Shown: positions 1 to 64,000 of the stretch, one piece after another
Position numbering within the stretch: position 1 is the stretch's first letter
How the letters are laid out: each line of letters starts with the position of its first letter
From: a virus
Length of the DNA: 64,000 nt
IMG/VR virus record: IMGVR_UViG_3300042691_021691
Location: 28,846 to 92,845 of that record
Direction: 5' to 3' (one strand)
Notes under the pieces: model-generated
Database searches by the model: none
Told to the model about the DNA's origin: nothing
Seen by the model: only the letters and a program-made list of their open reading frames with translations
Made by a program: the position numbers and the translations under genes

Positions 1-17
1 AAAGTTATAATAAATTT

Positions 18-596
18 ATGCAGTTAATTGAAGCAGATCCGCGCTCAGAACTACTGAAGAAGATGTATGAAAATTTCTCGGATCAGCTATCGATTGCTCC
101 TGCATCGTCTAAGTATCATTATCATAATGCATTTCCAGGAGGCTATCTCTGTCACGTAGTTCACGTAGCCGAGATTGCCGTGAAGTTAACTAAAGTGTAT
201 AGTGAAATGGATGGTAACGTAGACTATACTAAAGAAGAATTGGTATTTGCCGCGCTACATCATGATCTTGGCAAGCTAGGAACAGAAGATACTCCATATT
301 ACTTGGATCAAGATTCTGATTGGCATCGTAAGCGTGGAGAAATGTATAAGCACAATGATGCTATTCAGTATATGAAAGTGACGGATAGGGCACTATATAC
401 TCTACAAAAATATAATATTCCAGTAACAGAAAAGGAATTTATTGCTATCAAGCTTTCCGATGGATTGTATGATGACAGTAATAAATCATATTTAGTAAAT
501 CATTCGGTGTTTCCTATGAAAACAAATCTGCCATATATTATTCATTGGGCGGATCATATGGCTACATCGGCGGAAAGAGATTCTGCAAGATTTTAA
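18..596 (+). CDS. HD-domain metal-dependent phosphohydrolase
   Basis: A 192-residue protein with the spaced metal ligands of the HD superfamily: His46/His49 in the first helix region, the His-His-Asp triad at 81-83 followed by a Lys at 86, and a late Asp in the segment WADHMATSAERD near the C-terminus. HD enzymes hydrolyse phosphate esters of nucleotides or cyclic nucleotides. The substrate here cannot be read from the sequence. Stand-alone HD proteins are common in T4-like marine phages, where nucleotide salvage is one suggested role. The first ATG gives a full domain and the gene lies close to the left edge, so its operon partners are not visible. The fold is fairly certain; the substrate is unknown. 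Confidence 0.75.
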   Translation: MQLIEADPRSELLKKMYENFSDQLSIAPASSKYHYHNAFPGGYLCHVVHVAEIAVKLTKVYSEMDGNVDYTKEELVFAALHHDLGKLGTEDTPYYLDQDSDWHRKRGEMYKHNDAIQYMKVTDRALYTLQKYNIPVTEKEFIAIKLSDGLYDDSNKSYLVNHSVFPMKTNLPYIIHWADHMATSAERDSARF

Positions 597-611
597 TGGT
601 TATGTAATATT

Positions 612-619
612 TATTTATA
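612..619 (+). promoter_or_regulatory. TATTTATA late-promoter-like octamer upstream of hsp20
   Basis: The octamer TATTTATA lies in the gap before the Hsp20 gene, 71 nt upstream of its ATG. The same octamer, or a one-base variant, precedes at least eleven other transcription units in the window. It is the reverse complement of the T4 late core TATAAATA. Promoter function is inferred from position and recurrence only. Confidence 0.4.
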
Positions 620-672
620 GTCTCGCACCAACAATGGTGGAGACAACCAGGTATGCTCACTAATGAGATACC
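620..672 (+). promoter_or_regulatory. Two-hairpin 5' leader of hsp20
   Basis: Two stem-loops stand in the leader. The first pairs 620-629 with 636-644 (GTCTC/GAGAC and CACC/GGTG, one bulged G, loop AACAAT). The second pairs 650-659 with 664-672 (GGTAT/ATACC and CTCA/TGAG, one bulged G, tetraloop CTAA). The ribosome binding site TAGGAGT near 680-686 lies outside both stems. This structure could stabilise the mRNA or regulate it. No known riboswitch class was recognised. Confidence 0.45.
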
Positions 673-690
673 ATTTCTTAGGAGTCTTAT

Positions 691-1182
691 ATGACTAAAA
701 ATTCTTTATTGGTACGTCCGAGAAGTTGGGTGGGATCGGTTTTTAATGAACGTGATTCGTTTGTTAATTCATTTGATCAAATTTTCGATGAAATGCTTAA
801 GACACAGTTCCCAGAAGCATTTACCGAAATTGGCGCAAATCCAATTGGTAGAGCAGCGTATCCAAAGGTTAATGTAGTAGCAAAAGAAAATTCATTGGTT
901 ATTGAGGCGGAGCTAGCAGGACTGAAAAAGGAAGAAATTGATCTAGATGTTAAGGATACGATTCTAACAATTTCAGGAAAAGCTACTTCCACCGAAGCGG
1001 CAGAAAATACGGTTTATGTAATTAGAGAATTAAAGCGATCTGGTTTTAGTCGTGCATTTGTGCTTGGTAAACAATTTGATACTTCTAAAATTAGTGCAAC
1101 ATTTGAAAACGGGTTACTGACAATTGAAATTCCAAGATTTATTAAGGAAGACAGTAACCCACAAAAGGTTACGATTAAGTAA
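691..1182 (+). CDS. hsp20: Small heat shock protein, Hsp20/alpha-crystallin family
   Basis: A 163-residue small heat shock protein. The alpha-crystallin domain runs from about residue 55 to 155: it opens with a PKVNVVAKENSLVIEAELAG strand pair, continues with EEIDLDVKDTILTISGKA, and ends with ENGLLTIEIPR, the usual hydrophobic strand. The N-terminal arm (1-50) is variable, as is usual in the family. These proteins are ATP-independent holdases. Homologues are a hallmark of T4-like cyanophages and related marine myoviruses, where they are thought to help virion protein folding. An AGGAGT ribosome binding site precedes the ATG, and a two-hairpin leader and an octamer motif lie upstream. Start and family are confident. 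Confidence 0.93.
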   Translation: MTKNSLLVRPRSWVGSVFNERDSFVNSFDQIFDEMLKTQFPEAFTEIGANPIGRAAYPKVNVVAKENSLVIEAELAGLKKEEIDLDVKDTILTISGKATSTEAAENTVYVIRELKRSGFSRAFVLGKQFDTSKISATFENGLLTIEIPRFIKEDSNPQKVTIK

Positions 1183-1192
1183 AAACCTTAAA

Positions 1193-1276
1193 TAACTAGG
1201 AGGGCTAACGTAATGATTCGTAGTTTTAAATCAGCAGTAGTTAATCACAAAAACTATAACCGATATAACTAGGAGG
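1193..1276 (+). repeat. Direct repeat TAACTAGGAGG (two copies)
   Basis: The 11-mer TAACTAGGAGG occurs at 1193-1203 and again at 1266-1276. Each copy holds a perfect AGGAGG Shine-Dalgarno core. The first is well placed for the 19-codon ORF at 1213. The second overlaps that ORF's stop codon and has no start codon at a normal distance downstream. Confidence 0.8.
1213..1272 (+). CDS. Putative 19-residue basic mini-protein / leader peptide
   Basis: A short ORF, ATG at 1213 to TAG at 1270-1272, encodes MIRSFKSAVVNHKNYNRYN. It is basic (two Arg, two Lys, no acidic residue) and has an excellent ribosome binding site, AGGAGGG, nine bases upstream. Its TAG stop lies inside a second AGGAGG element. The last codons form the left arm of a hairpin (1255-1294), so translating the ORF would open that hairpin. 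This suggests a leader peptide, though a real micro-protein is possible. No homologue is recognised and such short ORFs arise by chance, so confidence is modest. Confidence 0.4.
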   Translation: MIRSFKSAVVNHKNYNRYN

Positions 1277-1294
1277 TGATCCACATCGGTTATA
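1255..1294 (+). promoter_or_regulatory. Hairpin presenting a 13-nt complement of the 16S rRNA 3' end
   Basis: A perfect 10-bp stem (TATAACCGAT at 1255-1264 with ATCGGTTATA at 1285-1294) encloses a 20-nt loop. The loop contains AGGAGGTGATCCA (1271-1283), which is exactly complementary to the bacterial 16S 3' tail UGGAUCACCUCCU. No ATG, GTG or TTG lies 5-13 nt downstream that opens a reasonable frame; the next ATG, at 1315, is about 32 nt past the element and opens only 12 codons. It is therefore an orphan, unusually long Shine-Dalgarno element. Confidence 0.7.
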
Positions 1295-1325
1295 TTTAGC
1301 CCAAAACGTTAACCATGGAGATACT

Positions 1326-1360
1326 AACGGGGTCATTGAGAACCACTCTTTGACCCCGTT
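1326..1360 (+). terminator. Stem-loop upstream of the membrane protein gene (terminator-like or regulatory)
   Basis: The perfect 10-bp inverted repeat AACGGGGTCA (1326-1335) / TGACCCCGTT (1351-1360) encloses 15 nt, with a possible inner GAG/CTC pairing. The following bases, CATTCATTTG, are not a proper U-tract. It could be a weak terminator, an mRNA-end protector or a leader structure for the gene at 1384. Confidence 0.45.
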
Positions 1361-1383
1361 CATTCATTTGAATAGAGAAAATT

Positions 1384-2439
1384 ATGATAACACTACATAG
1401 ATTGATAGTATTTACGGCATTTTGTATAGCAGCGGCAGCAGCATATTTTTCAGTTACAGGAATAGGAAAATTATTTGCAGGTGCAGCTATGTCGGCAATG
1501 GTTATGGCAAGTGCGTTAGAATTAGGAAAGCTGGTATCGGTTTCATTCTTATATCGATATTGGAAAATTATACCTCGTGCATTAAAAACTTATATGACTG
1601 CTGGCAGTATAGTTTTAATAGCTATAACATCCGCTGGTATATATGGATATCTTTCATCTGCGTATGCTACAGTTGCCGCTACGCCATTAAAAATGAACGC
1701 AGATATACAAATTTTAGATGCACAGGCAAAAACTTTAGATGAAGAAATTCAAAGAAAGACAAATAGATTAGATCAAATTATTTCTCTTCGTGGACAGCAA
1801 GAATCTAGAATTGATAATTTGATTGCAAAAAGTACAACTGGTTCTAATACTACAATTAGAACGGCGCAAAATTCATTGCGAGAATTAGATAGAACAGCAT
1901 CGGCGTTACAACAAGAAATAAACAAAACATCCGCTCAACGTGATAGCCTACGGGCAAAAAGTCTAACAACAGGTGTTGAAATTAATACTAATTCCGACAT
2001 AGGAACTTTTATGTATATTGCAAATGCAATAGGAGTTCCATTAGATACTGTAGTTAAATGGTTTATATTAGTTATTGTCTTGGTGTTTGATCCTTTGTCT
2101 ATTAGCTTAGTATTAGCATATAATTTTCTAAAAATGCAAGAAACTAAAAGTGTGGAATCCAAGCCTATAGAAGATGAAAAGGAATTGCCGTTGTATACAC
2201 CGGAGCCAATAGCAGAAAAAATAGAATTGGTGGAAGCAGAAGAACTTACACCAGACATACCTGCTGTATTAGATTTGCCAACCGAAGAAGTAATTAATAA
2301 AATTGATTATAATCAAATATATAATGATCCAATGCCATATTATATGAATTCAAAATATGATTGGAACAAAGATCAACGATGGGAAACCGACCCATCTGCT
2401 ATAGCATTCAAAAGATATTTAGATAACAAAACCATATAA
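1384..2439 (+). CDS. Multi-pass membrane protein with central coiled coil, unknown function
   Basis: A 351-residue membrane protein. Hydrophobic segments lie near residues 5-25, 33-52 and 70-92. A long polar, heptad-like region (about 105-195, rich in Gln, Asp, Arg and Leu) follows, then another hydrophobic segment near 222-250. The C-terminal tail is acidic and proline-containing and ends in an aromatic motif around PMPYYMNSKYDWNKDQRW. This layout places the coiled coil on one side of the membrane and the tail on the other. No function is recognised. Superinfection exclusion or host-envelope remodelling are possible but not shown. A weak purine-rich site (AGAGAAA) precedes the ATG. Confidence 0.6.
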   Translation: MITLHRLIVFTAFCIAAAAAYFSVTGIGKLFAGAAMSAMVMASALELGKLVSVSFLYRYWKIIPRALKTYMTAGSIVLIAITSAGIYGYLSSAYATVAATPLKMNADIQILDAQAKTLDEEIQRKTNRLDQIISLRGQQESRIDNLIAKSTTGSNTTIRTAQNSLRELDRTASALQQEINKTSAQRDSLRAKSLTTGVEINTNSDIGTFMYIANAIGVPLDTVVKWFILVIVLVFDPLSISLVLAYNFLKMQETKSVESKPIEDEKELPLYTPEPIAEKIELVEAEELTPDIPAVLDLPTEEVINKIDYNQIYNDPMPYYMNSKYDWNKDQRWETDPSAIAFKRYLDNKTI

Positions 2440-2443
2440 GCCC

Positions 2444-2472
2444 TTGACAAATACTAAATTATATAGTATATT
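2444..2472 (+). promoter_or_regulatory. Sigma70-type promoter before uvsE
   Basis: A consensus -35 TTGACA (2444-2449), a 17-nt spacer and a -10 TATATT (2467-2472) lie 44 nt upstream of the UV endonuclease gene. This is a textbook host sigma70 promoter. It implies that the downstream cassette can be transcribed early by unmodified host polymerase. The region just after it holds three TAGTATA-like repeats. Confidence 0.75.
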
Positions 2473-2515
2473 TTAGTATATTCTAATTCTTAGTATACTC
2501 TAGCTCAAGGATTTT

Positions 2516-3412
2516 ATGTCGCATCAAGTTGGTTACTGCTGTATTAATCTAACTCTACAAGATACTCGTAAAATTACAACTAATCGTGGCATGATTCAAC
2601 GAACGTTCCTTGAGCGAGGCGTTAATTATGCATCAGAGCTTGCATTACAAAATGCGCGTGACTTAGTAGAAATTATTAAATGGAATGCAGAAAATAATAT
2701 TAAAGTATTCCGACTATCATCCAATCTATTCCCTTGGAATTCTAAATATAAGCTATCAGACTTGCCCGACTACGATGCTATCTGTCAACATCTTCTAGCA
2801 GCGGGTAATCTTGCGCGTAATACGGGACAGAGAATTACTGCACATCCTGATCATTTTGTTAAGCTAGGTTCTACTAAGCCAGACGTAGTAGATAATGCCA
2901 TTCATGATCTCGAACACCATTCAGAAGTATTTGATCTTATGGGACTATCTGCTACGCATTATAATTGCCTTAACATTCACGTGGGTATGAATTTCGCAAC
3001 TGATACAGTTACTCGTTGGTTGCATGCATTTGATCGTCTATCCGATAACTGCAAAAAGAGACTAGTTGTAGAAAATGATGACAAAGCTTCGGCGTTTTCT
3101 GTTCAACAACTCTATGATAATATTTACAAGAATATTCGTATTCCAATTACATTTGATTATTTCCATCATCAATTTCATTCTGATGGGATTACCACAAAAG
3201 ATGCGGCAGTATTGTCGGCGTTTACGTGGGATGTTCGACCGCTGTTTCACTATAGTGAATCAAAAAATCTGAATGAAAACGTATCTGGTAACCCACGAGC
3301 ACACGCAGACTATGTGTTTAGTAAGATTGATGATTTTGATCTTAATATCGATGTAGATTTGGAAGCAAAAGCAAAAGAACTCGCACTATTAAAATACCGG
3401 AATCTATCATGA
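2516..3412 (+). CDS. uvsE: UV damage endonuclease (UvsE/UVDE family)
   Basis: A 298-residue TIM-barrel nuclease of the UvsE/UVDE type, close to the family's bacterial length. UVDE cuts 5' of UV photoproducts using a metal cluster of His, Glu and Asp residues. Candidate ligands visible here are His110 (HPDHFVKLGS), His155 (NIHVG), Glu186 (VVENDD) and the FDYFHHQFH block. The opening GYCCINLTL and the RLSSNLFPW block are also family-typical. It follows a strong sigma70 promoter and the SD CAAGGA, and overlaps the next gene by 4 nt (ATGA). It probably repairs phage DNA damaged by sunlight, in line with a surface-water lifestyle. The family call is confident. Confidence 0.9.
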   Translation: MSHQVGYCCINLTLQDTRKITTNRGMIQRTFLERGVNYASELALQNARDLVEIIKWNAENNIKVFRLSSNLFPWNSKYKLSDLPDYDAICQHLLAAGNLARNTGQRITAHPDHFVKLGSTKPDVVDNAIHDLEHHSEVFDLMGLSATHYNCLNIHVGMNFATDTVTRWLHAFDRLSDNCKKRLVVENDDKASAFSVQQLYDNIYKNIRIPITFDYFHHQFHSDGITTKDAAVLSAFTWDVRPLFHYSESKNLNENVSGNPRAHADYVFSKIDDFDLNIDVDLEAKAKELALLKYRNLS

Positions 3413-4041
3413 TTAGTTTTGCTATAACCACTCACAATGAAGGTGAGTATATTCAACAATTATTAAATCAGCTTATAACCCATACTAAAGTAACAGATAG
3501 CGAAATTGTTATTTTGGATGATTTTTCTGATGATGAACGAACGAATGACATATTGAATTGGGCACAACTCCAACCCAAAGTCACAGTAGAAAAGAGAAGT
3601 TTAAATAATAATTTTGCAGAACAAAAAAATTATTTAAATTCTCTTTGCAAAGGAGACTACATCTTTCAAATTGATGCGGATGAAATGCTACATCCGCATC
3701 TATTGTCGCATATAGATGCTATAATTAAATCAAATGCGGAAGTAGATTTGTTTATGGTTCCTAGAGTAAATATGGTCGAAGGATTAACGCCATCTGATAT
3801 AGAACGATGGGGATGGGTTGTTAATGAAAATAATTGGGTTATGTGGCCTGATTATCAAACTAGAATTTATAAAAATACTCTATCAATCAAGTGGGAAAGT
3901 GCAGTTCATGAAAGAATTTCTGGATATGATGTGGTGGCGAAATTACCTGCCGCAGAAGAATGGTCAATTTATCATATAAAAGATATTGATAGGCAGCGTA
4001 AACAAAATGATTATTACGAAACAATTCAACGGAAAATGTAA
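3409..4041 (+). CDS. Family 2-like glycosyltransferase
   Basis: A 210-residue GT-A fold protein. The N-terminus ISFAITTHNEGEYI, the acidic VILDDFSDD strand end, and the metal-binding DADE (in YIFQIDADEMLHPHL, about residue 90) are the standard GT2 signatures for binding a nucleotide sugar. The C-terminal part (QTRIYKN, VHERISGY) resembles short GT2 proteins related to LPS or glycan decoration enzymes. The start codon overlaps the uvsE stop (ATGA), so the two are translationally coupled. Possible acceptors are phage DNA, virion proteins or host surface glycans; none can be chosen from the sequence. Confidence 0.8.
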   Translation: MISFAITTHNEGEYIQQLLNQLITHTKVTDSEIVILDDFSDDERTNDILNWAQLQPKVTVEKRSLNNNFAEQKNYLNSLCKGDYIFQIDADEMLHPHLLSHIDAIIKSNAEVDLFMVPRVNMVEGLTPSDIERWGWVVNENNWVMWPDYQTRIYKNTLSIKWESAVHERISGYDVVAKLPAAEEWSIYHIKDIDRQRKQNDYYETIQRKM

Positions 4042-4043
4042 GT

Positions 4044-5078
4044 ATGTATGAATGCCTAACATATGATGATATAAATCTAGTTCCCGCCTATAGTGAGATC
4101 GAAAGCCGTCAAAATATTGATCTTACGACACAATTAACTACTAATTATAGTTTAATGGTTCCGCTCATCGCAAGTCCTATGGATACGGTATGTGATGTTG
4201 ATATGGCTATTGCAATGGCTGAAATGGGTGGTGTAGGATGTATTCATCGATTTATGTCCATTGAAGAGCAAGCGGAGCAAATACGGGATGTAAAATTTTC
4301 TATACGCGACAGCATCTATTATGAAAGATGGAACGGTATGGAAATTCCCTATATGGCTGCGGTTGGAGCCAATGGTGATTATTTAGAACGGGCACAAGAG
4401 TTGACAAATAAAGGTGCAAATGTTATATTAATTGATGTGGCACACGGACATCACAAATTTGTCAAAGATGCTATTGAAAATTTAAAGAACAAGCTACCAT
4501 CACACGTTGATATTATTGCTGGGAATGTAGCTACTGCTCAAGCTGCAATGGATTTAGAGGATTGGGGAGCTAATGCAATTCGAGTGGGTATAGGCGGCGG
4601 ATCATTATGCACAACCAGAATTAAAACTGGATTCGGTGTTCCTAATATTACATCACTAGAACAATCTTCTAATTCGACATCGGTTCCAATTATTGCATGT
4701 GGTGGAATTCGTTCAAGTGGAGACATTGCGAAAGCACTGGCTGTTGGGGCAAGCTCTGTAATTCTAGGTTCTTTATTAGCAGGAACAAAGGAAGCGCCTG
4801 GGGCAATTATTGAGAAGTCTACTGGTTTATATAAGCGTTATCGTGGGGCAGCTTCTTTGGAAACCAAGACAGTGCATGGTCAAGTGCAACGTAACGTGGA
4901 AGGGGAATCCACCGTAGTTCCGTTCAAAGGTGGGGCAAAATTTGTTATAGAAGGGTTATTGGATGGGCTTAGGTCGGCACTGTCATATGCAGGAGCACAA
5001 AGCTTATCTAAATTTAATCCTGAATATGTCAGAGTAACAAATGCAGGAATAACAGAAGGAAGACCGCATTTGTTATAA
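4044..5078 (+). CDS. guaB: IMP dehydrogenase / GMP reductase family enzyme
   Basis: A 344-residue (beta/alpha)8 enzyme of the IMPDH/GMPR family without CBS domains. The catalytic loop GIGGGSLCTTR puts the active Cys at 189; the usual Gly-Pro-Gly reads Gly-Gly-Gly here. The flap shows RYRG at 265-268, corresponding to the IMPDH catalytic Arg-Tyr region, and the C-terminus (VPFKGG, GGLRS-like DGLRSALSYAGA, VRVTNAGITEGRPH) resembles IMPDH more than GMPR. IMPDH oxidises IMP to XMP with NAD+, the committing step to guanine nucleotides. It follows the glycosyltransferase after 2 nt. A phage copy would raise the GTP pool. The family is certain; the IMPDH-over-GMPR assignment is likely. Confidence 0.85.
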   Translation: MYECLTYDDINLVPAYSEIESRQNIDLTTQLTTNYSLMVPLIASPMDTVCDVDMAIAMAEMGGVGCIHRFMSIEEQAEQIRDVKFSIRDSIYYERWNGMEIPYMAAVGANGDYLERAQELTNKGANVILIDVAHGHHKFVKDAIENLKNKLPSHVDIIAGNVATAQAAMDLEDWGANAIRVGIGGGSLCTTRIKTGFGVPNITSLEQSSNSTSVPIIACGGIRSSGDIAKALAVGASSVILGSLLAGTKEAPGAIIEKSTGLYKRYRGAASLETKTVHGQVQRNVEGESTVVPFKGGAKFVIEGLLDGLRSALSYAGAQSLSKFNPEYVRVTNAGITEGRPHLL

Positions 5079-5095
5079 CTTAATATGGAGATTAT

Positions 5096-5629
5096 ATGCT
5101 AATCAAAAAAACAATTATTTTAGTTTTTGTGGTGATCGCATTAATAACTACTAATCGTGTAGAAGCTTGGTTCCATATTCCTACACAAGCTATAAAATCA
5201 CAACCAACTGAATTGGAAAGATTTTTATCTCATATGGCATGGCGTGAGAGTAAAAATACATCTAGAATTGTCAACCAATTTGGTATGATGGGTAAATACC
5301 AGTTCAGCCCATCAACTGTTAGAGGATTAGGATTCAACGTTTCTCAGTCACAATTCTTACGGGACAGCGATTTACAAGATTCCGTTATGGTTGCATATAT
5401 GCGATCAAATAAGAAAGATTTGATAAAAATTATCAATCGATATGACGGACGAGTACACAAAGGCGTAAAGATCACCGAGGCAGGAATGCTCGCCGCTGCA
5501 CATTTGGGAGGAAGCAATAGTGTTGTAGCATGGTTTAATGATGATAGCTATTCTGGGAGAGCAGACGCAAATGGTACCAGTATTAGAAATTATATGTCAG
5601 AATTTAGTAAATATAAATTGGAGTTATAA
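5096..5629 (+). CDS. Secreted lysozyme-like/transglycosylase domain protein (putative endolysin)
   Basis: 177 residues beginning with a Sec-type signal: two Lys, a hydrophobic run from about 7 to 19, and a plausible cleavage after VEA at 24. The mature part resembles phage lysozyme-like/transglycosylase domains: a candidate catalytic Glu51 in AWRESKN, then QFGMMGKYQFSP, and a later alpha-helical LAAAHLGG segment. It probably cleaves peptidoglycan in the periplasm. Because the signal is encoded, export would not need a holin. No classical holin is evident beside it; the next gene encodes a small single-TM protein. SD GGAG lies 8-9 nt before the ATG. Confidence 0.65.
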   Translation: MLIKKTIILVFVVIALITTNRVEAWFHIPTQAIKSQPTELERFLSHMAWRESKNTSRIVNQFGMMGKYQFSPSTVRGLGFNVSQSQFLRDSDLQDSVMVAYMRSNKKDLIKIINRYDGRVHKGVKITEAGMLAAAHLGGSNSVVAWFNDDSYSGRADANGTSIRNYMSEFSKYKLEL

Positions 5630-5914
5630 ATGTTGCAAATGATAATTACAGTATTAATTGGAGTATATGTAGCGGGTAGTGTGTATATTATATGGAATCT
5701 GTTGAAGAAAACAGAAACTCAAGAGTTAGCTTTGATGTCTATGTATGCACAAATTTCTACCGTTTTATATACAATGAAAGTGTTAGATGAACGGCAAATG
5801 TTTGAATCCGATGATGAAGTTGGAACCGTATACGCCCAAGTATCAAATACTGTAAAGAGCTTACAAATAATCTTGGGAGAAAATATTGATGGAATTGAAA
5901 CAACAGAGGAATAA
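5630..5914 (+). CDS. Small single-TM protein, unknown
   Basis: A 94-residue protein with one N-terminal membrane helix (about residues 3-23, MIITVLIGVYVAGSVYIIW), then a helical, mostly polar domain with heptad-like leucines. It begins one base after the stop of the lysozyme-like gene and runs 26 nt into the sigma factor gene, so the three are coupled. Its place next to a secreted muralytic enzyme makes a lysis role thinkable, but there is no specific motif for holin or spanin. Unrecognised. Confidence 0.55.
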   Translation: MLQMIITVLIGVYVAGSVYIIWNLLKKTETQELALMSMYAQISTVLYTMKVLDERQMFESDDEVGTVYAQVSNTVKSLQIILGENIDGIETTEE

Positions 5915-6635
5915 ATTAGGAAGAGTATACTTTACAGATGAAACGGAAAACGCGATTGTAAAATACAATGAATCTAACGATCTCGACGAACGCGAAGAGA
6001 TTTTTAGAGAATATATTCATGCGCCATTGGATAAAATGGCAGAAAACATAATTAATAGATTTAAATTTCCTTATATGGATGGTACATTTGAGGAAATTAA
6101 GTCACAAGTAGTTGCATACTTAGTTATGAATTTACACAAATATACCGCCGACAAAGGAAAGGCGTTTTCGTATTTTTCAATTGTAGCAAAAAATTATTTA
6201 ATATTAAACAATAATAATTTTTACAAAGAAGAAAAGCGAGTTATCTATTTAACGGATAAAGAAGATGATACGCATTCAATAGAAGAATTACTAGTGGTGG
6301 ATACGCATCAGACCGAAATACGAAATGATTTACGAGACTTTTTAGAGTTATCTATTCAATTTTGGAATTTTAACATCCCAAGATTATTTAAAAAGAAGCG
6401 AGATGTAGAAATCGCATTTGCTGTAGTAAGATTAATGGAAAGAATAGATAGAATAGAGAATTTCAACAAAAAAGCTCTATACTTAATGATCCGAGAGATG
6501 ACCGATTATAAAACCTCTCACATTACAAAGGTCATCAATAAAATGAAAGGGATTATATTTAGACAACTAAATGAGTTTAGGCAAACTGGACACGTTTCAG
6601 ATCCCTCCAACTATTTTGTATATAAAAACAAATAA
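5889..6635 (+). CDS. gp55: T4 gp55-like late-transcription sigma factor
   Basis: 248 residues from ATG 5889, chosen over an upstream TTG because GGGAGA sits eight bases before it. The segment from about residue 55 to 110, including FPYMDGTFEEIKSQVVAYLV and the KGKAFSYFSIVAKNYLI core, corresponds to the sigma region 2 block shared by gp55 homologues, which contact polymerase and the late-promoter -10 element. The C-terminal half (helical, KKRDVEIAFAVVRLMERI and a TSHITKVINKMK helix-turn-helix-like stretch) is longer than in T4 gp55 (185 residues). It should direct host RNA polymerase to late genes, plausibly through the recurrent TATTTATA octamer. Gp33 and gp45 partners are outside the window. 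Confidence 0.8.
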   Translation: MELKQQRNKLGRVYFTDETENAIVKYNESNDLDEREEIFREYIHAPLDKMAENIINRFKFPYMDGTFEEIKSQVVAYLVMNLHKYTADKGKAFSYFSIVAKNYLILNNNNFYKEEKRVIYLTDKEDDTHSIEELLVVDTHQTEIRNDLRDFLELSIQFWNFNIPRLFKKKRDVEIAFAVVRLMERIDRIENFNKKALYLMIREMTDYKTSHITKVINKMKGIIFRQLNEFRQTGHVSDPSNYFVYKNK

Positions 6636-6641
6636 ATCTTA

Positions 6642-6649
6642 TATTTATA
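6642..6649 (+). promoter_or_regulatory. TATTTATA late-promoter-like octamer before the hub operon
   Basis: TATTTATA lies 24 nt upstream of the ATG at 6674, in the only gap between the sigma factor and the baseplate hub genes. It is the centre of an inverted repeat (TCTTATAT, TT, ATATAAGA, 6637-6654). Its position suits a promoter for the hub operon. Confidence 0.5.
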
Positions 6650-6673
6650 TAAGATACACTCTTACAAAATATT

Positions 6674-7057
6674 ATGTTTAATACAGAACTATTCCAGGGA
6701 AAGACGCTATCTGATGTGTTTGCGGACATCTATAAAAACACAGACGCCAAGCGCAGTCAAATAACTACATTTATTACCAAACTGGTGACCTTAATTAGGA
6801 CACCAGAGGATGCCACTATCATAGGTCCAGTTATAAAAGAATTTTTAGACGTATCTGTGAAAAATGATGAGCATATCGTGCGTCTAGCACAGATTGTACA
6901 GAGACTTGAATTGGTAACTGCTAAAGGGTCATCTACCGGCGATTTATTGAGCGATGAAGAAAAACTTCAATTGCTGGCAAATATAAATGAAGAGGTAGAA
7001 GCAGTACATAGACAAGTTTTAGAAGATGAAATTACCAATTTAAAAAGTAATATTTAA
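6674..7057 (+). CDS. Hypothetical helical protein upstream of the baseplate hub
   Basis: A 127-residue, predicted all-helical protein with no membrane segment and an acidic C-terminus (NINEEVEAVHRQVLEDEI). It is the first gene after a late-promoter-like octamer and ends 2 nt before the hub/lysozyme gene, so the two are surely co-expressed. Position suggests a hub chaperone or small baseplate component, like the small hub-assembly proteins of T4, but no sequence signature supports this. Unrecognised. Confidence 0.6.
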   Translation: MFNTELFQGKTLSDVFADIYKNTDAKRSQITTFITKLVTLIRTPEDATIIGPVIKEFLDVSVKNDEHIVRLAQIVQRLELVTAKGSSTGDLLSDEEKLQLLANINEEVEAVHRQVLEDEITNLKSNI

Positions 7058-7059
7058 TT

Positions 7060-9273
7060 ATGGTAAGAAATCCGAATCGAAGTAGCGTATTTGGCAGTGA
7101 ACACATAGCCGATGGCATGTCCGGAATGTCAACGACAACTAACTCTCCGAAGTTTTATGAGGGTATAGTCGTTGATATTATTTTGAACGAAAGCAGAGAT
7201 GGCGAAGACGGATATGGCGCAAACGGATTTAATATAGGGGCAGCTAAAATTCGCCCATTGAATAATCCATTAGCGAACACGGCAGATTCGGATGATAAGT
7301 TAAATTGGATAGAACCACTGGAAATGCGATTCGCAGATTATCCAGTTATTGGTGAAATGGTATTGGTGTATGTCATTGCAGAAACTCCATTTTATACTAG
7401 ACCACTGCCCATAGGCAAAAAGCCAACAGAAAACGCTTTTCTAAATACCCATACAGTTTTAAAAAATTCATACGCAACTAATTCCCCCGACGCTCCGCCA
7501 AAGCCAACAGGCCAACATAAATTTGGTCAGTATTTTAAGCCACTAAAAAACGCCCATTTCTTGCGACCATTCGAGGGCGATGTAATATTACAAGGTAGAT
7601 TTGGTAATACTATAAGATTTGGTTCTAGTCAAATTGGACCGGATTCTTTAGGACTAAATCCTAACATATTAATTCGCGTAGGAGAGCCACCAAACAAACC
7701 AAAAGTTAAGGGTGTAGATAACCCACACGGTTTGATTTACGAAGATGTTAATTTAGATGCATCATCGTTATATTTAGTTTCTGATCAGAGAATTCCACTT
7801 GAACCAGCCACCAAAACAGGAACATCTCACTTACGCTCCGCAAACGAAGCAAAAGGTCAACTATTTGCCGGAAGTCAAATTTTATTAAATTCCGATAGAA
7901 TTATAATAAACTCCAAACGATTTCAAACATTTTTATTTTCTGCGGAAGGCATACACGGGAATGCATTAAAAGATATAACATTTGATACGGATCAAAATTT
8001 TAAAGTTAGTACAAATATTGATACCAAATTTTTAATTGGAAAAAATCTTTCTATTAATGCTAGAGAAGATGCGTTTATTACCATTGGCAGAAATACAGTA
8101 TTAACATCTAAAACTAGATTGGCATTACACGCCAATAAAATTTTTGTTGGAAGCAAAGAAGACGATAAGGAACCTATAGTGGGTGGCACATCGCTTTCTA
8201 AATTTTTAGCACGATTGATTATGGCACTGGTAAACACTAGCCTACCAGAACCACCAGCTGCATTTACAGTTGGACCTAATCAACAACTTCACGTAATCGG
8301 CACAAAATTAGCGCCAGGTGTAGTATCATCACTATTGAAACTATATACCGAGTTAGTAAAGCCTAATTCCGGTCAAGATTCTCCGAAACCCTTTGCGGGT
8401 GCTCCATTTAATAGTAAAGATAATTTCGTTTCATTGGATAATGCGGATCCTGAAATAGATGCAGTACAACAACCGCTAACCGCCGAAGAACGTCAGTCGC
8501 TAGAAGTATATAAAGCAGAAATTGACAATCAGATTGCACTAACGTCTCCAAATGATCCTGGTATAGAAACTGCTCGTGAGGAAGCAAGCTTTGTTCAAGA
8601 ACAACTTGATACAAATGAACCTGCCGCAGATCCAGCGCCATCGGAACCAATATCAACGGATATTGAAGGAATTTGCAAGAGAATCGTAGAAGAAGCCAAA
8701 AAGGATATTGGATTGCGAGAACTTTCACTTCCAGATACGGTAAATACAAATCCACCAATAAGAAAACCATTTAATAGTAATAGACACCCGGACATTGATG
8801 CGATGCACAGAGCATGTGGATTAGATAACGCGACACAGTTCAATACGACTGGAACAGGATACCATTGGTGTGCATCGGCGGTATCTAAATGGTGGAGAGC
8901 AGCAGGAGCACAAGTTCCTCCGTTTGGAATAACAACTCCACAAGGAAGAAAAATTGCAGGTGGTCCTGCGTCATGTCAATTCTGGTATGATTGGGCTAGA
9001 GCATTTGGATATCTAAGTGATGTACCTGTTGTTGGTGCGGCAATTTTGTATTATGGAAAAGGCAAATATCATCATATTGGCATAGTTTCCTCCGTATCCC
9101 CACTTCGCACTATCGAGGGAAATACATCCGATCCTTCGGGGGGATTTAATAGAAATGGAGTTACGTGTGCCGAGAAGTCCCCGAGAGGTGGAAGAAGCGT
9201 TGTATACGTACTGCCAGTACAAGGTAATAAAATTACTCCATGCGCATTAAAACAATTAGGAAGAACTCAATAA
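7060..9273 (+). CDS. gp5: Baseplate hub/tail spike protein (gp5-like) with C-terminal CHAP domain
   Basis: A 737-residue protein. Residues 25-130 look like the OB-fold of gp5-type hub proteins (EGIVVDIILNESRDG, then AKIRPLN, then the YPVIGEMVLVYV strand). The middle (170-370) is rich in short beta repeats typical of spike proteins (DVILQGRFGNTIRFGSSQ, NSDRIIINSK, VLTSKTRLALHANKIFVG). Residues 380-540 are a linker. The C-terminus (about 545-735) is a CHAP-type amidase/endopeptidase: Cys604 in HWCASAVSKWW, His671/672 in YHHIGIV, and Glu686/Asn688 in IEGNTS. T4 gp5 instead carries an internal lysozyme domain. The enzyme likely opens peptidoglycan during DNA entry. Confidence 0.8.
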   Translation: MVRNPNRSSVFGSEHIADGMSGMSTTTNSPKFYEGIVVDIILNESRDGEDGYGANGFNIGAAKIRPLNNPLANTADSDDKLNWIEPLEMRFADYPVIGEMVLVYVIAETPFYTRPLPIGKKPTENAFLNTHTVLKNSYATNSPDAPPKPTGQHKFGQYFKPLKNAHFLRPFEGDVILQGRFGNTIRFGSSQIGPDSLGLNPNILIRVGEPPNKPKVKGVDNPHGLIYEDVNLDASSLYLVSDQRIPLEPATKTGTSHLRSANEAKGQLFAGSQILLNSDRIIINSKRFQTFLFSAEGIHGNALKDITFDTDQNFKVSTNIDTKFLIGKNLSINAREDAFITIGRNTVLTSKTRLALHANKIFVGSKEDDKEPIVGGTSLSKFLARLIMALVNTSLPEPPAAFTVGPNQQLHVIGTKLAPGVVSSLLKLYTELVKPNSGQDSPKPFAGAPFNSKDNFVSLDNADPEIDAVQQPLTAEERQSLEVYKAEIDNQIALTSPNDPGIETAREEASFVQEQLDTNEPAADPAPSEPISTDIEGICKRIVEEAKKDIGLRELSLPDTVNTNPPIRKPFNSNRHPDIDAMHRACGLDNATQFNTTGTGYHWCASAVSKWWRAAGAQVPPFGITTPQGRKIAGGPASCQFWYDWARAFGYLSDVPVVGAAILYYGKGKYHHIGIVSSVSPLRTIEGNTSDPSGGFNRNGVTCAEKSPRGGRSVVYVLPVQGNKITPCALKQLGRTQ

Positions 9274-9282
9274 TTATATAAT

Positions 9283-9807
9283 ATGACCAATCCATTTTCA
9301 CTACCGCCATTGCCAGTAGCTAAGGGAATCTTAGGTAAAATACAAATGGCATTGACTATCAAAACAATGATAGAAGATAAAAAGAAATCAGCGGAAGCTA
9401 TTAAAAATGCTGCCGTTGCAATGGCTTTGCAAAAAGCCAATGAGATTAAGGATAAAAAAATACAAGAACTGCGGGAAAAGGGAGAAGTAGCAGTATCAGA
9501 TAAAACCAAAGCTATACAAGAAAGAAAGCAACAAGCAACAAATTCCGTGACTTCTGCTAAAAATTTTTCCCAGCGGATGGCTGATGTTGATAAGAATCCA
9601 AAAATACAGCAATTGCGAAGAGAAGAAGCGGAGTTGGGTGCTAGACTCACAGCATTAAATGCTGACATTTTAAGTGACCCAAATCCACAAAGCAAAGCTA
9701 CAAAATTGGTTGAATACAGAACGTTATTAAGTAAAAAGGTTAATATTACAAGAGAAATACTTTCCGAAAGAAGTCGATTGTTAAATGAAATTAGGCAAGG
9801 TCTTTAA
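9283..9807 (+). CDS. Coiled-coil protein downstream of hub, unknown
   Basis: A 174-residue protein, very rich in Lys, Glu, Ala and Gln, with an almost continuous predicted coiled coil from about residue 20 to the end. The first 20 residues are hydrophobic and proline-containing (PFSLPPLPVAKGILGKIQMAL). It follows the hub gene after 9 nt and precedes another small helical protein and gp25. A role as tail assembly factor or tape-measure-like component is possible, but at this size it is too short for a full tape measure. Unrecognised. Confidence 0.6.
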   Translation: MTNPFSLPPLPVAKGILGKIQMALTIKTMIEDKKKSAEAIKNAAVAMALQKANEIKDKKIQELREKGEVAVSDKTKAIQERKQQATNSVTSAKNFSQRMADVDKNPKIQQLRREEAELGARLTALNADILSDPNPQSKATKLVEYRTLLSKKVNITREILSERSRLLNEIRQGL

Positions 9808-9825
9808 ATATACAAGGAGATATGT

Positions 9826-10161
9826 ATGGATAAGAAACTATTAAAGGCATATATAAGAACTATAGTAGAAGAAGAAGTTGAGCGCATTTTACCAAAAATG
9901 ATAAAGGAACAAATAGAATCGGTAGTAGATACCAACGCAAATACCAAAATGGTATCGGAATCCACCACTAAAAAAGCACCGATTTCCAAGCAAGATTTGG
10001 CATCATTGTTGGGAATAACTCGCGATGGTGATACTTTGCGGGCAACGACCTCTGGGGTAAAGCAAGCCCATAATCTACCATCTAATGTACCAGATTATAT
10101 AGAAAGCGCAATCACCAGAGATTATTCTGCTTTAATGAAAGCAATGAATAAGAAAAATTAA
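9826..10161 (+). CDS. Hypothetical protein upstream of gp25
   Basis: A 111-residue protein with a strong ribosome binding site (AAGGAGATAT). The N-terminal 35 residues form an acidic/basic helix (YIRTIVEEEVERILPKMIKEQI). The same kind of opening helix, residues like YLREEIKRIL or [10 protein letters not shown], is seen in several other structural-module proteins here (38588 and 45199), suggesting a shared docking or assembly helix. The remainder is Ser/Thr-rich and has no recognised domain. It lies 3 nt upstream of gp25. Confidence 0.55.
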   Translation: MDKKLLKAYIRTIVEEEVERILPKMIKEQIESVVDTNANTKMVSESTTKKAPISKQDLASLLGITRDGDTLRATTSGVKQAHNLPSNVPDYIESAITRDYSALMKAMNKKN

Positions 10162-10164
10162 TAT

Positions 10165-10584
10165 ATGCTAAAGCGCAGAAGAAATTTTGGTATAGGAGTT
10201 ACTCTGCCATTTAGGCGGGGTAATTCTGGCTATTTTGAATCCTCAACGGAAATACTTCCACAAATCAAATCAAATTTTAAAAATTTGATTATGACACGAA
10301 TTGGGGAGCGGTTAGGCCAACCAGAATTTGGATGTAGAATTTGGGAATATATATTTGAACAATGGAATCCTGATACCGTTAGAGGTGTTAGGGATTCTGT
10401 TATTGATGCTGTAGATAGATGGATGCCATTTTTGGAGCTACTACAAATTGATATACAAAGTGGCAATGATAACAAAGCAATTGATAATCATACTATAAAT
10501 CTTTATGTTAGATATAGAATAAGAGAAAACGCAGATTTAGAGGATGAAATCGTTATTCCTGTATCTAATTTTAATGTGGAGTAA
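10165..10584 (+). CDS. gp25: Baseplate wedge subunit gp25
   Basis: A 139-residue protein of the gp25/GPW family. The core EIKSNFKNLIMTR-like region followed by GERLGQPEFGCRIWEYIFEQ matches the family's conserved motif for the T4 gp25 and P2 W fold, and the protein ends with a RYRI strand and acidic tail. Gp25 stabilises the inner baseplate wedge and primes sheath polymerisation together with gp6. It sits four bases upstream of gp6, the conserved order in T4-like and other contractile systems. Length matches T4 gp25 (132). Confidence 0.92.
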   Translation: MLKRRRNFGIGVTLPFRRGNSGYFESSTEILPQIKSNFKNLIMTRIGERLGQPEFGCRIWEYIFEQWNPDTVRGVRDSVIDAVDRWMPFLELLQIDIQSGNDNKAIDNHTINLYVRYRIRENADLEDEIVIPVSNFNVE

Positions 10585-10588
10585 ATAA

Positions 10589-12517
10589 ATGGCAATAACC
10601 AATCCTATCCGACGAGATTATAGCCCAAATGTAAAGGATATAAATTATCTAAATAAAACATTTCCTGAGTTTCGTCAGAGTTTAATAGATTTCGTTAGAT
10701 CATATTATCCAGATTCATATCAGGATTTTAATGAATCTTCGCCTGGTATGATTTTCATAGAAATGGCATCATACGTAGGCGATGTATTAAGTTTTTACAT
10801 AGATAATCAATTTAAAGAAAATTTATTATTACATGCCGATGAACAGAAAAATATTATAAATATCGCACAAGGATTGGGGTATAAGCCAAAACTATCGGCG
10901 GCGTCTTCAGTAGATGCGTATATATATCAAGTTGTGCCTGCGCTAGGATTGGTGGATAACTATGAACCAGACCCGTCGTATTATTTGAAAATTGGAGCCA
11001 ATTCTTCATTTAGAAGTGATACTAATCCAAGTGTAATTTTTAGATCTTCTGAAGATGTAGATTTTTCCGATCCAATTGATAGAGATATAACTATTAAAAC
11101 GACAACAGGAACTATTCCGACTACATATCTAGTTAGAAAAAAAGTAAAATTAATATCCGGTGAAGTCAAGGTAACCAATGTAACATTTGGAAGTCCGCAA
11201 AAATTTTCAAAAATTGTTCTTCCTGAAAATAATGTCATTTCTATATTAAACGTATTTGATTCCGATGGGTTTACTTGGAACGAAGTAGATTATCTAGCAC
11301 AAGACGTATTATTAGATGAAAGAGAAGTGTCTGGAAATACAGAAGACGGAATTCCTCCATCAAAGTTATTTAATTATGTCAGATCGCCTAGAAGATTTAT
11401 CAGTAGAATCAATGATAGATTAGAAATGGAAATGATGTTTGGTTCAGGAACGGATAACGTGGCAAATGAAATAGTTACTCTGGATTCCAGACAAATAGCA
11501 ACCGATACGTATGAGCAGAAGATTGCAAATACCGCATTAAATCCAATTAATTTCTTAAGCACAGAAACATACGGACTTGCGCCTGCAAACACGCAAATAA
11601 CCGTAGAATATTTGGTCGGTGGCGGAATTAAAACTAACGTTCCATCTAGAAGCATTACGAAAATTGAAAGTATAAATATATTAAATTCAATACAAGATTA
11701 TCCAACAAACGAACTACGAGCGATTTTTGATGCTGTTGTAGACTCGGTGGCAATCATAAACGATGAACCTGCTACTGGTGGTGGTGATGGCGAAACTATA
11801 GAAGAAATTAGACAAAACGCATTGGCATTTTTCGCCGCTCAAAATAGAGTAATGACGGCTGATGATTATGTGGTAAGAACATACGCACTTCCAGCTAAAT
11901 TTGGAAAAGTTGCTAAGGCATTTGCTATTAGAGACGAACAAATAAATGCTGTAATAACCGCCGAGCAAACCAATACCAGAACAGAAAGAACTTTCGTAAG
12001 CGATCCGGCGGCACCAAATGCAATAAATTTATATGTATTGGGATACAATAAAGATGGGAAGCTTACAGTATTAAATTCATTGGTAAAGAAGAATTTAGCT
12101 AAATACTTAGAATCGTACAGAATGCTAACAGATGAAGTTAATATTTTGGATGCGTTCGTAGTTAATATCGGAGTTAATTTCGATGTTATAGTGTATAAAA
12201 ACTATAATATGAATGATGTTTTAGGAAGATGTATAGATGCAATTGTAAATTTCTTTGATATTGATAAGTGGAAAATACAACAACCAATTATATTAGCAGA
12301 TTTGCGAAATACTATAGGATCCGTTGAAGGAGTACAATCGGTAATATCAGTAGACATTACAAACAAGTATCAATTCAAAGATGGCAGTGATTACCAAAAT
12401 TACAGATATCCAATCGATGAAGCTATAGTAAATGATGTTGTATATCCGTCATTGGATCCTTGCATTTTTGAAATTAGATACCCAGAAACCGATATAGTAG
12501 GGAGAGCAAGACAATGA
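10589..12517 (+). CDS. gp6: Baseplate wedge subunit gp6 (J-like)
   Basis: A 642-residue protein. The N-terminal block (FPEFRQSLIDFVRSYYPDSY, FNESSPGMIFIEMASYVGDVL, FYIDNQFKENLL) is the diagnostic opening of T4 gp6 homologues. A GxGxDGETIEEIRQNA region (about residue 395-410) begins the second, baseplate J-like half, ending with beta-rich segments. Gp6 forms the iris-like dimer ring linking the wedges; T4 gp6 has 660 residues. The gene overlaps its downstream neighbour by 4 nt (ATGA), so they are translationally coupled. Confidence 0.93.
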   Translation: MAITNPIRRDYSPNVKDINYLNKTFPEFRQSLIDFVRSYYPDSYQDFNESSPGMIFIEMASYVGDVLSFYIDNQFKENLLLHADEQKNIINIAQGLGYKPKLSAASSVDAYIYQVVPALGLVDNYEPDPSYYLKIGANSSFRSDTNPSVIFRSSEDVDFSDPIDRDITIKTTTGTIPTTYLVRKKVKLISGEVKVTNVTFGSPQKFSKIVLPENNVISILNVFDSDGFTWNEVDYLAQDVLLDEREVSGNTEDGIPPSKLFNYVRSPRRFISRINDRLEMEMMFGSGTDNVANEIVTLDSRQIATDTYEQKIANTALNPINFLSTETYGLAPANTQITVEYLVGGGIKTNVPSRSITKIESINILNSIQDYPTNELRAIFDAVVDSVAIINDEPATGGGDGETIEEIRQNALAFFAAQNRVMTADDYVVRTYALPAKFGKVAKAFAIRDEQINAVITAEQTNTRTERTFVSDPAAPNAINLYVLGYNKDGKLTVLNSLVKKNLAKYLESYRMLTDEVNILDAFVVNIGVNFDVIVYKNYNMNDVLGRCIDAIVNFFDIDKWKIQQPIILADLRNTIGSVEGVQSVISVDITNKYQFKDGSDYQNYRYPIDEAIVNDVVYPSLDPCIFEIRYPETDIVGRARQ

Positions 12518-13515
12518 TAATAACACTAACTGCTTCGGCAGACGCCAGTATATATCAAAGATTCCCTACATTAAACACAGGGTATGATGAGATATTAGAA
12601 ATAGGAAAATTAAAAAAGCAAGGAGATGATGATACGGTTTATTCTGGAAGTAGTACTGTAGTATCATTGATAAACTTTGATGTAAGTGATCATGCAAATT
12701 GGGCACCTACTGCTAGTATCTATTTAAATTTAAAAATTGCTAGCGCATCTTCATTGAATAAAAATCAAAGTGTTGTGGCATATTTAATGTCAAGTTCATG
12801 GGAAGAAGGGAGTGGATATTATCTACAACAGCCATATAATAAAGAAGATGGGGCTACTTGGACCAGTGTAAACGGATTATACTCAAGTAGTGTCTCTGCC
12901 AGTTATACCATTTCAACCTATCCAATCCAAGATATAAAATTTGATATTACATCTTTAGTAAATTATGGAATATATTCTGCTAGCTGGAATGGATTGGCGA
13001 TCACCCTCCCAAGTGCATCGTTGGTAGATGGGAATAATAGTTCTAATATAAAAGTATTTTCTTCTCAAACGCATACTATATATCAACCTACACTCACTGT
13101 GGAGTGGAACAATCAAACATATTCCACTGGGAGTTTGAAACCATTACCCACCGGAGATGTGGAAATATCATATAAAAATATAAAAGAACAATATGTATAT
13201 GGTACAAAGCAAAATGTATATTTGGTAGTAAGAGACAAATATCCTTCCAAATCATTCAATACCGTATTGCGGTATCAAAACAAATATTATTTACCAAAGA
13301 CTTCATATTATAGAATAGTAGATATTGCCGCGAATACTCTAATTAATGATTTTACTAGTGCGGCTACCGTAGATTGTTCCGATAATTCAAATTATATTTT
13401 GTTAGATACAACAAAATTGAGTAGAGGAAGATACTACAGATTAGAATTTAAAATAGTAAAATCCAATGGTGAAATTATATTTGTATCTCCTTTGGAAACA
13501 TTCACGGTAAGATAA
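12514..13515 (+). CDS. Beta-sandwich baseplate-associated protein (DNRLRE-like)
   Basis: 333 residues. The opening ITLTASADASIYQRFPTLNTGYDEILEIGK, followed by VSLINFDVS, resembles the DNRLRE/CBM96-type beta-sandwich found in secreted carbohydrate-binding proteins: an extended repetitive-sheet start with a conserved Asp-Ala-x-I motif. The C-terminal half (residues 205-333) carries a second beta-rich domain. It overlaps gp6 by 4 nt and belongs to the baseplate cluster, where T4 has gp7 and gp8. I infer a peripheral baseplate or receptor-contact role. The domain resemblance is moderate and the function unproven. Confidence 0.5.
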   Translation: MIITLTASADASIYQRFPTLNTGYDEILEIGKLKKQGDDDTVYSGSSTVVSLINFDVSDHANWAPTASIYLNLKIASASSLNKNQSVVAYLMSSSWEEGSGYYLQQPYNKEDGATWTSVNGLYSSSVSASYTISTYPIQDIKFDITSLVNYGIYSASWNGLAITLPSASLVDGNNSSNIKVFSSQTHTIYQPTLTVEWNNQTYSTGSLKPLPTGDVEISYKNIKEQYVYGTKQNVYLVVRDKYPSKSFNTVLRYQNKYYLPKTSYYRIVDIAANTLINDFTSAATVDCSDNSNYILLDTTKLSRGRYYRLEFKIVKSNGEIIFVSPLETFTVR

Positions 13516-13516
13516 A

Positions 13517-13870
13517 ATGAATATAATTCAAATAGCTATTCCGCAAACTCGAATTGAAAGTACAAAGGAATCTCCCGATAAAGAATTAGTTACGGTAGAT
13601 TTATTCAATAATGGATTAAATCAATTCGAGTCATTTGAATTAAATAAAGATTTATTAAATCCTCCGATAATACCTATTTCTATAGAAACTACGGATCTAA
13701 AATTAGAAGATTCTATAAAGGTAGATTTAGATGCAAAAGTTGTAGTATTTTTAACGGAAGATAACACTAGATATGAAAATGAGCAAGAATATTTTTTCCC
13801 TATATTTAGAGAAATTATAAATCCTGATATATCATATACTAGATTTGACACAACTTTTTCGGAATTATAA
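13517..13870 (+). CDS. Hypothetical protein in baseplate operon
   Basis: A 117-residue acidic, beta-rich protein with no membrane segment, signal or cysteine. It starts one base after the preceding stop and ends three bases before the next start, which argues that it is a true operon member. No homologous family is recognised. Its position between gp6-linked proteins and the cysteine-repeat proteins suggests a small baseplate component. Confidence 0.55.
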   Translation: MNIIQIAIPQTRIESTKESPDKELVTVDLFNNGLNQFESFELNKDLLNPPIIPISIETTDLKLEDSIKVDLDAKVVVFLTEDNTRYENEQEYFFPIFREIINPDISYTRFDTTFSEL

Positions 13871-13873
13871 TCT

Positions 13874-14707
13874 ATGGCTACTCAACAAAATTACACAGAA
13901 CTATTACAGCCCAATACAATTAGATACACGGTATCTCGTGTAGCAACGATTCCAACGGATGAATTGTTATTTGCAGTAGAGCCTGCTGATTTTGGGTTTA
14001 CTAATAAGGATAATATAGAAATACATTTTTATTCCAGATTGACCAAAGATTTAGCGTTTTCTCAGCGGATAGACTTAGTAGATGATATCTTAGGAATACG
14101 AACTATAGATTATATAGACAGTAAATTTAGAAATTATATAACTTTTGATTTTAATAAATACATTGAACTGTATCCGCTAAAAATATCACCGGGCGAATAT
14201 GAAATTGTAATTAATATATTTAGCGATGAAATTGGAAGTTATAGCGATAAAAAATTAATAATTAATGCAGTTTCTGATAGTAGAACCGAAGTCAATCTAC
14301 GTTTCAAAGAACAAACAGAAACTAATATTCTGGAATTGAATGAATTTGTGGCGCCTGCGATAAGCAAGCCATATTTAGATGGAATTTTACAAAATATTTT
14401 TATAACTGCTGGAAGACAGTCAGATTCCACTATTGGCGTTACTATAGGAGATATTTTATCTCAACTGTCGGAATCCGGTGAAACTGTAGATTTGAATAGA
14501 ACTAATCAGATAGGAAAACTTCAATCGGTACAGGCATTAATAGCAAACTTACTAGAAACGGTATATACTAGAATTAGAGAAATTTTGGTAAGTTATCCTA
14601 AGTTTCGTATCACAGAAGAGGAAGCCAAGCTAATTATAGAAAGAGTTTTCTTCGAAGAATTTAATAAAGTCAGAGACTCGTTGCGATCTGATATAATACT
14701 TACCTAG
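13874..14707 (+). CDS. Putative baseplate structural protein, unknown family
   Basis: 277 residues. The N-terminal half looks like a beta-sandwich (FAVEPADFGFTNKDNIEIHFY, ISPGEYEIVINIFSDEIG), and the C-terminal half is helical (VQALIANLLETVYTRIREILVSY, then EEEAKLIIERVFFEEFNKV). The Ig-like N-domain plus helical tail could act as an adaptor in the outer baseplate. It is packed between neighbours with 3 and 8 nt gaps. No specific homologue is recognised. Confidence 0.55.
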   Translation: MATQQNYTELLQPNTIRYTVSRVATIPTDELLFAVEPADFGFTNKDNIEIHFYSRLTKDLAFSQRIDLVDDILGIRTIDYIDSKFRNYITFDFNKYIELYPLKISPGEYEIVINIFSDEIGSYSDKKLIINAVSDSRTEVNLRFKEQTETNILELNEFVAPAISKPYLDGILQNIFITAGRQSDSTIGVTIGDILSQLSESGETVDLNRTNQIGKLQSVQALIANLLETVYTRIREILVSYPKFRITEEEAKLIIERVFFEEFNKVRDSLRSDIILT

Positions 14708-14715
14708 GATTAGAT

Positions 14716-16428
14716 ATGATTAAAGTAAATAATTTGTTGCAAATCGACGAAGATTTGAGTTCACTATTAAAATTCGTATATTTGCGAGGTTCAAATACAG
14801 CACTTGGACAGGTGGGGTTTACAGCAAGAAACATACATACTAGAAGAATCAGAGCAAGTATAGCCGGAGATGCAGGAATTCAATTTATTCCTTCGACGTT
14901 TGAACTAGATCCTGGTCAAGTCAGAACTGTATTGCTAAATGTTGCTGACGTTGCGTTTTTAGAAACTCTTCCAGTAGGAACTACATCTGTAGATTTTAGA
15001 ATTTCTGCATCCGAAATTCTACCACCGGTGGTGCTATTGCCAGAACCAAGAGTTCCTGGTCTTCCTCCTGCGCCTGCAATCGTATTAGGGTGCTTGGATC
15101 CGAGCGCAACAAATTACAATCCATCTGCTAATATGAGCGATGGTTCATGTCAATATCCACCTATATTGCCTCCGTCGATTAGAGGATGCACAGATCCAAA
15201 TTCAATAAATTATAATCCGTATGCAACTTTAAATGATGGTAGTTGTATAGCTAGAAGTCCTATTCCTGATATACCACCGCCACCGGTATATGGATGTATG
15301 GATCCTTCTGCATTGAACTATAATCCAACAGCTACCGTAAATACCGGATGCCAATATAAACAACGAGTTCGTGGGTGTACAAATCCAAGAGCAACAAATT
15401 ATAATCCCAATGCGGAAATAGAAGATGGATCGTGTACGTTACCAGGACGTTGGGTTCTGGTGGAAACTGCACGACCATATTCCACTTCAACTACGGTAAT
15501 TACACAAAAATCTCCTGAAAATAGACAAGAGGCATCTGCAGATAATAACTTTGTTGGTGGCTACTATTATACGGAATATGGATATATAGAAACTACTACA
15601 TATGGAGCACAATATACATATCAATTAGAAGGTGATGCATCGGTGGCAGGACCAAGACCAACGGATCCTCCCAGAGAAGTAAATGTTATCAGAGGTGACA
15701 TAACTGTCATCGCAAATAGATTTATACGTGGCGATGATCCCGTATTTGAGGTATGTAATAGAATTGGAGAAGTTACACAAACTAGGGATATAGGAAATGG
15801 ATACGCCAATATATGTAGATTAATTCAACATGAATTCACTCCAGGAGGTTGTAGAGAATCTTGTGTGAATGAATTTGTTGGTGTATATGGATGTACAAAT
15901 CCACGAGCAAGAAACTATAACCCATCGGCAACCATAGATGATAATTCATGCATAGTTATCGAAGCTCCAATATACGGTTGTACCGATCCATCGGCAATCA
16001 ATTATAATAGTTCCGCAACGGTCAATGATAATAGTTGCACATACCAAGTGCGTGGATGTACCGATCCAGCCGCTCTAAATTATAATCCATCGGCTACTAT
16101 AAACGATGGTAGCTGCACGTATCAACGTATAACAACGACAGTTAGAGGATGCACAGATCCTGCAGCAACAAATTACAATCCATCCGCAACTCAAAATGAT
16201 GGCAGCTGTAATTATATCACTCCTTCGATTTATGGTTGTATGGATCCATCAGCGATAAATTATGATCCTAATGCAACTTCAAACCAAGGCGTAATTTGCT
16301 CTTATCCCACCGTAGGTGGTGGCGGCGGCGGTGGTGGAGGTGGTGGCTTTATTTATACAGGGATTAATGGAGATGAGCGTACCAATGCATTTGGTGGTGG
16401 TACTGTAAATGAACAATTTATGATTTAA
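14716..16428 (+). CDS. Cysteine-repeat virion protein A (nine GCTDP-type repeats)
   Basis: 570 residues. An Ig-like N-domain (1-100) and a Pro-rich linker lead to nine copies of an about 23-residue module with consensus GCTDPxAxNYNPxATxxDGSC, between roughly residues 125 and 530. Spacers are Pro-rich or a longer inserted domain (about 240-385). Each module has two Cys, so one disulfide per repeat is plausible. The C-terminus has a run of ten Gly, then a short tail. Such repeats occur in marine phage structural proteins and in bacterial surface proteins. The stop TAA is followed in the same frame by TGA, TAG and then the ATG of another repeat protein. Confidence 0.7.
   Translation: MIKVNNLLQIDEDLSSLLKFVYLRGSNTALGQVGFTARNIHTRRIRASIAGDAGIQFIPSTFELDPGQVRTVLLNVADVAFLETLPVGTTSVDFRISASEILPPVVLLPEPRVPGLPPAPAIVLGCLDPSATNYNPSANMSDGSCQYPPILPPSIRGCTDPNSINYNPYATLNDGSCIARSPIPDIPPPPVYGCMDPSALNYNPTATVNTGCQYKQRVRGCTNPRATNYNPNAEIEDGSCTLPGRWVLVETARPYSTSTTVITQKSPENRQEASADNNFVGGYYYTEYGYIETTTYGAQYTYQLEGDASVAGPRPTDPPREVNVIRGDITVIANRFIRGDDPVFEVCNRIGEVTQTRDIGNGYANICRLIQHEFTPGGCRESCVNEFVGVYGCTNPRARNYNPSATIDDNSCIVIEAPIYGCTDPSAINYNSSATVNDNSCTYQVRGCTDPAALNYNPSATINDGSCTYQRITTTVRGCTDPAATNYNPSATQNDGSCNYITPSIYGCMDPSAINYDPNATSNQGVICSYPTVGGGGGGGGGGGFIYTGINGDERTNAFGGGTVNEQFMI
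15088..16305 (+). repeat. Nine GCTDP-type protein repeats encoded in gene A
   Basis: Nine 23-24-codon repeats encode variants of GCTDPxAxNYNPxATxxDGSC. Spacing is irregular: four, an intervening domain, then five. Nucleotide copies differ at many synonymous sites, so expansion is not recent. Confidence 0.85.
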
Positions 16429-16434
16429 TGATAG
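16426..16434 (+). other. Three tandem in-frame stop codons TAA-TGA-TAG
   Basis: The upstream gene ends in TAA (16426-16428). The next two in-frame codons are TGA and TAG, and the next is the ATG (16435) of the downstream repeat gene in the same frame. All three stop types occur once, in series. No SD sequence precedes the ATG, so reinitiation or coupling is likely. Confidence 0.85.
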
Positions 16435-19400
16435 ATGATAATCGACGACGATATTAATAAATTTGTTGACGAACAAAGTGGCGGAGGCGGTGGATCTTCG
16501 TATGGCGGTGGTACAGTTGGTACCACCGTCGTATATGGTTGTACCGATCCAACGGCTTTTAATTATTCACCAGGCGCAAATGCGGATGATGGAAATTGTC
16601 AATATTATACACAAACGCCAATAGGACTTCCTCCTGCTCCAATTGTAGGCTGTACAGATTCCAAAGCATACAATTATAATTCATCGGCTACTCAAGATGA
16701 TGGAAGTTGTAAATATCCACCGGCTGTAATATTTGGATGTACGGATTCCACGGCACAGAATTACAATCCAACCGCAACGCAAGATGACGGATCGTGCATA
16801 AGGTTTATAGGACTACCCCCTATAGATTTAACAAAAACTATAGGATGTAAAGATCCTACGGCATTAAATTACGATCCAAATGCATTTGTATCGGATGATC
16901 GATTATGCGAATATCCACAAATTGAACAAATAAGAGCAGGATGTACAGATCCAAGAGCAAAAAATTATAATCCATCTGCTATTGCAGATGATGGGTCATG
17001 CCTTTTTTACCCAGCAGGAGATGATAATCCATCGCACATCTATGGGTGTACAAATGCCACGGCTGTAAATTATAATCCCGAGGCGACTCTAGATGATGGT
17101 AGTTGTACATTTGCAATTAGAGGATGTACCATATCATCGGCAATAAATTATAATCCATATGCTAGTATTGATGACGGTACATGTGTATTTGATGAGCAAG
17201 TATACGGATGTACCGATCCATCTGCAATTAATTATAATAGATTGGCGACGGTTGATAATGGTATATGTAGATATTTAGAACCTGTTGTCGGATGTAAAAA
17301 TCCAGAAGCATCAAATTATAATCCATCGGCGGCTATTCACGATGGTAATATGTGTGAATATCCCCCTCCGCCGTTGCCACCACCACAACAGCCTCCTGCA
17401 TTTGCTGCTGTAAATTTGAATGCAAATATTCAAGTGGTGGACAATCTACCAGTTCAAGTTACATTTAATGTAGTTGATCCTTCTCCTGCCGGGATAATTA
17501 CTATTGAAGTGGAACCAATCCAAATTGATGTATCTTCTGTTATACTTGGATTGATTAACTCATACATAACCGATGCATATATTACATTTATAGATCCATT
17601 ACGGTTCTATAAATTATTATTAAATTTTGGCGACGATGCACAAAATGTAATTGCAAACTATAGATTGAATCCTATAAGTGCAAACGAATTACAATTAAAA
17701 TTAACAGCGCCAATTCCAGAAGAATATGGTGTTAATTCGAATGTATTCTTATCAAGAGAAGTAGCAAAAACATTTATAGATGAAATTAAAGTTGCACTAG
17801 CCGCACCAAAAGACAAAACGCCATATCTTAGACCATTAAATACTAAAATTAAAGTTCCTGGTAACTATAAAGAAATCGCACAAGCCACATTACAGACATT
17901 ACAGCTTGACATAGGGGCAACCGGTAGAATTGAAAATGCAGCTTCATACGAGGATAGCATTTTTAGAAAATGGTATTCATATGATTGGAATTCATCGGAA
18001 TTAAATCAAGATTTTGCCGACTATAATAACTTCGTATTTTATGGTTCTGCGGAATTGCGACTGAAGGCGTTCCGAGAAAAACTACGTCAGCTTGAATTGG
18101 AACAAAATAAAGTAGTACAAACAGTATACCAAATTACGACAGGATCGGCATATACAGGATCAAATTCTCAAATAGCTGGACCTATTTCACTAGGTAGTTC
18201 TTATTCGGATGTGACGGTTGTTAGCGGTTCTCTTGCAACGTATAACACATTAGCTACTGCTTCATTAGGAGCGGCACTAAATATAGAAAAAATAATTAGA
18301 TCATTCGATCCATATGAACGGTATTTATTCTATTCTGATGGAACCACCCCATATTCCGCCAGCGCAGATTATGTAGCTGATGGATACGAATATTCTGCAA
18401 ATGGTGCATGGCCTAAAAACCAAGCAAATCAATTATATAGTTATACTTCATCTGTTGCGACTGCGTGGTTCACTACACAATCATTAATAGCACAAAGATT
18501 TGATGAGTTCAATCAAAACTCATTGATGTATACCATCCCAAATCATATCTATTATGATGATGATTCTCAATCATTTACTACATTTATTTTAACGGTAGGA
18601 CATTTCTTCGATAATATTAAACCATATATCGATCAAATGACTACGAACGTTTATGATAGAGGTTTTAATCCTGATGAGGGAATGTCAATCGATCTCATAT
18701 GGGAAATCGCAGAAACGTTTGGAGTTAAATTACCAAATCCATACAGTGTATACACATTACAAGAATATATTTTACCGAGCGCAACAAGTTCTACGCAGAT
18801 TCGTAATGTTTCTGCCGAGACATGGAAGAGATTCTTAAATAGTTTAATTTTCTTATTAAAATCTAGAGGAACTAAAACTGCAATTAATTCGTTCTTAAGA
18901 ATTTTAGGAATACATCCACAGGTAATATCAGTTAAAGAATCGGAAGTTAACACTACTTCTTCGTTCTTTATTACAGAAGAGTTTAGCAATGGATTAGAAT
19001 TTGATGGTGCAATTTCTTCTTATATAAAATTGCCAATGTCATCTTCATTACGAGATGCAAAGACCATTCAAATAAGATATGCAACTAATATAGAGCAAAA
19101 CGCAACGCTAGGAAATGCAGATACTAAATTTGCATTGAACATAAAAACATATCCGTCTGATAGTAGATACGGTAGACTTGAATTAATTAGCTCAAGTAAT
19201 GTTATAGTATCTAGCAGTTATATGAAGATGTTCGATAATGAATTTATAGATGTTATGCTGCGAAGATATCCGTCATATGTAGATATGACTGTTATAAAAA
19301 ACGATGGTGAAGAAGTAATATATTCGTCATCCAACGTATCTTCTACAGGAAACATTATTAATCTATGGACTTCTTCGCGAGATTTTTATGTAGGTGGATC

Positions 19401-22400
19401 GGGATCATTAAAACTGGCATCTAATTTTGATGGTATAATTGATGAAGTTAGAGTTTGGGGAGAATTAATAGAAGACGATACGTTCATACAACAAACGTTC
19501 GATCCAGGATCATACACGGGTAATACATATACATCCTCAATAAACGACTTATTCGTCCAGTTATCATTTAATAGAGAATATGATCTATCAACTAGATTCT
19601 TAGGAAACGAATCGCCATATTTTAACTTAAATGGTGTAAGTGATCCGTTAGATGTAATTGCTAGAACTAACATTGAACTAATTAATGCCGAAGGATTTAC
19701 ATCAACTTCTGCATATACCAGATTTAATAGAAAGGTAAGATTAAATATTCCAACATTTGGAGGATCGTCATACACTACTTCTAAAGTAAAAGTGGCAGAT
19801 GCTCCTGTATTTTCTCCCAGAGATTTGGATGCAAATAATGTTCCTGTTTTAAAGCGTAAGTCTAGTATCGTATCATTAAAAGATAAAGAATTGCGTCAAA
19901 GTACAAACATCGTAAGCATAACGATATCTCCTGCGGATTTCCAAAATCAAAATATAGCTCGTGCGTTTGGTGGATTTAATGTAAATAATTTAATTGGAGA
20001 TCCTGCAGAGATAGCTGCACCAGAATATAAAAAGTTAAAAGAACTGCAAAACATATACAGTAAATATTTTTATAGCAAAGTTGATACAAATAGATTGATA
20101 CGTATTTTTGAAACTGTATTAGATGGAATGACAGATTTTATTGATTTCTTAGTTCCGTTAAAATCAAAACTCCAAACAGGCATATTGATTGAGCCTAATA
20201 TGCTTGAGAGAGTTAAGGTTTCAAATTATAAGAGAATTTCTGTAGATGGATCTCAAACTAGAAATTCTATAAATTCTGCTAATACTGCAAGTCTTTTCGT
20301 TGCAACGGATCACATCTATTCGTTAGAAAAAACTATAAATACATTAGAAACATCATTCAATCCTGTATTAACATTTAATGAAAGTTCATCATACCAAGAT
20401 TATTATATTAATTTAACCGGATCCGCAGTAACTCCTGCGTTCTTTGATGAGAAATCAGTAACATCTAATTCTGTAGCTGACCGTTCATACTTGGTAAATA
20501 CTTCAAGTATTAATGTCAAAGATACCACGGATATAACGTCATCAATGTATTCAGATGGTAGAGATTTTATACTATTTGAAACTGGTGCGATATTTGATAA
20601 TAGTATGTCGATGCCAGGAATAACATTTGATTATAATTCACCATCGGAATTTGCTATAGAAGATGGCGGGGTATTCTTGCGAGATTTATTCACGACGGGA
20701 TCGGTTATTAATACAAGCGATATAGTCAACACGCGAGTAGACTATGGAACCACAGCAAAGTCAGGATCTACAGATGTAACGCACCAAGTATTAGATTTAG
20801 TAAAGGATGGAGTTACATTAGATCAAAAGCTTTCATACATAATTGGTGGAAAGGATTATTATGGTAACTATAATTCTGTAGGAGAACGTACCGAAAGTGA
20901 ATCGATAGAAACTATTGGTATGCATAACCTAAGAAATATAGAAATTGCATCCGGATCAATTCCTGGATCACACACTCCATACATAAGAAATTATATACAA
21001 AGAGAAAATATAATAGATATGAATACTAATAATATTCATAAATGGGGTATTGGATTTGACGGGAATAGAATAAAATATGTTACAGATGGAACCGGGCAAG
21101 TATATCCATTTGCTATGGGTATTGCATTAGGAAATGATGCATCAGGAAATCCATTGGATAGAACAAATATAAAATATCTATATGAAATAGGACCTATTAG
21201 TGATTTTACTGACTTAGGAGTTACTACATATTTTTATAAGAGCGATGGATTATATACATTCCCAACAAGAATATATTCGATAATCGGCAGAAATACTTAT
21301 AATTTCTTACCGGGCGCATATACAGATACTCGTATATTGAGTGGGTCATTTGCTGAATGGACATATGGAACTGCATATTCAGAAAATGATGTAGTGGTGC
21401 AAAATATTTCTTCCGTAACTGATATATCCGATCCAAATGTTTCTACATTAAAAACTCTAAATACTAAAGTAATTAATCAAATAGAAACTGTTAGATTAGC
21501 CAAACAAGAACTCGCAGGTGCCAGCGACGAAAATAGATCTACTCTGACCAATGCACTTAGAGATGCGGAACGAATACTAGACGTATATACCGAAGATTAT
21601 AACAAGTTTAGAGATGATTTACGAGCGGCAGCTGCCGGAAATAAATATTTCTTTAGATTTAAGAGAAAGACATCGATTTCTCCATACTACTCATATATTC
21701 CTCCATTCATAGATAGACAGAATTGGGAGTTATTGGTATACACGCCTAATCTACAACAAATTGCCAAGCGAGTGTTGCTAGATACAAATCAACTGGATAT
21801 TTATAGTAGAGCATTTTCCGGACTGACAGTTACAGATCCATCTAAAACTGGAGATATCATCGGAAGAAATGAATTTATTCTGAGAGATGATATAGTATTT
21901 GGTCCAAATCAAACCCTTCAAGGTGTGTTTAATTTGGCAAAGGTAGCTGAGTTATTAGCATTGAAGATGGAATCTTCGACAAATTATAGAATCAGATTAT
22001 ACAGAACAGCTACACAACGTGCAGATGACGCATCCAGAGCGTTTGGAGCAGAACCCACAGGAGATCATGGAGTATTATTCGACGGTATAGTAGAAAATAC
22101 GAGTTATAATATTTTAAGTCCATCTGTTAGACTGGTAAATGGAGATGCTCCTGAAGAATCTGCTATATATTATAGTATAACTAACTTAGATGCCACACCA
22201 AAAGTATTTAAAATTAAGCTATATTTATATGTTTATGAGGGAGAAAAGCGAGTTCCTCTTGGGTATTTGCCTAGACATTATAAATTTACCAGAGATAACG
22301 CAACGGCAACTAAGAGAAGAAATTATATAGGATGTTTGCAGACTAAACAAACTACAACTGACGGATTGGAGCCAATTGAAGTCAGTATTAGTTCAGGAAC

Positions 22401-22476
22401 GGATATTACGGTATCTAACACCAGCCCAAATGATTCTATAGTATTAGGCGGTGGTGGAACATTAAATGTCACGTAA
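16435..22476 (+). CDS. Giant cysteine-repeat/LamG baseplate or tail protein B
   Basis: 2013 residues, the longest complete gene here. Residues 1-30 are Gly-rich; about 35-310 carry nine more GCTDP-type repeats; a Pro-rich linker follows. Residues 315-850 are a large alpha/beta region containing FNPDEGMSIDLIWEIAETFGV and LLKSRGTKTAINSFLRILGI, a segment typical of tail/baseplate proteins in T4-like phages. A LamG-like beta-sandwich lies at about 850-1010 (YIKLPMSSSL to GIIDEVRVWGE). The rest is a long, beta-rich tail. By position after gp6 it may replace gp7 or other peripheral wedge proteins. The repeats and LamG suggest contact with host glycans. No SD was found before the ATG. Confidence 0.65.
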   Translation: MIIDDDINKFVDEQSGGGGGSSYGGGTVGTTVVYGCTDPTAFNYSPGANADDGNCQYYTQTPIGLPPAPIVGCTDSKAYNYNSSATQDDGSCKYPPAVIFGCTDSTAQNYNPTATQDDGSCIRFIGLPPIDLTKTIGCKDPTALNYDPNAFVSDDRLCEYPQIEQIRAGCTDPRAKNYNPSAIADDGSCLFYPAGDDNPSHIYGCTNATAVNYNPEATLDDGSCTFAIRGCTISSAINYNPYASIDDGTCVFDEQVYGCTDPSAINYNRLATVDNGICRYLEPVVGCKNPEASNYNPSAAIHDGNMCEYPPPPLPPPQQPPAFAAVNLNANIQVVDNLPVQVTFNVVDPSPAGIITIEVEPIQIDVSSVILGLINSYITDAYITFIDPLRFYKLLLNFGDDAQNVIANYRLNPISANELQLKLTAPIPEEYGVNSNVFLSREVAKTFIDEIKVALAAPKDKTPYLRPLNTKIKVPGNYKEIAQATLQTLQLDIGATGRIENAASYEDSIFRKWYSYDWNSSELNQDFADYNNFVFYGSAELRLKAFREKLRQLELEQNKVVQTVYQITTGSAYTGSNSQIAGPISLGSSYSDVTVVSGSLATYNTLATASLGAALNIEKIIRSFDPYERYLFYSDGTTPYSASADYVADGYEYSANGAWPKNQANQLYSYTSSVATAWFTTQSLIAQRFDEFNQNSLMYTIPNHIYYDDDSQSFTTFILTVGHFFDNIKPYIDQMTTNVYDRGFNPDEGMSIDLIWEIAETFGVKLPNPYSVYTLQEYILPSATSSTQIRNVSAETWKRFLNSLIFLLKSRGTKTAINSFLRILGIHPQVISVKESEVNTTSSFFITEEFSNGLEFDGAISSYIKLPMSSSLRDAKTIQIRYATNIEQNATLGNADTKFALNIKTYPSDSRYGRLELISSSNVIVSSSYMKMFDNEFIDVMLRRYPSYVDMTVIKNDGEEVIYSSSNVSSTGNIINLWTSSRDFYVGGSGSLKLASNFDGIIDEVRVWGELIEDDTFIQQTFDPGSYTGNTYTSSINDLFVQLSFNREYDLSTRFLGNESPYFNLNGVSDPLDVIARTNIELINAEGFTSTSAYTRFNRKVRLNIPTFGGSSYTTSKVKVADAPVFSPRDLDANNVPVLKRKSSIVSLKDKELRQSTNIVSITISPADFQNQNIARAFGGFNVNNLIGDPAEIAAPEYKKLKELQNIYSKYFYSKVDTNRLIRIFETVLDGMTDFIDFLVPLKSKLQTGILIEPNMLERVKVSNYKRISVDGSQTRNSINSANTASLFVATDHIYSLEKTINTLETSFNPVLTFNESSSYQDYYINLTGSAVTPAFFDEKSVTSNSVADRSYLVNTSSINVKDTTDITSSMYSDGRDFILFETGAIFDNSMSMPGITFDYNSPSEFAIEDGGVFLRDLFTTGSVINTSDIVNTRVDYGTTAKSGSTDVTHQVLDLVKDGVTLDQKLSYIIGGKDYYGNYNSVGERTESESIETIGMHNLRNIEIASGSIPGSHTPYIRNYIQRENIIDMNTNNIHKWGIGFDGNRIKYVTDGTGQVYPFAMGIALGNDASGNPLDRTNIKYLYEIGPISDFTDLGVTTYFYKSDGLYTFPTRIYSIIGRNTYNFLPGAYTDTRILSGSFAEWTYGTAYSENDVVVQNISSVTDISDPNVSTLKTLNTKVINQIETVRLAKQELAGASDENRSTLTNALRDAERILDVYTEDYNKFRDDLRAAAAGNKYFFRFKRKTSISPYYSYIPPFIDRQNWELLVYTPNLQQIAKRVLLDTNQLDIYSRAFSGLTVTDPSKTGDIIGRNEFILRDDIVFGPNQTLQGVFNLAKVAELLALKMESSTNYRIRLYRTATQRADDASRAFGAEPTGDHGVLFDGIVENTSYNILSPSVRLVNGDAPEESAIYYSITNLDATPKVFKIKLYLYVYEGEKRVPLGYLPRHYKFTRDNATATKRRNYIGCLQTKQTTTDGLEPIEVSISSGTDITVSNTSPNDSIVLGGGGTLNVT
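16537..17361 (+). repeat. Nine GCTDP-type protein repeats encoded in gene B
   Basis: Nine tandem-like modules with consensus GCTDPxAxNYNPxAxxDDGSC and short linkers. They are denser and less interrupted than those of gene A, but clearly share ancestry with them. Confidence 0.85.
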
Positions 22477-22502
22477 AATCAAAGAAAAACAATATTGTAT
22501 TA

Positions 22503-22510
22503 TATTTATA
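22503..22510 (+). promoter_or_regulatory. TATTTATA late-promoter-like octamer
   Basis: The octamer lies 24 nt upstream of the ATG at 22535, after the end of the giant repeat gene. The next gene has its own SD (TAGGAG). Spacing matches that of 6642 and 56062. Confidence 0.5.
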
Positions 22511-22534
22511 GACATACATTTAGGAGCATAAATT

Positions 22535-23176
22535 ATGGGATATCTTGACAAATCGGCAATCACAGTAGATGCGGTTCTTACCAAAAAAGGTAGAGAATTA
22601 TTGGCGAAGGGCAGACAGGGATTCAAAATCTCTCAGTTTGCAGTAGCAGATGATGAAGTAGATTATACGTTATACGACACGGCGCATCCGTTGGGAACCG
22701 CATATTACGGATCCATTATTGAAGGTATGCCATTATTGGAAGCAACTTCAGATGAAACGCAAGCATTGCGGTTTAAACTAGTAACACTTCCACGCGGAAC
22801 CAAGGAAGTTCCGATCATTTCTCTTGGCTATTCTTCAATAACATTGACATATGGCGTCTCGGCGGCGGTTACAATTGTACCGTCTACGTCACAAGGATTC
22901 AATGGTCCTGGATTTGGATATACGGCAGTGTTGTATGACAGTTCGGCTGGAATTCTATCTGGCACTGGATTAACCACATCACCAACTACTCCGGTATTTA
23001 TTGGAGAAGGTGTAACTAATAATGCAACCGTTGTGCGTGGTATTCAATTTACATTAGCGCCACGAGATGTGTCGGCACAAACCGAAACGCAATTAACAAT
23101 TATTGGAAACCAAACCGGTGCTTCGGTTACTATTCCAATTACTATAAAACCACAACCAGTAGCAACTCAAGGCTAA
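22535..23176 (+). CDS. Virion-associated protein, unknown family
   Basis: A 213-residue protein with SD TTTAGGAG. The N-terminus GYLDKSAITVDAVLTKKGRELLAKGRQGFKIS, then FAVADDEVDYTLYD, resembles the opening of small structural proteins in T4-like marine phages. The C-terminal 110 residues are a beta-rich, Thr/Ser/Val-rich domain resembling an Ig-like fold. It is first in a four-gene run with paralogous downstream partners. Role unknown; a virion surface or tail protein is likely. Confidence 0.6.
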   Translation: MGYLDKSAITVDAVLTKKGRELLAKGRQGFKISQFAVADDEVDYTLYDTAHPLGTAYYGSIIEGMPLLEATSDETQALRFKLVTLPRGTKEVPIISLGYSSITLTYGVSAAVTIVPSTSQGFNGPGFGYTAVLYDSSAGILSGTGLTTSPTTPVFIGEGVTNNATVVRGIQFTLAPRDVSAQTETQLTIIGNQTGASVTIPITIKPQPVATQG

Positions 23177-23194
23177 TTCAGAGGATAATAACAT

Positions 23195-24346
23195 ATGTCA
23201 ATTTATAAGCAATTCGAAGATGATGATATAGTAGAAGCCAACGCGACAGTTATTACCACTGGTATTTGGACAGGTGATACGGGTTCGCTTTCCGGTGACA
23301 TCTATACATCAAGTGTTCAGGTAGGCAGAAGTGGTGAATATTATTATGATTGTTATCAAGCAAGCCCTCTTGCATCTAGTTCTGTCGCAGAAGTACAATT
23401 TGCGGTAACGTATGGACACGTCAGTGGTGGTGGTGCTCCTACACTATTGGATAATGATCTAGCAACTTTATCCACAAAGGCGATTTATAAGCAATATAAG
23501 AATTTATTGTTGGATACATCGGATGACTTATTTACCTTCTTGAATCACAATGCACAACATATCTATGTAATTAATTTCCAACGTGCACGTTTGAGAGAAA
23601 AATTAGATCCAGGCAATTGGGCGTTAACATTATCAGGATCTAACGGATTATTTACATTTATTGACGATAGCGGACAGACGCTTGGTGATTTGGCTGCAAA
23701 TAGTAAAGCAGGTAGAGTATTCAATGTAGTACAAGGATCATTAACGGGTCCATCTGGTAGCACAATCACTGCAATATCCGCCAGTGGACATGACGAGTTA
23801 AGCGGACAAGTTGGATTTGGATTGGTATATCCTGACCTAGGATTGATTATCTTGAACCCAGATGCAATTTCACCGGTAGTAGGTTTTAATCCGTTCAAAG
23901 GAACAAATACAGGATCATATAGTTCATCTATACAAAACTTTAAATATACTGGATCATACGTTCCGTTTGCACCGTTTACTGCATCGTTGGTTGCCGCATC
24001 TGGAAGTGTACATCAATATAATCACGAAGCATTAGTGCGTTCTATGCAAATTGCAATGAGAGCAGGATATGATTTCCAAGCACGTTCGTCGGAAACTATT
24101 GCATCTACTCATTATTTCGTGAGATTGCGTAACAAAGAATTTAATTATTCAAACAATCCAACATTCTATAATGCAAGCAATGGATCAATCATTTTAACGG
24201 ATTTCTATAAGGATCCTAAAGTGTTTGTCACATCAATTGGATTATATAATACACAAAATGAATTGTTGGCAGTAGCTAAATTAAGTAGACCATTAGAAAA
24301 GAGCTTTGACAAAGAAGCACTCATTCGAGTAAGACTCGACTTCTAA
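23195..24346 (+). CDS. Putative structural protein (paralogue 1)
   Basis: 383 residues, Ser/Gly/Thr-rich and beta-prone, with no transmembrane segment. The C-terminus (VTSIGLYNTQNELLAVAKLS, then RPLEKSFDKEALIRVRLDF) is shared with the next gene, which has TSIGLYNDEFQLLAVAKLSS and a KRSF ending. The middle contains a SGHDELSGQVGFGLVYPDLGLIIL segment, perhaps a beta-solenoid-like fold. Tandem paralogues of this sort are typical of virion proteins assembling into hetero-oligomers. SD AGAGGA precedes the ATG. Confidence 0.6.
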   Translation: MSIYKQFEDDDIVEANATVITTGIWTGDTGSLSGDIYTSSVQVGRSGEYYYDCYQASPLASSSVAEVQFAVTYGHVSGGGAPTLLDNDLATLSTKAIYKQYKNLLLDTSDDLFTFLNHNAQHIYVINFQRARLREKLDPGNWALTLSGSNGLFTFIDDSGQTLGDLAANSKAGRVFNVVQGSLTGPSGSTITAISASGHDELSGQVGFGLVYPDLGLIILNPDAISPVVGFNPFKGTNTGSYSSSIQNFKYTGSYVPFAPFTASLVAASGSVHQYNHEALVRSMQIAMRAGYDFQARSSETIASTHYFVRLRNKEFNYSNNPTFYNASNGSIILTDFYKDPKVFVTSIGLYNTQNELLAVAKLSRPLEKSFDKEALIRVRLDF

Positions 24347-24361
24347 TACTAGGGGGTTACT

Positions 24362-25237
24362 GTGAGTACACACAAAGCAATAGGTAACAATGATTACAAA
24401 ATTGAAACCTATGTTGCATATGCTTCACAAAGCTTTGTTATAACGTCTGGGTCCGATGAAAATCCATCGGACCTAACGTTTAATGTAGCAACCGAACCTC
24501 CATATAATTGGCTAATTACGGGCAATCAAGGGACATTAAATATAGAATCACAGTTGTATTCAAATACGTTGTATAAATCCATATCACATCTATTTTATAC
24601 CCAGGGAAACCAGGTGTTTTATAGTGGATCGGTGTCAGACGTTACGCAATACACCCCAACAGGTTCATTTTATGTATTAAGTGCAGCTTCTACCGTAGTG
24701 GGAGATGAAATTAAACCCTCCTCGGTATTAATTAAGTTGAATAATTCTGCGTCTTATATAAGTGATACACCAACATCAACCCCACAATTAGGATTGCTAA
24801 AGGTTAGTGGATCGTCAAATGTTGTGGGGAATGTGTTCTATAAGCATGGAATATTTGTTTTAAAGGAAAATAGCTTACCAAATACAGTAAATTCGAACGG
24901 AATTAAACTGGAAGAAGATGATACGCTGACTGTAGAATTTCAATCAACTGGAACTATTTATAAGCATAGGGTATCATGTGAAATTGAACCAAATGAATTT
25001 AATTTGGCATGGTTTAATCCAACAATTAGTGCATCATATGCAGCTTCGGGTTCTGTAGATGGTCAAGGTGAAAAAATATATAGTTTAATGGCTAGTGGTA
25101 GTTTAACCCCATACATAACATCTATAGGGTTATACAATGATGAATTTCAACTGCTGGCGGTTGCTAAATTATCTTCGCCTATTAAGCGGTCATTCTATAC
25201 AAGACAAACATTTATAGTTCAGTTTGATACAAATTAA
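24362..25237 (+). CDS. Putative structural protein (paralogue 2), GTG start
   Basis: 291 residues starting at GTG with the strong SD AGGGGG nine nt upstream. The sequence parallels the preceding protein: a beta-rich body and the C-terminal TSIGLYN..LLAVAKLS motif near residues 260-280, ending KRSFYTRQTFIVQFDTN. It likely arose by tandem duplication followed by loss of a middle segment. Role probably virion structural, perhaps a tail-related sheet protein. Unrecognised family. Confidence 0.6.
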   Translation: MSTHKAIGNNDYKIETYVAYASQSFVITSGSDENPSDLTFNVATEPPYNWLITGNQGTLNIESQLYSNTLYKSISHLFYTQGNQVFYSGSVSDVTQYTPTGSFYVLSAASTVVGDEIKPSSVLIKLNNSASYISDTPTSTPQLGLLKVSGSSNVVGNVFYKHGIFVLKENSLPNTVNSNGIKLEEDDTLTVEFQSTGTIYKHRVSCEIEPNEFNLAWFNPTISASYAASGSVDGQGEKIYSLMASGSLTPYITSIGLYNDEFQLLAVAKLSSPIKRSFYTRQTFIVQFDTN

Positions 25238-25248
25238 CGGAGATTTTT

Positions 25249-25602
25249 ATGGGCCTAAAAGAAATATACGAAGCATCAACAAATTCTGTTGTTAAGGATG
25301 CACGAGACAAAGCCGCCACCCCAGCAGCCGATGCTGATGGTGTAAACTTTTATGACAAAGATAGCACTTATCAAGACAACTTTAAGAAACGTGATTATTT
25401 AAATAAAGTTGTTACACAGGCAACAACAGATGATGCAACGAATGGAAAGTTTAAATCAAAAGCTTTATTATTCTATGCAGATTTAGTTGGCGCAGCAGAA
25501 GAAGGCACTCAATTGTATAATCAACGCGACAGCAACACCTATTATACAGAAATAAATAAAGCCACACGCGGAGTCACTCAGACATATACTCCAGCTACAT
25601 AA
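25249..25602 (+). CDS. Hypothetical small protein at end of structural operon
   Basis: 117 residues, hydrophilic, no Cys. The sequence starts GLKEIYEASTNSVVKDARDK and has Asp/Lys/Thr-rich low complexity, suggesting a flexible or helical protein. SD ACGGAG is six to seven bases before the ATG. It is the last gene before the DNA-metabolism island. No family is recognised. Confidence 0.5.
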   Translation: MGLKEIYEASTNSVVKDARDKAATPAADADGVNFYDKDSTYQDNFKKRDYLNKVVTQATTDDATNGKFKSKALLFYADLVGAAEEGTQLYNQRDSNTYYTEINKATRGVTQTYTPAT

Positions 25603-25619
25603 TAATTTATAGAGGTTAT

Positions 25620-25982
25620 ATGAAACCACGTAGTGCAAAAAATAAAGGAAAACGGTTACAGAATGCAATACGAGATTTAATTTTAGAGCACTTTCCGCAG
25701 CTAGAACCAGACGATGTGGTCTCCACATTAATGGGAGATAGTGGAACAGATATTAAACTGTCTCCTCTAGCACGGAAAGTGTTTCCGTATTCAGCAGAAT
25801 GTAAAAACCAAGAAAAGTTAAATATATGGTCAGCTTTAGAACAAGCCGAGAATAATACAAAGGATAATACAGATCCCGTTGTGTTTTTTAAACGAAACAA
25901 TACTAAAGTGTATGCAATTATAACGGCAGAACAGTTCTTTAAGCTGGTATCGCCACCAAAAGATAATACAGACGAGACTTGA
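25620..25982 (+). CDS. PDDEXK-like nuclease (putative Holliday-junction-type endonuclease)
   Basis: 120 residues. Near residues 34-62, GDSGTDIKLSPLARKVFPYSAECKNQ has the layout of a PDDEXK active site: the Asp of GTDIKLS, about 17 residues later the acidic ECKNQ (Glu-Cys-Lys replacing Glu-x-Lys), plus the basic N-terminal segment PRSAKNKGKRLQNAIRDLIL. Short proteins of this type sit with primase and recombination genes in phages and are predicted DNA junction or branch cutters. This one lies directly upstream of the primase, supporting a recombination or packaging role. Nuclease family is well supported; exact substrate is inferred. Confidence 0.75.
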   Translation: MKPRSAKNKGKRLQNAIRDLILEHFPQLEPDDVVSTLMGDSGTDIKLSPLARKVFPYSAECKNQEKLNIWSALEQAENNTKDNTDPVVFFKRNNTKVYAIITAEQFFKLVSPPKDNTDET

Positions 25983-26007
25983 CATACATTTACCTAATGA
26001 TTACATT
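25979..26007 (+). promoter_or_regulatory. Sigma70-like promoter overlapping the primase start
   Basis: TTGACA (25979-25984), a 17-nt spacer and TACATT (26002-26007) form a promoter whose expected start site is about 26013-26015. The primase ATG is at 26013, so the transcript may be leaderless or nearly so. A TACCTAA/TTAGGTA inverted repeat (25991-25997, 26007-26013) overlaps the -10 region and the start codon. Confidence 0.6.
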
Positions 26008-26012
26008 TAGGT

Positions 26013-26927
26013 ATGACTGATATTATCACTTTTCTATCCAAAAAATTAGGTAGATATAAGGCACATCCAAATAGTGAATATTATTTCACTTGTCCCTTTT
26101 GCCACCATTCTAAAGCTAAGTTTGCAGTAAACGTAGCTAAGGATAAGTGGCATTGTTGGCATTGTGGATCAAGTGGCAAAACAATTTTTAATTTGGTTAG
26201 AGTTCTAGATTTAAGCAAAAGTGAGATAGACGAGCTACGAGAACTACTTGGTAATTCACCAAAATTAAAAATATACAAAGAAAACACGGATAAAGTCGAA
26301 CTCAGATTACCGGCAGAATTTAAACCGCTATGGAAAGTTAATAATTCTATTGAATACAAGCATGCGCTGGCATATTTGAGGAATAGAAATATTAGTATGG
26401 TGGATATTATTCGTTACAGAATGGGATATTGTGAGACTGGAAATTTCGCTCACAGAATTATTATTCCTTCATATGATGCGGATAATAAACTTAATTATTT
26501 TGTAGCCAGATCGTATTTCGATGCAAATATGAAGTATAAAAACCCAACCGTCAGTAAGAATATAATTTGCTTTGAGAGTTTTATTAATTGGAATCTGCCT
26601 GTTGTCTTGTGTGAAGGTGTATTCGATGCAATTTCCGTGCGCCAGAACGCAATTCCATTGTTAGGTAAGCATTTGCCTAAAAAACTGGAGCTTGCGTTAT
26701 TAAAAAATAAAGTAAAGACGGTGTATGTATGCTTGGATAAAGATGCAGAATCGGAAGCAATGAAACTAGAAAATAAACTAAAGCAATATGATATTAATGT
26801 ATACAGAGTATCAATTGCTACGGGAGATGCGGGAGAGATTGGATTTACAAAGGTATGGGAATTTATTAAGAATTCCAAATCTACTAGCTTTAAAGAATTG
26901 ATAGAAAACAAATTATCTAATGTGTAG
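26013..26927 (+). CDS. DNA primase (Zn-finger plus TOPRIM)
   Basis: 304 residues. The N-terminal CHC2-like zinc finger has Cys27, Cys30, Cys48 and Cys51 (CPFC and CWHC). A TOPRIM core follows: LCEGVFDA with Glu201, then the VCLDKDAES strand with Asp242/Asp244. The protein is shorter than T4 gp61 (342) but has both the template-recognition and catalytic modules. It would synthesise RNA primers for lagging strand synthesis; the partner helicase gp41 is outside the window. It starts within or right after a sigma70 promoter, with the next gene 6 nt downstream. Confidence 0.85.
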   Translation: MTDIITFLSKKLGRYKAHPNSEYYFTCPFCHHSKAKFAVNVAKDKWHCWHCGSSGKTIFNLVRVLDLSKSEIDELRELLGNSPKLKIYKENTDKVELRLPAEFKPLWKVNNSIEYKHALAYLRNRNISMVDIIRYRMGYCETGNFAHRIIIPSYDADNKLNYFVARSYFDANMKYKNPTVSKNIICFESFINWNLPVVLCEGVFDAISVRQNAIPLLGKHLPKKLELALLKNKVKTVYVCLDKDAESEAMKLENKLKQYDINVYRVSIATGDAGEIGFTKVWEFIKNSKSTSFKELIENKLSNV

Positions 26928-26933
26928 GTTATT

Positions 26934-29900
26934 ATGAAAATTAAAGTTCCATTTAAAAAATTAGAACGTATTGCACACTTAGCAGATGTTCATATTAGAT
27001 TATATAAGCGACACGATGAATATAAAGAATGTTTTGCTAAATTGTATGAACAAATTAAAACCTCCGACTTAACATCGGGGGTAATTGTCGTAGCTGGTGA
27101 TATAGTTCACGCAAAAACGGATATGTCTCCTGAAATGGTTGCCTTAGCATCTGAGTTTTTTAAATCATTGGCAGATATAGCACCCACGCTTGTAATCGCG
27201 GGGAATCATGATTTTAATATGGCTAATGCAAATAGATTGGATAGCTTATCACCAATTATTGAACTAATAAATCACCCTAATTTACATTATCTGCGAGATA
27301 GTGGTATTTATAAAGTAGCGGATACAGACTTTGCGGTATTTTCTATAGTAGATGGCAAAGATAAATGGCCTGGTGTAAAAGATTGTACGGCAAAAAATAA
27401 GATCGCACTATATCATGGACCTGTATACGGAGCCAACACAGGTACTAATTTCACAGTAACGTCTAGACATGTAGAAGCACAAGCATTCGATGGGTTTGAT
27501 GCGGTATTGTTAGGAGATATTCATACGTATCAGATACTACAGCAACGGGATATAAAAGAAAAGAAGCCTATCATAGTATATTCGTCGTCGTTAATTCAAC
27601 AAAACCACGGAGAATTGTTAAATAATCATGGATGGTGTCTGTGGGAGGTTGCTAATTTCGCCCATAAGTTTATAGAATTACCAAACGACTATGGATTTTA
27701 CACCTTCGAATGTACAGACAACGCAAAACTGCCTGTTCTACCAATTAAAAATGTAAGACTACGTATTTTCACGGGCGATGTCGATAGTGTATCTGTCAAA
27801 AAATTAATTGCTGCATTCAAAAAGAATTATAATGTAGTTGAATTAACTACAAACAAGCATAGATATGATGGGATTATCAAGCCTAAAACTGCAAAGCATA
27901 CCGAATTATTAGATGTAACGAACGTAAATATTCAAAATTCATTGATAACAGAATATTTAAATAACGCTTCGGCAGATATAGATGATAAGATAGTTGAAGA
28001 AATTTTACAAATTAATTCAAATGCCAACAATCAATTGAAGCATGGCGACTATTCACGTAGCATTCAATGGCGACCAATTGAATTTAATTTCTCAAATATG
28101 TTTTCATATGGAGAAAACAATAAGATTACATTTGATAATATGAAAGGTGTCTATGGAATATTTGCACCTAACGCCAGTGGCAAAAGTTCTATAATGGATG
28201 CGTTGATGTTTTGTCTATACGACAAGACTCCACGTGCATCTCGGGCAGGACACGTAATGAACAATAGAAAGAATACCTTCGACTGCCAGTTGACGTTGCA
28301 AATAAGCAATACGATATATGTTATCAAAAAAAGAGGAACTAGAAAGAAGGGAAATGAAGTAAAAGTTGATGTAGAATTTTTACGACAAGAGCTAGATGGC
28401 ACATTTGTAGCTCTAACAGGCCAAGAACGTAGAGATACCAACTCAATCATTCGTTCTTACATAGGAACGTATGAAGATTTTATTTTAACAACGTTTACAA
28501 ATAATATGTCGGGTGCATTGTTTATAGATACTTCGCATTCCGAGCGCAAGGATTTGTTGTCTCAATTTATGGGACTCAATATTTTTGATAAATTGCATGA
28601 AATTGCCAACGAAGAAAGTAAGCAATTGGCTGCGATTATTAAAAAATTTAATAAGACCGACATTTCTGATAAATTAGTCAGTGTGCAGAACGCAATTGAA
28701 AAATTACAGATGGAAGAAACCACAGTAATTAAAAAATTAGATTATATTAAATCTATTTTATCGGATAGCGAAGTTACAAAAAGTTTATTGCTCCGAGATT
28801 TATTGCCATTAGCAAAAGATTTAGAAGATCCTGATCTACTAAACACAAAAAAGGCAAAATATGAAACACAAATTCAATCCAACTTAACAGAAACGGATGC
28901 ATTAAAAGATAAGCTAGTTAAATTAATAGATTTAGAAAATAAACTGATACAGTCTACGGAGGCGGTGGATTTTGACGAATTGCAGAAAACTATAGCAAGT
29001 ATGCAAGCAATTCAAAATAAAATTACACAGCTACAGAATAAAAAGAAACAGTTGTCAGTTTCTATTATCGAAACGGAGCGATTGATTTCAAAGTTATCGG
29101 ATATTAAGTATAATAAAGAATGCGATATTTGTATACAAAATAATATTACATTTATCGATGAATTATCCGAGTCTAAGACAAAACTTGAAGATTTATCCGC
29201 ACAAATTATGACTATTGATTTGGAAGTAGAAGCATTAGCTCCTAAAATTCAAAATATGGATGTTATGACAGATGCATTTAATGAATATACTACTAATTTA
29301 AATAAATTAACTAGAATAGATGCGGAAAAGACCAAAGTATCATCGTCTATAGACTCCTTAAATTCTTTTATACAATTGTTGTATAAAAATATTGAAGATG
29401 TCGATTTTATGATACAGGAATACAATAACAATTTGGATGCTATTTCGCACAATAAACAAATAGAATCCAAATTGGTTATAGCAGAATATGATATTTCTTC
29501 AAATAAAAAGCAAATTGATAAGATACAATCAACTATATTGGATGTCTCATCGGAATTAAAAGTTGCCAAGAATATAAAATCCACGATGTTAACCGAGATG
29601 TCTGAGATGGAGGAAACCGAGCGCAAATTTAATATTTACAAGCATTATTTACAAGCTACGGGTAGGGATGGCATTCCAAGAATGTTGTTATCTAAAGTGG
29701 TACCAACTATCCAGAACGAAATAAATACAATATTATCGCAGCTGGTTGGATTTACTATTACCTTAGAGATGGAAGGTAAAAATATAAATGCATATTTAAA
29801 TTACGATCACGAGCGAGTTTGGCCTTTGGAAAATTGTTCTGGAATGGAACGATTTATTAGCGGAATTGCTATGAGAGTAGCTTTGCTAAATGCCTCCAAT

Positions 29901-30107
29901 TTGCCAAAAAGTAACTTCTTGTTGATAGATGAAGGATTTGGTACCTTAGATTCTGACCATTTATCTTCGATGCAGACACTTTTTAGCCTACTAAAGTCTC
30001 AATTTGAATTTATTTTGATAGTTAGCCATCTAGATACGGCTCGTGATATGGTAGATAATTCTTTAGAAATTAGGCACAAAGATGGGTATAGTTACATAAA
30101 CATTTAA
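26934..30107 (+). CDS. Fused Mre11-Rad50-type nuclease/ATPase (gp47-gp46 fusion, SbcDC-like)
   Basis: 1057 residues in one reading frame. The N-terminal Mre11 phosphodiesterase has the order DVH (18-20), GDIVHAK, GNHDF, LYHGP and GDIHTYQ, the metal-binding motifs. After a middle linker, the Rad50/SMC-type ATPase starts around 385: Walker A in APNASGKSS (Lys417), a long coiled coil with a Zn-hook-like CDIC at 730-733, the signature SGMERFISG, Walker B LLIDEG (Asp999, Glu1000) and the SHLD H-loop. T4 and nearly all relatives encode these as separate genes 47 and 46. The complex resects DNA ends for recombination-dependent replication. No internal stop or frameshift is present. Confidence 0.9.
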
Positions 30108-30115
30108 TATTTATA
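30108..30115 (+). promoter_or_regulatory. TATTTATA late-promoter-like octamer before collagen-like fibre
   Basis: The octamer begins on the last base of the stop codon of the fused recombination gene and lies 30 nt upstream of the ATG at 30146. A six-bp hairpin (30116-30121 with 30131-30136, one G-U) follows directly. Confidence 0.5.
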
Positions 30116-30145
30116 GGTTGCAGATATTTTGTAACCAGGAATACT

Positions 30146-33100
30146 ATGCCAAGACAAAGAAAAGTATCTTTTAATCAAAAGTTAGTAACATATGACGTTT
30201 TAATTGAAGATACTTCCGAAAATTCACAGTATTTTAAAGTATCACAATTCCCAGAAGTGTTTACCGGCGGTAAGAATGGATTTCTAATCGCCGGTACACC
30301 ATTTCTATTGCCAAATTCTAGCGTTTTGGTCGAAGTTGTAAATTCTGAAAATCAAACAATATATCACCAGGCTATACAAAATTACACAGAAGGTGCCTCG
30401 AAATTAATATCATTCGAAGTATACAATGATACAAAGCCAGGATTATATAAAGTAATTTTATTAGGGCAGGCTAGGTATTTTCTCAATGGAGCATCTATTC
30501 CTGATAATTGGAATAATAAGTATAATGTTCGATGGTCGCGTGACGTAATTATAGAACCGCGCAGACGAAATACAGCCCCAATCAGATTTTTAAACCAACC
30601 TAGGTTAATTTTAGATGATGAACAGATCATTTATATTCCATCGTCATCATATACAGTTGTATCAGAACCAATCAATGCTAAATTATACCCTAGATATAAG
30701 TCGTCTCTGGTAGGCGGGTATAGTATTGAAGCGGTTAGCGGAAGTATTTTCTCAGGATCTATAACGGATTCCGCTACATTAGTTGGAGAAATAACAGCGT
30801 CAAACGCCACTAGCGGAGAAGTATATACTAAAGCTATAAATTTACAGTTAGATAAAATATTAAATTCTACACATGCTGAATGTACAAGTTCGCTTATACA
30901 ATTTAAAGACTATCTAGAATATCTTGATATAAAATCGGGAAGTTATTCATATTTTTCTGCACAGGATGGTGTAACATATAATATAACTTCATCGGTCGTA
31001 TTGCAATATCCGGTGTTAACTATAAATGATTCCGCACTGCTAGATACAGGATCATACGCTAAAATACGATTTGTTAATTTAGAAACTGCAACCGGCGAAA
31101 TATACAAAACCAATCTTTCATACAAAATCGCAGGTACTACTGGGGAATTTATAAGTGTTGCAAGAACTCCCATTCAAGTTTCCGAACTATTTGTAACATC
31201 ATCTACAATTGGCGATTATCATATTGGTAAATTTGTTAGCGGTGCATTGCGAGATACTAAAACACATTGGTATGCGGCACCGATTACCTCAAGTGGAAAT
31301 ATAACATATCCATATTCTGCATCGGGATTATATCTAACGGCATCAAACGTATATGGATTGGAATATGATGCGTCTGAATTATTCAATGGAGTATATCCTA
31401 TCGTTCCACTGACTGGATCATATATACCTCCTTATGTGTTCGGTACAAAGGATGCGTTTACATTATTTGCTACTTCGCAATATACGTTACAATTCAACGC
31501 AGTATACTCTTTATACACCGGATCGACAAGACTCAGCGATACTAGTGGTCAATTATACGTTTATCTGGCACCGACATCAGAATCTAGAATACTAGATACA
31601 AATCCTCTTGGGCAACTTATAGGTACCATAACACCGAACGATGGGACCGATAAGCAATATTTTGATGGCGTTTCATTTAATTTCAATCCGCAAGTAGTAG
31701 ATTCGGGAAGCGTAACATTTAGATTTTTAGCTACCAGTGGATTCTGGAAGTTTTCAAACATTACATTAAAGCCTGCCGAAGAATTTGCGTTCAATCCGGA
31801 CGAATCAATTATATTGATTCCAAATTTAGTGGATGGTAAGAGTTTAATTTATAAAGCAGAATTTTTTGATATAAATAACAATTCTACAAAGATTGAAGTA
31901 TTATCTGAACCTGTATATTTCGCTGGACCTAGAAAATATTTGACATCGGCTACCGTAGGTGCTTCTTCATTAGATGGATTAACTGATGTTACATTAAGTT
32001 CACCAACGCCTGGTCAAATTCTAGCATATAATGGAAGTCAATGGATTAACGCTGCAAACAGTGGTGCAACGGGGATACAAGGGGCGACAGGTCCCACTGG
32101 AATAAGAGGAGCAACTGGAATACAAGGTCCCACAGGACCTCAAGGAACCACAGGACCTACGGGCATTCAAGGTCCTACAGGTGCACAAGGTATACAAGGA
32201 CTCACAGGAACTACAGGACCCACTGGTATTCAAGGAACTACCGGACCCACTGGTATCCAAGGTCCAACGGGTATCCAAGGATTAACGGGCACTACAGGAC
32301 CTACCGGTGTTCAAGGTACCACAGGACCCACCGGTATACAAGGACCTACTGGTATTCAAGGATCTACTGGACCTCAAGGCACAACTGGTCCAACTGGTAT
32401 TCAAGGTCCAACGGGTGCACAAGGTATCCAGGGAACACAAGGAACTACGGGACCTACTGGATTACAAGGAACTACCGGACCTACCGGCATTCAAGGATTA
32501 ACCGGTGCTACTGGACCACAAGGAATTACAGGCCCAACAGGCCCAAATATACCTGGGTTAGTATCGTCATCCACATTCTCATCCCCTTCCCAGGGAACAG
32601 TTAGAGCAGTAATAAATTCAACAACAACTGATGTAGATACCGGACTGCAAACAGGCGATAGTCCAACCTTCGCAGGATTAACAGTTGATACAAATACACT
32701 ATATGTAGACGCGACAAACGACAGAGTGGGCATAGGAACCACCGTTCCAATTACAAAATTGGATATTAGAGGTGGTATACTTCGTACAAATACAAGAGTA
32801 GACGGTGGACAGAATTATCCTATGGGACATTATACTCCAGGAGAAACTGTATTTGAAATTGATTCAACGTGGAGTGAAGCGGAACTTCAGGAATACTTTA
32901 ACTCCTCCGCAGTAACATGGGCAAATGATTCCACTTCACCAGGCGGATATGCAATTTCTATAGCAGGCGCGGTAAATGTGGGAAATGGACCATACGGATC
33001 TGGATTTCCATACATTCCTGTAGATCAAGACGATGTATTTTATATGGAATGTTGGATCAAAAACACATCAGGAACTAATACCCATTATATGGGATCTATT

Positions 33101-33493
33101 GATTATAATTCATCGTTTACAAGCTTGGGAGGTAATCCTGGTTCATTTGGATATTGGGTTATGAGTAATACAAATCCAGGAGCATCATGGACAAGAGTAT
33201 CTGGATATATTGCAGGATTTGGTACTTCTACGGGACAATTCGTTGTGGGAACGAAATATTGGACTCCACAAGCATTGTTTAATTACACAGGCGGAGGTAC
33301 GTGTTATATTTCTGGATGGAAAGCTATAAATGTAACTGCCCGTGGTAATAGATATTTTATAAGTGGTAGCGTTGGTGTGGGCACGACAAGTCCCTCATAT
33401 ACACTTGATGTGAATGGTACAACTAGATCTTCAATAATGAGAGCACCTACGGCATTGGTGATTCCTGTAGGAACCAATATGTATGCTACGTAG
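30146..33493 (+). CDS. Collagen-like tail fibre/appendage protein
   Basis: 1115 residues. Residues 1-625 are beta-rich (several Ser/Gly-rich Ig-like or solenoid repeats). A Gly-x-y collagen-like stretch covers about residues 640-801 (54 triplets; many GPTGIQ and GPTGPQ repeats). It is followed by the linker NIPGLVSSS, two short Val-Gly-Ile-Gly-Thr motifs (VGIGTT and [16 protein letters not shown]) and a C-terminal 230-residue domain that looks like a carbohydrate-binding beta-sandwich. The same NIPGLVS linker closes the collagen region of the last gene. It is probably a trimeric fibre with a receptor-binding tip. SD CAGGAA. Confidence 0.75.
32063..32548 (+). repeat. Collagen-like Gly-x-y repeat tract, 54 triplets
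   Basis: 54 consecutive Gly-x-y codon triplets (162 residues) are rich in Pro-Thr, Ile-Gln and Thr-Thr. The near-identical 9- to 18-nt units make this a recombination-prone tract. Confidence 0.9.
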
Positions 33494-33504
33494 TAGTTTG
33501 GTTA

Positions 33505-33512
33505 TATTTATA
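33505..33512 (+). promoter_or_regulatory. TATTTATA late-promoter-like octamer
   Basis: The octamer is located 23 nt before ATG 33536, the first gene of the block leading to terminase. It sits in the 42-nt gap after the fibre gene. Confidence 0.5.
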
Positions 33513-33535
33513 TACGAACACTTACAGTGAAATAT

Positions 33536-35695
33536 ATGAAATTTACTATATTAGAAGCCAACAATTCTTCAAATGATGATGCATTCAATAAAACTATATC
33601 AATTATGCAGATGATAGACAAGCATAATGAAATAGTTTCTGAGTTAGATGAAGAATCAAAGAAAAATTGCACCATTAGTTATACCGATTCCCCAAAAGCT
33701 ATGCGGAAAAAGTGCAAGCATGCCAGAAAAACTGGATATTTTCATATTCCATTGTATATGACGTTGTTTCCAAAGCATACTGAACCATCAACCACTGATA
33801 ATTCATCTGGCGAAACTGATAGTGGTTCCGCAGAAGGTGGAGATTCTGGTATGGCTACCGAAGAAATTATAACGGATGCAGAATCTAGTACTGAACGGGT
33901 TCGTAGATACTATAAGCGCCATCCTAAGAAAGTTAAGCAATACTTGCGTAAAACTGTAAAGGATAGAGCAGCTAGAAACCGTGATCGTAGAAAGGCTGTA
34001 AAGAAATATGGCAAATCCAAAATGAAAAACCACGATGTGCATCACCCAAATGGTGCCAAGAATGGTAACTGGAAGCTAGCTAGAAAGGATCATGGTAGAG
34101 ATACCAAGGATATGCAGAAGCGCAAAGCACAAGCGTTGGCTAAGATGAAGCAGAAGGCGCCACGACCAGCCGCTGCTCCTAAAGAAAAGCCAACGCCAGT
34201 AAAGAAATTAACATTCACCGCGCACATTTTCAAAAATTTGTCTCTTACGTTCGATGATGTTATCAAGATATTAGGCAGAGGGCTTGGAGAATTGCTAGGA
34301 ATGGGATCAAAGATAACGGATAAGCTATCGCGTGAGACCGTTACTATGACTGTAAAAAATGGAAAGCTATTATTAATTAAAAATAAGAGTGATGTGGCAG
34401 ATGTAGATAAGACAGGAGTATCTTCTAAGCAATATATCGATGCATTTGATGGTGATAAGCATCTAAAAACATCTATTGCCCAGACATTAGTAGATTTGGA
34501 GAAGATGATTCGAGCGGAAGGGAACACCGACGCAATGAAATCGGTGTTTGACAACGGGAAGAAGTTTATTTCATTCGATGTATATACTTCATCAGAAAAT
34601 AATATAACTCCAAGCAATAAAAATTTTGTAGTATTTAAAGATGTGGTGTCATATAACGAAGATTATAAAACTGATGCTACGTTAGAAAACGCCAGCAAGT
34701 TTATTATTAGTAATATGCTAAAGTATCAATACGCATTAGATCCAAATAAAGTTAATAATATCTATTTTAGCGAAGAGCAAACATACAAATTAGAAGCACA
34801 AATAAAAAAATTGGCAGCTTCTATGGAAAAGTTGGCATCCGAATATGAATTGACATCGGAAGATACACTTAGAGATTATTTAGTTCAAGTATGCAACGAA
34901 TTACTGATCAAATTAGAAAATGAAAATGATCTAGAGTTCACAGAACAAGAAAAAAATGATATCTTGTATCGATGGGTGGATAAAGAGGAGTTTGATTTAG
35001 ATACTCTTGATGATAAGAAGAAGGATGCCATTAAAAAATATGAAAAGGATGCGTTAAAGCAAGATATAATCGATGGTATGTCAAATATACAATCGGTCAT
35101 ATTAAAGGGATCGGTATTATTATTGCAAAGAATAAACAATACACTGGTGGGCAGCATACCACATAAGAAGAAAATCATCAATCAAGAAGTTTCAAAATCA
35201 GTTGATGCCTTGAATGACGCATATCTAGAAGGAAAGGATGTATACGAAACTCTCCAACGAGAATTAAAACGCTTAAAGTCAGTAGAAATAGAAACTGATG
35301 AGATAGTTTTCTATTACGATGGTGAATTTTATGTATTTTCTAAAGATTCATCATTAATTGGTGGATTGGATCAACTAGTTCCTAAAGATGCAGGAGATTC
35401 TACAGAATTAACCACCAATAAGAAAAAGAAAAAGGGTAATGCCAAGAATTCAATGAAAGGAATTCTGGCAAATTTATTCAAACAAGGGATACGAATTACC
35501 AATCCAAAGACAGGGCAACCTATTTATTTAAGAACGGCATTAGGATATGGACCTGGGCATCCTGCATATGATGCTGCACGAGAATGGTTAAAGAATAACG
35601 TTAAAGGAATTCCATTATTTAGAGATCCATCTGTCGCAATTTTACATAAACGACCACAATCAAAGGGATATAACAAGTATGGTTACTTCGAATGA
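33536..35695 (+). CDS. Large basic/acidic protein with HNH-like segment, unknown function
   Basis: 719 residues from ATG 33536 (a GTG nine nt upstream is possible). An N-terminal helical domain is followed by an acidic Ser-rich linker and a very basic stretch at about 130-225 (RRYYKRHPKKVKQYL, then DVHHPNGAKNGNWKLARKDH). The DVHHPN...NW element is reminiscent of HNH motifs but incomplete. The rest is helical and charged, ending in RTALGYGPGHPAYDAAREWL and a basic tail. It overlaps the next gene by 17 nt. It could be a head-associated or DNA-binding internal virion protein. No firm family. Confidence 0.55.
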   Translation: MKFTILEANNSSNDDAFNKTISIMQMIDKHNEIVSELDEESKKNCTISYTDSPKAMRKKCKHARKTGYFHIPLYMTLFPKHTEPSTTDNSSGETDSGSAEGGDSGMATEEIITDAESSTERVRRYYKRHPKKVKQYLRKTVKDRAARNRDRRKAVKKYGKSKMKNHDVHHPNGAKNGNWKLARKDHGRDTKDMQKRKAQALAKMKQKAPRPAAAPKEKPTPVKKLTFTAHIFKNLSLTFDDVIKILGRGLGELLGMGSKITDKLSRETVTMTVKNGKLLLIKNKSDVADVDKTGVSSKQYIDAFDGDKHLKTSIAQTLVDLEKMIRAEGNTDAMKSVFDNGKKFISFDVYTSSENNITPSNKNFVVFKDVVSYNEDYKTDATLENASKFIISNMLKYQYALDPNKVNNIYFSEEQTYKLEAQIKKLAASMEKLASEYELTSEDTLRDYLVQVCNELLIKLENENDLEFTEQEKNDILYRWVDKEEFDLDTLDDKKKDAIKKYEKDALKQDIIDGMSNIQSVILKGSVLLLQRINNTLVGSIPHKKKIINQEVSKSVDALNDAYLEGKDVYETLQRELKRLKSVEIETDEIVFYYDGEFYVFSKDSSLIGGLDQLVPKDAGDSTELTTNKKKKKGNAKNSMKGILANLFKQGIRITNPKTGQPIYLRTALGYGPGHPAYDAAREWLKNNVKGIPLFRDPSVAILHKRPQSKGYNKYGYFE

Positions 35696-36242
35696 TCAAA
35701 TCAATGATGCAAGAAGAAAGATTAATGAAATAATTAATAAGGAAGAAAGCAGAATCGTAGTCGGGTGGCGTCCTACCGATATTGATAGAAAAGAAGGTGA
35801 CGTTTGGGAAGAAGCTGGTCGTAAATGGACTGTAAAAAATGGAATTAAACAATCCGTTACAAAGTTAGATGACGCAAAAACACCTTGGTGGTGCCCACAA
35901 TGCAGTAAACCTCTCAATCATAGAATTGATGTTAAGTTTTGGGGTATCCGTGGTAAGTGTATGGAATGTGTAACGGCAGAAGAAACCGAGTTAAAGAGAC
36001 TTGGTTTATATAAAGAATACGAAGAGAGTAAAGTAAAAGCAAATTACATAGCTACGTTGAAAGATAAGCTTCAAGAATTGGAACATTTACGAGATACAGT
36101 ATCGGCTCCGGAGATTGTACACGCCGATGAAGAGAAAATTTTAATGATTGAGAAGTGGAACGTAGATGTTAATAAGTTGCGAGCAGATATACAAGAGGAT
36201 ATTGATAAACTATATGCGGCGTTAGCCGAAGTGGATGTATAA
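35679..36242 (+). CDS. Zinc-ribbon-like protein upstream of terminase
   Basis: 187 residues. WWCPQCSKPLNHRIDVKFW followed by GKCMECV forms a CxxC..CxxC zinc-ribbon (about residues 71-91), preceded by a WEEAGRKWTVKNGI beta-hairpin. The C-terminal half is a coiled coil (LKDKLQELEHLRDTV, then VNKLRADIQEDIDKLY). The ATG overlaps the previous gene by 17 nt. Position upstream of terminase suggests a packaging or head role, perhaps small-terminase-like in DNA binding, but this is inference. Zn-binding is well supported. Confidence 0.6.
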   Translation: MVTSNDQINDARRKINEIINKEESRIVVGWRPTDIDRKEGDVWEEAGRKWTVKNGIKQSVTKLDDAKTPWWCPQCSKPLNHRIDVKFWGIRGKCMECVTAEETELKRLGLYKEYEESKVKANYIATLKDKLQELEHLRDTVSAPEIVHADEEKILMIEKWNVDVNKLRADIQEDIDKLYAALAEVDV

Positions 36243-36243
36243 A

Positions 36244-36930
36244 ATGAAAATATTAGAATCTTTATTAAAATTTGGCGCAGGATTCGATAAATTAACCGCA
36301 ATTGGAAAATATGCGGTGATTGGAGTGGCTATATTTTTAATTTCATATATGTTTGGGAAGTCAAACAGTAAAAATGAGTTTGCGGAGTTTCAAGCTAAAT
36401 ATGAAGAATATCAACGAACTTCGCAGAATGCAATTAAATATAGCGATTCATTGAAAACAGAAGTTAATTCTCTGCGAGATCAAAATACAAAGAAGGATTC
36501 TACAATTAAAACTTTAACAATTTCTATCTCGTTTAAAAACAAGGAACGAGCGCAGCTTAGAAATTCACTTGCTAGTTTAGAAAATAGAATAGATTCATCG
36601 GTAGCCAATGCAGATACGGCAACACTGTTGGTATTGAAAGATTCTGCTATCGTAAACTTAAAGGCGCAAGTAGAAACTGCCGATTCTGTGATTGTTCAAC
36701 AAGAATCTGTAGTAAAATTACAAAATGAAAAGATTGTAAATTTAAATTCTGCGCTATTATTATCCGAGACCAGAGCAGATAGTCTCACAAAAGTATTACA
36801 AGCATTACCAACGACACCAAAGAATCCAGATAAGTTTTTGTTTGGATTATTACCGAAGCCAAGCAGAACAGTAGTTGCGGTGGTATCATTTGCTAGTGGA
36901 GCAATATTAGCATCTCAATTAAGAAGATAA
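36244..36930 (+). CDS. Membrane-anchored coiled-coil protein (spanin-like layout)
   Basis: 228 residues. A membrane helix lies at about 20-41 (YAVIGVAIFLISYMF). It is followed by 150 residues of coiled coil rich in Ser, Asn, Lys and Glu, and a second short hydrophobic stretch near the C-terminus (VVAVVSFASGAILASQL). ATG 36244 is used since it follows the preceding stop by one base. The single-anchor plus periplasmic coiled coil resembles i-spanins, but the second hydrophobic segment could also point to another membrane protein. Unrecognised. Confidence 0.5.
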   Translation: MKILESLLKFGAGFDKLTAIGKYAVIGVAIFLISYMFGKSNSKNEFAEFQAKYEEYQRTSQNAIKYSDSLKTEVNSLRDQNTKKDSTIKTLTISISFKNKERAQLRNSLASLENRIDSSVANADTATLLVLKDSAIVNLKAQVETADSVIVQQESVVKLQNEKIVNLNSALLLSETRADSLTKVLQALPTTPKNPDKFLFGLLPKPSRTVVAVVSFASGAILASQLRR

Positions 36931-36933
36931 TAT

Positions 36934-38526
36934 ATGTCAGCGGTTACGAAAAATTCATCTGATAATTTGCGGGAAATAATTAAGCAAGAGTATAAAAAGT
37001 GCATAATAAGCCCGGCATACTTCTTAACAAAGTATTGTTATATCCAGCATCCTATCAAAGGCAAGCTATTATTTAATTTATACGATTATCAAAAAGATTC
37101 TATCTCGCAGTTTGAAGAAAAGGACTACAACATAGTATTGAAGGGTCGCCAGATTGGTATTTCTACACTAGTAGCCGGATATGCGTTGTGGTTACTACTA
37201 TTTCATGAAGATAAAAACATATTAGTAATCGCTACGAAGCAAGAAACTGCAAAAAATCTAGTAACTAAAGTTAGATATATGCATTCCAATCTCCCAGTAT
37301 GGCTTCGTGGGAACTGTACAACTGATAATAAACTATCATTACAATTTTCTAATGGGTCGCAAATTAAAGCGGTTGCTCGCAGTAAGGATGCTGGTCGATC
37401 AGAAGCACTTTCTCTGTTAATTCTAGACGAAGCTGCATTCATTGATGATGCAGAAGTAATTTGGACCGCCGCATCATCAACATTATCTACTGGTGGTAAG
37501 GCAATTCTATTATCTACTCCAAATGGCGTGGGTAATTTCTTCCATAAGATGTGGTTACACGCCCAAGAAGGAAGTAATAACTTTAATCCAATACTATTAG
37601 ATTGGAAAGTTCATCCTGAAAGAGATCAGGCATGGAGAGATAGACAAACAGAAATTCTAGGCGAAGCTCAAGCAGCACAAGAGCATGATGCAAGTTTTAT
37701 TTTCTCTGGTAATACAGTAATTAAACCAGAAATAATTGAATTTTATAGAAATACCTACTTAGAAGAACCAAAATCCAAGCAAGGATTTGACAATAATCTG
37801 TGGATATGGGAATACCCAGAAGCAAACCGAAGTTATGTGCTAGCAGGTGACGTAGCTAGAGGCGATGGGGAAGATTATTCGGCATTTCATATAATCGACA
37901 TAGAAAAATCCACACAAGTAGCAGAGTATAAAGGAAAATTAACTCCAAAAGAGTTTGGTAATTTGATGGTGGCTACGGCAACTATGTATAACGATGCCCT
38001 ACTGATCTGCGATAACAGTTCTATTGGGCATACCTCAATACAACAAGTAATAGATAGACAATATAAAAATTTATTTTATATGTCAAAAGACTTACAGGTA
38101 GTAGATGTAGCACATCAACATACAAACAGATATTATAGGGAAGAAAAGTCTATGGTTCCTGGGTTTAGCATATCCGCCAGAACCAGACCGTTGATTATTT
38201 CTAAGTTGGACGAATATATGAGAGATAATTCCTTTATAATTCGTTCAATCAGAACTATAACTGAGTTAGAAACGTTTATTTGGAAGAATGGTAGAGCCGA
38301 ATCGCTGTCAGGATATAACGACGATTTGGTTATGTCGTTGTGCATAGGGCTATGGGTAAGAGATACGGCGCTGAGATTGCGTCAGGAACAAATAGAATTA
38401 ACAAAGAAGAGCTTAGACTTGACGTATAGTAGCTATATGCCCCTTACTTCGAGGGATAGAAAGGAAGATAGTTATCAGATGCAAGTAGGAGATTCAGTCG
38501 AAGATATTCGATGGTTGTTAGGATAG
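36934..38526 (+). CDS. gp17: Terminase large subunit (gp17)
   Basis: 530 residues, T4 gp17 type. The ATPase has Walker A-like KGRQIGIST (residues 70-78) and Walker B LLILDEAAF (Asp165, Glu166). The C-terminal RNase H-like nuclease shows the acidic set: Asp306 in LAGDVARGDGED, Asp360 in LLICDNSS, and Asp463/Asp464 in YNDDLVMS. It drives DNA translocation into the prohead and cuts at headful. It follows a zinc-ribbon gene and a membrane gene in the same operon and is shorter than T4 gp17 (610). A small terminase was not recognised. Confidence 0.95.
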   Translation: MSAVTKNSSDNLREIIKQEYKKCIISPAYFLTKYCYIQHPIKGKLLFNLYDYQKDSISQFEEKDYNIVLKGRQIGISTLVAGYALWLLLFHEDKNILVIATKQETAKNLVTKVRYMHSNLPVWLRGNCTTDNKLSLQFSNGSQIKAVARSKDAGRSEALSLLILDEAAFIDDAEVIWTAASSTLSTGGKAILLSTPNGVGNFFHKMWLHAQEGSNNFNPILLDWKVHPERDQAWRDRQTEILGEAQAAQEHDASFIFSGNTVIKPEIIEFYRNTYLEEPKSKQGFDNNLWIWEYPEANRSYVLAGDVARGDGEDYSAFHIIDIEKSTQVAEYKGKLTPKEFGNLMVATATMYNDALLICDNSSIGHTSIQQVIDRQYKNLFYMSKDLQVVDVAHQHTNRYYREEKSMVPGFSISARTRPLIISKLDEYMRDNSFIIRSIRTITELETFIWKNGRAESLSGYNDDLVMSLCIGLWVRDTALRLRQEQIELTKKSLDLTYSSYMPLTSRDRKEDSYQMQVGDSVEDIRWLLG

Positions 38527-38531
38527 TATAC

Positions 38532-38539
38532 TATTTATA
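38532..38539 (+). promoter_or_regulatory. TATTTATA late-promoter-like octamer after terminase
   Basis: The octamer lies 48 nt before ATG 38588, with a flanking inverted repeat TATACTAT/ATAGTATA (38527-38544). It is the first gap after the terminase gene. Confidence 0.5.
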
Positions 38540-38587
38540 GTATAAAGTAGTATTCCTGCTTAATCCAATATTTTGGAGATTTTTTGT

Positions 38588-39664
38588 ATGAGTGATAGCA
38601 AAATAAAGAAGTTAGTTAAAGAAGAATTAAAATCTATAGTCATAACTGAGGTTTTAAAAGAACATACCAAAGAATATAATGAATTCTTTGAATCTATTGG
38701 CATTTTTGACGCCAATGTTAAGCGGGATCTTTTGAAAGTATTATTAAAGAGGGATTTATCTGTATTGTCGGAAGCCATGACATTTAAAGATCTGCAAAAG
38801 AAAGCCGCCGAAGAAGGTGGTATAGATTCGTTAAAAGCAGATTTGAAAACAGATAAGCGAGATGACATATTACAGGCATTATTTAAGGGAAGAGAGACAG
38901 ACCCATCGATTGCGGGTAGATTTGCACGAGCGTTAGACGTATCTCCAGATGATGTAGAAAAAGCTGGATTTTCGGTACGCGCAGCGACACCAGAACCACC
39001 AAGAAAAGAGCCTAGTGGATCGGGAGCAGCAATTCGCGCCCGTGCCGCCACGCCACAAAAAACACCAGAAAAGCCAAAGCCCAAGGCTGCTGCTCCAGCT
39101 ACCCCTACAAAAGCGGAACCAAAATCAGAACCTGCCACTAAAAAAGCAGAGCCGAAGACAGCCGCACCACAAAAAGGTAAAAAGGGAAAGAAAGAAGCGC
39201 CACCGGCTGCTCCAAAAAAGAAAGAGCCACATAGAGGCAGTGCTAAAAAAGCAAAGGAAAGAGAACGCGAAGCCGGTCAAGGTGGTGGCAAATCAGATAA
39301 AGGACCTACTGTTCCTTATATTCATGGCAGAAAAATGTCACCTCGTGCAAAGGCAGAACGAGAACGAATTGGAAAGGAAATGTTAGGCGGTGGAAAGGAT
39401 AATGATGGCAAACCATTACCATTAGCAGGTCGTAGCAAAGCTATGAGAAACTGGAGTGCTAAGAAAAGAAAAGCCGCGAATAATCGAATGAATAGAGTAA
39501 AAGAAAAATTCAAGAGACGCGCAGTTAGATTTGGATGGCCTGCTTCTGCATGGAAAAGTTTCGTATGGGCAGCTGCAAGTGATATTGCTATTAAAAAATA
39601 TGGTGGATCTGCTACTCGTTCCGCAAATCCAATATCAGCAAGACCAAAGAAACCTAAAGAATAA
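38588..39664 (+). CDS. Lys/Ala/Pro-rich protein, unknown, in packaging-portal interval
   Basis: 358 residues from ATG 38588, with TGGAG upstream (the in-frame TTG 15 nt earlier was not chosen). A helical N-domain (1-110) leads to a 120-residue Ala/Pro/Lys low-complexity segment, then a strongly basic C-terminal part ([20 protein letters not shown], then [20 protein letters not shown]). The basic C-domain is reminiscent of small DNA-linked proteins of cyanophage virions. It might condense or guide DNA or be an internal head protein. The function is unknown. Confidence 0.55.
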
Positions 39665-39687
39665 TATTTACATTCTGGAGATATAGT

Positions 39688-40368
39688 ATGATTAAATTGA
39701 TGGGATTGATAACACTGCCTGCAGTTACGCCCTTAACTAAAGAAGCAGAAGAAAAGTGGATACAGCAGGCAGTTCAAAAGCCAGGAGCTTTACATAAATC
39801 ATTAAAAGTTCCTTCTGGAGAAAAAATTCCTGTAGCTAAGTTAGAAAAAGCCGCGAAAGCAAAGGGTAAATTGGGCAAGCGAGCACGTTTGGCTATGACA
39901 CTTCGTAAATTAAGAGAAGAATTTGAATTAACGGAAGAGCAGATTGCAAAAATTGATGCAATCGAAGAAAGAATAGGCTTAACCTACGAAGAATTAGATG
40001 CAGTTGGTAAGGAAGATGCTGATGTAAACAACGACGGCAAGGTTGATTCTACTGACAAGTATTTAAAAAATCGCAGAGACACAATCGCCAACAAAATGCA
40101 AAAAGAATCACTCGAAGAAGAAGAAGTTGTAGATGATTCAGAAGGACCTATGGCAAAATCTGATTTATTGGCATTACATAAGCAAGCTGGTGAATTATAT
40201 AATATGCTTGGTGACAACGAAGAATTGGAAGGTTGGGTACAATCAAAGATTACACAAGCCGCAGATTATATTAATGCGGTTTATAATAGTATGCAATATG
40301 AAAAGTCCAAGTCGGCAACCGTAGGAAATGGTGCAGGTGCTCCTGCCGACAACCCTATGGGAAAGTAA
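39688..40368 (+). CDS. Structural-module protein with KPGALH-type domain and Ca-binding-like loop
   Basis: 226 residues. Residues 20-75 ([20 protein letters not shown], then [25 protein letters not shown]) match a small domain frequent in T4-like marine phages. Residues 111-125 hold [17 protein letters not shown], with the Asp/Asn pattern of dockerin- or EF-hand-like calcium loops. The C-terminus is helical. SD CTGGAGATA is good. It probably belongs to the head assembly set; a related Asp/Asn loop occurs in the protein at 46298. Confidence 0.6.
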
Positions 40369-40369
40369 T

Positions 40370-40735
40370 ATGGAAGCCGTAGCTAAGTTTATATCTACCT
40401 TGATGAGTAGTAGAAATCAATCTCATATTTTTCATTTACAGACTACTTCATTTGCCGCCCACAAAGCGTTAAATGAATATTACGATGGTATTGTTGATTT
40501 AATTGATTCATACGTTGAAACATTCCAAGGAAGATATGAAATTTTAACTGGATATAACATTTCTTCGCAAATTATAGAAACTCCTGATAAAGTAGTAATG
40601 TATTTTACAGGACTATCTTCATTCGTGGATAAAATTCGTACAGAATTACCACAAGATGGCGAACTTAACAATATTGTAGATGAAGTTGCAGGACTAATTA
40701 ATTCAACACTTTATAAATTGAAGTTTTTAAAGTAA
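40370..40735 (+). CDS. Helical ferritin-like/DUF5856-type protein
   Basis: 121 residues from ATG 40370, which starts just after the preceding stop. FISTLMSSRNQSHIFHLQTTSFAAHKALNEYYDGIVDLID fits the first helix pair of a small four-helix-bundle family annotated as DUF5856 in phages, with His/Glu-rich spacing reminiscent of Dps-like proteins. A metal-binding function is not certain. It is one of a run of small proteins between terminase and portal. Confidence 0.6.
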   Translation: MEAVAKFISTLMSSRNQSHIFHLQTTSFAAHKALNEYYDGIVDLIDSYVETFQGRYEILTGYNISSQIIETPDKVVMYFTGLSSFVDKIRTELPQDGELNNIVDEVAGLINSTLYKLKFLK

Positions 40736-40736
40736 T

Positions 40737-40949
40737 ATGAAATATTTAGATTTTTTTCGAGATGTTTTATTAGAACATAAACTTACGGCTTTGGTTGAAA
40801 AAAATACTCCAACTAATCCTGCTAAATGGGCACGAGCCAAAGCCGCTGCTCGTGCTAAATTTAAAGTATATCCATCCGCATATGCCAATCTCTGGGCAGC
40901 TAAGAAATATAAGAGTATGGGTGGTGGATGGAAAAAGAGAAAAAAATGA
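40737..40949 (+). CDS. Small basic protein of the DUF5872-like type
   Basis: 70 residues. The C-terminal half NPAKWARAKAAARAKFKVYP, followed by SAYANLWAAKKYKSMGGGW, matches a short domain (DUF5872-like) common in T4-like marine phages. Ends KKRKK. Its TGA overlaps the ATG of the next gene (ATGA). DNA or capsid association is likely from charge. Confidence 0.65.
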   Translation: MKYLDFFRDVLLEHKLTALVEKNTPTNPAKWARAKAAARAKFKVYPSAYANLWAAKKYKSMGGGWKKRKK

Positions 40950-41266
40950 TCAAATTAGTTGATATAATATTGGAATTGGATGAGAAATATAAACCAAAAG
41001 GTGAATTGGGTAAGTGGTTGAAGCAAAAATGGGTTGATATTTCCAGAAAAGATTCTAAAACTGGCAAGCATCCTCCATGCGGAGCATCTGCTGGAAAAAA
41101 GGAACGAAAAGGTGGTTCCGCAAAATATCCAAAGTGCCGTCCGGCTAGATCAGCCGCTGCGATGAGCAAAGGCGAAAAGAGATCGGCAGTTACTCGTAAA
41201 AGAAAAGCAGGAAATCCAGGTGGAAAGCCAACAATGGTATCCACATTTAAGAAAAAGGAAAAGTAA
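40946..41266 (+). CDS. Small Cys/Lys-rich basic protein of the packaging-portal interval
   Basis: 106 residues from ATG 40946 with a 4-nt overlap (an ATG 18 nt upstream is possible). ELGKWLKQKWVDISRKDSKT, then GKHPPCG and YPKCRPA, then GNPGGKPTMVSTFKKKEK is a strongly conserved T4-like marine phage protein type, with a GKHPPCG and PKCRP pair of cysteine motifs. Highly basic. Function unknown, but its regular presence near portal genes suggests a virion or head role. Confidence 0.7.
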   Translation: MIKLVDIILELDEKYKPKGELGKWLKQKWVDISRKDSKTGKHPPCGASAGKKERKGGSAKYPKCRPARSAAAMSKGEKRSAVTRKRKAGNPGGKPTMVSTFKKKEK

Positions 41267-41267
41267 T

Positions 41268-41684
41268 ATGGAAAACTTAAATGAAGCCTGTTGGGAAGGA
41301 TATAGACAAGTTGGTATGAAAGAATTGGATGGTAGAATGGTCCCAAATTGCGTTCCCATCAATGAAGAAGATATAATCGACGAGTTCTGTCCACAATGTC
41401 TTGCCGTAGAAATGATACGAGCAAATAAAAAACCATTGGAAGAAGCGGAATATCATGGTCGTAAAGTTGCTTTGGGTAAGCCTATGCGAGGCGATGTAAA
41501 GAAATTTAAAGTATTCGTAAAAGACCCAAAGACAGGTAACATTAAAAAAGTAAATTTTGGCGACAAGAAAATGCGAATTAAGAAATCTATTCCTGCTCGT
41601 CGTAAATCATTTCGTGCAAGACATAATTGTGCAAATCCAGGACCAAGAACTAAGGCACGTTACTGGTCGTGCCGTAAATGGTAA
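41268..41684 (+). CDS. Conserved basic protein with CWxGYRQVGMK and C-terminal RYWSCRKW
   Basis: 138 residues from ATG 41268. CWEGYRQVGMKELDGRMVPNC near the N-terminus and the C-terminal block (YHGRKVALGKPMRGDVKKFK, VFVKDPKTGNIKKVNFGD, RIKKSIPARRKSFRARHNC, KARYWSCRKW) make this a well-known but uncharacterised T4-like cyanophage protein. It is basic and has a Cys pair CPQC in the middle. It follows the previous gene by 1 nt. Structural or DNA-binding roles are inferred from charge only. Confidence 0.7.
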   Translation: MENLNEACWEGYRQVGMKELDGRMVPNCVPINEEDIIDEFCPQCLAVEMIRANKKPLEEAEYHGRKVALGKPMRGDVKKFKVFVKDPKTGNIKKVNFGDKKMRIKKSIPARRKSFRARHNCANPGPRTKARYWSCRKW

Positions 41685-41691
41685 CCTAATT

Positions 41692-41976
41692 ATGATTCTT
41701 TTATCTCATATATTATCAGAAGATGTCCCCAAAAAAGACACTCCATATGTAAGTGGGGATACTTATATCAGTAAGGAAGAAGTAAAGCGGATATATGATT
41801 ATATGGGGTATGATTTTGATTTCCAACAATTTTATATTGGAATGAATGTAGAATTGGAACATCAAGATGTAACAGATGGTAGTTTATCAAAGACTGCTAT
41901 GATTGCCGCAGCACATCTAAAAGAAGTTCCGAATTATTATACGCTTTTAAAGAAGTATGTGGAGAGAAAAAAATGA
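41692..41976 (+). CDS. Small DUF5661-like protein
   Basis: 94 residues from ATG 41692. The segment FQQFYIGMNVELEHQDVTDG, then KTAMIAAAHLKEVPNYYTLL, resembles the DUF5661 domain (GMxVELEHG...AHLxExPxYY), found in many viruses and bacteria without known role. It overlaps the next gene by 4 nt (ATGA). No SD is evident, so it may be coupled to the gene upstream. Confidence 0.65.
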   Translation: MILLSHILSEDVPKKDTPYVSGDTYISKEEVKRIYDYMGYDFDFQQFYIGMNVELEHQDVTDGSLSKTAMIAAAHLKEVPNYYTLLKKYVERKK

Positions 41977-42323
41977 TTAAATTGCATGACATTTTATTGT
42001 CGGAATCGATAGAAAATAAAATCACTACAACTAAAGTGGAAGTCGCTGTACAAAAGCTTCTACCTATGTTGAATGACAAAGAACAGGCAGATTTGATGTT
42101 GCTGTTTACTAGGTTTTTGCAAGGCGTGGATGTTATCAATTCCATGCCATATTCTATTTTTAATAGAAATGCGTTTCATATGGATGTATTATTTAATTTA
42201 GACAATCCTGTGAACGGTCTTAAACTGAAACTGGTTGAATGGCAACAGAAAAAAGATCAAAATTTGAATGTTGCAATTGAACAATTAGTAAAAGCATTGG
42301 ACGACATTTATACTATAAAATAA
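41973..42323 (+). CDS. Hypothetical helical protein upstream of portal
   Basis: 116 residues, helical and acidic/basic mixed, without Cys or TM. The N-terminus MIKLHDILLSESIENKI resembles the short MIKL(V)D-type starts of two neighbours (39688 and 40946), a shared opening in this phage's head region. It overlaps its upstream gene by 4 nt and precedes the portal gene by 18 nt. Function unknown. Confidence 0.55.
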   Translation: MIKLHDILLSESIENKITTTKVEVAVQKLLPMLNDKEQADLMLLFTRFLQGVDVINSMPYSIFNRNAFHMDVLFNLDNPVNGLKLKLVEWQQKKDQNLNVAIEQLVKALDDIYTIK

Positions 42324-42341
42324 TAGGATATCGGAGGAATC

Positions 42342-44234
42342 ATGGTAGATACCAGCGTATACGGTAGATTAAAACGTCTCTTTTCTACAAATACAATTGT
42401 TAGAAATATTGGTGGTAAGAAGCTAAGAGTAGCTGATACCGACAATATTCAATCATTTGTAAATCGAAGAGGAGTTGACAGATATAGTAGAGTTCATACT
42501 TCTGGTGGATCTGGAGGATACGGATCTGTCAATGGAAGATATGAACATGCCGCTGCGTTCCAAGGTTCCAGATTGCAACTGTTCAGAGACTATGATATGA
42601 TGGATGCGGATGCTATTATTTCATCCGTATTAGATATTTACGCAGACGAAAGTACCATCAAAGATGAATTTGGGCAAATACTAGGTATCAAATCTTCAAA
42701 TAATAACGTAAAAGAAATCTTACATAATCTATTTTATGATATTTTAAATATTGATTTTAATTTATGGCCTTGGGTCAGAAATATGGTCAAATATGGAGAT
42801 TTCTTTTTATATCTAGATATTGATCAAGAATACGGAATCGTTAATGTAGTGCCACTTTCTGTATACGAAACGGTTAGAATTGAAGGCGAAGATCCGGCAA
42901 ATCCGTTCGGTGTAAAATTTAAATTACAAAATGATTTTTTGAACTTAGGTAAAGACGAACTAGAAAATTTTGAAGTGGCACATTTTCGTCTATTGGCAGA
43001 TACTAATTTCCTTCCTTATGGCAAGGCGATGATTGAAGGTGGTCGCCGTGTTTGGAAGCAATTGCAGCTTATGGAAGATGCGATGTTAATCCATCGTATT
43101 ATGAGAGCACCAGACAAGCGCAAATTTTTGATAGACGTTGGAAATATTCCACCGGCAGAAGTTGATCAATTCATGTCTAGAATCATTGAAAAAATGAAAA
43201 AGACACCATTGGTTGATCCAAGAACCGGCGATTATAATTTGCGTTATAATATGATGAATATTACGGAAGATTTTTATCTACCGGTACGTGGTAGAGATAG
43301 CGGCACCGATATTCAAACCATGCAAGGTCTCTCGTTCAATGCTATAGAAGACATTGAATACCTCCGCAAAAAATTAATGGCGGCATTTAAAGTACCTAAG
43401 TCATTCATTGGATACGAAGAAGACTTAAGCGGAAAAGCCACATTAGCCTCACAAGATGTGAGATTCGCCAGAACAATTGAACGCATTCAGCGTATTATGA
43501 TTTCTGAATTAACTAAGATCGCAATCATTCATTTATATGTCCAAGGATTTAGAGATGAAGATTTGATCGATTTTGAGTTAACTATTTCTTCTCCATCAAT
43601 GATTTATGAGCAAGAAAAAATCAGTCTTTGGAATGAAAAGATTGGATTGGCGGATAATTTAGTAAATTCTAAGTTAATTTCGGAAGAATGGGTATACAAA
43701 AACATCTTTGAAATGACCGATGAAGAAATTTCAAATGAAAGAACGGCAATAGAATCGGATATTCGAAGAAAGGCAGAATTGAAGAGAATAGAAACGCAAA
43801 TATCTCAGCCGCCTGTATCCGTCGATAATCAAGCCGATATAGCAGAGCCACAGGCAGAAACTGAACCGGAGCAACAAAGTTCCGAAGAAGATGAATTACA
43901 ATCTGCAGAAAAGGAATTAGATGATACTTCTTCCGGCGATGAATTGGGAGAAGCGTTAACTGAACTGGATTTGTTAGAAACTGATGATGAAGATGAAGAA
44001 ATAGAAGAAGCCCGTCGAGTGGGAAGACCACGTGAAGGGCTGAAATATTCAAAAGATTCGCATCCATTCGGAAGAGATCCGCTGGGAAAGAAATCGGCAT
44101 TTGCAAGCAGAGGCGATGAACGAAATATAAAACACAAAAAATCATTGGTTAAAATATTAGCTAAAGAGTTGGAAGATATAACTATAGCCAATTCCGTCGC
44201 GCAAATTTTGACCGAAGATCTGGATAAATCATAA
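42342..44234 (+). CDS. gp20: Portal vertex protein (gp20)
   Basis: 630 residues. Strong gp20 signatures include FRDYDMMDADAIISSVLDIYADES, LWPWVRNMVKYGDFFLYLDI, RAPDKRKFLIDVGN-like (RIMRAPDKRKFLIDVGNIPP), the middle NITEDFYLPVRGRDSGTDIQ and KAFIGYEEDL-type VPKSFIGYEEDLSGKA. The portal dodecamer forms the vertex for head assembly and DNA packaging. Compared with T4 gp20 (524), a C-terminal extension of about 100 residues exists: acidic up to about 560, then RVGRPREGLKYSKDSHPFGR and a helical end. SD CGGAGG is excellent. Confidence 0.95.
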   Translation: MVDTSVYGRLKRLFSTNTIVRNIGGKKLRVADTDNIQSFVNRRGVDRYSRVHTSGGSGGYGSVNGRYEHAAAFQGSRLQLFRDYDMMDADAIISSVLDIYADESTIKDEFGQILGIKSSNNNVKEILHNLFYDILNIDFNLWPWVRNMVKYGDFFLYLDIDQEYGIVNVVPLSVYETVRIEGEDPANPFGVKFKLQNDFLNLGKDELENFEVAHFRLLADTNFLPYGKAMIEGGRRVWKQLQLMEDAMLIHRIMRAPDKRKFLIDVGNIPPAEVDQFMSRIIEKMKKTPLVDPRTGDYNLRYNMMNITEDFYLPVRGRDSGTDIQTMQGLSFNAIEDIEYLRKKLMAAFKVPKSFIGYEEDLSGKATLASQDVRFARTIERIQRIMISELTKIAIIHLYVQGFRDEDLIDFELTISSPSMIYEQEKISLWNEKIGLADNLVNSKLISEEWVYKNIFEMTDEEISNERTAIESDIRRKAELKRIETQISQPPVSVDNQADIAEPQAETEPEQQSSEEDELQSAEKELDDTSSGDELGEALTELDLLETDDEDEEIEEARRVGRPREGLKYSKDSHPFGRDPLGKKSAFASRGDERNIKHKKSLVKILAKELEDITIANSVAQILTEDLDKS

Positions 44235-44271
44235 CTTGAAATAGAAGTTATATATTTAATATAGAGGGGTT

Positions 44272-44325
44272 ATGAAAGTATTAAGTATTTATATTGTACT
44301 TACACACAGAGCAAATTTTATATGA
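44272..44325 (+). CDS. Putative 17-residue leader peptide coupled to the next gene
   Basis: ATG 44272 with the strong SD AGAGGGG runs 17 codons (MKVLSIYIVLTHRANFI) and ends in a TGA overlapping the ATG of the next gene (ATGA, 44322-44325). The next gene has no good SD of its own, so its translation is probably coupled to this leader. A TATTTATA octamer (44286-44293) lies within it, so a downstream promoter could bypass the leader. Confidence 0.45.
   Translation: MKVLSIYIVLTHRANFI
44286..44293 (+). promoter_or_regulatory. TATTTATA late-promoter-like octamer after portal
   Basis: Sits 28 nt upstream of ATG 44322, inside the mini-ORF at 44272. Spacing to the start fits the series of octamers. 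Confidence 0.45.
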
Positions 44326-45197
44326 AAGATTCTTACAGACACAATAAGCTAAGAAATACGGGCATACTATTTGAATTATTAGCTCGTCAGATCACCAATG
44401 ATGTTATGGAAAAGAAAGATTTCAGCATCGCTGAAAAGTTATTGCGAGAGCACTTTTCTTCAAAAACAGAATTGGGGAAAGAATTAATTTTGTATAGAGC
44501 ATTTTTTAATACTCAACAATTAAGTGAGCAAAAGTCATTTGAATTTTTGCGATTAGTAGCAGAGCAAAGAAAAAAATTGAATGAAAGAATGCTGAATACA
44601 CAAAAATATCTTTTTATCAAGGAATTAAAAGAACATTATAATTTAAAAGATTTCTTAGCAGTAAGAATTCCGTCATATAAAATTTATGCAAGTATTTACA
44701 AAGTATTTGACGCCGCAACAAATGAATCGCTGGCATTCGATAATATTGAAGATATTGTAAATTCTAAGTTTACAATCGTAGAGCACTTAACAGGACAGAC
44801 TACACAAAAGCAAGTTCAACAAGAAAATGCAATTATGGAGTTGGTCAGAAAGCAAGAAGAAGATTTACGATTGTTATCATACAGTATGTTATTGAAAAAC
44901 TTCAACGAAAGATATACCAATCTAACAGAACAACAAAAGAAACTGTTAAGAGAATATATCTACAACGTTTCCAATTCGAGCACTATAAAAAATTATATTC
45001 TATCCGAAGCAACTTCTGTTATAAAGGAAATTTCATTAAAATTACCAAATATTAAAAATGAAGTTACCAAGATTAAATTACAAGAAGTTATTTCACAATT
45101 ACGTAAAATTAAGAATATTTCTGTTATAAAAGAAAACCATGTAACCGCTATGTTGATTGCATATCAAATTGTGCATGAGATGAGGAAATGTGATTAA
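44322..45197 (+). CDS. Conserved helical phage protein between portal and prohead protease
   Basis: 291 residues. The N-terminus SYRHNKLRNTGILFELLARQITNDVM is highly characteristic of a protein found in the same place in T4-like marine phages. Helical throughout, with a SEQKSFEFLRLVAEQRKKLN segment. It has no recognised catalytic motif. It may be a head assembly or core protein by position (gp67/68-like slot), but no direct similarity is visible. Translation is likely coupled to the upstream mini-ORF. Confidence 0.6.
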   Translation: MKDSYRHNKLRNTGILFELLARQITNDVMEKKDFSIAEKLLREHFSSKTELGKELILYRAFFNTQQLSEQKSFEFLRLVAEQRKKLNERMLNTQKYLFIKELKEHYNLKDFLAVRIPSYKIYASIYKVFDAATNESLAFDNIEDIVNSKFTIVEHLTGQTTQKQVQQENAIMELVRKQEEDLRLLSYSMLLKNFNERYTNLTEQQKKLLREYIYNVSNSSTIKNYILSEATSVIKEISLKLPNIKNEVTKIKLQEVISQLRKIKNISVIKENHVTAMLIAYQIVHEMRKCD

Positions 45198-45198
45198 T

Positions 45199-45699
45199 AT
45201 GAATGAAGAAGAAATTTTACGGCAATATTTGCGAGAAGAAATTAAAAGAATTTTAAATGAAATGTCCACTACTGGAAATGTAGCAGGATATTTAACACCG
45301 GCTGCGTTCCGTGGAAATTCTGAAAAAAATGTTGCCAGACTAAAGAAAATAGCAACGCAATTTGGATATGAATTGACACCAATTGGCAAGAAGCAAATGA
45401 GTGCACCTGCCGATAAAATGGAAATCGTAAAGAATAAATTAAATCCATTAGAAGAAAATCGATATTATGCATATCGAAATGATACTAGTAAACAACCACA
45501 TCAAAAATTGGGAAATGCTATATCAGAAATCAATAGACAGTTAACTGAAATACAAAAGTTAATTAAGATGAATGCTCGTTTAAAAAACGAATATAAAATT
45601 GATAGTTCTAAGATGTGGAAGCGTACTTTGACTGGCTTGGTTAAACTAGAAGCAAAGCTAATAGGATTAGCCCAACAAATACGGGAGATTCGTAATTAA
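45199..45699 (+). CDS. Hypothetical helical protein upstream of prohead protease
   Basis: 166 residues from ATG 45199 (an in-frame GTG nine nt upstream lies inside the previous gene). N-terminal EEEILRQYLREEIKRILNEM is a charged helix like those in the proteins at 9826 and 38588. The remainder (TPAAFRGNSEKNVARLKKIA, then SKMWKRTLTGLVKLEAKLIG) is helical. It is one base upstream of gp21. Possibly a prohead core protein cleaved by gp21. Unrecognised. Confidence 0.55.
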   Translation: MNEEEILRQYLREEIKRILNEMSTTGNVAGYLTPAAFRGNSEKNVARLKKIATQFGYELTPIGKKQMSAPADKMEIVKNKLNPLEENRYYAYRNDTSKQPHQKLGNAISEINRQLTEIQKLIKMNARLKNEYKIDSSKMWKRTLTGLVKLEAKLIGLAQQIREIRN

Positions 45700-45700
45700 T

Positions 45701-46288
45701 ATGAAAAATTTACTAGTAGAATACAATGTAATTCAATATTCACCGCAATTATTGAATGAAGCTGCGGATATAACAAAGCCATTATTGTTGAAGCATGTAG
45801 TTTTACAACGTGCAGATACTAAGAATCAAAATGGTAGAGTTTATCCACGGGAAATTTTAATGCGAGAAGCAAAAGCATATAAAGATAATTTTGTTTCGCA
45901 ACGCAGAGCACTTGGTGAATTAGATCATCCAGAAAGTCCAGTGGTCAATCTTAAAAATGTATGTTGTAACGTGGTGGATATGTGGACAGAAAATCAAGAC
46001 GTAGTGGGTAACATCGAAATTCTATCTACTCCAGCAGGTAATATAGTTAGAGAGCTAATCAAAAATAATATACGTCTTGGTGTTTCGTCAAGAGGAATGG
46101 GTTCTGTTCAGAGTGTTGGTGAAAATACATTAGAAGTTCAGGAAGATTTCAATTTAATTTGTTTTGATATCGTTTCTAACCCATCCACACAGGGTGCGTT
46201 TATAAATGAAAACACTGAACAAAAGATTATAACGCCATATTCTAAAATCGATACTTTAATTTATGACTTTTTATCGGAAGTTAAATAG
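45701..46288 (+). CDS. gp21: Prohead core protease (gp21)
   Basis: 195 residues, the T4 gp21 family of serine proteases. Motifs in order: VLQRADTKNQNGRVYPREIL, GELDHPESP with His76, then GVSSRGMGSV with candidate catalytic Ser129/130, and the CFDIVSNPSTQGAF block with Asp156. Gp21 degrades scaffold and trims capsid proteins during head maturation. It precedes the scaffold and capsid genes as in T4. Confidence 0.93.
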   Translation: MKNLLVEYNVIQYSPQLLNEAADITKPLLLKHVVLQRADTKNQNGRVYPREILMREAKAYKDNFVSQRRALGELDHPESPVVNLKNVCCNVVDMWTENQDVVGNIEILSTPAGNIVRELIKNNIRLGVSSRGMGSVQSVGENTLEVQEDFNLICFDIVSNPSTQGAFINENTEQKIITPYSKIDTLIYDFLSEVK

Positions 46289-46297
46289 GAGATTTAT

Positions 46298-46600
46298 ATG
46301 TTAGGATTTGTATTAATAGCCGCTATCGTCGTAGGAATTGTGTGGTATGTTTTACGTGATATGAACGTATCTGTAAAGGACAAATTATCATCGACTGCAA
46401 AGAAAGCAGAAGCTTCAATTCATTCCGCTGCTGATGTAAATAACGATGGTAAAGTTAACGCATCCGATGCCAAAACTGCATTAGATGTCAATAAAGATGG
46501 TAAAGTTAACTTGAAGGATGTAAAGGAAGTAGCGGTTAAGACAAAGCGTGTAGCTAAAAACACTGCTAAAAAAATAAACGCAACTAAGAAAAAGAAATAA
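46298..46600 (+). CDS. Membrane-anchored protein with two dockerin/EF-hand-like loops
   Basis: 100 residues. N-terminal membrane helix (about 1-19, LGFVLIAAIVVGIVWYVL). Residues 46-78 contain two copies of [16 protein letters not shown] / DVNKDGKVNLKDVKEV, the dockerin-type DxNxDGxV calcium loop. The C-terminus is a basic tail of Lys and Ala. It sits between gp21 and a DUF3008-like gene. It could be a Ca-dependent membrane linker used during prohead assembly. SD TAGGAG. Confidence 0.6.
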   Translation: MLGFVLIAAIVVGIVWYVLRDMNVSVKDKLSSTAKKAEASIHSAADVNNDGKVNASDAKTALDVNKDGKVNLKDVKEVAVKTKRVAKNTAKKINATKKKK

Positions 46601-46601
46601 T

Positions 46602-47036
46602 ATGCCTGCAATAAGTCGTGCTCAACAGAGATTATTCGGGTTGGTTAGGGGATTGCAGAAAGGAAAAATATCTGCTGCTTCTGTAAGTCCGCATGTCAGA
46701 AAATTGGCACGTAATCTTACACCAGCCGATGTAGAAAAATATGCAACTACACCGCACACAGGGCTTCCTTCCACGGTTAAAGAAATCTTATCAATTCAAG
46801 AAGATACATCCGATCTATATGAAGATGTAACTGAACGAGAGTTGGCAATTAACAATATATTGAAAGATAAGACTGCTAAGAAAATTGATGGAAAAACAGT
46901 CGATGGATTTACTGCGAAAATGATAGTAGACACATGCAATTCATTGAGTCCTGACAATAAAAAAACATTTTTGATGCAACCAATCGATAAAATGGTGGGT
47001 ATTGCTCATAAGATAAAAACTTTACAAAATAATTAA
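46602..47036 (+). CDS. DUF3008-like small protein
   Basis: 144 residues. The N-terminal part MPAISRAQQRLFGLVRGLQK, then GKISAASVSPHVRKLA, followed by DVEKYATTPHTGLPSTVKE, resembles the DUF3008 family (MPAxSKAQQRLMGMVYAYKK...FAxTxHKGLP) common in T4-like phages. The C-terminal half (60-144) is an added helical domain. Role unknown; a DNA or capsid association is thinkable. Confidence 0.7.
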   Translation: MPAISRAQQRLFGLVRGLQKGKISAASVSPHVRKLARNLTPADVEKYATTPHTGLPSTVKEILSIQEDTSDLYEDVTERELAINNILKDKTAKKIDGKTVDGFTAKMIVDTCNSLSPDNKKTFLMQPIDKMVGIAHKIKTLQNN

Positions 47037-47051
47037 TAGGAGATATAAGTT

Positions 47052-47270
47052 ATGTATGTTGAAGTAAAGGGGGATTCAAAGGATGACTTTGAACGCGCAC
47101 TAAAGCACTTTTCTAAGATAGTTAAAAAAAATGATATTGTAAATGAAGTTAAGAGACGGGAGTTTTATGTGACTCCCTCCAAGAAAAGAATATTAAAAAG
47201 ACAAGAATCTAAGCGAAGACAGATCAGAGATGCTCGCAAGATGCAAAAGAGAACGCAAACAGATTGGTAA
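47052..47270 (+). CDS. rpsU: Phage-encoded ribosomal protein bS21
   Basis: 72 residues. The fold is bS21: a short beta strand YVEVKGDSKDDFERALKHFS, the helical FSKIVKKNDIVNEVKRREFY block with the diagnostic VKRREFYVTPSKKR, and a basic C-terminal helix (KRRQIRDARKMQKRTQ). It is close to the bacterial length of 60-75. bS21 binds 16S rRNA near the anti-SD region and the platform and affects initiation. Phage copies are known from SAR11 phages and large phages. SD ATAGGAG lies 12 nt upstream. A 13-nt complement of the 16S tail exists at 1271-1283. Confidence 0.93.
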   Translation: MYVEVKGDSKDDFERALKHFSKIVKKNDIVNEVKRREFYVTPSKKRILKRQESKRRQIRDARKMQKRTQTDW

Positions 47271-47299
47271 AAAAACCTATTTTTTGTAAAATAAGGATA

Positions 47300-47307
47300 T
47301 ATTTATC
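47300..47307 (+). promoter_or_regulatory. TATTTATC late-promoter-like octamer before scaffold
   Basis: A one-base variant of the octamer within ATATTTATC, 90 nt upstream of the scaffold ATG. The 127-nt gap also holds a palindrome and an imperfect AGCT-type hairpin. Confidence 0.4.
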
Positions 47308-47353
47308 TTCAGTAGCTCTTTTCAATAAAAAGCTCGTATTGCTAAGTTAACCA

Positions 47354-47369
47354 ATTATTTGCAAATAAT
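47354..47369 (+). repeat. 16-bp perfect palindrome upstream of scaffold gene
   Basis: ATTATTTGCAAATAAT is a perfect dyad 28 nt upstream of the scaffold ATG. In DNA it could be an operator; in RNA it would be a weak AT-rich hairpin. GCAAAT recurs directly downstream at 47370. Confidence 0.6.
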
Positions 47370-47397
47370 GCAAATATAACTGTTTAGGGATAATATT

Positions 47398-48501
47398 ATG
47401 GCAGAAATAACAAATGAACTTCTAAAGAAAGCAGTGGCGGATGCCGAAGCAGTTCGTGAAACTGCAATTGCAAACGCAAGACTTGCTTTAGAAGAAAGTA
47501 TCACCCCAGCTATCAAATCAATGTTAGCAAAGCGCCTTCGTGCAGAAGCTGAAAAGCCAGCCGAAGAACTTCCAGCACCAGAAGGTGAAAAGGAAGTGGA
47601 AAAGAAAGAAGCAGATGCGGATCATAAAGAAATGAAGCAAGAAGAATTAGATTCTTCCGATGTATCTGCTGATAATAAGGAACCATCAGGGTTCGATTCT
47701 TCCGAAATCGGTGACGAAGGCGAAGAAGCACCTGAAGATGCTCCTGAAAGCGAAGATGATTGGTATGAAGATTGGGATGAATCAGATTTCGATCTTGATG
47801 AAATCTTGAAAGAACTCGAAGGTGATATTTCTGAAGACAGCTTATTTGAAAAGTCACACGACGAAGAAGAGAAGGAAGAAGATTCTATGGAAGAAAAGAT
47901 GGAATCTCCTGAACATGAAGCAGGTGAAAAGGAAGATCACCAAAAAGAAGCCAAGACTGTTGAACTTCCTAAGAAGGGAGAACCAGAACATGGTTCAGAA
48001 GAAGGAAAAGAAGAAGACAAGCTTGATCTTGAAGCTATTATTCGTGAACTTGTAGCCGAAGCCGATGATGAAGAAGGTGAAGATGAAGAAAACGGCAAAA
48101 TGGCGGCAGAAATTGCGGAACTCAAGTCGGAACTTTCTGAATACCAACGTGCAGTTAAAATGTTGAGCAGTAAGTTACAAGAAGTTCATCTTCTCAATTC
48201 AAAGTTACTCTTTACAAACAAATTGTTCCAGAAGGGTAAGCTTACAAATGAACAAACTGTTCGTGTAATTGAATCATTTGATCGTGCGAAGACGCTTCGC
48301 GAAGTGAAGATGGTATATGCACTTATGGTGGAAAACTTAAAGGCTATCCGCACAGAAGGTCGCACACCTTCACGTAAGGCAGTAGTAACAGAAGGATTGG
48401 CTTCACGCCCAACTCCATCAACTGCTCCAAAGAATGTGGAACAATTGCAAGAGAACACAGCTATCAAACGTCTACAATACCTAGCTGGTATTAACAACTA
48501 A
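47398..48501 (+). CDS. gp22: Prohead scaffolding core protein (gp22-like)
   Basis: 367 residues, extremely acidic in the middle (residues about 55-235 are roughly half Glu/Asp). An N-terminal helix (ELLKKAVADAEAVRETAIAN) and a C-terminal helical region (ELKSELSEYQRAVKMLSSKL, then TNKLFQKGKLTNEQTVRVIES) are more conserved. This layout is that of gp22-type scaffold proteins. It lies directly before gp23 and after the protease, the T4 order. Scaffold builds the core and is degraded by gp21. Moderate length increase over T4 gp22 (269). Confidence 0.85.
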   Translation: MAEITNELLKKAVADAEAVRETAIANARLALEESITPAIKSMLAKRLRAEAEKPAEELPAPEGEKEVEKKEADADHKEMKQEELDSSDVSADNKEPSGFDSSEIGDEGEEAPEDAPESEDDWYEDWDESDFDLDEILKELEGDISEDSLFEKSHDEEEKEEDSMEEKMESPEHEAGEKEDHQKEAKTVELPKKGEPEHGSEEGKEEDKLDLEAIIRELVAEADDEEGEDEENGKMAAEIAELKSELSEYQRAVKMLSSKLQEVHLLNSKLLFTNKLFQKGKLTNEQTVRVIESFDRAKTLREVKMVYALMVENLKAIRTEGRTPSRKAVVTEGLASRPTPSTAPKNVEQLQENTAIKRLQYLAGINN

Positions 48502-48526
48502 AACAATTTTGAGGAGAATATAAAGT

Positions 48527-50089
48527 ATGTCAGTAAGCGATTTTATCAACGAAGCCCGTTCCGCGCATGATGTAATTTTGCAACAAACACGTGGCTTATC
48601 TAAGAAGTGGGAACGTTCAGGTCTTCTAGAAGGATTGAACGGATATGAGAAGCAAGGTATGTCAGTTATGCTTGAAAACCAAGCACAACAACTTATCTCA
48701 GAAAACTCAACAACAAATCCAGGTGGTGCTGGTTCATCAGGTGAAAACTGGGCAGGCGTAGCACTTCCATTGGTTCGTAAGGTCTTTGGTTCAATTGCAT
48801 CGAAGAATTTCGTATCAGTTCAACCAATGAATCTTCCAGCCGGACTTGTATTCTATATGGATTTCAAGTATGGCACAACTGTAAATGGTAAGACAGATGG
48901 TGGTTCACTCTATGGATTAACCAGCGGTGCAAATGCATTAACTGGTGGTTTATACGGAGCAGGATCATTCGGATATAGCATCAACGATCAAATCAAGACA
49001 GGTTTGAGCGTCACATCAGGCAGCACAGCTTCATTTGCTGATGTAAACTTCAATGCAACATATTCAGCATCAGTAGCAGCAGGCGGATTAACGGTATATT
49101 CAATACCTCTTTCAGGATTAACACGCCCAGATACAAACGCGGTACGTGTATGGGAACCATCAGGTTCAGGCGTAAACTTTGCTACGGCAACGTTGAAGGA
49201 ATTTACAAAAGTTGTTGGTTCAAACGTACAATTCGTTGTAAACTCAACAGCAACAGGTACAATTGCTAGCTTGAACTATGTAGAACAACCATCCGATACA
49301 ACTCGTGGCGACTTCGAAGATCGCACTGGTTCAGATATCGGTATTCCAGAAATCGATCTTGAACTTCGTTCAGAAACCATCGTTGCCAAGACTCGTAAAT
49401 TGAAGGCAGTATGGTCACCAGAACTTGCTCAAGACTTGAATGCATACCACTCAATTGATGCCGAAGCAGAATTGACATCACTATTGAGCGAATACATCTC
49501 AACAGAAATCGATCTTGAAATCTTGGACATGTTGGTCAGTGCAGCCGACACAACAGAATACTGGTCAGCTAAGATCGGTGATGTATGGAATGGTTCAACA
49601 TTCGCAGCTTCATCATTCGTAGGAACAGCTTGGACAAACATGACCTGGTTCCAAACACTTGGTCAGAAGATGCAGAAGGTATCAAACATCATCCACCAAA
49701 AGACAATGCGTGGTGGTGCTAACTTCGCAGTAGTTTCTCCAACTGTTGCAACAATCTTGGAAACAATCCCAGGATTCTTAGCCGATACAAACGGCGACAA
49801 GATGGAATTCTCAGCCGGAATCACTAAGGTTGGTTCATTCCAAAACCGCTTCACAATCTACAAGAACCCATACATGACCGAAAACGTAATGTTGCTTGGT
49901 TATCGTGGCGCACAATTCTTGGAAACTGGTGCTGTATATGCTCCATACATTCCATTAATTATGACACCTCTTGTATACGATCCAACTAACTTCACACCAC
50001 GTAGAGGCGTAATGACCCGCTACGCGAAGAAGGTAGTACGTCCTGAATTCTTCGGTAAGATCTTAATTGCCGACTTGAATTTAGTCTAA
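48527..50089 (+). CDS. gp23: Major capsid protein (gp23)
   Basis: 520 residues, HK97-fold T4 gp23 family. It begins with a short N-terminal pro-segment and contains SSGENWAGVALPLVRKVFGS, the SVQPMNLPAGLVFYMDFKYG block, a beta-rich insertion, then SRTIVAKTRKLKAVWSPELAQD-like (SETIVAKTRKLKAVWSPELA) and a NPYMTENVMLLGYRGAQFLE end. It is the main shell protein; the gp21 cleavage site cannot be fixed here. Codon use is biased to C-ending and CGT codons, as expected for high expression. A strong terminator follows. Confidence 0.96.
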   Translation: MSVSDFINEARSAHDVILQQTRGLSKKWERSGLLEGLNGYEKQGMSVMLENQAQQLISENSTTNPGGAGSSGENWAGVALPLVRKVFGSIASKNFVSVQPMNLPAGLVFYMDFKYGTTVNGKTDGGSLYGLTSGANALTGGLYGAGSFGYSINDQIKTGLSVTSGSTASFADVNFNATYSASVAAGGLTVYSIPLSGLTRPDTNAVRVWEPSGSGVNFATATLKEFTKVVGSNVQFVVNSTATGTIASLNYVEQPSDTTRGDFEDRTGSDIGIPEIDLELRSETIVAKTRKLKAVWSPELAQDLNAYHSIDAEAELTSLLSEYISTEIDLEILDMLVSAADTTEYWSAKIGDVWNGSTFAASSFVGTAWTNMTWFQTLGQKMQKVSNIIHQKTMRGGANFAVVSPTVATILETIPGFLADTNGDKMEFSAGITKVGSFQNRFTIYKNPYMTENVMLLGYRGAQFLETGAVYAPYIPLIMTPLVYDPTNFTPRRGVMTRYAKKVVRPEFFGKILIADLNLV

Positions 50090-50113
50090 TACCAGAAGTT
50101 AGATAATAAAATA

Positions 50114-50149
50114 CCCCAGGGATAGCAATATCCCTGGGGGTTTTATTTT
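50114..50149 (+). terminator. Rho-independent terminator after gp23
   Basis: An 11-bp perfect stem CCCCAGGGATA (50114-50124) / TATCCCTGGGG (50129-50139) with loop GCAA, followed by a GTTTTATTTT tract. Strongest terminator in the window; it isolates the capsid gene. Confidence 0.9.
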
Positions 50150-50176
50150 AAAGTAACGGTTCCATTTTATAGAAAC

Positions 50177-50184
50177 TATTTATG
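50177..50184 (+). promoter_or_regulatory. TATTTATG late-promoter-like octamer before neck genes
   Basis: One-base variant of the octamer, after the gp23 terminator and 27 nt before ATG 50212. Its location right after a terminator fits a promoter for the neck operon. Confidence 0.5.
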
Positions 50185-50211
50185 TAAAGACCCATTTTAA
50201 TGGAAATTCAT

Positions 50212-51378
50212 ATGCAGAATAATGAACCATTAGTGTATGACGGAAGTGCAAGAAATCCTGTAAATTTAACACCATTTGGATTTTTTGATAATGAATTAGC
50301 CTTCCAAGTAGAAGCGCCTAAAGTAGCCAATTATATATCACATCGGTTAGGATATCCAGTAGTAGATGTGGAGCTTACCGACCAAAATTTATATACTTGC
50401 TTGGAAGAAGCTATTATTGCATATGGGGCACAAGTAAATCAATTTAATGCAAGAGAACACATGCTGTCTCTACAAGGAATTAGCACGGGTTCTGCAATTA
50501 CACAACGTAATATTGTTGGATCTTCTCTGCCACAGATAATTAATTTATCTTCAAATTATGGAACCGAAGCAGGATCCGGCGGAGATACTCCTCTAAAGAA
50601 AGGGTATATAACAACTGTCCCTGGTCAACAAGAATATGATTTGCAAGTATTGTGGGCAAATGTCAGTGAAAGTGGAAACAGAATAGAAATTAGAAAAGTA
50701 TATCACGAAATGCCGCCTGCAATTGCCAGATATTATGATCCATTTGCAACCACAGGATTAGGATTAACTAATCTTATGGGTGAATTTGGATTTGATGGAT
50801 ATTCCCCGCCAGTAACATTCGTTATGATGCCTGCATATGAAGATTTACTTCGTATTCAAGCAATCGAAGTTAACGATATGATTCGTAAGAGTCAATATTC
50901 ATTTCAAATTTACGATAATAAAATTAGATTCACTCCTATTTTTACTCAAGATAGATGGAATGGAGTAAAAATTTGGTTTGACTATATGGTAGAAAAAGAT
51001 AAATCCGCAAGCCAAATTGCATCAGGATCATCAGTAGTATCTGATATCAGTAATGTTCCATATGAACATATAAGCTATTCTACAATTAATTCAATTGGAA
51101 GAGCTTGGATTTACAAGTATGCATTATCTTCTGCTAAAGAAATGCTCGGAAACATTCGTAGTAAATATCAAACTATCCCAATTCCAAATAGAGAAATTAG
51201 ACTTGATGGTGATATTTTACGAAGAGAAGCTGCCGAAGAAAAACAACTTCTGTTAAAAGAATTACGAGATACATTAGAACAAACCGGATTACAGAAGCAA
51301 ATGGAAAAGCAAGCAGCAAATGCAGAGCATATGAGTCAAATTTTACAATACGTACCTACCATGATTTACATAGGATAA
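50212..51378 (+). CDS. gp13: Neck protein gp13-like (head completion)
   Basis: 388 residues from ATG 50212 (an in-frame ATG 12 nt upstream is also possible; a weak TGGAAA site favours the downstream one). The EAPKVANYISHRLGYPVVDVEL and DQNLYTCLEEAIIAYGAQVNQF blocks match the start of gp13 homologues. The middle and C-terminus carry alpha/beta neck-type segments (SFQIYDNKIRFTPIFTQDRW, then AGRAWIYKYALSSAKEMLGNIR-like). Gp13 and gp14 form the neck that closes the DNA-filled head and joins the tail. Longer than T4 gp13 (309). Confidence 0.85.
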   Translation: MQNNEPLVYDGSARNPVNLTPFGFFDNELAFQVEAPKVANYISHRLGYPVVDVELTDQNLYTCLEEAIIAYGAQVNQFNAREHMLSLQGISTGSAITQRNIVGSSLPQIINLSSNYGTEAGSGGDTPLKKGYITTVPGQQEYDLQVLWANVSESGNRIEIRKVYHEMPPAIARYYDPFATTGLGLTNLMGEFGFDGYSPPVTFVMMPAYEDLLRIQAIEVNDMIRKSQYSFQIYDNKIRFTPIFTQDRWNGVKIWFDYMVEKDKSASQIASGSSVVSDISNVPYEHISYSTINSIGRAWIYKYALSSAKEMLGNIRSKYQTIPIPNREIRLDGDILRREAAEEKQLLLKELRDTLEQTGLQKQMEKQAANAEHMSQILQYVPTMIYIG

Positions 51379-51379
51379 C

Positions 51380-51835
51380 ATGCCTAGATTTGTAACACCA
51401 CGAGATTTTGAATTTTTACAAAAATTAAATAGAGAATTAATGGTAGAGATTGTCGATAATTCGGTGATCTTGTATAAAGCACATCCAGAATATACAAAAG
51501 TTAATATCTATGGCGAAAGTACAGAAAAAATACGGTATACAGGTGTGCAATTATCGGCGTTGGTTAAGTATGGTGATAATGTTCCAGTAGATGATGGATT
51601 TGGATATGATACGAAACAAGAAGTAGAATTTCATTTTGTTCGTAGACTATTGGAAGAAGTGGATGTTATGCCAGATGAGGGTGATATTATTAAGTTTAAT
51701 GATCTGTATTATGAAATATTTAATACGTCAGAAACTCAACTTATCGCCAATCGACCTGAATTTACCGTTTCTATAATTTGCAAGGCATATCTAACTCGTA
51801 AGAGTAATCTTAATATTGAGGAACGTCAGGTATGA
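51380..51835 (+). CDS. gp14: Neck protein gp14-like (head closure), short
   Basis: 151 residues. It starts one base after gp13. The C-terminal part (EVEFHFVRRLLEEVDVMPDE, GDIIKFNDLYYEIFNTSETQ, TVSIICKAYLTR) resembles the gp14 pattern of a flat beta-sheet with the phrase GDxIxFxDxxYEI. T4 gp14 has 256 residues, so this one is short and may lack an N-domain. Assignment is by order (13-14-15) plus the motif, hence moderate confidence. Its stop overlaps the next ATG (ATGA). Confidence 0.6.
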   Translation: MPRFVTPRDFEFLQKLNRELMVEIVDNSVILYKAHPEYTKVNIYGESTEKIRYTGVQLSALVKYGDNVPVDDGFGYDTKQEVEFHFVRRLLEEVDVMPDEGDIIKFNDLYYEIFNTSETQLIANRPEFTVSIICKAYLTRKSNLNIEERQV

Positions 51836-52650
51836 ATAGAAATCCATATAAAGCATACGATCCAGAAATTCCTCGTCGGGTTGATGCAAAGCAATCTACA
51901 ATTGGTATAGAAAATAGAGCATCCGATGTAAAGCTATTAGAAGATACGGGGAATCCTGCATCTATTAGATTTTATACTGTAGATAGCACTATTATGAAGT
52001 ATCTAGAAAATAAAATAAATCCTATTGTAACTCAGGACGGAAGTGCGGTGAAAGTTCCTGTGGTATATGGAAATTCTGAACGGTGGAAGGGAGTTCAGAA
52101 AAATGGAGTTATACGAGACAAATTTAATAAGATTCAATTGCCCATAATTATGATACGCAGAACGGGCATAGAAAGAGGAAAAAATTCATCTCCTGTTAAC
52201 AAATATTTAACTACTAGCTTTAAAACTGGGTGGAATAGATATACTCCATATGATAAATTTAATGTTTTAAATGGAATAACACCAAGTCGCCAACACTATA
52301 ATTTAGTGGTTCCGGACTATTATGATTTTACATATGATTTATATATTTGGACGGAATACGTAGAACAAATGAATAAAATTATAGAAGAAATTACATTTGA
52401 ATTAGATGAGTTTTGGGGCGAAAAGAATGGGTATAAATTTAGAGTTACCGCAGATCAATTTAATATGCAGTTAGAAACTCCATCCGATGGGGAACGAATG
52501 GTTAGAACCAAAGCTACCCTCACTGCACATGCATATCTACTGCCAGAAAAAATGCTTGATAAAAATGGTATGCCGACCCCAGTTAGTAAGATTTCATATA
52601 GTCCTAAGAAGATCGTTACGTTCACTGAAATAGTAGATAATATTGATTGA
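51832..52650 (+). CDS. gp15: Tail completion/sheath stabiliser gp15-like
   Basis: 272 residues, exactly the T4 gp15 length. The features of gp15 are visible: VKVPVVYGNSERW, a PIIMIRRTGIERG strand, YDFTYDLYIWTEYVEQMNKI and the FRVTADQFNMQLETPSDGER block. Gp15 caps the tail and fixes sheath and tube to the neck. It overlaps gp14 by 4 nt. Order and length support the assignment well. Confidence 0.8.
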   Translation: MNRNPYKAYDPEIPRRVDAKQSTIGIENRASDVKLLEDTGNPASIRFYTVDSTIMKYLENKINPIVTQDGSAVKVPVVYGNSERWKGVQKNGVIRDKFNKIQLPIIMIRRTGIERGKNSSPVNKYLTTSFKTGWNRYTPYDKFNVLNGITPSRQHYNLVVPDYYDFTYDLYIWTEYVEQMNKIIEEITFELDEFWGEKNGYKFRVTADQFNMQLETPSDGERMVRTKATLTAHAYLLPEKMLDKNGMPTPVSKISYSPKKIVTFTEIVDNID

Positions 52651-52678
52651 AAAAACTGATTTTCGAAAATATATTAAA

Positions 52679-52686
52679 TATTTATG
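52679..52686 (+). promoter_or_regulatory. TATTTATG late-promoter-like octamer
   Basis: One-base variant of the octamer, 33 nt upstream of ATG 52720. The palindrome ATTTTCGAAAAT (52659-52670) lies just upstream, directly after the gp15 stop. Confidence 0.5.
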
Positions 52687-52719
52687 ATACGAGGACCATT
52701 ATAATCAAAAAGGGGTTAT

Positions 52720-52977
52720 ATGAGAAAATTAACACAAGAAGAACACTCAAGCGTTTTATCGATTCAGCAGAGAGTTGTAACTTTATTCACAGAAGTTGGG
52801 CAGCTTTATTTAAAAAAATCTGTATTGCAATCTGAATTAGACGTAATAGATGGTGAGTTAAAAACCAAACAAAACGAGTTCAGTCAAGTAGGAAAAGAAC
52901 AGAGTGAGTTATATAACAAGTTATTGGAAAAATACGGTGAAGGAGAATTTGATCCAGAAACCGGCGAGTTTAAATAA
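52720..52977 (+). CDS. Small coiled-coil protein upstream of sheath
   Basis: 85 residues, a helical coiled coil (LSIQQRVVTLFTEVGQLYLK, then KTKQNEFSQVGKEQSELYNK) ending in an acidic FDPETGEFK tail. A good SD (AAAGGGG) precedes the ATG. Small coiled-coil proteins of this kind occur in the same position in T4-like phages without a known role. It may assist tail assembly. Confidence 0.6.
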   Translation: MRKLTQEEHSSVLSIQQRVVTLFTEVGQLYLKKSVLQSELDVIDGELKTKQNEFSQVGKEQSELYNKLLEKYGEGEFDPETGEFK

Positions 52978-53011
52978 ACCTGAAAATTAATAATCTGTTT
53001 GGAGACTCTGT

Positions 53012-55357
53012 ATGGCAGAAAGAATTGTAAGCCCCGGTGTGTTTACCCAAGAAAGAGATTTAAGCTTTCTTGAACAAGGTATTGCAGAAATCGGTGGTGT
53101 ATTTATCGGACCCACCGCAAAAGGTCCAGCATTTATTCCAACCGTAGTTGAAGGATCGAACGATTTCGTTCGAGTTTTTGGTGAAGCCGACAGTAATTCA
53201 TACATGGGATATACTGTTAAAAATTATTTACAAGAAGCAGGCCGCGCAACGATTGTTCGTGTTCTTGGATTGGAAGGGTATTCTGGATCAATAGCAAGAC
53301 CAAGATTCTTATATGCTACAGGTTCAAATGGTAAATATCTATACGCCATTTTACACCCAACCCAAACAGGAGCATCAATCACAGGTGCTACAGCTACGGG
53401 TAACACTGGATCATTTACATTAACATTGACCAGTTCCGCAGGTGTATCTTCGTCACAAGCAGGATTAAGTTCAGTGGCATCATCAACCTCATATATTCAA
53501 CAATATTTGGGCACTGATCCTGCTGGAGATAAAATTGCATATCTTTATGCATTCTTCCCAGAAGCATCAACATTAGCAGGAAGCGGTTCAAGCGTATCAT
53601 TCGTATCAGAAGCACCAACAGTTTCTGGTGCTACTGTAACAGAATTAGATTTTACTGGCGTTCAATATAGCAACGCATATACGCCTTGGATTCAATCTCA
53701 AACAGTAGGCGGAAATAGACTTGATTTGTTTAAGGTACACACATTAAGTGATGGTGTTGCTGCAAACAAAGACATCAAGATTTCTATCGTTGGAATCAAG
53801 CCAGATACGTTAGATGCGACCAACAACTTCGGTACATTCACACTTACAGTTCGTAGATTTGGTGATACCGATTCGAACGTAGAAGTATTGGAGCAATGGG
53901 ATGGATTATCATTAGATCCAAATTCGGCAAATTATATTGCTCGTAGAATCGGATCAAGTGCACCGTTCTATGATTCAGACACAGGTGAAACATATTACAA
54001 CGGTGAATTCAGAAACAACTCCAAGTATATTAGAGTTGAAATGGCAGAAGGAGTGATCCCACCTGCGGCATTACCATATGGATTTGGAACTATGTATGCT
54101 CCTGCAAACTTAGTTGCAAGCACATTCTTAACCGGTTCGTGGGTAACTACACGTTGGGTAGATGGTGAAACTCAAGGATGGTCAACTACTGCAACTGATA
54201 CGAAGAAGTATTATGGTTGGGATTTCACTGACACAAATTTGACAAACTTGTCATATTTGAATGCTATTCCTGAAAATGCAGACATAGTTGGAAGCGAATT
54301 TAGTTTAGAAAACGTACCTTCCACCGAAGCAGATGGCAGTCAAATTTCACTAACAACTACTTCTCATTTGAAGTATCGTAAGTTTACAGTTCCATTCCAA
54401 GGTGGGTTTGATGGATTAAATCCTGCTCGTGAATTTAAGTTAGGCGCAGATATTACTACGCAAAATTCACAAGGATTTAATTTACAAACTGCTGCTACGG
54501 ATGGATCACAAGCATATAAGAGAGCATTAACAGCAGTAAGTAATCCAGATTCAGTAGATATGAATTTGTTGATTCTACCTGGCGTAATCTATGAATTACA
54601 TTCTTATGTTGCAACAGAAGCTCTTACACTTTGTGAAGAACGTCAAGACTGCTTCTATATTATGGATTTAACACAATATAGTTCAACAATTGACAATGCA
54701 GTAAATAAAGCAGCAGAAATTGATAGCAACTATACAGCGGTATATTATCCTTGGGTAAAGGTAATTGACACAAATACCAACAAGTTTATCTGGGCACCAC
54801 CTTCAGTAGTATTGCCTGAAGTATATGCCTACAACGATAGCGTTGCCGCTGAATGGTTTGCACCAGCAGGATTAAATCGTGGTAGCATCGAAGGTGCAGT
54901 AGGTGTTGCTAAGAGATTAAACTTGGCGGGAAGAGATACCTTATACGAAGGAAAGGTCAATCCAATTGCATCATTCCCAGGACAAGGTATCTGTGTATGG
55001 GGTCAAAAGACATTACAACGTAGAAAGTCAGCTCTTGATCGTGTAAATGTTCGTCGTCTCTTGATCGCAGTTAAGAAATTCATTGCAAGTTCTTCACGTT
55101 ATTTGGTATTCGAACAAAACGTAGAAGCTACACGCAACCGTTTCTTAAACATTGTAAATCCATATCTGGCAAGCATCCAAGAACGTTCAGGATTGTATGC
55201 ATTCAAGGTAATTATGGATGAAACAAACAATACACCTGATGTAATTGATCGTAACTTCTTGGTTGGTCAATTGTATCTACAACCAACAAAGACTGCTGAA
55301 TTCATTTCATTAGAATTCAACATTCTCCCAACAGGCGCAACATTCCCTGGAGCTTAA
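53012..55357 (+). CDS. gp18: Tail sheath protein (gp18)
   Basis: 781 residues. Hallmarks are the N-terminus SPGVFTQERDLSFLEQGIAEIGGVFIGP, the VRVFGEADSNSYMGYTVKNYLQE block, and the C-terminal WGQKTLQRRKSALDRVNVRR, then VRRLLIAVKKFIASSSRYLVFE and FIVGQLYLQPTKTAEFISLEFNI-like ending (NFLVGQLYLQPTKTAEFISL). It forms the contractile sheath. It is longer than T4 gp18 (659), with Ser/Gly-rich insertions around 120-205 that may be surface-exposed. Strong SD GGAG. Confidence 0.95.
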   Translation: MAERIVSPGVFTQERDLSFLEQGIAEIGGVFIGPTAKGPAFIPTVVEGSNDFVRVFGEADSNSYMGYTVKNYLQEAGRATIVRVLGLEGYSGSIARPRFLYATGSNGKYLYAILHPTQTGASITGATATGNTGSFTLTLTSSAGVSSSQAGLSSVASSTSYIQQYLGTDPAGDKIAYLYAFFPEASTLAGSGSSVSFVSEAPTVSGATVTELDFTGVQYSNAYTPWIQSQTVGGNRLDLFKVHTLSDGVAANKDIKISIVGIKPDTLDATNNFGTFTLTVRRFGDTDSNVEVLEQWDGLSLDPNSANYIARRIGSSAPFYDSDTGETYYNGEFRNNSKYIRVEMAEGVIPPAALPYGFGTMYAPANLVASTFLTGSWVTTRWVDGETQGWSTTATDTKKYYGWDFTDTNLTNLSYLNAIPENADIVGSEFSLENVPSTEADGSQISLTTTSHLKYRKFTVPFQGGFDGLNPAREFKLGADITTQNSQGFNLQTAATDGSQAYKRALTAVSNPDSVDMNLLILPGVIYELHSYVATEALTLCEERQDCFYIMDLTQYSSTIDNAVNKAAEIDSNYTAVYYPWVKVIDTNTNKFIWAPPSVVLPEVYAYNDSVAAEWFAPAGLNRGSIEGAVGVAKRLNLAGRDTLYEGKVNPIASFPGQGICVWGQKTLQRRKSALDRVNVRRLLIAVKKFIASSSRYLVFEQNVEATRNRFLNIVNPYLASIQERSGLYAFKVIMDETNNTPDVIDRNFLVGQLYLQPTKTAEFISLEFNILPTGATFPGA

Positions 55358-55368
55358 TTAAATAATGT

Positions 55369-55399
55369 ATAATAGTGGGGTGAAATTCCCCACTATTAT
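55369..55399 (+). terminator. Stem-loop terminator after sheath gene
   Basis: Perfect 12-bp inverted repeat ATAATAGTGGGG (55369-55380) / CCCCACTATTAT (55388-55399) with 7-nt loop. Tail ATAAATTT is weakly U-rich, so it may act as a partial terminator or in both directions. Confidence 0.75.
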
Positions 55400-55428
55400 A
55401 TAAATTTGATTAAAATTTAGTATTGTAA

Positions 55429-55436
55429 TATTTATT
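55429..55436 (+). promoter_or_regulatory. TATTTATT late-promoter-like octamer before tube gene
   Basis: One-base variant of the octamer, 50 nt upstream of ATG 55487, between the sheath terminator and the tube gene. Confidence 0.4.
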
Positions 55437-55486
55437 AATAATGGTTTCAAATAAACTAATAAAAATTCGCCGCCTCGGAGAATAAT

Positions 55487-55978
55487 ATGGCAAATCTAGT
55501 AAATGAACAAGAACTGTTTTTCAATTCGTTTGAACCAAAGACAAAAAATCGCTTCATCCTAACTATGGATGGAGTTCCATCATATTTAGTTAAAAAGATT
55601 AATCGTCCTAAGTTAACTCAAGAAGCACAAAAGATTGACCATATCAATCTCCAACGCTACGTTAAGGGTAAGAGCATTTGGGGCACAATGTCAATGACTT
55701 TATATGATCCCATTGTACCATCAGGTGCACAAGCTGTTATTGAATGGGTTCGTCTACACCACGAATCAGTAACGGGTCGTGATGGATACGCAGCATTCTA
55801 CAAGAAAGACCTAGTATTACATATGTTGGGTCCAGTAGGTGATAAAGTAGAAGAATGGATTATCAAAGGTGCACAAATCACAGAAGTAGATTTCCAAGAA
55901 TTAGATTGGGGTGATAATGGTGCTCCAATGGAATTCACAGTAACCATCCAACCGGATTACTGCTTACTTAACTACTAA
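55487..55978 (+). CDS. gp19: Tail tube protein (gp19)
   Basis: 163 residues, exactly the T4 gp19 length. FEPKTKNRFILTMDGVPSYLVKKI, then RPKLTQEAQKIDHINLQRYV and EVDFQELDWGDNGAPMEFTVTI are gp19 family signatures. It forms the inner tube through which DNA is injected. SD CGGAGAATA. Own terminator follows. Confidence 0.95.
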   Translation: MANLVNEQELFFNSFEPKTKNRFILTMDGVPSYLVKKINRPKLTQEAQKIDHINLQRYVKGKSIWGTMSMTLYDPIVPSGAQAVIEWVRLHHESVTGRDGYAAFYKKDLVLHMLGPVGDKVEEWIIKGAQITEVDFQELDWGDNGAPMEFTVTIQPDYCLLNY

Positions 55979-56000
55979 TAGTAGAGTATTAATTTTCAGG

Positions 56001-56040
56001 AAAATTCCCCCAGGTATAAATTATCTGGGGGAATTTTATT
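56001..56040 (+). terminator. Rho-independent terminator after tube gene
   Basis: Thirteen-bp perfect stem AAAATTCCCCCAG (56001-56013) / CTGGGGGAATTTT (56025-56037) with 11-nt loop, and the U-rich end formed by the stem's own T-run (TTTTATT). Strong. Confidence 0.88.
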
Positions 56041-56061
56041 ACACATTCGAATAAAATTTGA

Positions 56062-56069
56062 TATTTATA
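56062..56069 (+). promoter_or_regulatory. TATTTATA late-promoter-like octamer before fibre genes
   Basis: Perfect octamer, 25 nt upstream of ATG 56095, directly after the gp19 terminator: the expected place for a fibre operon promoter. Confidence 0.55.
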
Positions 56070-56094
56070 TTAAGGCACTATTTTAGAGATACTT

Positions 56095-56454
56095 ATGGCA
56101 GATATTACTAATTTTAATATAGGGCAAGGCGAAACTTTCAAGATATTAGTAGAAATAGTTAATGAAAGTAGACTTTCCCCGAGTAGTAGTGTAAATATAC
56201 CACAAGATCTAACCAATGTTAGCTTTGAGGGGGCGATTAGAGAATCATATTCCTCGGAAGATATCGCCACTAGTTTTACATTTACGAAAATACCGCCATA
56301 TGCATCAGGATCGGTATATATTAATTTAACAAAAGAACAAACGCTAGAACTAGATCAGAGAAAATACGTTTATGACGTATTAATGACCAGTGGATCATCT
56401 GCCAGACGCATTTTAGAAGGAAGTCTGCATATAAGACCCGCCGCGACGAGGTAG
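56095..56454 (+). CDS. Small beta-rich fibre/baseplate connector protein
   Basis: 119 residues, beta-rich. The opening FNIGQGETFKILVEIVNES, then FEGAIRESYSSEDIATSFTF, and the Lys-Tyr-Val-Tyr-Asp segment (RKYVYDVLMTSG) resemble the N-terminal jelly-roll-like domains of phage upper-baseplate/fibre proteins (BppU N-domain type). Three bases separate it from the next fibre gene. It may be an adaptor that binds fibre N-termini. Confidence 0.5.
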   Translation: MADITNFNIGQGETFKILVEIVNESRLSPSSSVNIPQDLTNVSFEGAIRESYSSEDIATSFTFTKIPPYASGSVYINLTKEQTLELDQRKYVYDVLMTSGSSARRILEGSLHIRPAATR

Positions 56455-56457
56455 TAA

Positions 56458-57171
56458 ATGTCAAATACTTCTTTTGAATTATCTGACTTAAAAGTTTTCA
56501 TTAAAGAACAACCTGAAACAAGTATCGGTATAACGGAGCCAGATATTAAGGTTACGGTTGTACAAGATGGCGAAACAAAAGTCGTATTAACACAGCCATC
56601 AACTACTCAAATTGTAACGGGTTCATTTCTTGAGTTTGCAGAAAGTTCTTTAAGTTCTTCGTATGCAGTAAGTTCTTCATATGCACAAACATCTTCTTTG
56701 GCAATTACTGCAAGTTATGCAATGAATGCCGAAGCAGCTCCTGCGTTTCCATATAGTGGTTCTGCGGTTATTACTGGTTCGCTGCAAGTATCTGATTATG
56801 TAAAAGCGGATGAAGTTAAATTAAATGCAGGAAATGCAAGTCTAACATTATCAGGATCAATTACGTCTGGTGTGTTTGGTATATCAGAATATGTATTGCC
56901 ATACATTTCTACTCTAAATTATGCAGGAGTTTCGATTGAATATTTAGCTAGTAGACCAGGTGCTACACGAATGGGAATGATAATGGCTACATGGAGTGGA
57001 AGCAATATAGTATTTACCGACGTATCTACTGCTGATATTGGAGATACATCGGATATATCATTTACGTTTTTAAATTTTTCAAATGAATTTAGATTACGTG
57101 TAAATAGTGAAGGTAGTGGATCTGGAGCTTGGACGGTTCAAAGTTTATTTAAGTTATTTCCAAAGCTATAA
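56458..57171 (+). CDS. Fibre-like virion protein (short)
   Basis: 237 residues. A Ser/Ala-rich repetitive stretch (SSLSSSYAVSSSYAQTSSLA) suggests a short fibrous shaft. The C-terminal 90 residues, with RMGMIMATWSGSNIVFTDVS, parallel the C-terminus of the next gene's product (AGTVMAVWQQGTSNVEYTDT), so the two share a tip domain. Likely minor tail-fibre component. ATG follows the preceding stop by 3 nt. Confidence 0.6.
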   Translation: MSNTSFELSDLKVFIKEQPETSIGITEPDIKVTVVQDGETKVVLTQPSTTQIVTGSFLEFAESSLSSSYAVSSSYAQTSSLAITASYAMNAEAAPAFPYSGSAVITGSLQVSDYVKADEVKLNAGNASLTLSGSITSGVFGISEYVLPYISTLNYAGVSIEYLASRPGATRMGMIMATWSGSNIVFTDVSTADIGDTSDISFTFLNFSNEFRLRVNSEGSGSGAWTVQSLFKLFPKL

Positions 57172-57203
57172 AATACACATAGATATCGCGTAGGGAGAAT
57201 AAT

Positions 57204-58409
57204 ATGGCGAATGAATTCATTGCACGTAAGGGACTGATAGTTTTAGCAAATGGAACGAAGATAACAGGCTCATTACTTGTAAGTGGAAATATAGATGCAA
57301 CAGGATTTTCAGTAGCAGCCACATCGTTTACAGGCTCATTTGTTGGTGACGGGTCTGGATTAACGAATATTGCCTCTACGTTAACTATTACAGGTTCTAC
57401 CGGAAGTGATGTATTAAATTTAAAAACTGAATCACTTACCATCACAGGTTCTAACGGAATAACTACCGCTGTAACAGATAATACTGTTACTATTTCCATC
57501 CCCAGTAATTTTACAACTACAGGTTCTAATAATTTTACTGGAATACAAACCATATCCAACACAACAAATAGCACAAATTATACAGACGGTGCGTTAATAG
57601 TTGGTGGTGGGGTGGGAATAGCAAAAGATGTTAACATTAGTGGAAGCCTAACAGTTACAGGATTGCTAACTGCAGTTTCTCAATCTATTCAATATGTAAC
57701 TTCATCGCAACTTAATATTGCGGACAATAGAATAGTTGTAAACACTACGGAAGCTCTTAGATTTGGAGGTATATCCGTAAATGATTCGGGTTCTGCACTG
57801 CCAACATCCGGATCTTTGTATTGGGATAGTTTTACAAATCATTGGTTATATGAAAATGCATCGGGATCTTCATATAATAGTGCAATATTAATAGCGGGTC
57901 CGAAGAACACAGGATCTCTAGGCGACGAGCAAGTATTAATTTCAAATAGATTTACTGTTGCAACGGGCGATGATCATATTGATAATAGAAGTTCTGTTTC
58001 AAAACTTCGAATGGATAGTGATGTTGTACATGTAGAAAATGGAATGTATGTTACAGGATCCATAACTGCAACAGGAAATGCAATTATAAACAATGTATTG
58101 TATACCTATGCAACTAATGCGGATATTGATTCTGGAACAGAAGTTGTAGCAACAGTTGCTACTGGTAGTTATGATGCTGCATTTTTTGATTATGTAGTAA
58201 AGAATGGAGCTAATTATAGAGCAGGAACAGTAATGGCAGTTTGGCAACAAGGAACTAGTAACGTAGAATATACAGATACATCTACTAATGATTTAGGAAA
58301 TACAGCAGAAGTAGTATTTACTGTAGATTTAGTTGGTGGAAATGCACGATTGAAGGCAACAGTAACTACAAATAATTGGATAGTCAAAACCGCAATTCGA
58401 GCACTATAA
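57204..58409 (+). CDS. Tail fibre-like protein with [11 protein letters not shown] anchor
   Basis: 401 residues. The first 15 residues [13 protein letters not shown] match the start of the following giant fibre, probably a conserved attachment module. Residues 15-300 are Ser/Thr/Gly-rich beta repeats (TGSLLVSGNIDATGFSVAAT, TGSFVGDGSGLTNI). The C-terminal 85 residues share a tip fold with the preceding protein. It looks like an alternative or companion fibre. SD GGGAGAATA. Confidence 0.7.
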   Translation: MANEFIARKGLIVLANGTKITGSLLVSGNIDATGFSVAATSFTGSFVGDGSGLTNIASTLTITGSTGSDVLNLKTESLTITGSNGITTAVTDNTVTISIPSNFTTTGSNNFTGIQTISNTTNSTNYTDGALIVGGGVGIAKDVNISGSLTVTGLLTAVSQSIQYVTSSQLNIADNRIVVNTTEALRFGGISVNDSGSALPTSGSLYWDSFTNHWLYENASGSSYNSAILIAGPKNTGSLGDEQVLISNRFTVATGDDHIDNRSSVSKLRMDSDVVHVENGMYVTGSITATGNAIINNVLYTYATNADIDSGTEVVATVATGSYDAAFFDYVVKNGANYRAGTVMAVWQQGTSNVEYTDTSTNDLGNTAEVVFTVDLVGGNARLKATVTTNNWIVKTAIRAL

Positions 58410-58449
58410 AATATACTTAACTACCTTTGGATAATGAAAAAGGGGAATT

Positions 58450-61400
58450 ATGGCAAATGAATTTATAGCCAGAAAAGGGCTTATAGTTTCTGGCAGTACA
58501 AATATTTCTGGATCGGTAACTGCATCATATTTCGTTGGTGATGGTAGTCAATTAACAAATCTCCCAACGCCAGGTGCACAAGCATTTAATATTGATACGG
58601 TAGAATTTGCAGCAAATGGTGTTGCATCTACATTTGATATCACGCAATCATATGATATCAATTCATTAATAGTATCCGTGGATGGCTTAACATTTAATCC
58701 CACGGAAGATTACACAATCTCCGGAAGTAATTTACAATTCACAAGTCCTCCCCCATCAGAATCCATAATTTTAGTTAGAGCTTTTGTTAACGCAACGCAA
58801 GGTGTAACTGGATCTTTTAGTGGATCATTTTTTGGTACTTTCTCGAATAGCGTAACATCAAGTTATTCAGAGGTAGCAGAATCTGTATTGGGTGGAGAAG
58901 AAAATTATATTCCCTTATGGAACACTAGCTCTTCATTATCATCTAGTTTATTATATCAATCAGGATCTAGTATACTCTTAGGAGCGACTACTCAACACAC
59001 TCCAGAGGCACCAGATAGATTTGGTGTGTTTGCAGGGGTAACCGATTCATATAATCTTATCTCTGCACATGGTGAAATAGATGATTATCTCCAGGTAAAT
59101 CTAAAAAATTTTAGTAGTGGTGCAAATGCATCAACGGATTTGGTTGCCACGGCAGATGTTGGAGATGAAACCAGTGGATATATTAATCTGGGTATAAATT
59201 CCAGCTTATATAACATCCCAGGATCTGTAGGAAACGCATTAGATGGATATTTGTATGTTACGGGAAGTGATCTTCTCATCGGTAACGTAACTCCAAATAA
59301 AAAAGTTATCATCTTTGCAGGTGGAGAAAATGCGTCCGACAATGCGCGTGTATATATCGACGGTGGTGGTACAGTTGGTGTTAATACAACTAGTATTACT
59401 ACAGGTGATCCTGAGTCATTATATGTCGGTGCATTAAATACATCATCTATCAACTTAATTACCGCAGTTAGTAATGTAGACAACTATAGTCAATTTAATT
59501 TAACAAATCAAAATGCTGGTGCAGAAGCATCCGCTGACCTTGTTGCTACGGCAGATAATGGAACAGAAACTGCCAATTTTATCAATTTTGGTATCAACAG
59601 CAGTAATTATGCCGTAACAAATTCTATAGGCGGTCCAAATGACGCATATTTGTATTCTACTGGGCGAATGTTGCATATTGGAAATGCAACTCCAGGCGAA
59701 CATCTTATGTTTTTTGCGGGTGGTGATGATGCGGAGGCAAATAATAAATTAACATTAGATCCGTTTAATAATCATGAAATGACAGGATCATTGATTATAA
59801 GCGGTGCATTAACCGTATTAAATGCCATCACCGGATCGTTATATGGTACCGCCAGTTATGCTCTAACTCCTGCTGGACCAACGGGACCACAGGGAATAAC
59901 AGGTCCAACAGGCCCTCAAGGTGTAGCCGGAATACAAGGTGCAACAGGACTTGCAGGAGTAACTGGACCTACAGGTATGCAAGGTGCAACTGGTATACAA
60001 GGCATAACAGGTGCAACAGGCATTCAAGGAGTCGCTGGTGCAACGGGTATTCAAGGCACCACAGGTCCAACAGGCCCTCAAGGTATTGACGGAGCCACAG
60101 GTCCAATTGGTATAACAGGACCAACAGGGGTAACAGGCCCCCAAGGGTTGACGGGAGCAACAGGACTTGCAGGAGTTACCGGATCCACAGGACCACAAGG
60201 ACCAACAGGACTACAAGGAGTTACAGGTCCAATCGGAGCAACGGGTATCCAAGGTGTGACCGGATCCACGGGAATTCAAGGAACAACAGGTCCCACTGGA
60301 CCTATTGGTTTAACAGGTCCTACAGGATTACAAGGCACAACGGGACCAACTGGTATACAGGGAAATACAGGAGCAACAGGTCCACAGGGAACTACAGGAA
60401 ACACAGGCGCAACGGGAGTTCAAGGAACAACCGGACCCACTGGTATTCAGGGTAATACAGGTGCTACTGGACCACAAGGAATCACAGGACCAACAGGTGT
60501 AACAGGTCCTACGGGTATACAAGGTAACACAGGGTCTACTGGTCCTGAAGGCGCAACCGGACCTCAGGGAATAACGGGATCTACAGGACCCCAAGGAACT
60601 ACTGGACCCACAGGAGTAATTGGACCTGATGGAGCTACAGGTCCAACTGGTATTCAGGGCTTGACAGGAACTACCGGACCCACAGGACCACAAGGTAGCG
60701 TAGGAACAACTGGACCAACGGGAGTTCAAGGAACAACAGGACCAACAGGACCCCAAGGAACTACGGGACCCCAAGGAACTACAGGTGCAACCGGACCTAC
60801 TGGTATCACAGGAACTACCGGACCCACAGGTATTCAAGGATTAACCGGTACAACAGGTCCAACTGGATTACAAGGAATAACCGGACCTACTGGATTACAA
60901 GGAACCACAGGACCTCAAGGAACAACAGGTCCCACAGGTATACAAGGGGATACCGGTCCCACAGGCCCAATTGGTATTACCGGACCCACAGGCGTTCAAG
61001 GAACCACAGGACCCCAAGGAACTACCGGACCTACAGGATTACAAGGAACAACTGGACCGCAGGGCACAACTGGACCAACGGGAATCCAAGGAACAACAGG
61101 TCCCACTGGTATACAGGGAATCACCGGTCCTACAGGCATTCAGGGAACAACTGGACCAACTGGATTACAAGGCACTACTGGACCTACCGGAGCTATTGGT
61201 GTAACAGGACCAACTGGAGTTCAAGGTGACACAGGCCCAACTGGCATACAAGGAACTACAGGACCTACTGGATTACAAGGCATCACTGGTCCCACAGGCG
61301 TTCAGGGAACAACAGGTCCTACAGGCATTCAGGGAACAACTGGACCAACTGGTGTACAAGGAACTACAGGACCAACGGGCATTCAAGGAACAACAGGACC

Positions 61401-64000
61401 AACAGGACCTCAAGGCACCACAGGCCCTACCGGACCTATTGGAGTAACAGGTCCTACAGGTATTCAGGGTATTACAGGTCCAACAGGCCCACAAGGAACT
61501 ACAGGTCCTACTGGATTACAAGGAACAACAGGACCAACAGGACCAATTGGTATTACAGGTCCAACGGGCATTCAAGGAACAACAGGACCAACAGGACCAG
61601 AAGGAACAACAGGACCAACAGGTCCAATTGGTATAACTGGACCTACTGGACCTCAAGGAACCACCGGTCCAACAGGTCCCATCGGTATTACAGGCCCAAC
61701 AGGCATTCAGGGAACTACAGGTCCTACAGGTCCTCAAGGGACAACGGGACCAACAGGAATTCAAGGTGCCACAGGTCCAGAAGGACCAAATATTCCTGGA
61801 TTAGTGTCCGCGTCATCGCAAATATCATATACTGGAATATCGGATATACCTGCAAATATAGTTTCTTCATCCGCACAAGTAATACAATTTCTCCCAACCG
61901 GAACTGTCAGTAGTTCTCTGCAAATTAATACTGGATCGTTTAGTGGATCATTTATTGGCACGGCAAGTTTTGCGAATAATGCTACATCTGCATCATTTGC
62001 ACCGCCAACATTTATAGATAACTTGGTAACCGTAGGACTTCCTGGAAGCGACACAAATTATACCTCTGTAAAAACTGCAGTAGATAGTATTACGGATGCT
62101 ACCGCAACAAACACTTATACTGTGCGTGTGTATCCAGGTGTCTATGTTGAAGATACAATTACATTAAAACCATATATTGCAATTAAAGGTGATTCATCAA
62201 CATCTACAATTGTTTCTGCATCAAATCCAAGTTCTAGTATCTTTATCATGGCTGACCAAACAATGGTCATTGATATGGGAATACAAGGGTCTACTGCACC
62301 AAACGTTTCGGCTATTGTATACTCATCACCAACTACACCACAAACAAATGCAATTGCATATGTAGAAAATGTTCGCTTTGGAACAAACTATACTAATGCA
62401 AAAGTAATTGGTAGTGGAAGTAGTGGTAATTGTATCTTACAATGTTCCAACGTTAAGTATGGTGGATTTACATCAGGAAGTAAATCGTTTGATGTAGGGT
62501 TTCACGTTACATCAGGTTCTTCAGGTGGTATCGGTCGTATGCAATTACGTAACGTTACCTCTACGAATGGTGGTGTTGCAGGAACGGATGACGATCAAAT
62601 CTTCGCCCTAGCCGATGCACCGGGATGTACCTTCATTGTCAACGGATGTCTCTTAACGAGAGCAACGGGAACTGCTCGTGGAACAGGATTTAAAGTATAT
62701 AACGGTGGACAACTCCGATTAACTGGTGTCAACTTCCAACGTTGGATTCGTGGTATTTGGGCACCACAAACGGGATCCGCACCAAGTATTGATGCTATTG
62801 CCTTAAACTTTGAAAATTGCACCACGGACGTACAAATAGATCACACTGGTTCTCTTGGAAAAGTACAAGGTACCGACAACTTCTTAAAGACGCAAATTGC
62901 ATTAAACGCACCATTATATGAAGTCGGACAAGACCCGCGAAAAATTTCCGTTGCGAAGAAGGGTGGAGACTTCTCATCTATCAGTGCATCGGTTGCGTGG
63001 ATTACGGATGCTGCGGAAAACAACCGATATATAATTGAAGTCGGTCCTGGTCAATATACCGAAAATATGATTGACCTTACTGGTAAACCATACGTCAGTA
63101 TCGTTGGCAGTAACATTCAAACTACTGAAATTTTCCCAAGTCAATCAAATCATCCCATCATTAAGATGGGTATTAATAACGAAATATCATTTTTAACATT
63201 AAGAAACGCCGGTTCCAATCAAGCAGCAATTTATGTAGATGATGTTGGTGACTTTGCCCAAGTACACAAAATATCCATCTACGACTCGGATATCGGTGTG
63301 TATGTTAACGCAAGTACTACGGATACGCAGTTCTATGGCGAATATATTGATATCAATGGTACATTTAGTTACGGTACGTTTGTTTCCTCTTCCAACGGGG
63401 CAACCGCACAATGTAACTTAGAAAATTATTACCTCTTCCCATCAGCGAGTGCTGCAATTGGAAATTACGCAGTTGGACCAAGTTCCAGTTTAAGTTTATA
63501 TACGACAAAATTCCAAGGTGATGGAACTGCAGGGTCTACGGCAATTAAATTGGAAAAGGGGTCTGAATTAGAATCTACAGGTCTTGACATTCAATTTCCT
63601 GATTATGGTATCGTAGTTCCTGCTGGTGGTGATGGTCCAAACTTTAGAGTCGTCGGCGCGATGATTCATAATTCGGTCACTTATGATTTTGATATTCAAA
63701 ATTCAACCACTCGCGGACGATATCAAGGCGTCTCTGACCACTCAAAAATTAATAATAATAGTCAAGATTTCTATTGGAATTTCTTGGATGACACGGATGG
63801 TGAAAATGACGTAACTCGTAAACTCTCCGTTACCTTTGCCGATGGTACCCACACTGACGCAACAACCCTTATCTTTAAGGGGTCACCGATGGGTGTCATG
63901 CAAGGTGGAACCATTACTACAGGCAGTGGTTTTGGTATTACTGCGGCAAGTGGATTCGGATACTTACAAGATACCATAGATACAGATGTATACAAGAGAT
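58450..64000 (+). CDS. Giant collagen-like tail fibre, C-terminus beyond window
   Basis: An open frame from ATG 58450 (SD AGGGGAA) to the right edge, at least 1850 residues. N-terminal anchor [14 protein letters not shown] shared with the previous gene. Residues 140-475 hold beta domains with two related about 140-residue units ([20 protein letters not shown] and [20 protein letters not shown]). Then 213 Gly-x-y triplets (about residues 476-1114), then NIPGLVS, a Ser/Thr-rich neck, and a beta-helix/pectin-lyase-like region ([20 protein letters not shown], then [20 protein letters not shown]). Probably a trimeric long tail fibre with a glycan-binding or depolymerising tip. No stop was seen before 64000. 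Confidence 0.8.
59875..61791 (+). repeat. Collagen-like Gly-x-y tract, 213 triplets
   Basis: Every third codon is Gly from 59875 to 61791, uninterrupted in the parts read. Common units are [12 protein letters not shown] and GPTGPQ. Codons alternate (GGA/GGT/GGC), so the tract is repetitive in protein more than in DNA; the copies are still similar enough for recombination. Confidence 0.9.

Follow-up and report, generated by a model that had tools for sequence, protein, structure and literature searches.

The uncultured phage studied here encodes its own copy of the ribosomal protein bS21, and we put at roughly 0.65 the probability that this protein enters the 30S subunits of its host and favours availability of the anti-Shine–Dalgarno (anti-SD) sequence for phage mRNAs led by a Shine–Dalgarno (SD) sequence. 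Its gene lies in the 64,000-nucleotide stretch of DNA that we analysed as a whole (the window), which is part of a virus contig of 92,845 bases. Most probably it encodes an ordinary bS21 of non-Bacteroidota type in the head cassette of a T4-like phage clade with SD-led mRNAs. To our knowledge, bS21 is the commonest viral ribosomal protein.

In agreement with the original prediction of a 72-residue bS21 homologue, the open reading frame (ORF) matched both Pfam PF01165 Ribosomal_S21 (E 2.9e-14; 53 bits, cut-off 27; profile positions 3–54 of 55) and NCBIfam TIGR00030 S21p (E 3e-13; 49.4 bits, cut-off 28.95) above the curated cut-offs. It also matched PHROG 21469 ('ribosomal protein S21') and, in the PDB, 38 distinct sequences from many phyla, all of them bS21 or organelle homologues, with the Borrelia-like 8fmw as the best match (E 2.2e-9). 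The core motif R-R-E-F-Y..(K/T)PS is present as RREFYVTPS at residues 35–43. AlphaFold2 predicted a two-helix fold with a basic C-terminal helix (helices 10–38 and 42–70; mean pLDDT 78, pTM 0.38); a Foldseek search of the PDB with this model retrieved no bS21, which is uninformative for such a model. Judged from its sequence, the identity of the ORF as bS21 is certain. Nucleotide differences among the relatives of the gene amount to pS 0.44–0.93 versus pN 0.02–0.26. The profile matches, the same slot in relatives and this excess of synonymous over non-synonymous changes thus mark bS21 as a real and maintained gene under purifying selection.

The surrounding cassette runs entirely on the + strand in the order TerL, portal, two unknown genes, protease, EF-hand/dockerin-like ORF, unknown ORF, bS21, putative scaffold, capsid protein and sheath (Table 1). 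A location among the late genes had been proposed, and bS21 indeed sits among the head genes. The more precise placement between prohead protease and scaffold is right as to the head cassette but needs two corrections: two ORFs separate bS21 from the protease, and the scaffold label is positional. The scaffold candidate matched none of the Pfam and PHROG models; it is assigned putatively by its position, its acidity and its homology with the counterpart gene in relatives. The 127-nt gap between bS21 and this gene (47271–47397) holds an A/T-rich block and a small hairpin, which occur at the same place in relatives with differing stem sequences; the gap is a possible late promoter or terminator. 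An interpretation of its hairpin, which carries CACCTC in relatives, as an anti-SD mimic was dropped; the window and locus L003 have an unrelated stem there. Elsewhere, the window encodes an IMP dehydrogenase/GMP reductase-type enzyme (4044–5078) and a UV-damage endonuclease UvdE (2516–3412).

Table 1. Positions of the features discussed in the text, numbered from the first letter of the window
Feature	Position	Strand	Evidence or remark
HSP20 small heat-shock protein gene, 5′ of leader	691..1182	+	PF00011 2.1e-20
Mini-ORF (MIRSFKSAVVNHKNYNRYN) with own strong SD; stop codon abuts extended SD	1213..1272	+	Sequence; architecture kept in relatives
Conserved hairpin (TATAACCGAT/ATCGGTTATA) with extended SD in loop	1255..1294	+	Sequence, alignment of relatives
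Extended SD AGGAGGTGATCC, 12 nt perfectly complementary to 16S rRNA 3′ tail	1271..1282	+	No start codon at SD spacing
Terminator-like hairpin (ACGGGGTCA/TGACCCCGT)	1327..1359	+	T-run weak in window
Membrane/coiled-coil protein gene, 3′ of leader	1384..2439	+	Relatives in viral contigs: 355 candidate stretches
Portal protein gp20	42342..44234	+	PF07230 9.5e-65
Prohead protease gp21	45701..46288	+	PF03420 3e-25
Small ORF, two dockerin/EF-hand-like (calcium-binding) repeats, N-terminal hydrophobic segment	46298..46600	+	PF00404 2e-8
Conserved phage ORF, function unassigned, directly 5′ of bS21	46602..47036	+	phrog_28725 2.5e-13; syntenic in relatives
AGGAG Shine–Dalgarno of bS21 gene	47038..47042	+	9 nt before ATG; duplex −7.3 kcal/mol
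Phage bS21 (rpsU) gene, 72 aa	47052..47270	+	ATG start
Putative scaffold/prohead core protein, acidic	47398..48501	+	Lies between bS21 and gp23; relatives have homologues
Major capsid protein gp23	48527..50089	+	PF07068 1.4e-74

In one scan of viral contigs, 60 IMG/VR contigs were found to encode a relative of the window bS21, and the gene always occupies the same position in the cassette, in the same orientation. In a bS21 tree, the window protein and its relatives (35 phage rows) formed one clade with SH-aLRT 100 and a long stem, placed among cellular bS21 in what is a poorly resolved, midpoint-rooted tree of 72 columns. This tree comprised residues 1–62 only of F. johnsoniae bS21 and a row for E. 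coli bS21. In a degenerate-pattern scan of genome contigs, the nearest cellular bS21 among the matches listed reached no more than 43% identity across most of the protein. We thus see no sign of recent capture from cells at the level of sequence, although a closer cellular bS21 may be missed by such a pattern-limited scan. Scanning genome contigs with the single window protein yielded no relative, and a tblastn search of 50,697 phage records with the window bS21 returned nothing at E 0.01; a more distant query retrieved bS21 from Pelagibacter and Pseudomonas phages, but with weak matches only. Among the portal relatives, hosts are known for Microcystis phage Mel-JY01, with a very divergent bS21 at the corresponding position, and for Flavobacterium phage immuto, with no bS21. 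Phage bS21 in a head-gene slot is already known (Chen 2022; Mizuno 2019), and the window gene adds one more case. Its distinguishing marks are an association with SD use and the absence of the Tyr54 lock.

In F. johnsoniae, bS21 governs access to the anti-SD (PMC9976891), which is locked by its Tyr54 (7JIL; PMC9976891; PMC9723584), and with Y54A or delta-C bS21 the ribosomes shift to strong-SD mRNAs (PMC9976891). Alignment by the PS motif places Arg55 of the window bS21 at the position of Tyr54, and Arg is found there in 13 of 13 phage rows. With simple ORF calls, an SD core precedes 55% of the window ORFs versus 14% at control positions; the corresponding value for phage immuto, without bS21, is 2%. 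SD use amounts to 32–70% in bS21-positive relatives and to 0–24% in bS21-negative ones. The same split (positives mostly 0.36–0.70) was seen when the comparison set was collected through a distant member's portal gene instead of through bS21. On a portal tree of 31 tips, bS21 presence and SD use were concordant at 30; the lone discordant tip, L403, combines a Bacteroidota-like bS21 (KFDAIGVVKELRDRQQFTKPSVTKRE) with an SD use of 0.11. L403 and L363 represent one related phage lineage in which SD sequences are hardly used and the Bacteroidota-like bS21 lacks an aromatic residue at position 54. A naive Mann–Whitney test of bS21 against SD use gave p 7e-6, a value that takes no account of relatedness and also covers loci retrieved through bS21 itself, and the portal tree holds only 2–3 independent changes, with which a sign test is not significant and cannot become so. 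Presence of bS21 thus tracks SD use in a strong pattern of few independent trials, and because of these few changes the association is only suggestive. It may be a simple reflection of host type. Taken with the lost anti-SD-locking residue, the link leads to the testable idea that phage bS21 serves SD–anti-SD recognition.

Late tuning of host ribosomes by phage bS21, as suggested for this phage in the original prediction, is a published hypothesis (PMC9723584, PMC6375957), and here as well it is a hypothesis that extends beyond what can be read from the DNA. In our preferred reading, bS21 would be made together with the head genes and thus late, swap into host 30S subunits by displacing host bS21, and come to lie on the 30S platform beside the 16S 3′ tail. 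The anti-SD would thereby be kept or made available, allowing efficient initiation on the SD-led mRNAs of the phage in a host that probably uses SD itself. Phage bS21 has been found to be co-transcribed with capsid genes (PMC9723584), and pelagiphage bS21 enters E. coli 70S ribosomes; only about 5% of these ribosomes were active in vitro (PMC6375957), which counts against the proposed role.

Alternatively, the phage protein might sustain the bS21 level or replace degraded host bS21 with no selectivity for mRNAs. The window bS21 domain is normal, bS21 is a small, exchangeable and loosely held subunit, and viruses favour dynamic ribosomal proteins (PMC6375957), all of which would suit a mere supply protein. 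That bS21 correlates with SD use and stands on a long separate branch suggests more than dosage, however, and we consider this reading doubtful. A different host is assumed if bS21 without the Tyr54 lock were to free the anti-SD of SD-less, Bacteroidota-like ribosomes, such that the SD mRNAs of the phage outcompete those of the host. Arg at the Tyr54 position and SD use by phage genes agree with this, as do the SD-less relatives that lack bS21, one of them a Flavobacterium phage, and the preference for strong-SD mRNAs conferred by the F. johnsoniae bS21 variants (PMC9976891). Yet SD use by a phage usually implies an SD-using host, early phage genes would be translated before bS21 appears, and the rest of the window bS21 has no Bacteroidota-like residues, so such an unlocking seems unlikely. 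Finally, a function off the ribosome, e.g., in regulation or, by virtue of a basic protein that binds nucleic acid, inside the prohead, is very improbable: bS21 is highly basic, always lies beside the protease/scaffold genes, and packaging has been raised as a possibility (PMC9723584), but residues of the ribosomal family are conserved, the HMM match is full-length, and bS21 of a cultivated phage enters ribosomes (PMC6375957).

The extreme SD-like element that had been noted in the same genome is real and is located in the loop of a leader hairpin. The bare motif count is unsurprising for one window; it is the conservation that is surprising. About 35 viral contigs carry the same hairpin 5′ of homologues of the 1384–2439 gene, syntenic after an HSP20 gene and in most loci 110–147 nt from the downstream gene, for whose window protein a Pfam search gave no match. 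In 28 of 28 distinct loci, 11–13 contiguous nucleotides can pair with the 16S 3′ tail, and substitutions within the paired run are Watson–Crick or wobble neutral. Predicted RNA duplex energies for this pairing are −19 to −25 kcal/mol. The main stem is 95.9% paired, versus 22–36% when slid, and has two compensatory pairs; covariation is modest, because most of the stem is invariant. RNAalifold preferred another pairing for the full 23-sequence alignment, as three distant members use different stems, and folding of the leader within a longer piece of the window also gave a minimum-energy structure that differs from the hairpin. Read from the sequence, the SD and the CGGTTAC block after it persist in the distant members L252–L254 and L258, where they are enclosed in other stems. 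In its 5′ strand, helix 45 of the E. coli 16S rRNA is complementary to CGGTTAC, so that the leader element may mirror a larger part of the 16S 3′ end.

Nearly all loci have a mini-ORF, preceded by an SD of its own, whose end lies 1–6 nt before the motif. Its peptide usually is Cys-rich in relatives and has no Cys in the window. The tiny Cys-rich peptides found just 5′ of the SD hairpin in L221–L249, e.g., MCSCNSGVCTCGTGCTCSCCLTHITD, resemble a Cys-codon attenuator leader or a metal-binding peptide. On the other side, relatives feature a terminator-like hairpin with a T-run, immediately followed by the SD and ATG start of the downstream gene. An Rfam search of the leader gave no family at the gathering threshold, and we regard a sub-threshold match to ar35 (22.9 bits, cut-off 45) as fortuitous. 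An SD-like match in phage immuto was rejected as the same element, since it lies inside a GroEL-like coding sequence and has no hairpin. Literature searches for a conserved SD hairpin found no description. The leader looks like a ribosome-binding trap, which could work as an attenuator or, by analogy, as a small RNA or STAB-SD-like stabiliser.

Both bS21 and the hairpin are present in six contigs that cover both loci (G000, G017, G027, G031, G037 and G040); wherever the hairpin occurs in a contig with both loci, bS21 accompanies it. bS21 is absent from three close relatives (G047, G053 and G065), whose portal–protease–scaffold–capsid cassette is intact, and from three more distant ones; in these six, no extended SD was found 5′ of the 1384–2439 homologue. 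G043, a distant phage with the hairpin, shares an identical portal with the bS21-positive L339. Many relatives with bS21 lack the hairpin. Several large bS21-positive contigs of other lineages show not even a 10-nt match to the motif, and we therefore reject the idea that phage bS21 generally works with the hairpin, which hence is a clade trait and not a necessary bS21 partner. Co-inheritance within one clade can explain the overlap. We may tentatively speculate, at low odds, that the lock-less bS21 and the leader RNA jointly redirect translation, with the hairpin capturing or sensing 30S subunits after a translated mini-ORF, i.e., as a sponge, an attenuator or a sensor of the bS21 state. If the hairpin works as it looks, it would represent a novel class of ribosome-directed viral RNA, and its conservation merits a separate study.

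Among known systems, the leader element compares with the rpsU extended SD known from Flavobacteriales (McNutt et al. 2023, PMC9976891): both have an exceptionally long stretch complementary to the 16S 3′ tail, in connection with bS21. Its pairing is stronger than the −13 kcal/mol used there as criterion, calculated with a program setting that differs from that of the paper. The Flavobacteriales element directly precedes the rpsU start, whereas the phage element is a leader hairpin without start codon, located 46 kb from bS21, after a mini-ORF and before a terminator. Microcystis phage Mel-JY01 (PP395634) likewise uses SD, and its head cassette, related to that of the window, has RpsU in the same slot; in contrast, this protein shares 38% identity with the window bS21 and falls outside its clade, and the SD hairpin was not found in this phage.

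Pelagibacter phage HTVC008M (Mizuno et al. 2019, PMC6375957) provides a further example of bS21 in an aquatic myovirus, and its protein enters E. coli ribosomes. HTVC008M bS21 was traced to the Pelagibacter host, whereas the window bS21 has no close cellular source among the matches listed. Like the bS21 of huge Bacteroidetes phages (Chen et al. 2022, PMC9723584), which were described from freshwater myoviruses, the window protein is encoded among terminase, portal, prohead protease and capsid genes and belongs to a separate phage clade. In those phages, bS21 is encoded on the strand opposite to the structural genes and has an aromatic residue at the Tyr54 position. In contrast, the gene lies on the same strand in the window and all relatives, the window protein has Arg at this position, and the window phage uses SD. 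By their residue 54 equivalent and gene orientation, the window bS21 and its about 60 relatives hence are of a type different from the published Bacteroidetes-phage bS21.
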